DNA from: Nautilus pompilius
Taxonomy: Eukaryota; Mollusca; Cephalopoda; Nautilida; Nautilidae
Assembly: GCA_018389105.1 (NCBI GenBank)
Contig: JACATO010000320.1
Location: 930,001-994,000, forward strand
DNA length: 64,000 nt
Direction: 5' to 3'
Part shown: positions 1-64,000 of the stretch, in pieces
Layout of the letters: the number at the start of each line of letters is the position of its first letter
How positions within the stretch are numbered: the first letter of the stretch is position 1
The notes under the pieces: model-generated
The model's input: the letters and a program-made list of their open reading frames with translations, nothing else
Told to the model about the DNA's origin: nothing
The model's database searches: none
Translations under genes and position numbers: made by a program

Positions 1-691
1 TGTATGGCAAAGCACACATTACAAAACAATTATAACTTATCTACACGCACCTTCACAAGCATGCAAAAAATGAACCCCAAATTAACATAATATAAAACCT
101 GACAAAATTTTTGTAATGGCCTAATAGAAACAGATTTTACAATTAGATTACTTCTAAAAAAAACAATTAAAATATTATTTACCATTGCCTCTTTTTTTTT
201 GAATGTAAGAAAGTTTTTTTCTTTTCTGTTAAATCAGAATTTTTTTGATGCTCATAAATGGACAGAGAAATTTCTCTAAGGAAATTAGAAGGTTTTCAAA
301 ACAAGCAAGGAAGTTTATCTGAAGCAGCTTTTCGATGTCAAGTTGACAACTGAATCATACCTATTTGTGCTTCAAAATGTTTAGAAGTTTACTTTCTATA
401 TTCTCTTTCTCCATATTAAAAAACAAAACAAAACTATTTGTGCCTTTTTAATCCGGTCTAATTCAATTAAACCCTACAACTTATATTTGTATATAATTTC
501 ACTTTTCAAACTACCTACCACCAATAAAGTGATTGGCCATCAAGAAAATGCTCCAGAGCTACATTAAAATAGTGAATGTATTATACAATATCAAAAACCA
601 CCTGAGTATTGAAGATGCTAAAATCTCAGCTTTTTATTTGCTATCTGCTGTAATGCACACTTCAAGTAAGTGAACATATAGTTGTGCCATC

Positions 692-729
692 TTATTCTTT
701 CTCAGCAACATCTTTTGGAGGAGACTCTG
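692..729 (-). other. Possible alternative last exon of TUBGCP4
   Basis: Downstream of exon 7 an AG at 730-731 (or 733-734) could join exon 7 in phase. This would add AESPPKDVAEKE and then TAA at 694-692. A minus-strand AATAAA lies at 638-633. The polypyrimidine tract is weak and no homology is recognised, so this may be chance. Confidence 0.15.
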
Positions 730-813
730 CTGCTGGCTATAGGAAAGACCATCTATCTACAAAGCTTTAAAGAAAAAAAACAACAACAAAAAACCACACA
801 CAAAGAAACTTAC

Positions 814-976
814 CCATCTTTTTTACCTCTGGTTTTACCTTTTCAGCTTTAAACATCTGCATGGATTCCCCAATGAACAAGATCCTGCTGGCCATCTGGT
901 CCTCTATGTACACTGGTAGCAAATGAGCTCTCAATGTAAACTGCTGTGACATTATTTTCTCCGAGTCACTTTCAGG
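814..976 (-). CDS. TUBGCP4: TUBGCP4 coding exon 7
   Basis: 163 nt. Encodes QQFTLRAHLLPVYI and ASRILFIGESMQMF, the GCP4 PSYI...KILFVGESVQMF motif. Donor GTAAGT at 813-808. The next canonical exon is not in the remaining 813 bases. Confidence 0.93.
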
Positions 977-3900
977 CTTCAAAGACAGAAAAAAAGAGAG
1001 AATCTTCAGCTTCCTGTGGCTCTATTCACCAGATGAGAGCTAAACAGCTGAACAGATCAACCAGAAATTTTACTACATCTTACACTTAATGTTGATGTCT
1101 GGAGAGATAAGGTCACACTTCCATAAAACCAAACCTTGTTGACTAGATGGAAGGTTTTCACCTTTTATGAGTACTTCGCAATGGAGATACACAATGAAGC
1201 AGTTTAGAAAGTGTTCAAAATAGGTTTGCTTATTTTTTTAAAAGATTTTCAGGAAAGAATACCAAGTGTACTGAATAAGCTTAAGAAAAAATTAGTTAAC
1301 TTTTTGTTTCTTTAGTAGTAATTATTTTGAGGAAAACAATTTCAATCTTATGACTTTTTACAAACTTTTCTAATAGTTGCCAAACAGTCATCCAGTTCTG
1401 TTTGCATTCCAAATACAGTATAATATAATTTTAAACATGCACATTGCAAAATCAGATTTTCTAAGTTTTTTTTTTTGCAAATCATTTTCCAAATTATACT
1501 CAATAAAGAATGGATTTAAGTCTATAGCAGTGTATTTTTAAATACTTTAACATTATACATTTCCCATATATGTATGTATGTATGTGCATGCATGTCTCTC
1601 ATGCAGTGATAATGAGCAAGATTTACAATAAGCAAGCATTTAGAACCCAAAATGTGGTGATGAACTGTAATGAAGAGGCAAACAATAAGTTTGTTAAAAA
1701 GAACTATTATAATAAAGACAGCAGACAACCTTGATCCACTATTTCATACTTTAGTTAGACCTCATCTGAAGCATGCAGTCCAAGCTGGTTTTTATGTTGC
1801 AAGATTAGAGTGCAAAGATGTTTTAGGTGAATAATTTAGAGAATCAATGAGTGTTTACAACAAATGAAGCCACTTCTATTCCAGCATGTCAGATTAGGAA
1901 GAGATTTAATTCAAATGAATCATGAATCTACAGATAAAACAGCCATCTTTGGCTCCCAGACTACAAGGAGCAATGAACTGAAACTTTATAAATGTAGTTG
2001 GCTGGATAATCATGATTAGTATTATTAGAAATAGACCAGTGAAAGCATGGAAGAGTATTCCTTATGAAATTAGGGCTTTATAAAGTTAAATTACTACTTG
2101 TGTCTCTGCAAAAGACAATATTATATTAGAGGATAGAGTGCAATATGCACAAATTAATTTGTTTGTACAATGTTAGGAGTGAAATAAAAAAGCAAGAACT
2201 TACTTCAAGTTTTTCATCATCAAAATCTGAATCATCAGCAGAGAACATAGTGTCCATACTATGAACTCTGTCTTTAGAGCACAAAGCAGCTGGCGTCTCT
2301 GTTGCCTGAATAAAAAACTCTTCATATGGATCTACTAATGTTCCATGAAGCATCCAGGCGCATAGCTGTTTGAAGAGTGGTCTATGGCAGATATGAAGAA
2401 TCCTAGTAAAAGATTTTTAAAGCCTATGTCATAAAGACATTCTATTCACAACTACCATGTGTTGCACAATCCATCCACAAATAACATTCATTCTTTCACA
2501 GATTATTATTAAATGTTCTGACATGGCTAATTCAAGAATATCCATGATTTGTTAATTTTGTTAGGCCCAGTCTCTCAAGTACTAATACTGACCATACCGG
2601 AGTTTGTTTAATTAACACCCCATGAACAAATCTTGGTTTTTCCTGCTGACATTTGATAACAAGAAGATAAACTTTACTTAGTCCAGTTTAAAAGAAAAAA
2701 AAAATAGAGTTTATCCAGTGTACTACTTAAAAAATATTGGTAATATATTACTGAAATATTTCAATGAGTCATACATGTTAGCTAGTGACAGGTTAACCAT
2801 TGATCATTTCAGTGATTAATTTTCCACAATATCCTCACAATTACTAAAAACGTAGTGATTTTTTTGTTATAAATTTAAAGTTAATGCAAGATTTAAAAAT
2901 AAGCCACCTTGCTCATCTATAGAAAACTTGTGCAAAAGTAGCTCTAGTGCAGTGGTTCTCAACCCTTTTTGCTCCATGCACCCTTTTCACCATATGCCAG
3001 TGTCATTCTCCCCTTCCCAAGATCGTCAAGGTGCATTCCAAGTAATATTTATTTTATGCTCTGATATTATTTATTTATGCATATAATATTGAAAATTATA
3101 TATTTTTTCTATATTAGTACATATACATTTGCTTGGATTACTTTTATAGTTGGGGTTACAAATTTAATGGCAATAAAATGTTGATGGATTATTTCATTTT
3201 AAAACTTGAATAATAGTAGTTTCTTATATATTACTCAACGGATAAACTGAAGCATATTTAAATAAACAGAAAGTTCAATAGAATGCCAAGGTATTATAAT
3301 TCATTTCATTCTTAAGAAGATTACAGTCAATGAGAAGCCTGCAATTGTTTTTTCTTTGCCAATTCTTGGATACGTGGAGGAGAGCTTGAAAGGGCACAAA
3401 ACAGATCATTTTCAACCTCCAATCTATTTCGTTGCTTTGTTTTCATTTGCAACAGAACTGAAAAGCCTGACTCACAGATATGTGTCAACACAAATGGAAG
3501 CAATGCATGGATAGCTCTTTGTGCCACTTTTGGGTAGGAATTGCACATTAAGGGCCACAATTCTATGATTGATTTCTCATTGAACATATCTCTTGCTCCT
3601 GAATTAGTCTTCAGCTCTATAAATTCATCCTGACAATCATCAGGAACTTTTTCAACTGACAATTTGAATGGATTTTGCACTAAATCCAACTCCTCAACAC
3701 GGAGTTCAAGAAAATATCGGCTGAATTCATTTTTCAGTGCTGTCAAATGCTTGAAAATTTCATTTTTTGCAAAATTCCGGAAGCACTTGGTCTTCACCAA
3801 CCAGCAAAAAGAACTGATGACAGTTTCTCAAACACTGCAACATTTCTGATCTTGGCCTTTATCTTCCAATTTTCCAACTTGCTCCAAGAAACGTTCAAGG

Positions 3901-6900
3901 AATCCATGAATTTTATGTTTGTATTCCTTCCTTGCATCTGAAAATTCAGTTTATTTAGCTGCTCAAAAATGTCAACCAAATAGGCAAGGCGCATGATCCA
4001 TTCCTTATCATTCAGCCAGGAAAAAAAACGTCATCTTACCCTGAACTTCAAAAAATAATTTAAGCTCATCTCTAAGCTCAAATACTCGTTCAATTACATT
4101 TCTTCTTGAAAGCCACCGAACATTTGTGTGTAAAAGCAAATGATGACCTGCATCCATGTCAATACATAACTGCTTGAAAAGTCACGAGTTGAGAGCTCCT
4201 CCTTTGACAAAATTCACAATTTGAATTGTTTGATCCAAAACCTTCCCTAGTGGAGATGGAGTGTTTTTGAGGTCAGTACCTGACGATGGATCATACAAAG
4301 AATGCCTTTCACTTTTGGTGCTCGCTTTTTCACACAAACTTGAAATCCAGATTTTGTCCCTAACATAGCTGGTGCTCCATCTGTACAACACCCACAGACA
4401 TTATCCCACAAAAGATTTTCTGATTCAAAGAAAGCTGAAACCTTTTTCAAAGTATCTAAGGCCTTGGTAGTTGTTTCAAGAGGAGAACAAAAGAGAAATT
4501 CCTCTTTAAATGAACCCGAGTGAACATATCTTGCAAACACCAGCAACTAGGAACATGATGCCACATCAGTCGATTCATCAAGTTGAATTTAAAATAAGCC
4601 AAATGCTGCAGACCTGACCTTCTGCACAACTTGATTCTTGATGCCAATATCCATATTGCTGATCCTCTTTTGAACAGTACTGTTTGATAGTGAAACTGCT
4701 GCAAGTTTTTTCTCCAATCCATTTCTCAGAACAATTTCCACCATTTTGAGAGTGCAAGGTTTGATCAAAGTTTCCCCAATAGTATGCGGCCTTTTCTGCT
4801 TTGCTATCTCCAGTGCTACAACATAAGCAGCTTCAGTAACCTTTTGGTTCATTTCTTGGAATACTCCTGTTATATCCAGCTTCATCTTTTTGAGAGCATT
4901 TCCATGATGTTCAAAAAAGCTCTTGTCCTTGTTTTTGAGGATGAACATTCTGCAAATGTTGCTTCAACTTTGTTGTTTTCATAGAATCGTTTGACAAAGT
5001 TTTGCTACAAATAACACACTGAGACCTTTCTTCTCCACTGATGATGATGTATGTGAATCCATATTTTATATGAATCATCATACCTTCTTTTTTTGACACT
5101 CATGTTGAAATCTAAATTCTGTGAATAAAAAACAGGAAAGATCAAGAATAAGTATAAATGGAATATTTCCATAGATAAAAAGTGAAATATTTATCTTTAT
5201 TTTTAATTTAGAAGTGACATTCAATAAAGTGTGATGTCCTGTAGGTTATGTACAATATGTAGAATTGTAGTTTGTAAAAAGATCAATATTCCAACAGTTT
5301 GAACCTGACAATCTGTGGTCCCAATCGGAGTTCCCTCTAATTTTTTCATGGCCTGCGCAGGATCAAAAAGCCTGTGAACAACTGAAGTGGAGTGAGTGGA
5401 AAATATTTTTACTTTTGAGATGATTATTGATTTTTTGTCTAAAGTTTATTCAACAAAATTAGATTAATAAAGTTTATTTTGATAAAATTTGATTAACCTT
5501 AGCCAGTTACAAAGTTAGTTAGGAATGTCAATATAATTCCTACCATTTTCAATCATAATTTTTAGCCATGCGATCTACCATGTACTGTTTCACAAAAGGT
5601 CCGTTCTCGGCTACCTCCATGTCACAATGGGACATTTCGGTGAAGTGAGCAGTACTTTATTACACATAAATACTTACAATTAGAGCATATTATATTATAT
5701 AATCAGGTATCTGGGTGCCACCCTGCGAAAGCGGGATTGGCGAGTAAGATGATAAAAAAATCTAATTTTATTAAATACATTATCACATTATTTAGTTACA
5801 CCTTAATAATTTTATTTTATTCAGTATCTTTTTCAATGAATGACAATAAAAGTTAATAATTGCACATAAAAATCCCTATGAATACTATTAAATAATGGAA
5901 CATAAATAGATGGTCAGAAAATCCTATCTATCGTATTTGCCGGCCTATAAGACACCCCCCCCATTTTACAAGGACATTTTCGGGGAACATCAACTGCACA
6001 TATAGTGAATTTACAATAGCTAAACAGAAATCTACTGGTATCAGTGAACTTCACCTCTGATCAGAACAGCTGGCTAGTGTCTGTCTGACTGAATTCACAG
6101 TCCAGTCCTTGTAGTGTGCTCCGCTCCAGGTGTAGTGGTCCAAGTCTTTTAGCTGTACGCCCAAATGGCATCAGTCAATGGGATCGCAGCTCGAATGCAT
6201 CAGTCCTACTGTGGTAACATTTCAATTTCTGGCCTCTGTCACCAGCGTGTATTGTCCATGTTTCTATCAGGGTGGTGGAGCGACAGGAAGCCGTGCTGGT
6301 GATGCAGCCTGCTGTGGGAGACAAGACTTACACCTTCGGCGTTCAGCCTCCTATTGGTGATACCACCGTATTGGACGCAGGGTAATTTTTTACCCTGTGC
6401 TGAAGTTAGCGCGTGATGATGAATTCTTGGCGGACAGCCTAGTGACAGAATTTATGCACAAATTTGTACACATTATAATCTTTGCATAAACCTGCAATCA
6501 AATGATGCTACTTAGAGCAAGAGCAATATGATGATTGCTTGTTCGGTCGCACAGTTTTATTATTGAACCTATTTTCTTTATCTGAAACTTTTAACATTCG
6601 TGCATGGCATAATTTTTTCTTGTGCGCAGCTTAGAGGGAACACTGGTCCCCCCACTGAAACCCTAAAATTCCTCCCCCAAGGGGTGAATTCCTCTCTGGT
6701 TGAGAACCCCTGCTCTAGTGAGCGTTGTTGTTGGGTGTTCAAAGATTGTCAATGATTTTAGCTAATTACCAACCAATGCATCTGTTTTCTTGCTCAACAT
6801 CAATCCTGAGAACCAACGAGCAATTAATAGTACTAGTCTAGGTGTGTATGGACAAAGCTTGAAGTTTAGATTCCAATAACTTTCAAAAAAGTAGAGAAGA

Positions 6901-9900
6901 GCAACTCAAACTACATTTCTATTCACCAGTTTGTTTTATCTATTTTAGTAACTAAAATTTACAAAAAAAAAAAAATTTTTTTTCTTTCTTATATACTATC
7001 AATGATCTCTCTAAACTTTGGACTACTAAACAGCTAACCAGTTTCTCCTCACAAGTATCTTTGCAGAAAGTCTGGCAGCACCAAACACATCTCTTCATTT
7101 CCTGCACAATATACATCTGTTATCCCACAATGCAGTTACTGTAAATGCCATTCTTTCTTATTTTTCTAAATGGCTTATAATAAACCTATAAGTACAATCA
7201 AGGTATTAGCAATCAAAATGCACAACTCTCTACACAGTCCTCTGGCAATATATCTAGGTAGTAAATTATTAATGTTGGTAGAAAGATCTATTGTCTAATC
7301 AGAATATATGCCTTAGAATTTCTAAGGAAAAACAAAAACAAACTATACCTAAGAATGGCTTCCTTTACCACTGGCAGACCTGTAATGGCATTATTATGTA
7401 ACAGCTCCAGAATATAACAACCATGTGCCTGAAAAAAGGAGTTAGCAGGTCAAAATTTAAACAGATTACAACTTTATTTATGGCAAAAAGAACAAGAAAA
7501 AATATTAGCTAGAGAAGTAGTGATATAAAGGTTAAAACAAAAATAAGATCTGTTTGATGTTTAGCTCTCATTAGATTTCTAAAAAGTTTACTAAACTTAC
7601 CTTGTGACTGACCAGCTGTGACACAAGTGAAGACAATGCAGGAAACAAAAGTTGGAACTGAAAAAAAAAAGACAAAAAACAAAGCACTCTGCTCACTGAG
7701 AAAGTTAGTAAAGAAAGCATGAGAGATGAAATGGGCACACTGGAAGCCTCAGGACATGAGATGTCACTTGTTCATTAGAAATCTGAAGAATTTTTTGGGC
7801 AATACCTATCTTTTAAAAAATTTGCATAATCAAACAATCAGTTAGACAGGAAAGAAACTGACTTTTGATCTTTACCCTTTCTTCACTGAAAATTTAACTA
7901 GTGATGAACCCTCTCAATTGTAACAATTGGCCTGAATTGCTTTCCGTCAACATATTTTTGGTTAAAAGGAACTAAAATTGTATTAGGTTAAGTACATTCC
8001 CATAAAGTTTTGGGGAATTTAAGAAGAGAGGTAGACAAATAATGAATCAGAATTTCAAAATAATTTATCAAGGACAAAACATTTAAAATAAAGTGCCTTA
8101 ATAAATTTGAAAAAAATATTCATCCCACTACTACATGAAATCTCAATAATATAATCCATACCTAACTCATATGTATGTATATTGCTCATGTTCAAAATAA
8201 AATGTCAAAAATTTATTTATACTATCTTAAATATAAAATATTGAATTTATAAGATCTGCCCTAGTAGTCACATAAAGTACATCAGCCAACTGCTTTTAAA
8301 CCACAGACAAACACATCACAAGTTGCAAAAAACTGTTCTGTTAAGTGAGATTTTTCAAGAACCAGATCAGCCAACCAACATTTTAACTAAACTAGTACTA
8401 TTACCTGAAAATGCCAGTTTTTCTCTTTTAGATTTATGATCTGCCGAAATCCATTTTTGATTTCTAGAATATTTTGATTGCCAAAATTTCAGGTTAGAGA
8501 ATTCGCTGCATACTGAAATTGCTTACTAATTGCAGGAACCAAGATATACTGATGATTTTATTGCAACATTTTTGTTCTTTGAAAATAGCAAAAGTTACTT
8601 TGGTGGGATTGAAATTGCTTAATTATTAATCCTCAGCAAAGCACAAACTAAAATTCCCAACAGGTTCTCTCTACCCACCCATAGGTATCCATGAACAGTA
8701 GGCAGCATCAAAATAATTTCTTAGACTTTTGGACTTTAATGTGTTAAAAAGAGGAACAAAAAATAAAACAAACTAGAAAGCTCACCTCTTGAAGGCAGCA
8801 GAGAAGGTGTGTCACAGGAAGATAGGGATCTTTCAAAGCTTCCAACTCCAGTTTTTGTAAAGTTTCTCTGTAGTCATCAAGAACACTGTCCAGCCCAATA
8901 CAGAATGCTTTCAGGTACAGTCCATGGATACTGGTTTTTGTCTCACTGTCACCTGTTGAGTAAAAGAGGAAGGCTGTTCATTTATTTGCTTTTAAGATGA
9001 CTAATTAAACTGCTAAATAAAGTTCTGTACCTACTTACTTTCCAAGAACAGAAGTAGATAATGCTATTGGTTTTAGTTTGAATCTGTTTGCCCTATCTTG
9101 TCAGCAATTGCCAAGGTATGTTGGTTCTCTGAAGTTTGATTTCTACTGAAAATTGCTCACATTTCAAGACAAATCTAAGAAAAACTCCTTTTCTCTCTCT
9201 CACACAATTAAAAAAAAAATTATAAAATGTTAAAATCACTAAAATCAGGATAGAAAAGCACTATGGCAATCAAACAGCAGCCAGTAAATTTCTCTGCTTT
9301 GTACTGTTAGCCTTTGAGGTATAGAATAATAGTAAATCTTACAATAAGCATTACCTAGAGAAGCAAATATTTAATAATATTACACTAGACGACTCGTGAA
9401 CCCAGTGGGTTCCTGTTGTGACGGCGGCTGATGACAAAAAGGCGACACAATTTTAATATTACTGTGTGATCAAACTTAAATTTTATGAAGAGATGAGCAT
9501 TTACATCAGGAGTCACTGTTTAATGAAGCGCGCGTTTAATCACAACATTCTTGGCAACCACGAAATTAAAACACTATATTGCCAGTAATAATTACAAAAG
9601 TTCTAATAAACCTTGTTGCTGCACACTTGGCCTATAACGTCCGGACACCTCATGCTGTAGTCCAAATCGTAATTTAGTTGGCTCACTTAAGCAGCCGTAG
9701 CAGCCTCGTTCTCAATTTCAGGATATTTAATTAGGACAAAGGACGCTCAGGATGTATTCAAAATAACTGATCTATTAGGATCAGCCTTGCCTCGTTCTCG
9801 ATAAATTAGGACAAATCAGCCGCTAAATTCAAACACACGGTTTGCTAGTAATAATTACAAAAGTCTTAATAATTCCATTATTCGTTGCCCAATTTAAACG

Positions 9901-12900
9901 AAACTTGCTACTGCACACCGCAGTCGGATGGTGAGAAAGGTGGCCATAAAATTATAGCGTTTTCGTGCACCGTTTAGATGGAGTTTCGGGAACATACATA
10001 CACGCATGAAAGATCAGAGTTTTAGTAATATATATAGATAGGGCAGCAGTATAGGTACATTTTACTCTTATGCAGTCAGCTGTACACTATTTCTGTAAAG
10101 TATTGTGGCCTAATAGTAGTTACTATATAAGATCAATAAAAATGTTATAACATTGTGTGCAGAGGACTCAACTGCCACCAAGGACTTGATTTAGCAAATC
10201 CCCTACATAATTTATTTTCTCTGCTTTTCTACACCAGTCTGCGACATGGGCTTTTTTCCAGGCACTCTGGTTTGCTACTACAGCTAAAAGAGGAGTTTTA
10301 ATAGGGAGTCTCCCAGATATCTACCAACAAGGGGACTTCTATGGATGTTATTGAACTGAATATGTAGCTTCAGTGTCAGAGTTTTCCAGATGTGTATGCC
10401 AGTAACCAGCCCAGCTATCAGGCCTGACACCTTTCCTGACTACCCAACGCATCAACAGGTTTTTCGTGGAGTGAGCAGGCAGGTATAGTCAGACCAACCA
10501 GCTGTGGGGTTTCAAGACAATGCACAAATAGCTAGTCATTAGTTTTATATGTTGTAAATAAGGGTGCATTACATTCTAGTTTAAATTAAAAATAAAATTA
10601 AGTTTAATACAAGTTTTTAAATACACTACAAGTCTGCACAAGATATTGCAAATAAACCCTACTGATTTATGCACATGCCAAAACCAATATTATGTCCTGT
10701 AATCATGGTAGTTTTCTTACTTTGAGCTTGTTTATCGATCCACAATGGTTCTGAAGTACTGGAAATCTTCAATTAATGTCAGGGATGTGTTCTTGAAAAG
10801 TGCAACTTTAAGTGAAACAATGTATAGTGGAACTGATTTTACCATAGGCCTAATTATATGAATAGGGGTTATGCTTCTTTGGTACATTTCTCAGAAATAT
10901 TGAAGACCAAAAACAGTACTAGCATTATAAATTGAAAAGTGTGCAATACACATAAATAAGATATTTAGTTGATGGTTGATGGAGGACATAGTGTAGTGGC
11001 GGTTTGGAGAGAGGGAAACTAACAGGTCCTCACCTCTCCCTCATCATTATTGATGAGTAGAGAAGAATCTGGGTCCTTCTCACCATTGCTAGAGGTGAGT
11101 TTGGGAAGAGGAATCTTGGTCCTTTTCAAATCTGTTAAATGTGTTGTGAGAAATGACAAAGACCTGGTATTTCCTTAGTCTGGGTTGATGTGGCTGGTGC
11201 TACCTCTTGCTGTTTGAATGGACATTTAAAAAACTTGTCCATGATCGCTGAACTGCATTCTTTTCTTCTGCTTGTACAACTCCCTGTAACAGTTGCATCC
11301 ACTCATCATCATCCTGTTGGCTTCTTATCTTCTTTCTGTGGGTCTTTTTTACTAAAAATGGCCACAGCTTTCTTCAGATAGAGAGGCCTCAGACAAATCT
11401 TGTTAATAACAATCAAGGTGGTAATGTATCAACATCTGCATCTTCTTCCTGCTCAGCAGCTTGTTTCTGTTCCAACTGCACAAGGTCTTCATTAGATAAT
11501 TTTTCTGAATGGCATTCAAGCAACATCACTACACCTTCTCAAACCCCACTTCATTAAATCTAGCTTGAAGTGCTAAATTAAAAATCTCTTGTTGAACTTC
11601 TTCAATTCTCTGCTCAAATTCCCAGCAATCATTTAGATTTAACTTCCTGTCATGATTTTTATAATGCTCTGACAAAAGTCCCTTACTGTAGGCCTATTCT
11701 TTGTTTGTGAACTGGATGAGCTGATTAAAGATGCACTGCAAATAATAGACTTTAAAGGTATCAATAATTCCCTGATTCATGGGTTGAATCAACAAAGTTG
11801 TGTTCAGAGGCAGAAAAACTACTTGAACATTATTAGCCAAGTTGTCCAACTTGACTTAGAGCATTGTCTAGAATAAGTATAGCTTTGTGTTCAAGGTTAT
11901 TTTTTAAACATTTTACAGAGAGGATAGATATGCTCAGTAAACCATTCTTGAAACAGTTTTAATTACCCAGCAATAGCCTTTGATGTCTTGGCATGGTAAA
12001 CTAGCAAGGGTGTGATCTTCATTTTTCCTGCATTATTCACAAGCAGGTGTGTCATGTGATCTTTTGCCAGCTTAAAATCTAGTCAATTTTTTCTTTTGAA
12101 ATGGTTCCACTAAAGGCTGGTTTCATCTACATTAAAAATCTTGGGATGTATAGTCACCTTCTTTAATTTTTTTTCAAAATGGCTGGGTAAGCTAAGCTGA
12201 GCAGCTTCCTTATCTGCACTAGCAGATTCACCAGTATCATGTTGTGTAAATTACTAAGCTTCTTAAAGCACTCAAACCCCACATGACCTGCCACAGAAGT
12301 TTCACTTTCTACACTCATCTTGTTGTTGCTTCAAGTCTTCATAAAAACAGCATTTTTGCCTGAATGACCATCAACGAATATGGCAAATGTTATGCTGATC
12401 TTCCAGCCAGATATTCAGGAGACACTTCGTATTTTCCATCATGCTACTTCTGTTACAAGTTAACTTTGTAACAGCTAACAGTATTTCACTTTGAGCACAA
12501 GCTTTAATCTTTTCAGCATTTCTACAAATTGTTTTTACAGTTGTTGGCAGAAAGCTGAGAGCTCTTCCAATGTCTACAGCACACTGTCCATCTTCAAACC
12601 TATATCACATCTAATTTTACTTCTAGTGTAACACTTTTCCCCACGTTTCTTGTGACCACAGATACGAGTGGTACATACAGCATGTTTCGCACTCACTGTT
12701 ATAGGGTTCAAATAAATTTAGAAATTGTTTTTGCAATGAATGTTGTAGGAATGTCCCAATCACAGCAAATATGGCATGCCACTACTACACGTGCCTTCGT
12801 ACATAATTTAAAATTTTCGTACAATTACCAAATTTTATCTTTTTTTCAACATTATATAACAAAATGACGACTATTGGGACAATGTCATTTGAAGACTCAA

Positions 12901-13907
12901 ATAAGTAGATTCTGCTTGTCAAGAGGCAGTTCCAGATAAGTTTAATATAAAAGTTTGTTTTGTACATATTACAGTTAGATGTATCAAGTCCTCAGCCTGC
13001 ATTACAAGAGTACCTGATTTAAACTAAGAATTACAACAGGCAACAAGTGAGCTGGCTACCCCCCACCTAATCACACCATAGTTTGGAACTTCTAGTAGTC
13101 ACTTTCCCCACCTATTTCAAGGAGAGGGGTACAGAAAGATACCTGTACAGGCCACACTTCTGCTGTTGTTCAAGCTCCAATAAGCAGTCTTATCTCTACT
13201 CTTTAAAAACGAAGTAGTAATCCTCTTTTTTTATTTTAAATTTTAGCTAGACTCGATAATTTAAAACTGATGTTTTAAATATACATATCAAAGTTTACTG
13301 CTTACATTAGCAACTGAGATACTTTCTGCCTACGTGTCTTGGAGAACTGTTGCTTATATCTGGCACATACTCACCATACTTCTTCACAAAATCTTCCAAC
13401 TGTCTGAAGTAGGTGGCCAACTGACACAAGCGATTTAGAAGTTGGACCTGAGACGGATGAAGAAACGGAAGACCCTCCTGCACCTGGAGACATTAAATAA
13501 AAATTATTTAAAAAAAAAAGGAAAGAAAGAGAGGAAATTAATTTTTTAATTTAACGTAGAACACGAAGCGGCTCTCGAGAGTCAACATGGCTGATGAGTC
13601 GGTTAACCTGGGATACCACGGCCGAACCGGTGAAATGGTTCAACAGCTTCTCGAACACACACACAAGAGGGAGAAGTGGTACATGGCCCGGTAACGCATA
13701 TTCGGACACCGAGGTTACTATCCGACTGATTCTAATAATGGACGGCGTCCGTCCCCCACCATCACCACCATCACCATCACAACACGACCGTCGGGCTTGG
13801 CGGCACGTACTACGAAATCGCCATCGTAATACCTTTATTGTTTCACCTTCGTCGACAAATATGCTTCCAGGACAACCGGCCAGGGCAAAAAGCAGTTCGT
13901 GGATCAT
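814..13907 (-). CDS. TUBGCP4: Gamma-tubulin complex component 4 (GCP4), 5' seven coding exons, partial
   Basis: GCP4 is a subunit of the gamma-tubulin ring complex that nucleates microtubules at centrosomes and spindle poles. Seven minus-strand exons join in phase: 13907-13833, 13483-13375, 8952-8786, 7657-7601, 7428-7349, 2402-2204 and 976-814 (850 nt, 283 codons plus one base). The start is MIHELLFALAGCPGSIF, closely matching the GCP4 N-terminus. The exons cover the N-terminal GRIP1 part of the spoke. The usual protein is about 660 residues, so the C-terminal gamma-tubulin-binding half lies left of base 1. All six internal introns visible here have GT-AG ends. The gene is divergent from RPL4 and shares a promoter with it. 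Family identity is from remembered vertebrate GCP4; exon phases are read directly. Confidence 0.93.
977..2203 (-). other. TUBGCP4 intron 6
   Basis: AT-rich intron. It holds a short TGTA microsatellite near 1569-1596. I see no other gene or recognisable element. Confidence 0.7.
2204..2402 (-). CDS. TUBGCP4: TUBGCP4 coding exon 6
   Basis: 199 nt. Encodes LCAWMLHGTLVDPYEEFF followed by an acidic stretch (SADDSDFDDEKLE), as in GCP4 where WMLHG...HEEFF precedes a variable acidic linker. Acceptor ACTAG, donor GTAAGT, ends on a codon boundary. Confidence 0.94.
3327..5099 (-). pseudogene. hAT transposase of ZBED5/FAM200 type, frameshifted
   Basis: In order on the minus strand: a BED zinc finger (C-x2-C in QCVICSK, then H-x4-H in KQHLQNVHP) near 5030-4930; a middle segment around 4948-4589; the domesticated-hAT motif CTDGAPAMLGTKSGF followed by a ...HRQ...SKTL motif around 4400-4250; and a C-terminal dimerisation block with ESGFSVLLQMKTKQRNRLE and NDLFCALSS near 3480-3380. 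The pieces lie in different frames with at least four breaks, so no single ORF spans the protein. Confidence 0.88.
5326..6645. mobile_element. Second hAT-like element nested in the first
   Basis: The left end is CGGAGTTCCCTCTAA and the right end TTAGAGGGAACACTG; both resemble the inverted repeat CAGTGTTCCCTCTAA. The flanks are GTCCCAAT (5318-5325) and GTCCCCCC (6646-6653), a degenerate 8-bp duplication matching at five positions. Both ends also share a GCGCAG-type subterminal motif. No transposase is evident, so it is probably non-autonomous. It lies upstream of the host transposase start. Confidence 0.7.
7349..7428 (-). CDS. TUBGCP4: TUBGCP4 coding exon 5
   Basis: 80 nt encoding AHGCYILELLHNNAITGLPV, matching the GCP4 IHGCQILE...GLPPV block. 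Acceptor TTTCAG, donor GTATAG, ends two bases into a codon. Confidence 0.92.
7601..7657 (-). CDS. TUBGCP4: TUBGCP4 coding exon 4
   Basis: Small exon of exactly 19 codons (FQLLFPAL...VSHK) with a strong polypyrimidine acceptor ending CAG and donor GTAAGT. It matches the GCP4 FQLLFPSV segment. It is easily missed by ORF-based calling. Confidence 0.92.
7658..8785 (-). other. TUBGCP4 intron 3
   Basis: AT-rich sequence between exons 3 and 4. I see no coding, RNA or repeat structure in it. Confidence 0.6.
8786..8952 (-). CDS. TUBGCP4: TUBGCP4 coding exon 3
   Basis: 167 nt between acceptor CAACAG and donor GTGAGC. Encodes HGLYLKAFCIGLDSVL and DPYLPVTHLL, the GCP4 HGIYLRAFC block. Ends on a codon boundary. 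Confidence 0.95.
9385..10045. repeat. Unclassified GC-richer inserted repeat
   Basis: A CpG-containing block stands out from the AT-rich intron. It begins near ACTAGACGACTCGTGAACC, includes a perfect 7-bp hairpin (GAACCCA/TGGGTTC, 9398-9412) and ends near ATATATATAGATAGGG. Two internal direct repeats of about 30 bp (near 9580 and 9843, core GTAATAATTACAAAAG) lie about 263 bp apart. No coding capacity. Family unknown. Confidence 0.45.
10780..12660 (-). pseudogene. Tigger/pogo-type transposase, decayed
   Basis: Minus-strand translation gives, from 12660 leftward: a CENPB-like helix-turn-helix part (DIGRALSFLPTTVKTI), the first DDE aspartate block KIFNVDETSL (12150-12120), ending in an in-frame stop, and VNNAGKMKITPLLVYHAKTS. 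Further left are AILILDNAL and LIQPMNQGIIDTFKVYYLQ (about 11820-11710). These are diagnostic of Tigger (TIGD-like) elements. Stops and frameshifts make it dead. Element ends are approximate; the left side near 10780-10900 is non-coding sequence typical of such elements. Confidence 0.82.
13375..13483 (-). CDS. TUBGCP4: TUBGCP4 coding exon 2
   Basis: 109 nt, acceptor CTCCAG, donor GTGAGT. Contains LPFLHPSQVQLLNRLC, matching the GCP4 FPFLHPSE...LNRLC block. Ends one base into a codon. Confidence 0.93.
13833..13907 (-). CDS. TUBGCP4: TUBGCP4 coding exon 1
   Basis: 25 codons, ATG at 13907-13905, beginning MIHELLFALAGCPGSIF and ending ...ETIK, followed by donor GTATTA. The frame stays open past the donor to 13551, but that extension has no GCP4 similarity while exon 2 resumes the family sequence. 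Confidence 0.9.
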
Positions 13908-14279
13908 CTCTGCTATTATCGGCGACCTCGAAATTCATTCTGCAAACAAATTTCTTCTTCCCGCGTCTCCATAATGGATAAATGCTGGAACTCGAGGGGG
14001 GGCGGCGGTAGTTGAGTTAGCTCCCTTCATGGTGGGTGGGGGAGGTACATCAAGCACAAATTAAAATAATGCGCGAAAAAACATATTCCCTAAGAAAATT
14101 TAAAAAAAACAACAAACAAACAAACAAAAAGCGCTCGGTTAATTATTTAGCAAGAGTATATACCATTTGAAGCGGAATGGAGAGCGGGGTTTCGGTCTTG
14201 GCACAATTTCAGGCATTCTCGCCCGGTGTTCCGGAGCGCGCAGATTATCCGAAGAACGGCGCGTTCCTGATGACGTCGG
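13908..14279. promoter_or_regulatory. Head-to-head TUBGCP4/RPL4 promoter gap
   Basis: Only about 370 bases separate the TUBGCP4 start codon (minus) from the likely RPL4 transcription start (plus). Both transcripts must initiate in it, so it is probably bidirectional. It includes an A-rich stretch at 14098-14130 and a TATA-like TATATA near 14157, too far upstream to be a standard RPL4 TATA box. Confidence 0.65.
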
Positions 14280-14286
14280 CCTCTTT
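14271..14286 (+). promoter_or_regulatory. RPL4 CRE-like site and 5' TOP start
   Basis: TGACGTCG (14271-14278) is one base from a CRE. It abuts the pyrimidine run CCTCTTT (14280-14286), the form of a 5' terminal oligopyrimidine tract by which ribosomal protein mRNAs come under mTOR/LARP1 control. The exact start base is inferred. Confidence 0.55.
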
Positions 14287-14322
14287 ACGCGGTGGTCCTG
14301 CGGGACGAAGACCTGGTTGAGG

Positions 14323-14325
14323 ATG
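14323..14325 (+). CDS. RPL4: RPL4 exon 1 coding part (ATG only)
   Basis: The start codon is immediately followed by donor GTGAGT at 14326. Joining to exon 2 gives ATG-GCT-TCA-AGA (MASR), the expected L4 N-terminus. No other upstream start gives this frame. Confidence 0.9.
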
Positions 14326-17300
14326 GTGAGTCGTCCCGTCTAGTGGAAATGTCTTGCTTTTAAAGAAAATTGTTCCCCTCCCCTGTTTATCTTACTTTGC
14401 CGCTGCCTCGTGTGAAGTCGCCCTGAGGGCTGGAATTCTGATGGAGCGGTCAGACCCGCAGTTCGCGATGTGGGAAGCGAAGTCCTGCCGAGTCCTAAAA
14501 CACCTAAAGAAAAAATCATGGCGGACGGAGGACTGCAGCAGCCGCCACGTGCACTCCTATTTCCCCCAACCCTCCCCTCCCCATCGTTTCTGGCTTTCAC
14601 GAACAGGGGCCTACCCTTGATCGACTTTCGGGAGGGTTTAGTCCGCACTGCAGACGCTGTTCATCACCATCTATTATAAACGAACAAAACGTCCAGCCCC
14701 AAATATTAGGGGGATCGCTCTGTAGGACTACAGGTAAATTACATTTAATGCGCCCTGGATTTTGGATGGAAATTCGCTGTGTCCGTATCCTTGGAGCGAT
14801 CCCTTGTATAGTCGTTCTTTGCTCGCGATGTTGTTGTAAACTGGTGGGTATGTCTCTACATTCTGGAGGTGCTCGTACTGCGAGATTAAAACCGATGTAC
14901 ATACCCTCTGTCGCGTAGAAGGGGGAAGCTCTTTCGGTTTGAGTAGACTTAGTGTGTACTTGCATGAAAGTTCAGCTGAATGTACTAACCTATTCAGTGT
15001 ATTTGGTTTACTGGATTCACTGAAGTAATTCCCTCCTGCTTAAATGATTGACTTTAAGGGTGTAGACTTAAAAGTATTCTGAGCAGTTTGACCATTGCCC
15101 TCATGCAATTCCAGAGGGGGGGGAGAAGAGATTTTGTCTTGTCATTTTCATAGATAAATCATTGTAACCCGTGATATAGGAAGCCAAATTATGCAGGCTT
15201 TTGGCTAACTGATATTTTGTATGCATTTCATTCAGGCTTCAAGACCTATAATTTCCGTTTACAATGACAAGGGAGAGCCAACAGGAAAACTGATGGCCTT
15301 GCCCAGCATTTTCAAATCTCCCATCAGACCTGATATTGTCAGCTTCGTACATGATCAGATGATGAAGAACACTCGCCAACCATATGCTGTTTCTGAGTAT
15401 GCAGGTATAATTAAACAAAACATCTACCAAACAACTTCAGTGAAATGATTCAAAAGATTCTAATCATACATTAAATCTTTCATATTTTTTGTGCTTTTTG
15501 GGATTTTTTTTTTTATGGACAAGAAAAAAAAAATTCTTGCATATTTGTTTTGCTTGTGCTTTTTTAATACCTTAGAAGGCAAATTTTTAGTGCATCTGAT
15601 TAAAATAAAACAGTATTTAAACTAATATTTTGGGAAAAACAGCTCTGAAAGAATATTAAGAAACAAAACTGGAAACTATTATTTGTTATAGGCCTTGTAT
15701 GTAAGAAATTTAATACTGTTGTTTATTCAGCCTTATCTGATTGATACTATTTACAGTTTTAAATAACAGCTATAGTTGTGAGTCTTAAAAATAAAATATC
15801 TTGTATTATTGTTTTGTGTTTTTTGAGATACCTGAATTTTCCATAGATACAAAATTTATTTTATTGATTCCCATGCTGCTTTGAATGATGTAATTAAATC
15901 TGTTGCCTCTGTCTACTCCATAAAGAAATAAAAACAATCTAAATTTTAATTAATTAATAGGGAAGAAAATTTAAAAGATGCTTGCATGACTCAAATAGTA
16001 AGGAAAAATTTAATTTATAGTGCATAAAGTAAAAAAATGTAAAGTAAAATCTCACTTTCTGGAAGTGGTCAGTTCTTGTCTGTCCACTGCATTGTGGTAT
16101 GATTCAGAGCTGGCAATAGAAGTGGGTCTTCACTTGGTGACAAGAAGGGTTTTGCCTCTTGGATCACAGTAAGCAGGTCTTTCTCCCCTTATACCCTCTT
16201 AGTGTCCATTCTGAGATCTTTGTGGGTTTAGCCATATCAAGGAGAGATCTATTTTGAACAGTCTGTTAGGATCATCAGAGAAGGTGCTTTTGAGGAAGAG
16301 GTGCTGATACTGATTCATTTTGTTGAATCTTGAGAGTCCATGACCTTTGACAATCCTACATTCATTTTGTTGTCTGTACTCTAAAAATTATCGATGGATG
16401 GAATGGAATGAACGTCTATGGTTATGTCTATCACCATAAAAGCTGCCGCTGCCTCTAATGGTAGTGTTTGCCCAAGTGAAGTTTGATGTGAGCATATTGG
16501 TTGATATCTTTGTCATGGATAAGTTGACAAAACAATACTACTGGCTTGGTGTCATCAGCAACATTAATCTTCAGATTACGAGGCTGGGATAAAGCTGGCA
16601 TGTTGATCAGATGCAGATCTGAACTTCACTTGATCCCGTAGCAATCTTTCTTGTCACTGTTTACATCAAATGCATTTCATGACTTGTCTGAATGCTGAGA
16701 TCTGAAATATGCATGCTTGAAACTGCTATATAATAAGAGAAATGATTATCTGCCTGCATATCATAGCTGAAAATGTGTGCTATCTATAGTATAAAGCTGA
16801 AGCAGTCATGCTTGGCTGAAAGTGGCGAGTTTGTCCTGCAAAGGATTAAAAACAAACAAAATATTTCTCTGTACATTGAAAGTTTTATTCACATGTATTG
16901 TGAATCATTGAAAATATCAGTAGAATTTTAAAAAAAAAAACTTGATATTGAATGTAGTTTTCTTTAAATTTTTTGTTTAGGTCATCAGACATCAGCAGAG
17001 TCTTGGGGTACTGGGCGAGCTGTGGCTCGTATTCCTAGAGTACGAGGTGGTGGTACTCACAGGTCTGGTCAGGGTGCCTTTGGTAATATGTGCCGTGGTG
17101 GCCGCATGTTTGCTCCAACAAAGATTTGGAGACGTTGGCATCGCAAAATAAATGTTAATCAACGCAGATATGCTATTTGTTCCACAGTTGCTGCCAGTGG
17201 CATCTCAGCACTCGTCATGTCAAAAGGTATTTACTGTTCTTTTCTTTTTTACTTTGAATTGCATTTAATGAAAAACTTTATTCTCAATAGTGTTATTGTT

Positions 17301-20300
17301 AACTATTTTCTCTTTTATCACTAATTTTAAGAAGACATTTTATAATTTTGTCAGAATTCTAAGAATTAAGGGGTTAACTGACTCTAGAAAGTGTTGAAAA
17401 ATGACTCAGTTATTAACTTCTGGAAACTTACTACAATGTAATGTTTCATTTAAATGTTACAACTATTTAGTTTTGTGTATGGATAATTGTTGAAATGTAC
17501 TTCATAATCCTACAATCGATGATACAACGAAGAAAATAGATTTGTGTTATTGAATTTATTCTGATACCACTGACTTCTCTGAGCACAGCCAGTTGTGCAT
17601 CACATCTTGTTTCATGTAAGCACATGGTTTTTAGCTTCCTTGAGATACTGGGTGTTTTATTGCATTTATTCACTGAGCAGAGGGGTCTAAATGTCTTTAG
17701 CTGTTTTCATTTCTGTTGCTTCATGAAGGATAGGAAAATCTGAAATTTCGGATGTGGTGATGGTTTGAAGTTCACGCTGGCTATGAAATCTGTCTGTCTT
17801 GTATTCTTTCTTTGTATCTCCACATCCTTAGGTGTGGTTCTCTTAAAAAACACGACATGGAAGGCTCATATCCACTAAATTCCTGCGCAGTTTTGCATGC
17901 AGCTGACAGGTACTACTATCTGTGAATGGTTTGTTAGTCCTTAAAATTTGCTGATATACCTTATTTGTGAATTATTTAACCATTAGTTTGGTCATCCATT
18001 AATTTTATTTATTCTACCATGCATTTAACTTGTAAATCAAACCACCAACTAGAAAAAAACCCAAATATTTCTTGTGACTTAATAAAACGTTCTTTTATGT
18101 ACTAACTACAAAAATTTCTGCTAGAAATATGAGAAAATTTCTTCAGAATGAGATCAATTTCATCTTTATACTTAAAATTCCAATTTACACAGTTTTAGTG
18201 CATCTTTTTGTCACTATTTTTTTGTTTTTTGCACAGTCTAATTTATTTTTCAGTTACTGTTTTGAGCACATAGAGCGACAGTTTAATCTTAATATTCTTT
18301 ACATGTAGAGAATACACTTGTTGGTTTTCAGTGCAATAAATTTTTTGAAATTATCTTAGGCGAATAGTTCTTAAAATATTAGAAAATTATAATATTTACA
18401 AAATAATCATGGTTTTCATCAATTAAAAATTTTAAAAAAATTATTTGAAATGTTTGGCTCCATTTCCATAAATTGACTGACAGTGGAATGGTGAAGAAAA
18501 GATCCTAAAATTTTAATACCACTTATCCTGGGATTTTGTCACTAGGTGATTGTCTCAAATAACCAGATTGGAAAAATCTTCCTGGGTGACCATCTTTGAT
18601 TTTCTAATTCGGAATGTAGTTAGCAGACCCATACATCTGGAGTACTGTCTGAAAATCTGGCTTCAAAATTCCCGATTGTTCTTGAGTTAGAACCCCCTCC
18701 CCCCGTATGTGTAGGGGGGGGCAGTCCTGGAAAACTGCTTCTTACTCAGCCATTTTTAGAGGCCTACCATTCAAAATTTGTAAGAGCTGGCAGTTTATTA
18801 TTTTTTTTGCACTTAACCTTTTATAGGCAGAGATCAGGAAAACGCACTAAAATTCTAGTTTTTCTGTTATATCTTAGAGCACTCGTGCTCCAAAAATGGA
18901 AAAATCGCATCATGGTGAAAAATATTAAATATTGAAAAAAACTGTTACACCTTTTCTTCTACCTGTAACAACTTGTCCTTTGCAGATTTGGTATATGGAT
19001 ACATGGGGCTCACATAGCCACAGAGAGAACCTCTTGAGATAATACAAAGGTGGCACCCATAGTGGCAAAGTTGGCCAGCTCCTAAATATTATCCAACTCG
19101 ATGGACCATTATGCCTATGATGCCCTGGTGGAAGGGATTTGAGATATTTTTTCTGTGAAAGTGCACTAAATCCCTAATCCCTTCTTTCTCCATCAAATAT
19201 TAACCATTTTTGTATATTTTAAGCAATGGCCAAATATATGTATTTGGTACAAATTATACCATTTAAATCACTTTTTTTCACAGAACTCTGAGAAGTGGCA
19301 CACAGCTTAATCAAATGGTGTAGGTTCTAGATTTGCCATTAGATTTAGTGTGCAATAAATGGGTTCAAAGTTTCAGTGCCTCCAAAATGAGGTTGTCTAC
19401 CTTGCTCCATGTTCAAGAGGCAAAGTGAACATGTCAAACATAGAAGGGCTTTGGAATACTATCTCCTTAATTGAGCACATCCTAGCAAGTATAATGAAAA
19501 CTTGTCTTTTTTGTTTAGTGTTTGCTTCTATCTGAAAGCTACATTCAGTGTAAAACTTGTTGGTCTGTAGATATTGATTAATTTCAATTTTAGTACACTT
19601 TGAATTGTAAGTAAAAGTAGAAAATTCATTAATCGCTTAGTTATTTAACAACAAATTGAGAGAAGTTTATTTGCCAACACTAACATGTGACTCCATGGTA
19701 AATAGATAATGATATCAGCTTTCTGCACACTGGCCATTGAGTGCTGTAAATAGATGCTGATGTACTGAGTGGCTCATTGAACACGTGCCTTTAAAGAAGT
19801 GCAGTTGACATTTGGATTCTGCTAAGAAATAGTCATGGCATCAAATCAGTGCTCTTTAGGTCTGCTTCTACAGGTGGAATGTCATAGGACAATCTACACA
19901 AGGGCACCAAGGATCTATGAGGTATCAGCATTACCCCCTCTGGAAAGAATCCTGGTGGAGACAGTTTGAACAAAGGTGATACTTTGTGCAATGAGCATTA
20001 TGCATACTACTAGAACAAATTTTCAGATAGATAAAAAAGGTGTTGTAATCCATTTGACGACCATGCAAATAAAGTACCCGTTGAAATAGTTTAATTGACA
20101 TTGATCTTGCAGATCAGCTTTTGACTAAGGTTGGAAAGCTCATTAAGCCTGCCTGGAAACTGAAATGCCCAGTTCTACAGATGAAGAGAGTCAGGATTTC
20201 TTTACTCTTGTGCAGACAAATGCTGAAACAATTGATTCAAATCCTGTTACTTTTGGGTGCTCCATTAATGATTTTATGGTATTAAAAAAAAAAAAACGAA

Positions 20301-23300
20301 CAAAAATATCTTGTCAAAGCTAAAAATATACCAAAATGGATATTATTTGATAGGGAAGCAGAAATGGAAGTGAGTGGGGACTTAGTATACTTTGATGAAA
20401 ATGATATGCTTCATTAGGGGAAAATTATCCCTTATCCCTGCCTCCAGGCTAACACTGCTACAACGGCACCTCAATTTGGGTTATATTTAGGGGTCAGCCA
20501 AATTTGGCCACTAGTGGCACCACCTGTATATTATTTTGGGAAGTTATTCGAATGACTACATGAGTTCCATATACCTAGATATCAAATCCCCAAAGGACAA
20601 GTTGTTACAGGTAGAAATGTAGGTGTGACAGTTTTTTTCACTATTACATTATTTTTAACATTTTGAATGAATGAGTGTTACAAGGTATGACAGAAAAACT
20701 GCTTGTTTCTTCACAAATAAATTTTTCCTATGTTTAAAGATTTATTCTTTTCTGATAATTTTAATTAATGTGTTAATATTACTTCTTTCAGAATCTACTT
20801 GAATAAATTACCTTTATGTTATCAGAAAATTAAAGAAAAAAATTTTTGTTAATAGTAGTAACATTAACTTCTTTGCCTGCAAATATTTTGATAAAATTTA
20901 ATCATATGACATTGTGAACACTGGTTGGAATGGACAATGCATTGATGAGACTATGGTCCGTGTTATTGAAGTTTTCTGATATCAACAACCATCCTGAGCA
21001 TTGTCATTTATACCGTAATTAAAATATTTATCTTAAGCTCAATTAACTTTAACATTCAGTTTGGAACTAACATTTGAACTGCTTTGAAAAATGGCCATTT
21101 ACAGATTGAAGAATATATGTAGAAATATTGACTTGGTTGGTGCATGATTTAGTCAAGGTATTTGTTCTTGGTCAAAAAATTCTGGTTGGTTTGATTATTG
21201 ATTTCCTTATTTAGGGACATAAATATAGATGACCCAACAGTAAAACAGAAGGGAGTTGTCAGAAACTTTACCTTTAGCGAAGATTTTGTTTTTGATATAA
21301 TAAATATAACCGATTGACAGATTGGAATAGTAGAAATTATTCGAGTTTTTGAATTATTGATATGTGATGTACTTTTCTCTTTAACAAATGGATAATGACG
21401 CATAATGATAAACGGGTATTTTTGTTTCAGTATGATCTTGCTATGGTCAAATTATATAATTTCACTTTTCATACCTTGAAACTGATGATGCTATGATGAT
21501 AATTTATGGTCCGTGTTATTGAAGTTTTCTGATATCAACAACCATCCTGAGCATTGTCATTTATACCGTAATTAAAATATTTATCTTAAGCTCAATTAAC
21601 TTTAACATTCAGTTTGGAACTAACATCTGAACTGCTTTGAAAAATGGCCATTTACAGATTGAAGAATATATGTAGAAATATTGACTTGGTTGGTGCATGA
21701 CTTAGTCAAGGTATTTGTTCTTGGTCAAAAAATTTTGGTTGGTTTGATTGATTGATTGATTTCCTTATTTAGGGACATAAATATAGATGACCCAACAGTA
21801 AAACAGAAGGGAGTTGTCAGAAACTTTACCTTTAGCGAAGATTTTGTTTTTGATATAATAAATATAACTGATTGACAGATTGGAATAGTAGAAATTATTC
21901 GAGTTTTTGAATTATTGATATGTGAGGTACTTTTCTCTTTAACAAATGGATAATGATGCATAATGATAAACGGGTATTTTTGTTTCAGTATGATCTTGCT
22001 ATGGTCAAATTATATAATTTCACTTTTCATACTCTGAAACTGATGATGCTATGATGATAATTTATGGTCCGTGTTATTAACGTTAACTGCTGCTGTTAAT
22101 AACATGTCATACTGATTAAAATATTTTATTGGATATATTTACATAAGATTTAATATGAATATTTTTTGTATTTAAGGACACATAATTGACGAAATTGCTG
22201 AAATTCCTCTTGTTGTGTCTGATAAAGTACAAGAGTTTAAAAGGACAAAGGATGCTGTTGGTTTCCTTAGGCGATTGAAAGTCTGGAGTGACATTGAAAA
22301 GGTAAATTACAAGTGTTATGTCTACCAGTTGGGTCTATAGTAGATTTTATATTCAAACATTAGGCATGTCACTTGTTATAAATCAGATATCTTGTTAAAT
22401 TTATTGAATATCAACTGTAATGCGAGTGGAAATCATGTTGCCCATGATAGAAGTTTTTTAGTTTTAAAAAAGTGTGCTTGTGTGTATATTATTCTATGTG
22501 CAGGCATGTTGGGCTGATGCTGTTTTAGTCCTATTGTATATACAGCAGTTAGCTCCAATACATTTTGTTTTGTTGAAAATTACAGACTTTACCAAAGGAA
22601 GGACACTAAGCTGAGTTTCAAAAATATGTATGTTAAGAAATCAGTCAAATTAATCAATTCAAGATAAGAAACTTAGTTTTCAAATAAATGCCCATATTGA
22701 GTTTGTTTTCAGGTATCCTATTTTGAATCTCTGCAGCTTTTTTTGGTTTACTTTTCTGCACACTTAGATTTCTGTCCAGTGTATGGAATTTTAACCTCAA
22801 TTAGTTAAGTGGGTTTTTTCTCTAGTATATCTAAATGTAATTTTAAAATTACATGTTGATATGGAAAATAGATTGTCAAAAACTATTTTCAAATATCAGT
22901 TTGGTTGAATTAGTTGTACTGTTGGAATAAAACAAGTTGACAGTAATCACCATTTCCGCAAATGGTGATACTTCTCTGAATAATTTTTCTCTTTCTTGAA
23001 ACCTAAAATGTTTGTTGCCATGTAAAGAGATCAGTTATCTAAAATAAATTTTTTGAATGAACAAGCATTAAAAAAACTAACTACTCCATCTGTATTTATG
23101 CTACTTGTAGCAGTAAAGAATCAAATGCTGCAACCAATGGTTGAACAAAATTTTATTAAGTTTTAACCCAAAATCTTTTTTTAATTTTTTTTTTTTAAGG
23201 TATACAAATCTAAGCGCTTCCGAGCAGGCAGAGGAAAAATGAGAAACAGGAGGCGCATCATGCGCAAGGGTCCAGCGATTATCTACAATCAAGATAATGG

Positions 23301-24634
23301 AATTGTCAAGGCTTTTCGCAACATCCCTGGCAAGTTTCTGAAGCTTCTCATTTTAAAAACTATTGCAGTGATAGATTAGTCCAGTTGTCTCATGATGGGG
23401 TTCTACAACTATAGATTTACTTATTTATTTTATTAAAGGAAACTGCTGTTTTGTAGCTATATGCAAATTATTACCTGGAGGCTTGTTTTCATCATTAATT
23501 ACTGTTGAATTGTAATTTTTTACAACTTGCTGAAGAAAGCGATAGATAATGGGCATGTTCTGATAGCAAATTAGAATTAAGGCAGATCAGTTGTGAGTGC
23601 AATGACAAAATTACACCAATTTCTTCACTGAGAATGAAAATTGTTTTGTTGCTGTTCTTTTTCTTGTCATATTATTACAAGAAAGGTAGTTATGGCTTTA
23701 TATAAGACTCTAGAAGAAAGAACCTTATCTTTTAAACTGATTTACACATTATTTGCAGTTTGTATTTTTAGCCATAGATAACCTAATGTTGGCTTTTGCA
23801 GAATAAACACTTAGTTATTTTAAAAACATTTTGCAATAGTTTATTCAAACTCAAGTCTGATATTTTAAATTATTCAAATGTCTTATTAAGGAAAACAATT
23901 CATGACTTTTTGTAAAATGTTTGTCACTCCTTCCTTGACCAAAATTCATACTCATTACAAATATATTAAACAACTAAACTAGTTAAGACAGGTTTAAAGG
24001 ATGCTATTTAAGTATAGTTGAGTTGTGTAAAAGACTAGCCTTTTCTCTTTATTATTGTAAGAAATATTAAATAATCTATTAAAACACTGACATGGGTACA
24101 CACACATTTTCTAATAAAGTAATCAGCTTTGGCAATAGAATAAACTACTGAATTACTTTTCAGTCAAACCCAAATCTCTCAGTAGTGATGCTTTTTTTTT
24201 TTTTTAGAGACTTCCACTTTTCATATTAAAGCTTCATGCATAGAATGGAATGCTAGAAACTTAGAATTTGCAGCATTTAATTAGTGGTTTTCAGTTTGTT
24301 TAAATTATATATTTACCTCAGGTCTGCCTCTTTAAATGGCAAAAAAAATTACAAACATTAATTGTCCACTACATGCTGAAAAATGGTTCAGTTGATGTAA
24401 AGGGCTGAAATTTGTATCAGGATGTAACAGATTTCTCGAAAAACTAATGAAAATACACAATTGAAATCATCTGAAACTGTCAAATTTCTTAAAAACAGAA
24501 AAATAATTTTTGACAATCAAATAAAAATAACAAAGGTTTAAATTTTTGTCAAGGCATAACAATCTTGAGGAAATGTCCTAACAATATTTTCTAGTAGTTG
24601 AAAGTGATCGTATCCTAGAGCAATTTCAGTTAAG

Positions 24635-24670
<36 letters not shown>

Positions 24671-27600
24671 CTAATGTGAATTTGCATCAGAATGTTTCCT
24701 ATTTCCAGCAGTTGATATCAATAAAATACTTATGCCAGCAGCACAGTAAGAAGACAGAAGGGCAGTTTAGCAATGTTTGTTTTTTAATGAAGTTCCAAAT
24801 AATTCTCTCGTAACTGTTCTTTTGGATAGTTATGTCCATATTTATCTGTAGCAGCAACGAAGTTCTATCATCCTTTCTGAACACTTTACTAAGTAATACC
24901 GATTATATTTGTCACCACTTTGCATAACAACTGTCATTCAAAATAATTTAACAACAAGCTATTTTTTGTGCGTGCGCACTCATCCTCGGAATGGAGACGT
25001 CTTAATGAGAAGAAATTACTTTTGCTGCTGCTGCTGCTTTATGTTTGCAATCTATAATTGTAATACTAATATCCTTTGCTGAGATATCTGTGCTTTGATT
25101 TTTGCTTATACCATCTATTTTTCTCTTGATAAGCATCCTTTTGTTGTTTTGTAAGTTCATTTTCTTTCATTCATTGCTTGCTTCTATTTTCACTCAAGTT
25201 CAATCTTTATTCTTAGGATTGCTTCTCACCTTGCTTGTCTTTGGCATCTTTTTTCTCTTAATATCTAAATATTTTAAACCTGAAAAATATACAAGTTTAT
25301 GCCTTGACATTGGCACTTATGAACAGATCTGACAGTTTTGAATATAAAGAGCAGGAAGAAAATATTTTTTAAATAAAAGGTGATGCATATTTTTTACTTT
25401 CACAAGATAAAGATAGATAGTATTTAACTGTTGTTGGAAGTCATCAATACTTAAAAGATGAATTATGTAACAGCATATCATTTTCTGCAAATGTGGAAAT
25501 TGCATAACTTCTAATGCATCTAAACTGGGTTTCATATAATTTTTTAAGATCCAGAAGAGCTTCTGTTTTAAAATTATATATTTGAAAATCAAAAAAATAG
25601 CACATAGCCTGAGTTGATGCCATGATGAATTTTCAACATGACTTTATAAAAGTGACCTTCTTGGTGAGCATTTAAAATGGAAGGTTCTTTGCAAAAATGT
25701 TCGTATTCCAATTGAATATTTAACTTACAAGTGTAATATAAATTTCAATGAACACATTTTGCTTTATAGTTTTAAAAAAAAAATTGTATTTTAAGGTATA
25801 GCAACAGTGAATGTGAAACATCTCAACCTTTTGAAGTTGGCTCCTGGTGGACATGTAGGAAGATTCTGCATTTGGACTGAAACCGCTTTTGAACAACTGA
25901 ACAAGCTCTATGGGACGTGGAAGAAAGCTTCCTCACTTAAGAAAGGCTACCAGTAAGTTTTGGTTAAACAAAATTTGACTTGTTTGTAAACTAAAATAAA
26001 ACCTGGGATTGTCTAGGTATAACAAAATGGGGGAGTTGCTCTCAAACTGTGCAAGCACTGAGCCACTGCAGTTTTTTGCTGTTCATATTGACAAACGATG
26101 CATAATGAATTGTGCTGCTGCTGTGTTGACCTAAATGGAGATTGGATAATTTGTGCAAAGCAGAATGCAAACATTTTTAGTGGAAATGCTAACACACACC
26201 TGCTTGGCTCACTTTGTTTCTGGTATTTTTTGTAGCCTCAGGCTTGTTCTGATATGTAAGTATGATGTAGTCAGTACTCCTTAATTAAAAGTCTGATGCA
26301 GAATATAAAATGAAATATTTAAACTTGCCCTGCAAAAAAGTTATTTTTCTGCACACATCCTTCTAGAAAATATAAGCTTTGTAGCTTTTAATAGCTCTGA
26401 TGGTGTCTTTCTCAACACTTTTTATTATTGTTGCTTAATGATATATTAGTTTTGTTGTTTTTGTTTTTATCCAGTCTGTAAGGTTTGCAGTGGTGGTACT
26501 TTTCATATTTACAATTTTGCATTCACATAGAAAAGAACTAACAAACATTGGATAGATTACCTTCTTCCCCCTCCCCATACCACTGAAAAATCTATCTAGT
26601 GGATTTGGTGCATTTTTGAGAATCTTCTCTATTTGTGTCATAAGCAGTCTGTTATCTATATTTGAGATGATTCCTAGGCATATACAATTTATAATTTCTA
26701 GTAGATTCTACTATTAGAGTGAATGAATGAGTTTCCACATTTGCTGTTCAGAAAATTTTTTGGTTGACTGCAGAAAATGCATGTCTGAATAAATTTTACG
26801 AACCAAAAAATCATAAAATGACTTAGCATAAAGTTTAGTCATTTAAATGAAAAGGGAAAATTAAAGGGAAAATGTAATAGTATGAAAAGAAAAAATTTAG
26901 AGTAAAATTTCTTTAATTTTCTGTGTCATTAATTTTGACACTAAGTTTGCCATCCTCACTTTGAAAACTCAGCAGACTACTGAATTATAGTTATGTTTAA
27001 CTGTTACAGGTGCTTTTATCATTGGTACTGAAATTTTATTATAGAAGAATTCACATTGCATATTAATTGTTGCATAACTTTTCAAAAACACTAGCTAATG
27101 CAAACTGCTGTGAGAGAGATTTATCAGGGAGGCCAGTGAACAAAAAATACACTGACTAAACTTATGGAATTTGTCTGATCAATCGCTAAACTATGGCAGA
27201 GTTTTGTTGTTGGATTTTTGTTTCATCCCTGGACAACTGCAGTGGATGGTGTCTACGAAAATGTGGAGATAAATTTGATGTTTTGCTTCCAGCACATTTA
27301 ACTACATAACGACAATGGCAAATTACAACATTCATTTTAATGATGTGATCAGATTGTTTAACTAACATCTTTTATAATCTTTGCATACAGAAATGTAATT
27401 AGATGGTTATAAGTACATATTCTACTAATTTTGTGGCGAGTACATCTGTAAAATTAATTTTTTTGAATAAGATTTTAAGAAAAAAATTAAATTGTGTGTT
27501 TAATATCATTAAATTCATGACAAGATTATAGTGGACCCTCAATCTAACGGACTATATGGAGGGAAAGGTGGTCTGTTAGATCCAAAAGTCTGTTAGACAA

Positions 27601-30600
27601 AAAAAAAAACAGTACACAATTAAAATTTAAAAAAAAAAAAAAAAAACTTTTATTTTAGGCATTTTTTCAAGGATTGTTTCAGCAGTTATAGTATAGTGCT
27701 CATATCAGAGAAACTTCCAAGACTGGAACCAGCTCGAACATGGAAGAAGTTGCTCCTGGATTTACTATGCTGCTTTCAATAGACTCTAGGGCTGGTTTAA
27801 AGAAGCACTTGATCTCCGGAACTGCTCATGAATTAATCTCTCTGAGTTCTCAAATGTTCATAATAAGACTGCATTGCAACATAAGAGGTTTGTTCAATGA
27901 AATTTATCACAGAATCAAGGCTGTCCCTGCACTCTGAATGCTTTTAAAGACTTTTCTCTGGTCTCATCTTCCTCTTCATTCTCCAAGTCGTCTTCTAGAG
28001 TAGCAATAGATACATCAATGGCTATTTCTTCCAAAAGATTCTCATAATCAGCATCTCTATCAGCAAATTTTCAAAATTCTCAATTGTTGCAGCTGTTTAC
28101 CCAGCCAACTGTATGGTTGTGTGGTCGTCCTTGGAGTCAAAACGTTCAAAAATCTATAATAACAACATGGCCAAATGAGCTGATTCCAGCAATTTACATG
28201 GGTTTGCACTTTGATGTCCTTCCAAGTACTATTCTAATTGAAGATAGATGACTTAATGTTGTAGCTCTTGATTTTCTGAAAAATTCTCTTGAATCTTCAA
28301 CTTGATCCTCTATTCCTTCCAACACTACCATAACTTCATCCAAAAACTTTATTCTATAAAGCTTGCATGCCAGTATGTTTCCTGTGGCAGGCTGAAACAG
28401 TTGATTTTTTTTTTTTTTTTCCCATCTGTACTGCATATTGTTGTTAGGTTAAGATGAGAAGGAGCATTATCAAGAATTAATATGGCCTTCATGTCTTCAG
28501 GGATTATCTTCAAGACTTCGGTCTGAGATTTGCTAACTTTTGGATCAAAGTGATGATGAAATCTGTCTCTGGTGATGTCTTGAGTAAACCAGACATTTAG
28601 AGAGTTGTAGTAAAGCACAGGGAGCCTAGTCATACAGTCCAGAATTCTGCATTAGCAGAGAGAAGTGCAGAAATTCTCCTTGCTGATCTTTGTCAGATGT
28701 TGAATACTCAACTTATAGCCTGAGTATTTACTGGTAAAGACTTCAAAAAATAACCCAGTTTCATCTGCATTATACACACGGCTCAAAGCACAATCCTCAT
28801 TCTTGTGATATCACTAAGTTTTTATTTGAATGGTTCAACACTTTCAACATCAGCACTTAATGATTTTCTTGTCACAAATGTTATGCCTCCTATGAAAATT
28901 CCATAATCAACCACTGTTTTCAGTAAAATTTGGAATCTTTAAATCCTTTGAAAGTCTTTCTGCAGCAGACTATTTCTACATCACGAAGACCAACACTGCT
29001 AGAGTTCTGTTGGACATACCATTTGTAAATAGCCTCTTCCAATTTTGCATCACTAGCTTGCTTTGTTTTTTCTAGATTACACACTACCTTTTTAGTTCAC
29101 ATCAAATTAAATTTCTTAAGCTTATCTTTGCTTCACTTTGTCAGACATTGTTTTGCAACTCCGAACTTCATGACGATAACAATTGATATACCAGCCTCTA
29201 TTTTCTCAACAACCTTTAATTTTTCCGCAATAGGACTTTGCATTTCCTTTTTACTTCACTTGTATTAGGCCATTATTAACAGTTAAAGTAGCTGAAAGGG
29301 CACAAAAATTAATAATTTTAAGGAAGAATTAACAGGAGCTCTGCATCGCTTAGCTGCCAACTACCAATGGCTGATGGAGCTAGAAAAAAACATGGCGATG
29401 CCATCCAAGTCCATTGGATGCAATATCTATTAAACTGAAGGTTTTTGTGTATTTGTGTTTACTAACTTTAGTCATGAAGACTTATGGGTCTCCCCAGTGG
29501 TTATTGTAAACTTTTTAGTTTTACATTAAAAGTATTGGCTAAATATGAAACCAGTTCAACACAAATAAAATTAGTGCATCTAAGTAAAGTGTGAACTGAC
29601 ATTGAATACAGAAGGTTAAATAAAAACTTATTTACAATATACTGCTGGTCTTTATACCATTGTATTACCTAAACACAAAAGTATACCTTAAATCTTTGGT
29701 TGTTGATTGTCCTTGTATTTATATGGCGAATTTTAAATGAAAAAAATATGTACTGATTTACTTTGTGTGCTCTCTTCATTTTTTTTACTTGTCATTTTTC
29801 TGTTGAGTGCAGCTTACCTATGTCCAAGATGATGTTCTCTGATTTGACTCGAATCCTGAAGAGTGGAGAAGTTCAGGGTGCTTTAAGACCACCAGAGTAT
29901 GTATGATACATTATGTCACCAAAGATTAAAGTTTTTTGTGAAGAGATGTGGAGTGAACATTTAGATTTCATTTTTTAAATTAAATTTGTTGTTGATAGGT
30001 GTCAATAAGAGTTGCTTTTCTAAAACTATATTTATTGTAAGTTTCATTTTCTTTAAAGATATGTATGAGATTTGATTTATGGATAATCACAATCTCTCTT
30101 AAAAAATTGTTCTAAGAACATTTCAACCATTAGTACTACTTAAATATTTTTCTTTATTAGGGAGTGCTTCAGAAAAAAAAACTACTACACATTAATGGAC
30201 AGAATATCTTTAGTGAGCAAAAATGTAAATCATAATTGTCAAGTGTGGAATTTGATGTGGAGGGTTGAATCACTGATTGGGAGGTTTAGTCTACATAAAT
30301 TTCACTGTGCTGTCTCTTGATGTCATCCATGAAGGTTTTCATGTTCTCCAATAATTATCCCCCTATTTATTTATTTTCAGCAAACGTGTAATGCGATACA
30401 AGCAGAGGAGGAATCCTCTGAAAAACAAATTTCTAATGTCAAAGTTGAATCCTTATCACGATGTTGTTAAGCAGAATGCCATCTTGTTGCAGAAGAAAAA
30501 TATTGAAAAGAAACAAACTGGGGTAAGGCAGTAACTAGTACTAGAAACCCTATTTTAAAGGATTTTTTAACAGTTCTAATCAAAGTTTTTAAAAAATTTC

Positions 30601-33600
30601 TGATAATGTGAGTCTTGTTAATGCAAATTCAGCTTTGTGTAGTAAAGTTATAATATTTTGTGTAAGATTGTCACAAGATATCTTTAGGTAAAAATTATAG
30701 TGAATTTGCTAGCCATCCATTGTTAAAAAGACAAAATGTCTATGGATTGTCATTTTTTTCTTAGAAGTGGCAGTGGATGGATGCTCTAGAAAAGTATAGA
30801 AATTATTATAAGCAAATTTTCCTACCAAGTATCTTTTTAATACTTAATTGATTTGTGCCCTGATTTTTATTGATGGAGGGGGGGGGTGAATATATTTTTG
30901 GATATTTTTTCAATTAATCAAGTATGAAGAAATAAATTGCAAAAATAAATATAAAATATGAGTGTTTTTAAGTAGGCTATAGTAAAATTTGCAGATATTT
31001 TAAGAGCACTTCCATTTCTTGGTTTGCAGTGAACTGAACCTGAACAATACATGCTAAAATGTTGATTTAAAAAACAAATACTTGACTAATGCATGAAATG
31101 TTCTGATATTGCTCTCTAATGATATCCAGTCATTCTGTACGTGTTGAACATTGGCAAGAGCGATAACTATTGCAGAAGTTAGGTGAATTGAACTTTCTCC
31201 CACCCTGGTAGTTACAGTAGAATTTTATGAAGATTCAAAGATGTGAAATGACCAGCACTTCAGTGTTGGGCACTGCTGGGGCTTTTAAGCAACCAGTAAG
31301 TCATGGGTTTCAAGACTGGCTCAAGCCATTTGAACAATAAAATTGCATTTGAAGATTCATTGCACACTTTTGTCCACAAGACTAAACCCCTGGTTTGGAG
31401 GAGGTTTTCAAACAAAATGTTGGCTCGTTAGTTAGTTTTATAGCTATACAATTGCTTACCTTTGTAATCAAAGATGGCATTCAAATCTGCAAACACCTGG
31501 GTGTGTGAGCTTGTTTATACTATAGGAGCTGGTAACTGGTGTCAAGGAATATCTGACCTGACAAGTTATTGCCAAGAAAACCCTACCAGAACTTCATTTT
31601 TAGATGGTCGGGGGACCCTTTCTACCCACAGTTTTATTAGTACTAATAGGATGATGGGGAAAGCTCTTTCCCTTACTCAGTTTCTTTGTGTCACACTGCC
31701 AAATAATTTTATTTTTAACTTGATGAAAGCTTAAACAGGCGTCTAGTCAAAAGCTCACATTTGCATGTAAGGAGTATCAGAATGCTGTCTTTTATCTGAA
31801 ATTCCAGGTTCATTAGAATAAAAAAAAATTTGAATAAAATTGCATAATGTTTAAAATGCTGCAACATTTAATGCTATTGTGTTTTTGTAGTTACCAGCAA
31901 GTGTGAATATTCTGGGGGTGGGGTATTAATATATCTTTCAGTGGTTTCTCAAGCAAGATTCATGGAAGTTAAATAGGATGTAAACTAAGAGAAAAAATTC
32001 ACTATTTGTAGTAACAAAAAGAAATGTTTTTTTTCCTTTTGTTTGGAAAAGTGAAAAAAAAAAAAAACGTTTTTAATAGCAGCGCCTGACTAATTTTAAG
32101 GTAGAGTTTCATGTTGAGGCAGAGAACTTTATTTCCACCAAGAAGTAAGGAAAAGAAATGTTCTACAATGTTTATTACATTGTTGATATGATGAGTATTT
32201 ACTTAGTAAAAGTAGTAGTTATCATAAGATATTAATATAGCGACAGAATTACATTTTTAATCCCAATAGTTTCCCTTGACTTATACTCTGAATTTGAAGT
32301 TGTGTAACAGAAATGATTCAAGAAATTGAGGGGGGGGCGATATGTTCATTAGCTAAACTGTGCATACCTTTGAATCAACACCAGTTTAAAATGTTTGAAT
32401 TTCAATGCCAGGTTCTAAACAGCAGCACTTATATTGGTTTATAGCATTGTTTTAAGGTGTGTTGTTACATTTTGAAGGTCTGGTTTCAACTACGTTGCCC
32501 AAAAACAGTATCTTAATGCTTACAAGATTGGCAATGCATCGATAGTTAACTTGGGTCAGCACCCACCGTGCTGCCTAGCAGCACTATCAGAAGTTTAACG
32601 AGAGGCCAGGCCCTAGAAAGGACACTGGCTTATGCTACCTGCTACATGTTGAGTTTCTCCAGTATCCAGGATGTAAATTAAAAAAAAAGGACATTTGGCA
32701 ATGAAGCAATTCTTATTAAAAGCCCAATGATGATATCATGCAGTACAGTAACATTTACATCAAGATCAGAGAGCTTGTATGTTCACATGCATCTCAGACA
32801 TGTGTCAAAATCAGGATTAAGAAGTAAATTATGCTAGAATTAGCTATAGTATTCAGTTTGCTGATCCATAGCAAAATTTTTAGTACATCAATAAAATGTT
32901 TTTGGATAAAACAAACCAAATTTTGCAGGTTTCTGATTTAGATAGCTAATCCTCTGAATACTATAACACCAAAACTGAAAACCCATGTGGGGTAGGTATT
33001 GCAACAATGGCACTGGTCTTGGAATTGTATACTCTAAACAAAAATGTTGTTTCAAGTTTATATTTACCTTGAATAAGCACAAGATATAAATTCTATTTAT
33101 GAATTTTCATTTTTATCAAAATACATCCAGGAAGAAAATGAATAAGCATTTCAAACCACCAGGCAATGTGTATATTTTTAGTGAATAATGAAGCACATGG
33201 GAAACAGATCCATGTAACAAGACCACGATTGTGTGTGAAGAAGAAAAGTAGCAAACTTTTCATTATATAAAAAAACGAAAATGCAGCTTAAATTAAGAGA
33301 GATTTTAAAGAAATAATATACTGGGATTTTCTAGCTTGTAAGCTTTTAGTCAATTTGAAACAAAAAGGAAATTTATTTCAATTCAAAACCTTGTAATAGA
33401 GTTAGGGTACAGAAAATAGTCTAAGTGGAAGTGCTCAATTAGTAATTATTTCAAATTTATATTTTAAAAAATATTATGCATGTTAATTTTATATATTATA
33501 TTCTGTAAGAGTGAAATAGTGAGCTGCTTCTAGTTGTTTTGAGCTAATGGTATGCAATCAAGGAAAACCTGTTTCAGCATAACGCTAACCTCAGGCCATC

Positions 33601-34327
33601 ATAGGGCACGGCAGGAGTGGGGTGTAGACCATGTGGGGTGTTCTGTGAAAGTCTGGACTTCTGCACTTTTCAGGGACAGATCCACATTTTGTCTACAGGT
33701 TGACATACTGGAGTGTGGAGATGGCCTGGTGGGAGGTTAAGATTTCATTGTTCCCATCAAGCCAGGATTGTGTACTGCTTCAGGTAGACTATCATCCATA
33801 TGGAGTGTGCAGCTCATTGTCTAAACCTTACTTCCAGGAACTTGATGATACCTTCATAGAACAATAAGATCTGGACCAGAGGCTCTCTCACAAAATGATA
33901 GTAAATGAGTTTTTAAACAGTAATGTCAGTTTTTACACACCTTGATAACTAAAATCTTTGGTTTTGATGGCTGGCTATTTTACAGACCCATTGTGATGCA
34001 TTTAATGGTATCTTTGAGATTTGCCAACATTAATCTCTTTAAAGTATAATTTATTCCAGTTTCGTTTTTCTTATGGTACCTCAACATTGTCAGCGGTACT
34101 GCATTTATTATTACTTTTCTGTCTTTTGTTGATTCTGATGAAAAGTTTCTTTTGCATTTAGAAAAAGAACTAATAATACTTTAATTTTTTAAAAAAATAT
34201 AAACCCTTTTTTATTTTTATTTTTTTAGAAATATGCGAAAATGAAGGCAAAACGCAAAACTAAAGCTCGGGCTACCATGAGGGCTAGAATGGCTGCGGAG
34301 AAGAAGAAGAAAAAAGAAACTGCTTAA
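14323..34327 (+). CDS. RPL4: 60S ribosomal protein L4 (uL4), complete, nine exons
   Basis: uL4 is a large-subunit protein whose extended internal loop lines the peptide exit tunnel. Exons: 14323-14325 (ATG only, preceded by 5'UTR), 15236-15404, 16981-17226, 22177-22301, 23200-23329, 25796-25952, 29813-29896, 30381-30522, 34229-34327. Total 1155 nt including TAA, 384 codons, with every phase compatible. The protein begins [15 protein letters not shown] and contains [16 protein letters not shown] and [15 protein letters not shown], near-invariant in eukaryotic L4. It is shorter than vertebrate L4 (about 427) because the lysine/alanine-rich C-terminal extension is reduced to a basic tail. Intron 5 has a GC donor; intron 3 hosts snoRNAs. 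Confidence 0.97.
14326..15235 (+). other. RPL4 intron 1
   Basis: GC-rich first intron continuing the CpG region; donor GTGAGT, acceptor TTCAG. It contains overlapping open frames on both strands (for example minus 14965-14597) but none with recognised similarity. Confidence 0.7.
15236..15404 (+). CDS. RPL4: RPL4 exon 2
   Basis: 169 nt. Encodes [14 protein letters not shown] to [10 protein letters not shown]; donor GTATAA after one base of the next codon. Confidence 0.96.
15405..16980 (+). other. RPL4 intron 2
   Basis: AT-rich at both ends, with a less AT-rich block at about 16040-16800 that looks like an old inserted repeat. I recognise no transposase or RNA gene there. Confidence 0.5.
16981..17226 (+). 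CDS. RPL4: RPL4 exon 3
   Basis: 246 nt. Encodes [15 protein letters not shown], then [19 protein letters not shown] (the L4 tunnel loop) and a block ending LVMSK. Acceptor GTTTAG, donor GTATTT. Confidence 0.97.
18856..20703. repeat. Long inverted repeat (arms about 400 bp, spacer about 1 kb)
   Basis: The left arm (about 18856-19250) and the reverse complement of the right arm (about 20300-20703) align along their length. Shared blocks include TACCTGTAACAACTTGTCC, CTCCTAAATAT/CCCCTAAATAT, and CATTTTTGTATATTTTAAGC against CATTTTGGTATATTTTTAGC. Arms are diverged, with many substitutions. The central kilobase shows no clear transposase. It is either a DNA transposon with long terminal inverted repeats or a fold-back element. 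It lies in RPL4 intron 3. Confidence 0.8.
20933..21005 (+). ncRNA. SNORD18: C/D-box snoRNA of U18 (SNORD18) type, intact copy
   Basis: The terminal stem GACAATGC (20933-20940) pairs perfectly with GCATTGTC (20998-21005). Box C is TTGATGA (20942-20948) and box D is CTGA (20994-20997). A D'-like TTGA (20966-20969) sits one base after the guide ATGGTCCGTGTT (20953-20964). The guide is an 11-base perfect complement of the 28S rRNA segment AACACGGACCA. It has the same spacing to D' as in vertebrate U18, which directs 2'-O-methylation of 28S Am1313 (human numbering, from memory). Vertebrate U18 also lies in RPL4 introns. The box D' and C' sequences are degenerate. Confidence 0.88.
20953..22078 (+). 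repeat. Recent tandem duplication, units of 553 and 558 bp
   Basis: Unit 1 (20953-21505) and unit 2 (21506-22063) differ by only about eight substitutions and one 5-bp expansion of a GATT run near 21745. The sequence then re-enters the unit for 15 bases (22064-22078, ATGGTCCGTGTTATT) and diverges. The breakpoints coincide with the snoRNA guide. Similar minus-strand ORFs in each unit are by-products of the duplication. Confidence 0.95.
21488..21554 (+). ncRNA. SNORD18: C/D-box snoRNA of U18 type, second (hybrid) copy
   Basis: Box C ATGATGA (21493-21499), guide ATGGTCCGTGTT (21506-21517), D'-like TTGA, box D CTGA (21547-21550). There is a short terminal stem ATGC/GCAT. From the guide onward it matches the first copy; upstream of the guide it matches the third. 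It therefore looks like a hybrid made by the tandem duplication. The weaker stem may reduce processing. Confidence 0.7.
22051..22115 (+). ncRNA. U18-type snoRNA relic or divergent third copy
   Basis: Box C ATGATGA (22051-22057) and the guide ATGGTCCGTGTT (22064-22075) are kept, but the D' position reads TTAA. The rest is unrelated to the other copies, with a CTGA at 22112-22115 as a possible box D. There is no terminal stem. A 9-bp perfect hairpin (GTTATTAAC/GTTAATAAC) overlaps the guide. It lies about 60 bases from the exon 4 acceptor. Probably non-functional. Confidence 0.4.
22177..22301 (+). CDS. RPL4: RPL4 exon 4
   Basis: 125 nt. Encodes [20 protein letters not shown] and ends ...VWSDIEK. 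Acceptor TTTAAG, donor GTAAAT. Confidence 0.96.
22302..23199 (+). other. RPL4 intron 4
   Basis: AT-rich. The only structure noted is a perfect 8-bp hairpin CACCATTT/AAATGGTG near 22950-22970, without snoRNA boxes around it. Confidence 0.6.
23200..23329 (+). CDS. RPL4: RPL4 exon 5, followed by a GC splice donor
   Basis: 130 nt. Encodes [14 protein letters not shown] and ends KAFRNIPG. The junction reads CCTG|GCAAGT, a GC-AG intron. The nearby GT at 23334 would shift the downstream frame, so GC is the only choice that keeps L4. Confidence 0.94.
23330..25795 (+). other. RPL4 intron 5 (GC-AG)
   Basis: Begins GCAAGT and ends TTTTAAG. It holds a 28-base A homopolymer (24641-24668). No gene or recognisable transposon seen. 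Confidence 0.75.
24641..24668 (+). repeat. 28-base A homopolymer
   Basis: Uninterrupted A run in RPL4 intron 5 without flanking gene-like sequence that would mark a retrocopy. Confidence 0.9.
25796..25952 (+). CDS. RPL4: RPL4 exon 6
   Basis: 157 nt. Encodes [20 protein letters not shown] and then [14 protein letters not shown]. Donor GTAAGT after two bases of a codon. Confidence 0.96.
27186..27368 (-). pseudogene. BED zinc-finger remnant of a hAT transposase
   Basis: The minus-strand frame reads [19 protein letters not shown] then [11 protein letters not shown], the C-x2-C ... NL..H....H pattern of a BED finger from ZBED-type hAT elements. The rest of the transposase was not found nearby. 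Confidence 0.6.
27530..29300 (-). pseudogene. Second Tigger/jerky-type element, decayed transposase
   Basis: The left end, after a TA, is AGTGGACCCTCAATCTAACG, typical of Tigger termini. Minus-strand fragments include [12 protein letters not shown] (about 28790-28750), [17 protein letters not shown], and the second aspartate block [12 protein letters not shown] (28490-28440). A degenerate C-terminal part runs to about 28194. Frames are broken in several places. The right end was not identified precisely. It sits in RPL4 intron 6. Confidence 0.8.
29813..29896 (+). CDS. RPL4: RPL4 exon 7
   Basis: 84 nt. Encodes [20 protein letters not shown]; donor GTATGT after two bases of a codon. Confidence 0.95.
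29897..30380 (+). other. RPL4 intron 7
   Basis: Short AT-rich intron ending TTTTCAG. No snoRNA boxes or repeats recognised. Confidence 0.7.
30381..30522 (+). CDS. RPL4: RPL4 exon 8
   Basis: 142 nt. Encodes [17 protein letters not shown] and [14 protein letters not shown], the L4 ...KNPLKN...LNPY block. Donor GTAAGG on a codon boundary. Confidence 0.95.
30523..34228 (+). other. RPL4 intron 8
   Basis: Long AT-rich intron. Blocks near 31180-31740 and 32500-32650 are less AT-rich and may be old dispersed repeats; I could not classify them. The open frame at 31474-31734 has no recognised similarity. Confidence 0.5.
34229..34327 (+). CDS. RPL4: RPL4 exon 9 (last coding exon)
   Basis: 33 codons: 32 residues of a very basic tail ([15 protein letters not shown] then a KKKKK run) and TAA at 34325-34327. 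Acceptor TTTTAG. Confidence 0.95.
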   Translation, partial: KYAKMKAKRKTKARATMRARMAAEKKKKKETA

Positions 34328-34355
34328 ACTGGAATTTGACACTGTTCTTGTCAGG

Positions 34356-34361
34356 AATAAA
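34356..34361 (+). terminator. RPL4 polyadenylation signal
   Basis: AATAAA lies 29 bases after the stop codon, giving the very short 3'UTR usual for ribosomal protein mRNAs. Confidence 0.85.
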
Positions 34362-36780
34362 GACTTGTACTAAAACCATTTGAGTGAAAAATCATTGAGT
34401 AGCATAATTTTCTGGATAGATTATTAAATTGTTTGTGAACATAAAATGGGTGCGTATTCTCCCAGTCAAAAAAATAAAACAAACGAGAGTAATGTCACTT
34501 TATTATGCAAGCACAAATAAACATGATTTTTCTTTCTTTTTTTAAAGTAAAACATTTCAAAAATGAATCTAAGACTTGCCCCTGAGAAAAGTAACTGCAA
34601 TTAAGCTCATTTCATAATTATACCAAATGATTGGGTGAAGCCCTAGTTTATTACAGATTAAGTTGATTAGGTCACCTTGACTGATCTATTGATCTGTATT
34701 GTGGATTTTCTTCCACATCTAAAAAGTGACTTCTAAATTTTCCTGCTGAAGATGGCAGTAGTTATTTGTGGTTACCATAGAACAAACTTTATCAGGTATT
34801 CTTAAAATTTTAGACCACTAGTAAATTCTTCTTTAAAAAGGTTAGAAAATTGTTAGCATTAGTGTGGTGGTGCTGATGAGATCATTTGTTACCCTGTAGC
34901 TTTATGTATTAGTGGACAATCAAGCAGCACTATCTTGAAAAAGTTCTGATTTACCACTTGCAGTCATGTTCTGTTTGCTAAATAGGGTTAGTGTCAATGA
35001 AAAATAACAAGTTATGATGGATCATTTAGGCTTTGTTAGGTGTTTTTAAGAAAAAGTTGAAACTTCCATAGTTTGAATAAAAAGTTAATACTATTTTGAA
35101 AAATGAATTTGGAAATAAAAATTTTAAATGCTTAACTATGCAACTAGTGTTATAGTCACTAATGGTTGATTCAGAATGTGCAAAGCAATTAGTTAGGAGA
35201 TTGTTGTCTCGACCAGAATATATGCTTTTTTGTTTGGATGGTTCAACTTTAAATTTTTTTTTCGTGTGCTGTTGTATTAATGGTATCAAATTTGTTACAT
35301 CTATTTTAAGTGTATGTACTGAAAACATGCATGCGACACATCATTCTACTTGTGACACAAAAAAAATACTATCTCAGTTACAGATAGTGCTCTGAGTTCT
35401 GTAGCAAAACACCAATATGTTTTGGGGTGTAGTCCCAACAGTAAGCCTTTTGTCTGGAATTTTAAAATAAGGACCAAGAAATTGCTAATTGTTCTGGTAT
35501 TACTTGGAAGATATACATTTAGTTGCTCCTAAAAGCTTTTATAAGTTGAGAGATTTTGTTACTCCAGGACTTTGTGAATGGAAAGTAGCTGCTGCCCCAT
35601 CAGGATGCTAATGTAAGTGGAAACCTGTTTAGCAGTAATAGGTTTTAAACCATATAAAATGAGCATTAAATATTTGAATAGTTTAGTCTTTCTGCCCATA
35701 GAGAATTATGGGCTAATTAATGCTGTTTTTCCAATGTAAAGATGACATCTTGAATTAGGAAGTAAAATAACATGATACTGAAAGTATTACGATTGCTAAG
35801 CTTTAGTTAAAAGATGAAATGCTGAGATTACCAAGATGTGAGAATGCCTTTTATGATAACACACCTGAATGCATAGGTGTTACATTAGACTAAGATCAGA
35901 TTTGAAAAAAAAAAAAAAGATATTGAATTACTTGTTGTTGTTTCCTTTATTTGAAACAAGTTGCAATATGTCAGCATCTGGCTTATTTCTGAGTCAATAA
36001 ATATACTGATGGAAGTGATCTCATTTACCTTGCAACAATTAATACTAGCTTTCTTTGTTTTTGAATTATTAATATGAATATTAGGAAAATTGAATTTCCA
36101 TTATATTTAAAACACTCATCTTTAAAATTAATTTTCTTACTCCATGAAATTGCAGCAAAGAAGAGTTTATCTTCATTCGAATTGTTAAAAAAAAAAAAAA
36201 GGGTTAAGGGACATAACTCGGGTAAAATAAGAGCTAAGCTATGTGACGATGTGAAAGCGCTTATTTAAAGATAAAAGGAATAGAATTTCACTCTAAAAAA
36301 TTTATTATATCGATTTGTGTCGAAAGATTACTGCTGTTATTTAGAGAGTTAAGTGCGTTTTGGCAAACTCCGGTTTCGCTTTTTTGTAACAATAATGACG
36401 CTAAAGAAAAGATTCCGATCTACTTCATCTTAAAGTCTGTCCGACTTAAAAGAAAAAAAAAACAAAAACAGAAGACGGAGTAGAACGGTAATTTATTTAT
36501 CTCTCTCTAAAAAAAATATTTTTAATCGAAAATGCGTACATCATTTATTTATTTATGTTTTAAAACATTTCCAGGTCCTGACTTAAGTTTGTGCTGCCTA
36601 GCTACGGAAATTCACCTCCTCCTGTCTCTTGCTGCTGTACGAAACTAATAACCAGCACAGTGGTTTACATTTCAGACCTGATTTATTTTGGGAAAAAAAT
36701 GGTAATGAATTTTTGACAAAAAGAAAAAAGGATTAATCCGAATCGGAGCTATTCGAAGAGAAACAGGCAGACGACTGTAA
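34362..36780. other. Intergenic region between RPL4 and SMG5
   Basis: AT-rich, no recognisable gene. Several short open frames on both strands lack similarity. CpG content begins to rise after about 36350. Confidence 0.7.
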
Positions 36781-36969
36781 GCGCGCGCGCGTGTGTGTGT
36801 TCGTATAGGGGGGGGGGGCGGGCTGGCGGGAGGCGAGATCTCGCGGCTTCTCCCCCAAATCCCACATTGGAAACAAATATGGCGCCGTTCTGCGATGCCC
36901 GTGAGTTGAAGCAGAAAGACGTGCAGCCAACCAGCTCGACACGTTGCGTTAGCTGATTAAGAGCTGGAA
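36779..36969 (+). promoter_or_regulatory. SMG5 promoter, CpG-rich, with Z-DNA-type tract and G-run
   Basis: An alternating purine-pyrimidine tract of GC then GT dinucleotides (36781-36800) is followed by an 11-base G run and further G triplets (36808-36831), a potential G-quadruplex. CpG sites and a YY1-like AAATATGGCGCC (about 36878) follow. SMG5 starts about 30-200 bases downstream. Function as promoter is inferred from position and composition. Confidence 0.6.
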
Positions 36970-37005
36970 ATGGTTCTTACAGCGTGTAAATCTCGAAAGA
37001 GATGA
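36970..37005 (+). CDS. Upstream ORF ending on the SMG5 start codon
   Basis: The ATG at 36970 (G at -3, G at +4) opens 11 codons, MVLTACKSRKR. It stops at TGA 37003-37005, which overlaps the SMG5 ATG (37002-37004) as ATGA. If transcribed, it would be translated first and could favour reinitiation at SMG5 or trigger decay of the mRNA. The transcription start is not known, so inclusion in the mRNA is inferred. Confidence 0.5.
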   Translation: MVLTACKSRKR

Positions 37006-37069
37006 AGAAAGTAGTGCAAAAGAGAGATGAAGTAAAGCCAGAAGTGGACAAAGCTAGACGAGTCTACAG
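37002..37069 (+). CDS. SMG5: SMG5 coding exon 1
   Basis: 68 nt, MKKVVQKRDEVKPEVDKARR then VY; donor GTGAAT. It aligns with the SMG5 K-RLYR segment just before the VHRLD block. Least conserved exon, chosen by phase and position. Confidence 0.8.
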
Positions 37070-40000
37070 GTGAATTGACGATCCGCTCGTTTTAACTTTG
37101 GACAGCAGCAGTGATAATAATAATAATAATAATACTACTAGTATACAACGAGGACTCTTAGCTCCGTCCTCCTCTCGTTGAGCGGGGGGGGGGGTGGACT
37201 GAATCCGTATCTGGGGAAACAGAAATAGTGCTGGAGGGTTGGCGGGGGGGGGGATGCGATGCCTGGGGTTTTTTTTTTTTTTTTTTTTTTTTTTTGGGTT
37301 TTTTTTTCCGGGTACCTTAGGCAGCTGTGGATGAGCTGGGCTTGGTACAGCGACTGTCTGGGAGGCTGGTATTCCAGTTACCTCTTCTAGTCGTGTCATG
37401 CTTTCCTCTTCCTTTTCCCCCCTTTCTCGGTTACTGATCCGAGCCTCGCGATTTACATTGCGACCGGTGCAGACTCTTAAGACTTCCTTGTTGCTCTCTC
37501 TCTCCTCTTCATTTGCTAGAACTGCTGCTGGTGTCTTGTTTGATTCTGAGCCCAGAAGTACATCATAAGTTGTTGTTCGCTTATTTAGTATTTTTTCCTT
37601 GCACTTTGTTTAATCCGTTCGTAAGGTCCGTAACTCGACCTTGATGGTAATTTGGGTTTTCACACCAATGGATGCACATACGACAGTAAATTTCCCTTTT
37701 TCTGGCCCTGGTATATGTACGAAGCAGCCTTTATTGTTGAGCATACAGATACTAAAGTTAACCTTAAATTATTCTTCTAGTATCATTAGTTTTGTCCATT
37801 CGGTTTGGAACGAATGGCTTACATTAGCTAATGTCCTTGTGTTTCTAAATGATCTGCGTTAATATAGTTTCCCACATTCTCTGAATGATGAAGTTCTTTA
37901 AGATAGAATATTGATTTGTTAAAACAAAAAGTTTTGCTTAGATTTCTTATAATGTTTCCAGATCTTAAGCATTCACAATATGCTGAACAGTTAAAATTAT
38001 TAGATCCACCAAGTTTGAAGGTATGGTTTCAGAGGATAGTATAATCTTTAAACAAATTTTTAAAAGCTCTAAGTAAAGGGGAAAACTGACCTTTCACTGA
38101 TTTTGTATTCAGCTTTGCCAAAGCAATAAGACAAAAATAAAATAATGGAAAATATTTAAAAAATAATTAGGAGATTTTGAGTGTGAATAGGAACAAATGT
38201 TTTTTACTATCTATAATCTACATTAAAAATACCTTTCTTTGTGGGAGAGCACAAATTCTCACCTGAAAATATTTTAGCTGTTTGTTTGCTTTGTTTTGAC
38301 TGGATTTATGTTTATCTATATCATGCCTTAGTCTTGTGTTATTAGCTAAGTGTGTTCACTTTAATCAGCAGGATGATAACTTTACAGAAGTATAAAGTAT
38401 GAAAAAAAATATTTAAGTAGTGTTATTGGCAGTAACTTAAAAAGTATATTGAGAGATTATGTTGCAAATGCAGCAGGCTATTGAGTATATGAATCAAACT
38501 TGTTTGTGAAACAGCAGTTCTAGTATTATTGTAACACAAAACAGTAGGCAAACAACCCATTCTGGAATGTGTAAACAAGGCAGGGAATCATTGCCAAAAA
38601 GGATATAATTTGCTTATTTGGAGAAATTTTGAAGGTGATTATAAGAATGATCAGAAGTCAGATTATCAAGTTTGTTACTGTTGTTTTTTATTTATCAAGT
38701 AAATACATGTCAGACTGGATGTTAAAATCTGTTCTTTTAGCACTTGGGTTGTCATTGATTTTAGTTTCTTACCAAACAGAATGGTGGATAATACGTGTGT
38801 CACTGGTTTTAAAAATTTGTTTGATGCTCATTTGAAAGCCAAAAGAGACAATTGATAACTTTTTGAAACTTTCTTCCTGCATCTGTGCATTCAAGCATTT
38901 GATATATATATATATATAATACAAACCTAAAAGAAGAATTTGTCTCTAATAGGCTTTCTTTAATAGAATTTTATTATAATACTATCTTGAGAACTAAAGG
39001 AAATGAATGTGATGGTGTTAAAATTTTGTTTGTTTAAATGGGAAATTTTATGAATTTTAAATTTTTATGTAAATATATTTGGTATTAATTTTTCTGTTTT
39101 GCATTTTTACAAATGCTTTAGATTGTATGAAATTTCTGTGAAAATGTGTTTAGTCGCTAGCTACTATTTATGAGTTTGGCAGATTGAATATGTCTAGGAA
39201 ACAATTCTGCAGATTATTCAGATTCTTTACTAAGAAATGGTCTAGCCTATCTCTGAATAATGCTGATTAATACAGGAAAAAACTATTACATTGCTTGTAT
39301 TTGAAATTTTTTTTTACACCAGTTGAAACGGCTTCTTGCACTTTGAATAGAAATTTTTTTTTTTTTTTGTTCCTACATTATGTCCATATATGCTTGAAAT
39401 GCCATTCATTTGTTTGAAAGTGTCAATGACTTCAGTTGTCTTGGTGGCAGGTCGAGTTTGTGCTAGAGTCACCTTAGTAACACCTATATGCCATTTCAAC
39501 TGATGGCAATGATTCAGAGCAGGAAATCTTAGGAGTGGTGTGGGACTGTTTACAAGTACATTGGGTCCCAGAATGAACTTCCTGAAACAGATGTGATTTT
39601 TGATCTTAACATTTGGGAGTGGTATTTGGGGCAGAATGGCAGAAAGACTGGGTTATCTCCATTGGCTGCTAGACTGGTTTGACCCCTAGCTCTGTCAAAC
39701 TAGAACTAACCAGTAGTATATTTAGCAAGCAAATGCAGTGCTATATTGATACTTTATTAGTTTTATTTATTTGTTTGTTTTGTGGAGGATAGAAGAAAAT
39801 ACAAATGATGAATTTAAAAAAAATTACCTGTATCAACAGAATACAGCATCAAATATTAAACTGAACCTAAAGCAGAGCTACTACTTAAGTGCAATGTTTG
39901 TTAAAAGTTAAATTTGAGATCACTTCTCTTGATTCAAAGCTGTGGTTGTATCACTGGCTATGCAAAAAAATAAAGTTGTAAAATGTAGTTAAAGAAAAAA

Positions 40001-43000
40001 AGATTAATACCCATTTTTAGACATTTAAAGAAGAAAATATAGGTAGATGGTGGCAGAAAATATGTGAAGGTGAGTATTTAAGGGGATCTACAGTTGTGCT
40101 TGGTTGAAAAAAAACAAAATTAGAATTTTTACAAGTATTAATTTTTTTACACTTTTTTAAACATTTTTTAGAGCGGCATTAGATGCTATTCATCGGCTGG
40201 ATGAGATCCTCCAACAGAAGAGAGCCTATAGAGATGTGTTCATGCAAGAAGCTGTAGGATTAAGGAGCAAGTGAGTTGGATTGTGACTTTGAACAAATTT
40301 TCTTTTCTATGTGGACACAAACTGGCAGTTTTCATTGGATGTGAATTTGGCTTGCTTATGAGGCCTAATCATTTTCAGGAAAATTAATTTTTTGTTTTGT
40401 TTGTGTAGTGCATGCATAAGATTTTGAAACACTTTCTGGAATCAAAACATTTAAGAAATAGTGGTATTTTCCATTTTAATTCTCTTTAACATGTAAGTAT
40501 TGGCACTATTTTATTTAGCAAATTCATTCTGTCTCTGTTTATCTGTCTGTCTCTCCTTACAAATGATGAGAAAGCAATGAAAAACATTGGATTTAAGTCT
40601 GAAAGAGGTAAAATGACATTGGACAACTAGATAGAGATAGATTGGATCAGTATTTTGCTTTGGATTATTTTATTTGCTGCTCTTCCATAGCATTGTACTG
40701 GTTTTTTTTAGCTGTAGATTATTTTTATAAAGAATTCAAATTTTCAAACATGAAAGATTGTTCGATCTGTTTACCTTTCTGGTTATTTATCAGGCTGTTT
40801 CTGTATCATTGTTTTAATTATTATGTTGCTCACATTTCAGCAGGATTAAGTAGATTGAGTTTCTGCAATAATATAATTTACTATTAAATAAAATCAAACC
40901 TAAACCCATGAACCATTTGATTACAGTTCAGTTAACACACTGTATTTCATGCTAGTTTTATCATATTTACACCACCTATAGAGCATTTGCACCCTAGCCT
41001 AGAAGCACTAGTATTTGTGTTGAACTGGTTTTATATATAGTCATTGTACACACAATGCAAAACATGGGTTGGAACAATACAGATTTGTTGTTACAAGAAA
41101 TTATATTAATGAGGAAGGTACTGTGTGTCACAGTCCCTATGGCTCAACTTATGCTAAGTAATACAAATTTGAAAGGTAATGAGGTGCAAATACAGAGGGT
41201 TAATCAAGTGAAATTCTAAGACCAACAGTTTGTGATTAGCATTTTTGTATTATTTATAACTTTTTTCATTGTATTGTAGTGATAGATTAGTGTCACTTGA
41301 GAACACTATCTTTTTATATAAATGAGGCTGGGCTTTGGAAGTGTGCTTTGTATAAATAAAAAAATAAATATGGCCGATCATTCATCATTTGTTGTTGATT
41401 TAGCTAAACATGACCAGGTTTTTTTTATGATTTTCATTTGCTAATTTGTATAAGGAATTTCTTCTTGGTGGCACTGCTTTTGTAGGATTAGGACACCAAA
41501 TGATAAACAAATAATTTCTGAAACAAACAAACAAACATGCCACAATAGTTACGACTCTTAATGCGTGTGTTTGTTGCTGCTAAAATCTGGTACCAGAGAA
41601 AGGTGAGATAAACATCCACTCTTTATATTTTCTCAAGGCTTTTCTTCAACTGCCCAAAGTAGTAATGTTGTTGAGTTTGGTCTCTTGAGACTACTGAAAA
41701 ACAGACGAAAGTTACAAAATTCTCTTTTATATGGCTAATCAAGGTTTATTGGTAGCATATAATAAAAGTTCTTTTGCAAATTATGTAAGCTTGAAAAAAA
41801 ATTTTTAGTGGCTTAATTAAATTACCAATATCAGTTTCTCAGCATAGGTTAATTTTATCTAAAAAATTCTGAATAATTTGTAAACATTACTTGGAATTTC
41901 AACTGTACAATTTAAATACAACATGTGTACAAAGTATTTCAAAAATGTTTTATTCAACATACACAGGTGGTATGGTTCTCAAGGATTGTTGGATTTTTCA
42001 TCAATGTAAGAGCTTTCTTATGTTATCTAAATTGCATTCCTCTGAGATGTGACAAAATCACTGCAGGACTCTATGCTAAACTTGTTCATCATCATTCATG
42101 AACTTTGGTGAAAAGCACTTTTGGCAACATCAGGGCTGTAAGGGGTAAGCAATGACTGATGCTGATAAGGGCCACATGTGAGGGGTGTGTTGTCCTGCTG
42201 GGTAATGATGACTCTCTGCTCATTAATCTCCATATTTTTCTGGCCACACGGTAATTTAGTAAGATGTAACAGTAGTATGCAGCATTAACAGCTATCCCAT
42301 GTGGCAGCAATGCCATGACCTTTTTAGTGGAGGGATATGTTTTTGAATGTTTTTGGCCTTGGAAAACTAGGGTGCAGCAGCTGTTTGAATGCTCTCTTGG
42401 TTGTTTAATGGTGCACTCTGACTTTAACACAGGCCAATATCTGTTTCAAGAATGCAGTTTCCTTCTCTTCATGATGCTGTGGTAAGTTCTGACAGACATT
42501 CTTGTGATGCTGTTTCTAGTTGAAGTTCTAATATTTTGGGTGAGATTTTACGAAAACATGAGGTAGTAGTAGCAGAACAATTACTGAAGCCCAGCAATGC
42601 AGCAGTTCTACATGACACGTTTTTGTTAGTATGTTATTTTTGGCAGAGTGGATGTATTGACATCACTGACAACTGCACACAAACCTTCAATTCTTGGTCA
42701 TCTCTAATTTTGCAACTTAGACAACCATATTAGATACTTTGCAGCAGGATGAACCTTGATCACCAACTATCCCTGACAGTCTTTGGTGAATTAAAACACT
42801 GGAGCATGCTCTGCCATTAGTGAGTTGGCAATAACTGCCATCTGCCTTATGGATGTTGCAATTGTTTATTGAAATTGTTTGTTTGTCCAGAAAGTGGTGA
42901 CATTTGCAGGTAAATTTGGTAAGAAAGTCTACTCCTATATCATGCACCTTAAATATTATGTATCCTCTTAAATATAAAACAGGGTATTTACTGATAAGAA

Positions 43001-46000
43001 AGATCTCTTATTAGTGTTACTATTATTGTTTAATCGTAGTCATGCTAGGTGTATAAACATAGCTATCTGGAAAGGAATCTTCATGCAATACAGATAGGAT
43101 CAAAGTTCCCATATGCTTTAAATCCAGTCTTCAGTTGTGACTGAAGCAGCAGCTGCTCAAGAACTGATTTGTCCAGTCAGGCTAAATACTATTTTTAAAC
43201 CCACAGTAATTTGTCACCTTTTGGTATACTGAGGATCAGAGTTCTGGGCTGTCAATAAAGCAGGTGTGCCTAAAAGATGCAGTAATTTTTCAAATTTTGG
43301 GAAAGAACATGTTTATTGGATCCTTCTGGTGGTACAGTTCCATGGTCAGTAGTCTCAGGCCATGACACTTCTCTTCCAGTTATAAAAAAAATAACAGAAA
43401 ACTACCAATTTATGCCAGGAGGAGATTATGCATTGAGATTGAAGCAATTCATGAAAGTTCAGCAGTAGTTTGTGTGTTGCATTGTGGGAGAATGCTCCCT
43501 TAACTTTCAGAGCATAGAAATATTTATTTGTTTCCATTATAAAAGACCTCCTTTGGCTAATTGGCTAAAGAATATGTCCATTAAGTTGTAATACTGACCA
43601 CATCTTATATGCCATGGTCACAAAATGTTTTTTTTTTCAACAACATTGGTCCTATGCCATGGAAAAGACTGATTTTATATATAAAGTAGTATAATCTCCA
43701 GAGGATATTATAAATAGAAAAAAAAATTTGTTATTGGTATATTGGAATCATATAAGTCTTTATAGCTTGAATGATAGTTAAGCTGAATTAAAATGCACAT
43801 ATATGCATGAATTTATTTAAAATTCTATTGCTTATTAACATCATGCTACTTTTTAGCTTACAGCGGGATAATTATGCGTAACATTTCACTTTGTAGTCAG
43901 ATAGAGCCAATCAGCTAAATTAAAACTAAAGATCTTTGGTTTGGAGGCCTACAGTCAGCCCAAACTGTGAATAGAGTTAGTGGATTTATGACAGCTGTGA
44001 AAAGTCTATGCATCTATTTTTGCCAGGTTAAAAACCTACTGTGAACGTCTGATGTTCTACAACCCCCTGGAATATGGCAGGAAAGCAGAGGAGGTTCTTT
44101 GGCGTAAAGTCTTTTACGACATAATACAGCTAGTGAAGCATAACAAGAGAGTGAGTACCAGTTATACAATTATCTGGTGGTGATCTAGAAATTGCAATAA
44201 AAAAGAGTTAAAAGTTTTTACTGTGTAATTCTGATTATCATTTTATAAAATTCTTTTTGGATCCACTATTAGCTTGTGTGAGATACAGGCATAGTGAATC
44301 CTTCATTGAGGTATCTGACTGAATTCACATTTTTCAGGTGTGATTATGTGTATGATAGATGTCTATGTGGGCAGATAACCACTGAGCACTATCAACACAT
44401 TAAAAACAGGTGGATCCAGTGATATTTCTTTATCTGAGTTAAGTTATTGAACATTCAGTCGCAGATTGCCAAATATCTCTCCATTTCTTGTGGACCTGTG
44501 TCCAGTGTTTACAAATTTCACTAACGTGAATGTCATTGCTATGACAGAGTGACCAGGAAGATCTTAAACATTGGCACCACAACAAGAATGTGCCATTACC
44601 TACTGCATCTGCATGCACCATTGAGATTCTATTTTTGGCATTGCCCATGCAGCAGAAATTAGCCAAAGAACAGTCTACATCTCCAATGACTTGTGTAGAT
44701 AGTGTATAGTACACAAGAAATTCCTTTTAAAATACTTATAAAGGTCTGGTCAGAGACTTTTGAGTATTGGCAATATCTATTCTCTGAAGAATCCAGGTTT
44801 CAGCATTTGATGTCTGGAGATTGCACCATGATTTGAAACCTAAGAAAGATTTTCAACTCCAGTGTCCTCAGTCTATGATCAAGTTGGAGACAGGAGTGTC
44901 ATGTTATGGGTTGCAATTTTGCATGGTGGAAAGAAAGAACTTGTTTGTCAAAGGATCATCTATTCTTTTGGGTACATTGCTATTTCAAAGATCTCCTGCC
45001 ATTGCACCAACAAGATGTACTGAGATTCAGTGCCCATATTTTTCAGGTGTGATCAGCATTCAACTTTCTTGGGTACCCTGATATAAATCTGATTGAATGC
45101 CTGTAGGAGCATCTGGATTGTCAGCTGAGAGCAACTTGTCCATATCTCAACAATATAATAAAACTAAAGGAAGTTCTCACATGGATATTGATGGGTACTT
45201 GGACAAGAATGTGATTCAGTCTTGTTTCTATAAAGTGGAAAGGATAGAGATTCTCTATGCTGCAAAAGATAGCTTAATCAAATACTAACACAAAGATTTT
45301 CATCCAGTTGTCTATTTGCAATAGACTAATGACAACTGGTGGTTAAATTATTATGGTAGGGCATTGTATTTATTATATCTTTATTTGGTGGAATGTATAA
45401 TCTTAAAAATGTTACTTAGATTTTTTGATTTATGAAGCATCATATTAGAAACAGTTGATATTCTTTTATTGATTGGTCTCTCTCTCTCTCTATATATATA
45501 TATACACACATGCACACACATTAGGCACACCTACAGTATTGGAAATATTATGAAACATGCTCAGGATATGCACACACAAAAGAGTAAAAACTGAGAGATG
45601 TATATAGTATATACACAATGCATTATTACAGGAAATAAACAAAAACAAAATGAATGCATTGTACAGTGCATTAGTATTTAGAATGTGAGCCCATTTTTCT
45701 TGTTCTCTTACAGGTTATCATTGTAAAACTGGAATGTTGTTGACAAATATCTGTAGCATTTTTCATAGTTCATTCAAAGTCTTCAGTTGCCATTTGACTT
45801 TCTTTGTAGTCACATAACTTCACATAGCTTCAGTTCTCTTCCTATCAGGACTTTGTGTAAGCTAATGCATCTTTGGGAGTGTCAGTAGCCTCTTCACATT
45901 CCAGATAGTTTTTCCACTGGATTGGCTGAATAATTTAGGTCATTGTCATATTGAAAGATGAATTCTCGCTCAATGAGATGCCTTCCTGGGGGAATAGCAT

Positions 46001-49000
46001 GATGAATGCAAATCTCTGACATCCTTTGCTGATATGCAGCCCTACACTTGTATTCATCAACCCCCCCCCAATGCATCACTATCTGTTGTACACTGACTGT
46101 TATGCTGCTCCTTGCACCACCTTCAGACAAACTGCTGCTGTTTATTGCTAAACAGTTCAAACTTGTACTCATCTGTAAAGAACATCTACTGCTGCCAACT
46201 TCAGCCTTGATGCTTGTTTCTCCTTAGCAAAGGTTTTTGGGCAGCTACACATCTGCTGAAACCACTTTTACTACTAATGTGTAACTTACTGTTCTCGAAG
46301 GAACATTACCGCATGGATTTACAGCTAGATTATTTGCATGATTTCTACTGGCTTGATGTCTATTGTGTAAACAACATACTTTGAGATATTTAACTTCACT
46401 TTTTGAGAGTTTAGGCTTTGTTCTTCTACTTTGTTTATTGTCAGCAGTATCAGTTTTATATACCCTCTACAGAATCTTGCATATAGCTACTTTTTAAACA
46501 TGAAGTAAGGCTATAATCTCCCGCATGGAGTAGCCTTCACTAGCTAAGACTTTGATTTTTATGTGCTTTTCACATGATATTTTCTTCCCAGGAGTCATAG
46601 TATTCTCTACACGACAATGATATCACTGCCTGTACTTTTATGGTACTCTTCATGTGTAGCACTTTTTGATTGTTTACATGATAACCACTGACACTATATC
46701 CAGTTTTTCTAGTTTCCATAAATATTTCCAGTACTCTGTGTGTATATGGTGTGTTCCAAAACGATTTGCACACTTATGGCTTAGTAAATAAAGGTATATT
46801 GCTTGATAGTGTTTTGCTCTCTACGTCAGACACCTCAAACAGGATACACTGAAATAGGGGCTTCAAATTTCCACCGTTGTCATCCATGTCGGCATTGCAG
46901 AATCTAACAGCAGAGCGGCACGTTTTTACAGGAATAGCTGTTGACGTCCTTCAACATGCCCTACAGGAGAAACTTCTGATGATGTGAGATCTAAAGAATG
47001 TGACAAATATTAAACTAGTCCATGCCATCTCATCCATTTCCCAGTAAAGTTTTATCCAAAAATTCCCTGTACATTTTTTTGGCTCACTGAAAACCTGTGA
47101 CATCAGGGGCATGTTGTTACTTTGCACACTGCTGACATCTGTGTGTTTCCAATGTCTTAATGTTAAGAGATAAAATGTCTTTGAATATGAAAATGTGTAT
47201 ACATTTTTTTGTGATGCTCTAGAAAGATTATTTATGAGTTTTTTATTTTAACCTTTATTTTCATGTTGATTAAACGCTATTTCTAAATATTATTTTATTA
47301 AAGATATGTTGGTTTTTAAAAGTTTAGCAATAAACAAAAAAAAATGAAAATATTTCCCAAAAGGGTTATAACAAGGAGAACTTGCTGGTTATATACAGGT
47401 AATGATTTTATCTTGAAGATATTAGTTATTTACATGTTTCTTACGTGGATGAGCATTACAGTCCATTAAAATTAAATTATCTCCAGTTGCACCTGTGTAT
47501 GGTCTGATGAGATCCAAAATCTTGTCTTTATATCACATTGCAATCAGGGTATCTCCTTGAAACATGCAAGTCTGTATGCCCACCCAATGAAATTCCTGTT
47601 TAGATCAAACCAACTACATTGTGGTGATCCTTTCCATGATGTTTGTAAGTTGGTTGTGTTCCATGGTCCTGCCAGATGAATACATGCAATGACTCATTTT
47701 GAAGGCTAAATCCTGATTCATCAGTAAAGAACATGGCTATATTTGTGTGTTGTCCAAGCAGCATATTCATGTCACCAGTTCATCTGTTTTTGTTTATGGC
47801 AGTAAGTCAGGGTGATACACTCCATTGGACACCTCACATAGAACCCTCTTATGCACAGCCTTGGGGTTGCTATTAACCACAGTAGCTACAGAGAAATGAG
47901 AAGCAAGTTAAGTCATTGTTGAAGTTCTGCTTGTCTGAACCAACAATGACACTTGGTCATTGCTGGGTGGGGGTGGTTGTGACCAATGATCAACTTGAAC
48001 TGGTGTTCAGACGATATCTCCATGCACTTGAAATTGTTCCCATAGCCAAGAAATCACATTTCTTTTTATATTTAGCCACTCTGACACCTGGATTTGGATT
48101 TGTGACTGTCTGTCTTCTATCCTAACCATAGCTTTCCACCTGAGAGAATCTTCCAAACAAGTACAACTGTCTATTTATGATGTTGCTCTTCAAACTAGAG
48201 TCAAAACTAATATGAACACAAACCAGTTTTTTCAAGTCTTTGTACCAAAACTAAATTACATGTTTTTACTGGAATTCATTAACATATCTCTTTGATAAAA
48301 GTAATGTTACTTGGGAAGTTTATATTGAACATTTGGTAAATAAAACTTTAGCCATTTTGTTTGCTTGTTTGTTATTTAACTTTTTAAAATCAATGTATTA
48401 GCAAATTTGTTTTGGGTTATTTATATAATGTGTTTACTAAATGATATAAACTGTTTTAGAAAAGTTGTTCCACCTTAAGTGGAAATGTGCTTGTGTGTGA
48501 TGCATTCTGATTGTTTAATTTGTATTTATAGTATCTACTTATTTTGTGATAATCAAATTCTCTAAAACTATTATTATATTATTATTTTCTTTTTTAACAC
48601 ATTTAATTTACTCTAAAAACAATAATTTTGAAGAGTTTGAATAAATTTATACTGATACTTTCCAAACATGTCTAGAATATGCCACTGCTCTTCTGCTAGT
48701 AGTTACTATCTGTGGTCAGTAAATGGTAATGTTTTGATGGTGTACTTGTTTGTTTTATGTTGTTTGAAGGAATCTAAAGTAGAAAAAACCCTGCTAATTG
48801 TGCATTGTTGTATCTGTTTTTCTGTTAATAGCACATTCGACCTCATGGTTCTTTGGAAACCGCATTTCGCACTCATTTGGCTGCGGCTACGGGATACTAT
48901 TATCATCTTCTTCTACACCTCCAGACTGAGTTTGGACTGCATTTAGAAGGCAAGCTTGACTTTCCCATGGTTTCTGATCACAGACACGGTAAGTGTTGCC

Positions 49001-52000
49001 TTGCATGAATTTAGAAAATATGTTTGCAGCTGTGTTGATTTTGGACTGGCTTTCATCACTGGTTGAGAAGTGGAAGTTGGTTTCAAATAATTAGATGAAC
49101 TGCATGCTGAACACTACTATGCTAATTAGAAGAATGTTTTAATACATTGCTTGTCAAGACTGCATGGCAATCATGTTTAATTTCTCTTAATCACTAATGT
49201 TGACATAAAAATTAGGTTTAATTTGATACGTATTTTAAGGTCCAGTACGAAAAAATGATTTGGAATTGTCAGAAATTGAGGGCTGAATTATAATTAAATA
49301 GTGGTGAGAATATTTTTAAAAATAAATTATTATGAATGATTAACAAATTTTCATATGACCATATAACTTACTACTTTGTAAGGGTAAGTCTCAACAAATA
49401 AGTAACTGCTGTTCCCTTTCATCATTAAAGCTTATTAAGAATATATTTCATGTGGGTAAATAGTGAAGTAGGAGAAAGCAAGGGGGGATTTCATCAAGCT
49501 TGAATAGGGAATTCAGGTTTGTAATTCAGCTTCAGAGCCTGTTAGTATCATGTTTGTATTCTAGGAAAAAAATTCCAAGTGCACAACAGCAAAAAAAAGG
49601 AGCCAAGTGCTGCTGTGCAGGAATGGGCACTTGGAGCTTGCCATCGCTGTCTGGTCTACCTTGGTGACATTGGTAAGCTTTTCACTCTTTGTACTATTAT
49701 TGCTATTTATAATTTTCTTTCCTGTCTTTAAAACAGAAATATTAATTTGTGGTAAAAATGCCCTACCTGCCCAAGGGGATGAAGCTCTCTGTCTGTCTGT
49801 TTTCTTTTCTCGTCTTTTCAACCGCAAAGATTTTAATATTTTCTAAGAAACAAATATTGCACAACTTGGTCTTCAGAATTGTTTTATGGCTCAATAAAGT
49901 GGAAATGTTTATTCTACCAAAGTATTGACATTATTTTTGGATGGTTTATGGACACCTTTCTCCTTTTATGTTTCTTTCCATCTCATTAACTAACCACTTA
50001 TTAGCAGTCTTTGAGCAAAGGCTCCCATGAATGAGTCTTGGTAGAAAAGAAAAAAATATTAATTTTCAACAGTGAGGTGGTGTAAAGGGAGACAACAACT
50101 ACTGAACTTGTACAGTACAGCAGTCAGATACAGTAAGATGGATCCGAGTTTCAACAGGAGTAGGGAGGGAATTCATGTAAAATTAAAGTCTTTTTATAAT
50201 ATAATGTATAGAAATGTTGTTCTAATGTCAATCATAGAAACATCTAAAATTCAGACTTGTTAAAAAAAATATGGTGGCATGTTGCAGGGGAGACAACTTT
50301 GCATTTGAACTTTGTGATAATGTTTTATGTATGCATATAGGCTGTTAATTAAAAGGATAGATCAATTAAAGGGCCTCATGTTTTAGAATTAAATGTTGCC
50401 TATGCTTACATTCTCATCTGTGTCTAACATTCTGTATAGTAAGAGTCCTGTTTCTTTTCGTTTTTTAGCTCGTTACCAACAGGACTTTGACCACTGTCTG
50501 CATAGCAGCACTGCAGAGCGTTTTTACTACCAAGCTTTTGGAATCCTTCCAGAAGTTGGTAAGTCTGAACCTGATGCTGAAAAGTAACTGTGTGTGAAAA
50601 TAATAAATTGTTACTTTTTTTTTTTTACTTTTTACAATTAGAAGTAAAATATTACAAAAAATGGTATTTAATTTGTTTTTTTAAATGCATAAATAGCTTT
50701 TTTTTAAAAAAAAAAAAACCTTTCTCCTACTCAAGTGGAAGGCCAGACAAATAGTTGTTTGTCAGTAGTTGGTAAAAAGGAAAATCCCAGAGCAGGGTTA
50801 GTAATGCTTGATAGATTAAGTTTTAGTGGTCAATGTGCAATTACATAGTACAGTATATATGTCCGGTATGTAACAAATAACCCACTGTTCTCTGGCTAAG
50901 TGATGCATAGTGTGACAATAGGGAAAACTGCCAGCCAGGCTCTCTCTCACTTTTGATGAAGAAATGAGGTCTTACCTGACAGGCCGAATGTAGTATTGAC
51001 TGTTATTACTAAAACTGCTGAGAAATATCATAGTTAAACAAGGTGGGTGCTACATTTTCTGCCCATGCGAGCAGTCAAACAGTTTTGCTGCACAGTTTGA
51101 GTTTTTCTTATTTTTTGTTGTAAAGATTAGTGATATCCAAATGTCAGGCTCTTCTGAAAAAGAACTACTTGAGGGTGTACACTGTAGGTCAGGAGATTGG
51201 CTACATGAGCAGCATCTTTGTGTTTAAAGTTTCATTTTTTTTCTGGCATTTTCTCTCCATATGACAACATTGATAGAAATGTGGAATAATGTGGTCTCCA
51301 TTGAATGCTTCGTAGCCACCTTTTCAGGTTGCTCTTCAATAAGCCAGAGCTGAAAAAATTTCTTTTTTAACAATTGCACACATTTATTATTGTTCATGCT
51401 AGACACTTATTTCTAATCAAAAACGTTTTTTTTTTCTTTCTTTTTCACACTGTCAGAAGACAAGGGCGGGTGGCATTAAAAATTTTTTCTTTAGGAATCA
51501 TAGAAGGTTAGCTTTTTATAAGCAATTTTACAACAGAGCAGCGAATACATAAAACTGTCTGCCCAACGTAGCTGAGTATCTTTAGCTATTTTGAGGGGCT
51601 TTTTATAAAGTCTTGGAAATGTCCTGCTTCCTTTGTGAATGACTAACTAAATTTGTTTTCACCTTCATAGGTATTCCTCACAATCAACTTGGTAGCTTGG
51701 TGGCATCACGATATTTCCACTGCGAGGCCGCCTACCATTACATTAGATGGTAAGTATTGTTCACCTGTCACCGGTGACTGCCAGCACAATAAGTCTCTTT
51801 GTGACAGGTTGTTTTCTTTCTGTTTGTTTACTGAGTTGTAGGTGCTGAGGTCAGGGTTTATATGGATCCTTGAAAAACTGGAAGAAAGTCTTGAAAATTT
51901 ACAAATTTTAGTCCACCTCCCTTGAGAAGTTCTTTTGTTTAAACTGTAATGATTTAATTTTTCACATAAGGAAAATGAAGCTAGACAAATACAAGAACTA

Positions 52001-55000
52001 ACTAAATAAAGACTAGGGCTTGTGCAATAAATGTCAATGTAAGTGGATACTGTTATTGTTATTTGCATGCAAATAGCAATGGATTCTTTCTTAAAATACA
52101 GTTTAAAAAGTCTTTGAATTTTTGTGGTTTGTGAACGTCTTTGAAAAAGTTCAGGAATTTCATTTAACTTGAGAGCACAAACTTTGAATTGTATTTATAT
52201 CACAAGGTATTTTTACTTTTGAGAATTTTGATAGCAGGTTAACATTTCTGGTTGTTAAAGGATTAAATTAGTATTTTAAGCTAAATGCTGCAAATAAAAA
52301 TGACCTTCACACTAAAGGACTTTCCTTCTTATGTACAATCCTTCAAGCATTTTGAGGTTGGTTTGACTATAGCAATGCCTAGTTTTTCCTGAAGTGTGAA
52401 ACATCCACCTCTGGTTGTGTTGGAGATATCACAATTGTTCAGTCTAAATTATCATGTAACTGGCACTAGCAGACATTTCTTTAGATTGTCAAACTTCTGA
52501 AAAAACTCAGGTTGTATTGCAGGGAGCACAAACATTAAGGTGTGTAGCAGGTTTGTTTATAACAATATTTATTGATGTATTTATGATAAAGAAGTTTACA
52601 TTTGGCAAAGCTAGTCTCAAACATGCTAGGTTGGATTAAGATCAAGTGATTGTGAGACTAAGCGAAGTATGTTATTTACAGAAAGAAGAAGAATAGTTTA
52701 GGCATTTTAGCAGTAACGGTACTAACTATACAAAGGGCCATCTTGGAGCATGCAGGAGTACCCAGATTTTACTAGCCTTGACTGCTCAGTTTGTTGGATT
52801 CCAGAGCTTTATGGATTGTCTTTTACTTTTCTCTTAGTCATGTTGCTTATAGTTGATAAAGGAGGAACATGTACATTTGACATGGTCATGACAGGACCAA
52901 TTATGATCCAACTAATGCTAGCTTTTGTAGTTGACCAGGCCAAGCTAAGCTATCATCTTCTTTTCTGATTTAGATGGACTTCTGTCTCACCAATGTATTT
53001 CCTATCATAGCCACAAGCAATGGGAGTAAATTGAACCTTTGGTAGATAGTGGGTCTTTGGGGCTTGATGTGTTAATTAATTTATTAATATTACAGTAGTT
53101 TAGTGAATAATGTCAAGGTTCTTATAGTCATGCTAAACTTTTAGAAGTTTCTCTTGGTGTATAAAATTCTAATCTCTCTTTCTGTTGTAGTATTGTCTTT
53201 GGATATCAGATGATGATTTTTTTTTTTCAGTTGTGCACTATGACATACTCTTTTTCCTCTCTCAAAAGGCATTTGACTATTTCTTTCTCAATTCACTAGT
53301 GGGTATGGAAGTCGAACTGTAAGTATCTAGTGTGTCATCTTCCGTGTAAACTGATCGGTTTTCCTAGCTATCAAATTCATTATGGAGATGGAAAGTAATA
53401 AAGTCCAACTGTTCACTGCTTTAAAAGAAGAATTCAGAACCTAGTTTTGTAACTAGTGGCAAACTTCAAGCTATTGTCTCTTTTTTTTCTTTGTTTTTTT
53501 AATCATAGTGATACTCATGCTTGTTTGAGATTTTAGTGTGGAGTATTCTGGTGGAAGGTTATCCTGATTTAAAAATGTTTTCTAACAAATACTTAATATT
53601 AATAGATTTATGTAAGATTCCTTGGATGCTGCTGATGCTCTACAATTTAAGGATATTGGCTGGATGGGAGCTGACATTTTTCAAGGGATTAAAGTAAATT
53701 ACAATTAGTTGCTACAATTTAGGTCTGTGCTCTTTGAGGTACTGTTCCAATTTCATAGCTCTATAAAGCAATCCTTTTCCTCATTTTCTGAATCAGTAAG
53801 ATTATTCTTTATTGAAATTTTAATGAAGAGTGGGGCAGAAGAAAACTACAATGCTGTATGATTTAAAATTGCTAAGCTTTTGCTTTTAGACTCCCCCATT
53901 TGCATGCAACTTTAAGAAACCCAGTGAACCTCATGATTTCATGAGTTGCTGCCAGTAACTGCTAATGAATGAAGAGAAAACTACAGCCATCTTTTATGAT
54001 TAACATGGTTACGATCAGATTAATTTATAATACATGGAGTTCAGTTGTTTGTATTTATGCTTAATTGGCAACTTTTGTTTGAGAGTGAATGTGTTAAATC
54101 TACTCCAGCAGAGCCTCAGAGCTTTGAAAACTGTAGTCTGCTGTTTTATGTATTATTTGTAACTCTGCCATAATAATTTGGATACCATAGGTTTTATTTA
54201 GTACATTTAATTTGTTTGGTAGGACCACTTTTTGCATCTTGTAGAGCTTGTCGATTTTTAGGCATGTAATCTTTCAGCTTAATCTTGGGTTCCCAGTATT
54301 CCTTTAATTGTTGCTATGAAGTCAGCCCTGGTTGTTTGGCCCTTAATTGTCTATTGAGATGTTCCCTTAGATCTGCTGAAGGAAATTTGTCTGAGTTTTT
54401 TGTGCCCCAGGAAGACAACTATAGTCTATTGCATACTTGCCAACTTTTCAAAATCCTCAAGGGGAGGTTTTGCGCGACTCACAGCAAATACCCATGCATT
54501 GTTTGATTTTATCATTTGTTTTCAATTCTGCAGGTCTCAAGATATCATATTTTCATTTTTGTAAATTTCAGACTTAATCTTAACACAATGTTGTTGTTTT
54601 ACTTCCAGAAAACAAGGTTGAGGCACCAAATGTACATGTATCTATATATATATATATATATTTATAATACCAGTGAAGGAGTAATTTCTTTGGCTGGCCT
54701 TTTATGGTTTTACTTGTACTTAGTTCTAATATGCATTTGTATTCATTTCTGAAGACCTCATACGTCATCTTGAAAATCTTGTTTTAAATTGCTAAATAGG
54801 TTGTCCAATTTGCTATGTTGATTGGAAATATTAAGTGAACAAGTAAAAAAAGTTATATCAAATTTTATTGTATTGACAGACTATTTAATAAACTATATCA
54901 GTACATTTCAATCACAAATACAGAGCATCTTTAAAAATGATTTACTGTAACAATCACAAATGAAAATGTAAATAGCACACACAATCTGGAATAACACAAT

Positions 55001-58000
55001 AAGAAACATAAGAATTTAAAATTTGGACAGGGGTTCCCCTAGCCTAGACATTAAAAAAAATTTTAATTTAAATAAAAACAACAAACTTAATTATGGATAC
55101 AACACAATCAGTTGGAGAATTAAAGCATTTCATAAACATCAAGTGTAAAATAAAATAGGCCAACCTTGCAAAATACATCTGTTTTCTAAGTACATTTGGC
55201 CGTCCAAGGAAATTCTGTTTCCCAAGACGTCTGGAAAGTGCATTCGTAGCATTTTCTCGCAGCCTTAGTTGCCAAATAAACCATTTTGAGTAATCACATG
55301 AACATTCATGAGCTTGGTTTAAAATGATAAATATTGATTAGTTGTCTTATTTGTATAATCGGTTTCCATTGGCCAAGAAGAAAGTGAAGCACGATTTCCA
55401 GTATGAATCATGCTTACTCAATTGGTTTTGCCTTAGAGAGCAAACGATTGGCTGACGATTACCGAGAAATGTCGATTGTACGAAAAAGTTAATTATAGTT
55501 ACGCAGAACAGTAAACTTCCAGAAAAAAATCAGTGTACATGCCTAAAATTGGTAGAAATTACCAATTTTTAAAACCCAATTGGTAGATCAGGTCGAAGGT
55601 CCAAATTTGGGAGACTCCTGCCCATATCAGGAGAGTTGGCAATTCTGCTATTGTCTCTTCAAAGTTGTAGGAATTCTGGAATCAAGCTACAGGATTGGAT
55701 CATGATTCCCTTGATCAAATATAGACTGGAGGATATTTTGAAGGATAGATATGTGTCAGAATTTAATTGCCCATGAGTTAATGCAAGATTTGTTTGACCT
55801 CTCTAACCTGATGCCCTAACTCTGTAACAGTGGTTTTAAAAACCTCACCAACCTTTTTTCCATTAACCATGTGTAAGGGGCCTGCCAATATATATGTACG
55901 TTGGTAAAGTGGTAGTCTAAGTATATGCAGGTGCCATTGTACGGTGTGACTTGATCATAAAAACCTTTAAGGTGAGTCTTGGTGGTCACTATAAGGTTGG
56001 CAGACATTTTGTGTGCAGTGAGTGACAGGATGTCCAGAACATTGGTGTGCAATGCTTATACCTTCTCTAAACAGTCAGATTATCTGGTGCACATCCTCTA
56101 TGGTGGTTATACCTTCTCTAAACAGTCAGATTATCTGGTGCACATCCTCTATGGTGGTTATACCTTCTCTAAACAGTCAGATTATCTGGAGCACATCCTC
56201 TATGGTGGTTATACCTTCTCTAAACAGTCAGATTATCTGGTGCACATCCTCTATGGTGATTATACCTTCTCTAAACAGTCAAATTATCTGGAGCACATCC
56301 TCTATGGTGGTTATACCTTCTCTAAACAGTCAGATTATCTGATGCACATCCTCTATGGTGGTTATACCTTCTCTAAACAGTCAGATTATCTGGTGCATAT
56401 CACCTATGGAAAACTAAAGTTTTATACCATATGAAATGAATGGCTTTGCATTGGCCATTTACGTAATCCTAGATAAATGGGGAAATGTTCCTTGGTAGCC
56501 CTGTTTATACTGCTGATAATGGTTGGGCATATAAATTATTGACAAATTCATCTTTTGTGTGGTCAGTTTATTGTGCAACTTGTGTTTGTGCAGCATGTGT
56601 ATTTTTATTCACCTTGAAAAATAAAGGTTCTTCTGTTTCTACTTTGTATCCAAACTGTTCTTGTTTTTTAGGTTAATGAACAAACCACTTTTTAATCTTG
56701 TGGTGGGGGGGGCTCTTCAGCAAGTTTGTTTCATGCTCCAACACCCCTCCTGTTAGTTAGGACACTGAAACACTAACATGTATGGGGGGAAAAGGAAGCA
56801 GTGTGAGCCTAGATCAGGCTGACCTTGTTTATTTCTTTGGCAACGTATAGCTGAGTGAAAGATTTTTTAACCCCCCCCCCCCTGCTACCGTGTTAGAAAC
56901 TACGGCAACTGACAATCTTCTGTGTTTGCAGATGCGTAAACATAGCGCAAGCCAAATTTAATTGCAAAACATATTGTTATTTAAATCAGCATCTGGGTTG
57001 TAATGTGATTTGAATTTGACAGCTGATCGTCTGTGCAGAAATGATAAACAGCTTGGCCAGATCAACTCTCAGCCGCTGACAAGTTGGTAAACACCAGCAG
57101 ATTAATGATTTTGTGTGTTTAATTTCTCTGCTGGTTTTTCGAATATGGTAATGCTGTTGAATTTTTTTTCAGCTTGAGAGTTTGTTTGATCTAAGGGGCT
57201 GATGAATATTAATGAGGGCCAACAAACCCCTGCTCTGAATATGCTGTGTCATTTGAAGGCTTTCTTTGTTAGCCAGCAGTGATCAATAGGTGTATCAGCT
57301 GGAGATGGTGGCAGACAGCTGTGTGTACACAGCCATGGACAATACTAATTACTTAATGTAAATTTGATGGGATTAAATTTCTGGGGCAACACTAACCACA
57401 GGTATTGTGCGGATCAGTTCACAAGCACTGTTGTCTTTCCATAATTGGCTGTCATCTGGCTAAGTGATTTATGGAAATAACACATGATTTGTATTTAACT
57501 ATCCACCATCAACTCCCCATCTTAGTTGCCTGGTTTCAGCACACACTTAATTTTTTTTTAAATGTTTGCTTTTGTTAGTTTAGTTCCAACATTTGGCAAA
57601 CATTCCTGTTTGTTGCTTTGGAAAAAGTTGATAAGAAAAGTTTCATTTTTGACCTATCAACTAAATCCTAGTCAAGTGATGTGGTCTCTGTGTGTTAAAT
57701 GTTAATTATTTTTATGCTCTCTCATATCTGTTTATGTATATATCTATGCATATGTGTACATATTGTATATTCTCTCACTATTTTAGAGTTTCATCAAATT
57801 CTTACCAATTTTTTTTTTTTTTTAGCTGAATTTTTACTATGGATAAAATTTGCAATCTTTTGTCTAATCTGAATCCCACCAAAGTTTCAGAATCTGATGT
57901 ATATCCACAGTACTTAACCAAAATGCTTATTTTAAAAACTTAGCATTTAATTTTTATTTTATCACTACTGTATCCAGTTTCTCCATGGAATCACTCCTTT

Positions 58001-61000
58001 TATAGCTTTAAATAATGTACAGTTATAAGCAATCTCTGTATTTTAATTCTTTTTTTTTTTTTTTTACGATTTTCCACTGAATGTACAATTTAACATTTTT
58101 AAGCCTTGAAAATTGTTGTTTTTTTCATATAGTTTCTTTTAATTAAAATTAATTTCATGTGAGTTTTATTTGGGAAAAACAAACGTAATATATTAAAAAC
58201 CATTTTGATCTCATAGAGGCACATGGTAGATGCAACAACAAAACACATGCAGCAGAGCAAAATTTGATAATTTTTTATTTGAAAAAATGTAACTATTCCA
58301 TGTAAATTAAAACTCTCAGTGTTGCCTTGAGTATTTTAAAAAAATGCATTAAACAAGATACTTATCATGGCACATAGAAGTTGTATTTTAAAAATTATTC
58401 CTCTTTTGAGATGGATTTAGGTTATTAACACTTATTAAGAGATATACTTTAGTACAGGTGTGTTGTTGTTGTTTAGGTTGATATTAATCATTAAGCGACA
58501 GTTAACCCATTGTCAAGAGATTTCCATTTTGTATAATTAGAGCTTTCAAATATTATTAATCACAAGTTTTATGTTACTAGTCTTTATCAGACATTGCTTA
58601 ATTAGGAAAAATGCTAGGAAATTAAGAGCTCTCTTAGTTCTATTAGAGCAGCATTTTGTAGATTTCATAATAGCAGCAATTTTACTGCAGATAAAAAAAC
58701 AAACAAATATATATTTTTAGTGGATAGATTGTCAGGATTCAAAATATTATTGAGCAAACGTTTTTTAGGAAGAAAATGGACACAAATCAACTGCACTTGG
58801 TTTGCTCAGTCACTTAGATATCACTGTTGATTCCACCACGATACTATTGTTCCAGCTCTTCATCCACATCCTTGTTTGGTTTTTAGATTTTCAAATGAAT
58901 TGGTGAATGCGTGAGAAAGAACCGGTATTGTAGTAGAAAGAAAGAATGTGGTAAAAGCACAACAACAATCACTGCATGTGCACTACTAAAATATGTCAGG
59001 TGACCAGTGATGCAACAGTTGCATGCATAAACAATGGGGAACTTTCCAAGGTATCAACAAAGACAGTGACATCTTGTGAACACTAAAGGGATACAACAAG
59101 CGCATGTAGTAGATAAAGAGATGCGTTAATGAACCAAAAAACCAAGTATGAATAAACAGCATGCTTATTGTTAGCAAGAGTAGTTCATTGGAGAAAAGGA
59201 CTTTGAAGTAGACCACAACTGATCTGAACTGAGATGAGTGATTTTTATTTAGTGTCTGTAAATGTAGTGATCAAGTGGCAGGTAAATTCTTTGATAGATA
59301 ACATTCATGTGCTGAAATGTTCATAAAGATAGTTGGCGGGGGCCTTTATTGAGGATATTTATGTCTACTTCATAAATAATGTCTATGACAGCATACATTT
59401 ATGGCACTCATTGAACTTAGATGATTTGGTGTATAAAATGTTCATTGTATTAACAAGCCTATATTATACATTGGGCACAAAAATCTGTTTTTTTTTTTAA
59501 GTTATTATGAGAGATCAAAATGTAGCCACAGGATATTGTCTTATCATAGGTCTTATTAAATGTAATGTAGGAAACATGAAGAAAAGTCATTGACGGTACT
59601 TGACAGCTCCAGTTTGTAAAAACAAAATTTTGAAATGCATGCTTATTTATGGGTATAAAATGGCGGTGTCATGTAGCTGACATTGCTTGTGGAGTAAAAT
59701 CTACAATGCTAGTCCACGGGCACGACCAGAAACCTTTTGCACTGGGTCAATTGCAGAATGATTTTAGGAAGGTTGATGAAGCTTCAGGTTGAGATTTTTT
59801 ATACAGTTGGTCATTCAGCTCACATCATCAATAGGCCTGGCAGAGTTTGGTCATAGCATTACATATTTCTTCATTATGAATAGGTGGAAAAAAAAGAGGT
59901 CATACAAGAAGCAGCATAGTCTTGGCAGAAATGTAATGTATGATGAGGAATTATGGCTGGCAGAAAGACTATTCTGGTCACTGTTCAAGGTTACCTCACA
60001 AGTCAGAGGTACCTGTGTGAGTCTGTTGGTCTTGCTGCTGCTTCATCAACAGGTTTCATGCTTCAGGATGACTACTAGAATCCATGGTTAAGGTTGTTGT
60101 CACTATATTTCTTAGAGGCAACAACATCACTACAATGGAATGGCCAGTCATGTCTCCACATTTTTCACACACTGAGCATTTTCTTTGGAATGCTAATCAG
60201 TAAGGCTCAACAATTTTCTTTAGAACCCACTGATATCTGGGCATGACCTTGACCTAGCCAGGAGTAGTTGCAATACTAGATGGAGTGATTAGATATCTTA
60301 TTTCAGGCATGCACAGACACTGTGCCAGCTGGTGGCCTTATCCAATATTGACTACCTAGTCATTTGGTGATTTCCTTCCTTTTCTTTCAGGTAGCAATTA
60401 TGATATCATTTCTCCACTATGATATTATAATGAACTCCATGGGCTAATTTGCCAAACTTCTGATTTCTTCATTGTTCACGTATATTTAAATGTCATCAAA
60501 TTCCAGTATCCATAGATTTTTGTAATCAGGATATTTTAAAAACTCCCAATTTTAATATACACAGTTGAACGAAGTTATTGCATCACCCAAAATAATATTT
60601 TTTTAAAAGTATAATTATAACCTTGACTAATACAGTGTTTAAATTTGTCACCTTTAAAATTCCTGATTTTTATTTGTATATTTTTCCCTGAAAGCAAAAT
60701 TACACTTACATCGGTAGTAATTTTTAGTTTTGTCCAACTGAACATGATAGGAATAGACAAAACGAAGAGCCTACATCCATCCATCCACCCCTGCCTAATT
60801 CAGTGATGTTTGTATTATCCATTGGTGTATTTGTACTAATGAAAAAGCTTGGGAGGGGGGGGGGGTTGGGAATTTAAATCATCTAATTTCAGATGTTAGT
60901 TTATTGTTGTAGCACTTGTCTTAAATCAGGTTTAATAATTACATAAAAATTTGAAAATGTGATGCGAAGAGATTCAAGTCAATTGCAATATTTTTTTCAC

Positions 61001-61783
61001 TGAGCAGAGAGAAGACTGTTGTGGCTTTGCCACGTTTTAGTTTGAAATCTGCTGCTGTTGCCTTATGTCTGAATTTTGATCAGTGATCATTGGATTAACA
61101 AATGATTGAAAAATATGAAAAAAAGAGGGGATGATACTATGGTGTTTAATGAAGATAGGAGTCAGAAAAGTGAAAGGTGACCATGTGTTTGGAGGATGCA
61201 GAAAGATGTAGAGAAATCTGGTTACAAAAATCTATTTAGAAATTTAAAATTCTTGGTGATGGGATTAGGTTGAGGCGAAAATTTTTTGCTGCTCTTTTTT
61301 TTTCAAATTTGTCACTCATCCCTGTTCACAACAAAATTGCTAATACATTGAGGATGTTTAATTCAGAGGCCCTGTGAATATCAAAGCAATGTTTAAATGA
61401 CTTTATAATTCTGAAAAAAAAAAGATTTTTTACATTGTAACACACAATGAGGATAGTAATTTGTTTAGCAATGAGGTGATGCAATAATTTTGGCTACAAC
61501 TGGAACAAACCATAAAAATGCTGTTAAGCACAAATTATTTGGAGTTAAAGGGATTCTTGTAAGAACTGGTTGAGATTTTATCTTCAGACATTTTGTTCAC
61601 ATTTATGTTTATGTTATAGTGGCTAGTAAAGCAGTATACAATCTTTTATGTCTTCAGTTTGGTCAGCGAAAAACCATTTGACGGGGCTCAGGGGAACTTG
61701 AGACGTTTGCTTGAAAAAAACTTAAAACGTTACCAGGAGCTGACAGAGAAGTCACCACGGGATCTTCCTCCAGAGCAGCAAAG
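37002..61783 (+). CDS. SMG5: SMG5 nonsense-mediated decay factor, first eight coding exons, partial
   Basis: SMG5 (EST1B) binds phosphorylated UPF1 through a 14-3-3-like domain, with SMG7, and promotes UPF1 dephosphorylation and mRNA decay. Exons: 37002-37069, 40172-40270, 44027-44150, 48832-48988, 49565-49672, 50469-50558, 51671-51749, 61658-61783 (851 nt), all phase-compatible. The encoded N-terminus covers the 14-3-3-like/TPR region: HRLDEILQQKRAYRDVF, YGRKAEEVLWRKVFYDIIQL, GACHRCLVYLGDIARYQQDF, AERFYYQAFGILP, GNLRRLLEKNLKRYQEL. These follow vertebrate SMG5 block by block and fit SMG5 better than SMG6 or SMG7. The middle linker and C-terminal PIN domain lie beyond 64000. ATG 37002 is the first in frame after a stop at 36987-36989. 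Confidence 0.94.
37269..37295 (+). repeat. 27-base T homopolymer
   Basis: T run followed by GGG and a further T run, in SMG5 intron 1, just inside the CpG-rich region. Confidence 0.9.
39320..39502. mobile_element. Possible 183-bp MITE
   Basis: CAGTTGAAACGGC at the left end is repeated inverted at the right end (GCCATTTCAACTG), 12 of 13 matching. No clear target duplication was seen and no family is assigned. Confidence 0.4.
40172..40270 (+). CDS. SMG5: SMG5 coding exon 2
   Basis: 99 nt encoding AIHRLDEILQQKRAYRDVF to GLRSK; acceptor TTTTAG, donor GTGAGT. Matches SMG5 AVHRLDLILCNKTAYQEVF. Confidence 0.93.
40271..44026 (+). other. SMG5 intron 2
   Basis: AT-rich, with a decayed mariner transposase around 42092-42430 and no other recognised gene. 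Confidence 0.75.
42092..42430 (-). pseudogene. Mariner transposase fragment, decayed
   Basis: The minus-strand frame includes SECTIKQPREHSNSC and LLPHGIAVNAAYYCYILLNY, matching the mariner ...LPPG.TVNA.YY..LL segment. A shifted frame contains QDNTPLTCG and LLTPYSPDVAKS, the HDNA..H and PPYSPDLAPSD motifs. Related debris may extend to about 42900. Confidence 0.65.
44027..44150 (+). CDS. SMG5: SMG5 coding exon 3
   Basis: 124 nt encoding LKTYCERLMFYNPLE then YGRKAEEVLWRKVFYDIIQL, the most conserved SMG5 14-3-3-like block. Acceptor GCCAG, donor GTGAGT. Confidence 0.96.
44500..45290 (+). pseudogene. Tc1-like transposase, decayed
   Basis: Plus-strand fragments LFSEESRFQHLMSGDC (from about 44780) and YPDINLIECL followed by EHLDCQLRA (about 45070-45130). 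These match the Tc1 FSDESRF..L..GD and SPDLNPIEHLWD.LDRRVR motifs. Stops and frameshifts throughout. Lies in SMG5 intron 3. Confidence 0.75.
45477..45512. repeat. Compound CT/TA/CA microsatellite
   Basis: Consecutive TC, TA and CA dinucleotide runs between two transposon remnants. Confidence 0.9.
45700..46560 (-). pseudogene. Tc1-like transposase, decayed, minus strand
   Basis: Minus-strand translation shows MFFTDEYKFELFSNKQQQFV near 46190-46130 and REFIFQYDNDLNYSAN near 45970-45920. These match Tc1 SDESKFE.F and FQQDNDPKH...N. An N-terminal helix-turn-helix remnant lies to the right (46560-46300). In-frame stops are present. Confidence 0.72.
46749..47095. mobile_element. Possible short mariner-derived element
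   Basis: The left end GGTGTGTTCCAAAACGATTT resembles the mariner terminal repeat seen at 62190. A loosely similar inverted sequence occurs near 47070-47095. No coding content. Confidence 0.25.
47395..48130 (-). pseudogene. Tc1-like transposase, decayed, minus strand
   Basis: Minus-strand reading gives FTDESGFSLQNESLHVFIW (about 47730-47670), GGHTDLHVFQGDTL, and TGATGDNLILMDCNAHPRKK (about 47490-47430). These match the Tc1 FTDESRF.LQN, G.TDLHV and MDDNARPHRA motifs. A stop separates the first two blocks. Confidence 0.78.
48832..48988 (+). CDS. SMG5: SMG5 coding exon 4
   Basis: 157 nt encoding HIRPHGSLETAFRTHLAAAT and YYYHLLLHLQTEFGLHLEG, matching SMG5 HIHSRSTLE.AYRTHLVAGIG. Donor GTAAGT. Confidence 0.95.
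48989..49564 (+). other. SMG5 intron 4
   Basis: AT-rich 576-base intron with nothing recognisable. Confidence 0.7.
49565..49672 (+). CDS. SMG5: SMG5 coding exon 5
   Basis: 108 nt. Encodes a lysine-rich stretch, then AVQEWALGACHRCLVYLGDI, matching SMG5 DWAQMACHRCLVYLGDL. Acceptor TCTAG, donor GTAAGC. Confidence 0.95.
49673..50468 (+). other. SMG5 intron 5
   Basis: AT-rich. No gene or repeat recognised. Confidence 0.7.
50469..50558 (+). CDS. SMG5: SMG5 coding exon 6
   Basis: 90 nt encoding ARYQQDFDHCLHSSTAERFY then YQAFGILPEV; SMG5 has SRYQNEL...LAERFYYQALSVAPQ. Confidence 0.95.
50559..51670 (+). other. SMG5 intron 6
   Basis: AT-rich with A and T homopolymers; no gene or transposon recognised. 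Confidence 0.65.
51671..51749 (+). CDS. SMG5: SMG5 coding exon 7
   Basis: 79 nt encoding GIPHNQLGSLVASRYFHCEA then AYHYIR, matching SMG5 GMPFNQLGTLAGSKYYNVEAMYCYLR. Donor GTAAGT. Confidence 0.95.
51750..54431 (+). other. SMG5 intron 7, left part
   Basis: Start of a 9.9-kb intron. Less AT-rich patches such as 52700-53060 look like old repeats but were not classified. No gene seen. Confidence 0.5.
54432..55647. mobile_element. Inverted-repeat element with 6-bp target duplication
   Basis: The left end CATACTTGCCAAC and the complement of the right end, CAGAATTGCCAAC, match at 10 of 13. Both sides are flanked by CTATTG (54426-54431 and 55648-55653). Subterminal sequences also pair loosely (GGGGAGG / GGGCAGGAG). 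A 9-bp hairpin AAATTGGTA/TACCAATTT lies near 55547-55569. No transposase, so non-autonomous. Family not assigned. Confidence 0.6.
56058..56410 (+). repeat. 51-bp minisatellite, seven copies
   Basis: Copies begin at 56058, 56109, 56160, 56211, 56262, 56313 and 56364; the last degenerates after about 40 bases. The unit starts ATACCTTCTCTAAACAGTCA. Copies differ at only a few bases. Because 51 is a multiple of three, two frames stay open through the array (17-residue periods YTFSKQSDYLVHILYGG and IPSLNSQIIWCTSSMVV). This is a by-product and not evidence of coding. Confidence 0.95.
56940..57340. promoter_or_regulatory. Possible intronic enhancer
   Basis: A non-repetitive block of balanced composition stands out from its flanks. 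It holds clustered homeodomain-type sites: TTTAATTG near 56957, TGACAGCTGATC near 57018, ATTAATGATT near 57100 and ATTAATGAG near 57206. It has no coding frame. The call rests on texture only. Confidence 0.2.
57341..61657 (+). other. SMG5 intron 7, right part
   Basis: AT-rich to exon 8. The block 59690-60350 is less AT-rich, with a fragmented plus-strand frame that might be a decayed transposon; no motif is clear enough to assign it. A G/C homopolymer lies near 60854. Confidence 0.45.
61658..61783 (+). CDS. SMG5: SMG5 coding exon 8
   Basis: 126 nt encoding PFDGAQGNLRRLLEKNLKRY and ending PPEQQR, matching SMG5 SFEGAYGNLKRLYDKAAKMY. Acceptor TTCAG, donor GTGGGA. The reading frame continues beyond the donor to 61994, but that part has no SMG5 similarity. 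Confidence 0.93.
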
Positions 61784-62189
61784 GTGGGACTTCTTTATGA
61801 TGCTGACCTTTCTGTGCATTTTCATTGTGTGTATGTGTGTGAGAGAGACAGAGGAGGGGGGAGATAAGAGATCTATTCATTGTGGTTGGGGTGTTGTGAA
61901 GATGCTAGGTACAGATGTGTTGGTAATGAGTGAGAGCATGAAAATTGTTAGAGATTTTTACACACACACACATGCACGCACACTTGATATTTAGGGTGTT
62001 TGGTAAGTTATCAAACTTTCCAACTAATTGACTCATTTGTATTTATTTTTCATTAAGCTTTGCCTCCTGAAAGGGGAGATAACTGACAGATTATCTTTCT
62101 TTGAGAAATTCAAAATAGATAAAAGCAAAAGGATTTTTTCCTAAATATATAAAGAAGAATGACATTTTTTGTGTAGTTATGTATAAATA

Positions 62190-63431
62190 TGCAGAATGCC
62201 CCAAAAAAGATTTATGCACACTTTCATACACAACATTGAGAAACAAAATACCTTTCTGTGTTAAAGAGACATTTCATTCAGATGCTCACAGATGATGGTG
62301 CTGTACGCTGTAACATGCCCCTGATGTGTGTCATTCTCAATATGTGGCAATAATGACTGTTGTGAAAATGTCCTTTGATCAATACAAGCAGAGTGCTATT
62401 GGAAATTTGAGAATGTTGCCATGGTACAATGCATAGACACGTAAGTATGAATCACTACCATCAACTTTCCTCACAGTCACACAATTAAGGGACAAATTTG
62501 AGACTGAAGGCAGTGTACAAGATGTGTAAAGGGTGCTCTGGGAGGCCACACTGTGCAGAGTAAAAAGAACACTTCAGCTATGTTGGGCAAATTTAAACAT
62601 TCACTGAAAAAATCTACACGATTATGTGCTAGTCATTCTGGTACAAACAAGTCAATTGTCCACTTAATTTTGCAGATGCAAATTGGAGCCAATATATTCC
62701 ACATTTGCTACAGACATTGAAGATGACCCAAACCAGAGGTTTTAATTCTGAGAGTGTTTTTTAAACAAAGCAATTCAGAATATAAGCTTTGTCAGCGTGG
62801 TTGTGTGGTCAGACCTGGTGGGCTTTAAATTGAACAGACAACTGTACTGGGCTACTAAGAGCACTACTATTCATCAAGAAAGAGGTCAACCAGTTAGGGA
62901 GTAGATAGGTGTCTTTTCCGGTGGTCTTATTAGCCATTCTTCTTGAATGTCACAGTGCAGGGGACCGGTACCTGAATCTCTCTATGAGCAGCATTGTGCC
63001 CAGGATTGAGACCATATATGGCAATGAAAATGTTTTTTACCAGCAAGATGGCACTCCCCTGCATTTTCATAGAGATGTACAGGCATTTTTAGATGAACAC
63101 ATTACTTGGAGATGAATGGGACAATGTGGACCAATTAAATATTTGCTATTCTCTCCAGATCTCTCTGCAACAAATTTTTTCCTATGGGGTTATTCCTAAA
63201 CAGAGAATTGTTGATGCTTCAACAGCTATTCCTGTGACAACAAGTGCTGCTGCACGTTGCTCTGTTGTCAGTTGATGCAATGCTTGTGTGCGCTAATGGT
63301 GGACATTTTGAACATCTGTTGTAATGAATCATGTTTGAAGTATCTGATATATAAAGAAAAAAAATTTTATCTGGCAATATGTCGTTTAATAAACTACAGA
63401 AAAAAGTGTACACCTCTTTGGGACACCCTAT
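62190..63431 (+). mobile_element. Mariner-type element with terminal repeats
   Basis: The left end GAATGCCCCAAAAAAG...GCACAC and the complement of the right end, ATAGGGTGTCCCAAAGAGG...GTACAC, are related mariner-style terminal repeats. They sit beside TA dinucleotides. The element is about 1.24 kb, close to an intact mariner length, in SMG5 intron 8. Confidence 0.7.
62400..63290 (+). pseudogene. Mariner/Tc1-family transposase, decayed
   Basis: Contains KFETEGSVQDV-like N-terminal remnants near 62490. It also has YLNLSMSSIVPRIE and NENVFYQQDGTPLHFHRDVQ (about 62970-63080), the Y-L ... FQQDGAPPHYHRDVR catalytic block. A frameshift follows AFLDEHI. Internal stops upstream make it dead. Confidence 0.75.
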
Positions 63432-64000
63432 ATATGTAATAAATATTTACATCATAGCATCTTCATGGATTTTCTTGATGCTAGATATCAGTTAAAACTG
63501 AATGGATTTTACTTTGAGATCCAGACACACAGCTGCTAAAAGCATTTCTTGCGACTATTTTGTATATCTGTCTGTGGGAGGATGAGATTCTCTCTGTGTG
63601 TGTTCTAAATATTATTTATACATGTGTATATGTTTTTATTCTCTTATTCTTCCTGGCAGTTATTTTCTAAGTTCCTAGTTGTATTTAGCCAGAGTAGGTT
63701 TTGTTTTAATGTCTTTTAACGAAATAACTTGGGATTTGTTTTACAGGGGTTGAAATTAGAATATGGAGCCACTCTAGTTTCCATCATTTGCCCAGCTCAT
63801 AACTTTGGAGTCATGAAATTTTTTTTTCTTTTAAATTATGAAAAAGTCATCGGTTCAACACTTCTCCCCCCCTTTTTTATTTTCAATATACCTGTGTATA
63901 TATTCCTTTTAGTTTGCAGTGAAAACTAAAGCAGAACATTTAGGGATGATACTTTTGGAGAGACAGCAGTTTTTTTTAAATCAGATATAATAATAAGTCA

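What the first reader, a model, noticed from the sequence alone, without database searches (positions are those of the whole stretch)
20953..22078. Tandem duplication with breakpoints on the snoRNA guide, creating a hybrid snoRNA
The duplicated unit begins and ends at the 15-base guide core ATGGTCCGTGTTATT, the only sequence shared by all three junctions. This fits unequal crossing-over between two neighbouring U18 paralogues. It leaves copy A, a hybrid (5' of C, 3' of A) and copy C. About 98.5% unit identity makes it recent.
Basis: partly seen in the sequence, partly recalled or inferred. Interest (0 to 1): 0.78.

Follow-up and report, generated by a model that had tools for sequence, protein, structure and literature searches.

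The report
Tandem duplication built a hybrid snoRNA
Inside an intron of a mollusc ribosomal-protein gene, a 553-base piece was duplicated with its breakpoints on the rRNA-guiding word shared by two neighbouring small nucleolar RNA elements, which appears to have made a third, well-formed guide RNA from half of each; it is a neat, fairly young case of an otherwise familiar kind of duplication.

Summary
Two tandem units (20952-21504, 21505-22062) differ at 8 sites plus one 5-nt indel. Unit start, junction and right end carry the same 16-nt word TATGGTCCGTGTTATT, the intron's longest exact direct repeat once one unit is taken out. The host is an RPL4 intron (17227-22176); RPL4 is the usual U18 (SNORD18) host in vertebrates. 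The genome (727.6 Mb, probably Nautilus pompilius) showed RPL4 at one locus.

The middle copy H joins C's 5' half to A's 3' half. H is the best SNORD18 match found in the genome (39.8 bits, under Rfam's cut-off of 41) and has a 9-bp terminal stem. A has 8 bp. C has no stem, a degenerate D', and a hairpin over its guide, so the 'paralogue' C may be a decayed or half snoRNA, and H a repaired U18 rather than a mere mixture.

'Unequal crossing-over' is not proven: 16 bp is short, and a template switch fits as well or better. At a published Nautilus rate the units date to about 2.6 My (1.1-5.1). Assembly error was not excluded by reads, no outgroup DNA was available, and expression is untested.

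The parts
17227..22176 (+). Host intron of RPL4 (uL4), 4950 nt, between the exons that end ...VMSK(G) and start (G)HIIDEI...
   Evidence: Pfam Ribosomal_L4 and uL4 alignments of the flanking exons; GT at 17227 and AG at 22176
20933..21005 (+). Copy A, U18-type box C/D snoRNA: 8-bp stem arms 20933-20940 / 20998-21005, C box TTGATGA 20942-20948 (first base off consensus), D' TTGA 20966-20969, D box CTGA 20994-20997
   Evidence: SNORD18 32.3 bits, below cut-off 41; stem; box scan
20952..21504 (+). Tandem unit 1, 553 nt
21505..22062 (+). Tandem unit 2, 558 nt
20952..20967 (+). 16-nt guide word, left breakpoint
21505..21520 (+). 16-nt guide word at the unit junction
22063..22078 (+). 16-nt guide word, right breakpoint
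21483..21559 (+). Copy H, the hybrid (5' half of C, 3' half of A): 9-bp stem arms 21483-21491 / 21551-21559, C box ATGATGA 21493-21499, D' TTGA 21519-21522, D box CTGA 21547-21550
   Evidence: SNORD18 39.8 bits, E 0.00013 in 15 kb, best of the genome search; stem
22041..22115 (+). Copy C, U18-like element: C box ATGATGA 22051-22057, D' position TTAA 22077-22080, D-like CTGA 22112-22115, no terminal stem; D end 61 nt before the 3' splice site
   Evidence: SNORD18 27.6 bits, below an off-locus match of 31.3; no stem
22070..22106 (+). Hairpin in C (arms 22070-22081 / 22095-22106, 11 of 12 paired) that covers half of the guide

Best explanation
The RPL4 intron first held two U18-type elements about 550 nt apart: A, a complete snoRNA, and C, with a good 5' half and guide but no matching 3' stem arm. 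A short-homology exchange between misaligned copies, in my view more likely a template switch or other microhomology-mediated exchange than a classical crossing-over, joined the guide word of C to that of A and duplicated the 553 nt between them. Shown by the sequence: the duplication, the breakpoints on the guide word, the 5'-C/3'-A make-up of H and its closed stem. Inferred: the two-element ancestor, the kind of exchange, and the product: H is predicted to fold, bind C/D proteins and guide the U18 2'-O-methylation of 28S rRNA, so the intron has two stem-closed U18 guides (A, H) where it had one.
For: The 16-nt word is at all three borders and is the intron's longest exact direct repeat with one unit out. 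The flanks of A and C share at most 12-14 nt in local alignment beyond it. Stem energies: A -18.2, H -10.9, C -3.8 kcal/mol; random intron pairs do as well in 3, 43 and 1179 of 2000. C's 5' arm pairs 8 of 8 with A's 3' arm (37 of 63,992 window 8-mers do) but at most 3 in a row with its own 3' flank. A C-box/D-box scan with a stem of 6 or more finds only A and H on both strands of the window. H is the top SNORD18 match found in the genome. RPL4 in chicken carries three U18 copies, 28S-A-1263 (PMC2653536, table passage).
Against: All three copies are below Rfam's cut-off. In the genome search an off-locus match without the guide scores 31.3, almost as high as A (32.3) and above C, and the same search rang at E up to 10 in 10 of 14 prokaryote control genomes, none over the cut-off. 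Whole-RNA folds of A and H are no better than shuffles (z -1.07 and -0.87). The box scan let the first C-box base be T, to admit A, after A had been seen; 1 of 20 base shuffles of the RPL4 region gave a candidate. No expression, read or outgroup data.
Confidence: 0.64

Rival explanations
1. Classical unequal crossing-over between two full, functional U18 paralogues A and C. C would be a stem-less snoRNA that relies on its place near the branch point.
For: C's D-like box ends 61 nt before the 3' splice site, near the place favoured in vertebrates, about 50 nt before the branch point (PMC8162545, passage). The core-excluded 3' halves of A and C keep some likeness (9 of 5000 shuffles as good; 78 of 8952 window pieces as good).
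Against: 16 bp is short for homologous crossing-over (recalled). C has TTAA at D', a guide mostly paired in its own hairpin (mean unpaired 0.15 against 0.40 in A and 0.45 in H), and no stem.
Confidence: 0.2
2. Assembly artefact: two haplotypes of one unit placed head to tail.
For: Unit divergence of 1.4% could be allelic; RPL4 was found at one locus, with no second haplotig to compare.
Against: The junction falls exactly on the guide word shared by A and C, which a random mis-join would not do, and a 16-nt word is short for a repeat-driven mis-join (inference). The published Nautilus assembly used 112.5x PacBio reads (PMC8257504, passage), if that is this genome.
Confidence: 0.09
3. The three-copy array is old, and the likeness of the units was kept by gene conversion.
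For: Unit identity alone cannot tell age from conversion; the left 122 nt of the unit carry no difference.
Against: The 8 differences are spread over the rest of the unit, mostly transitions, plus one microsatellite step, as simple divergence would give; no separate test for patches was run.
Confidence: 0.07

Closest known systems
U18 / SNORD18 snoRNAs in RPL4 introns of vertebrates
   Same: Same host gene; guide word in the register of the Rfam consensus; in chicken three copies in RPL4 (PMC2653536, table passage)
   Different: Chicken copies sit one per intron (2, 5, 6); here all three are in one intron, two of them near-identical over half their length, one without a stem
Intragenic cis-duplication of snoRNAs
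   Same: Copies arise by duplication inside the host gene; chicken study also speaks of recombination of guiding function (PMC2653536, abstract and passages)
   Different: Here the breakpoints can be read and lie inside the snoRNAs, on the guide, so the new copy is a hybrid; in the passages seen whole snoRNAs are copied or guides are regrouped
Introns with two snoRNAs that leave a snoRNA-ended long RNA (sno-lncRNA)
   Same: A and H, both stem-closed, lie in one intron (PMC11028025, passages)
   Different: No RNA evidence here; the pair would be two U18 copies about 550 nt apart

Membership tests
SNORD18 (U18) box C/D snoRNA | U18 guide word before D' | tested here: met
   UGGUCCGUGUU aligned to the Rfam consensus in all three; D' TTGA in A and H, TTAA in C
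SNORD18 (U18) box C/D snoRNA | C and D boxes closed by a terminal stem | tested here: met
   Met by A (8 bp) and H (9 bp); not met by C. A's C box is TTGATGA, first base off consensus
SNORD18 (U18) box C/D snoRNA | Rfam score over the curated cut-off (41 bits) | tested here: not met
   39.8, 32.3, 27.6 bits. I therefore call the copies U18-like; the cut-off is an operational line, not a part of the RNA
SNORD18 (U18) box C/D snoRNA | Lies in an intron of RPL4 | tested here: met
SNORD18 (U18) box C/D snoRNA | Methylates its 28S rRNA site; is expressed | not testable with these tools
   No RNA data and no 28S sequence of the host were looked at
Tandem duplication by unequal crossing-over | Borders lie on homologous positions of two repeats | tested here: met
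   16-nt word at all three borders
Tandem duplication by unequal crossing-over | Enough homology for a crossing-over rather than a microhomology event | tested here: inconclusive
   16 bp exact and only weak likeness around it; the lower limit is recalled, not tested
sno-lncRNA intron | A stable RNA that runs from one snoRNA to the other | not testable with these tools
   No RNA data

The most novel reading that the evidence does not exclude
The duplication repaired a snoRNA: C was an orphan U18 5' half whose stem arm fits A's 3' arm in 8 of 8 positions but not its own 3' flank, and the exchange on the guide word gave it a working 3' half. Because animal introns mostly carry one snoRNA, the new A-H pair would also make an intron-derived sno-lncRNA of about 627 nt (20933-21559) as a by-product, or need an internal cut.
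Probability: 0.17. Interest if true: 0.6.

Novelty: new variant of a known kind. Interest (0 to 1): 0.42.

Why it matters
snoRNA families are known to grow by duplication inside host genes, but breakpoints are seldom readable (my judgement). Here both can be read, and they fall on the guide, the longest word that the two elements share. That suggests a general route to test: the conserved guide serves as the recombination handle, so copies can swap stems and boxes while the targeting word stays intact. It also gives a polymorphism to look for (one, two or three units) in living populations.

Tried and rejected
Rejected: the unit as a common mobile element. A DNA search of the own genome with the array found itself and one 143-nt piece (window 21322-21464) at 90% on contig C2556. 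A search from that side found 5 places: itself, the two window copies, a 78% stub on C325, and a match of another part on C895. The piece has a fold-back pattern in the C325 stub and does not reach the breakpoints. The tool warns that common words are skipped, so copy number is a lower bound.

Rejected as U18: the two off-locus SNORD18 matches (31.3 and 27.5 bits), which lack GGTCCGTGTT. Only 60 of 138,054 first-look candidates were scored, so further U18 loci are not excluded.

Led nowhere: an exact 30-mer in viral contigs gave 0 hits. A gapped U18 pattern gave 4 stretches in viral contigs and 7 in prokaryote genomes; none was examined further.

Considered: an outer stem for C. The 149-nt fold is no better than shuffles (z -0.56, 56 of 200 as good) though its minimum-energy form does hold an outer pairing. 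Also considered: a 14-mer TTAACTGCTGCTGT that follows C's core at 22083 and also follows the repeat piece on C2556; 9 of 20,000 random piece pairs of the window share a 14-mer. It hints that C's 3' flank may not be snoRNA at all. A genome count of that word was asked for seven times and never answered.

Literature: nine answered searches on snoRNAs, of which I saw capped lists with titles and abstract starts, showed no paper on a hybrid snoRNA made by recombination on its guide. The library lacks most subscription journals. Papers were seen as passages only (PMC2653536; PMC5122169; PMC6962438; PMC10234308; PMC8162545; PMC5282483, a reference-list passage; PMC11028025; PMC10324135; PMC8257504).

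Full report
Observation. The window holds the word TATGGTCCGTGTTATT at 20952, 21505 and 22063 and nowhere else exactly. Between the three lie two tandem units of 553 and 558 nt that differ at 8 sites (7 transitions) and by one 5-nt TTGA-type step over 574 aligned columns. The left end, the unit junction and the right end all carry the word. Outside it the flanks of A and C share no stretch longer than 12-14 nt in local alignment. When one unit is taken out in a script, the word is the only repeated 16-mer in the intron (words of one or two letters left out), and the next longest repeat is a TTGA microsatellite.

Where it is. Exons of ribosomal protein L4 flank the array: Pfam Ribosomal_L4 at 16968-17324, gap-free alignment of the two flanking exons, joined, to uL4 of solved ribosomes, and seven exon matches from 15236 to 30513. 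The splice sites put the array in an intron of 4950 nt, 17227-22176. The closest named RPL4 proteins are those of Argonauta hians and Octopus vulgaris at 80 and 79% (best 120 of 7655 listed). The assembly has 727,640,739 bases. Nautilus pompilius was published at 730.58 Mb (PMC8257504, passage), so this is probably Nautilus; that is inference. RPL4 was found at one locus only, five exon matches, all in this gene.

What the copies are. Rfam gives SNORD18 for all three, full length: H 39.8, A 32.3, C 27.6 bits, all below the cut-off of 41. At the gathering threshold the window has no Rfam match at all. In the whole genome the same model finds H first, A second, an off-locus match third (31.3), C fourth and another off-locus match fifth (27.5) (60 of 138,054 candidates scored; the control rang in 10 of 14 prokaryote genomes at this loose E-value, none over the cut-off). 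The two off-locus matches lack the guide, so score alone does not lift A and C above chance; the exact guide plus the RPL4 intron does. The guide sits before D' (TTGA in A and H) in the register of the Rfam consensus. I did not test it against the host's 28S rRNA. In chicken U18 is listed for 28S-A-1263 with three copies in RPL4 introns 2, 5 and 6 (PMC2653536, table passage).

The hybrid is the best-matching copy. Terminal stems: A 8 bp, -18.2 kcal/mol; H 9 bp, -10.9; C none, -3.8; pairs of random intron pieces did as well in 3, 43 and 1179 of 2000. C's 5' arm GATGATGC pairs with A's 3' arm in 8 of 8 positions (two of them G-U), which 37 of 63,992 8-mers of the window do, and with its own 3' flank in a run of at most 3. 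C also folds half its guide into a hairpin paired at 11 of 12 positions (z -2.41; one of 8 such inverted repeats in 64 kb), so the guide is unpaired with mean probability 0.15 against 0.40 in A and 0.45 in H. Against this: whole-RNA folds of A and H are no better than shuffles (z -1.07 and -0.87), and C's D-like box ends 61 nt from the 3' splice site, close to the place favoured in vertebrates (PMC8162545, passage), so a stem-less, splicing-coupled C cannot be excluded.

How it arose. The simplest ancestor is A, spacer, C, with one exchange on the guide word giving A, H, C. The core-excluded 3' halves of A and C keep some likeness (9 of 5000 shuffles as good; 78 of 8952 window pieces as good). 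For the 5' halves the two controls disagree: 312 of 5000 shuffles, 15 of 8954 window pieces. So C is either an old paralogue or a half copy. The 16 bp of identity is short for homologous crossing-over (recalled), so I put a template switch or another short-homology exchange first. The 8 differences in 569 sites give 2.56 My (1.1-5.1 from the Poisson range of the count) at 2.77e-9 per site per year, the published synonymous rate for N. pompilius. This is too old if the two units were already different alleles, and too young if conversion has acted.

How it would work. For intronic snoRNAs the literature seen gives: debranching and trimming up to the protein-bound ends; one snoRNA per intron is the predominant rule in animals, and two can leave a snoRNA-ended long RNA (PMC11028025, passages). 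More stable terminal stems mark expressed C/D snoRNAs in human (PMC10234308, passages). By these rules A and H should both be made, C probably not, and an A-to-H RNA of about 627 nt is a possible by-product. None of this was measured.

Verdict. It is a new variant of snoRNA cis-duplication, of moderate interest.

Noticed in passing
22083-22096 and own genome C2556:30690-30703: The 14-mer TTAACTGCTGCTGT follows C's guide word and also directly follows the low-copy repeat piece on C2556, as if the C 5' half sat inside an older sequence; 9 of 20,000 random piece pairs share a 14-mer.
   Followed up: partly
21322-21464 and 21880-22022: A piece of about 145 nt inside each unit has an 88-90% copy on C2556 and a 78% stub with fold-back pattern on C325: a low-copy, MITE-like repeat remnant.
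   Followed up: partly
15236-30513: The RPL4 gene is uneven in conservation: the exon next to the array is 93% identical to Argonauta, the last two exons found only 53-61%.
   Followed up: no
3327-3827 (-) and 28349-28651 (-): Transposase remnants: hAT dimerisation region (21.3 bits, just under its cut-off of 21.4) and DDE_1 endonuclease (31.6 bits, over its cut-off).
   Followed up: no
2126-2416 (-) and 61620-61994 (+): Exons of other genes: gamma-tubulin complex N-terminal domain and Est1 DNA/RNA-binding domain.
   Followed up: no
55976-56434 (+): Open frame of head-to-tail repeats GGYTFSKQSDYLVHILY; weak zinc-finger profile matches with no single stretch passing, and no cysteines in the repeat.
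   Followed up: no
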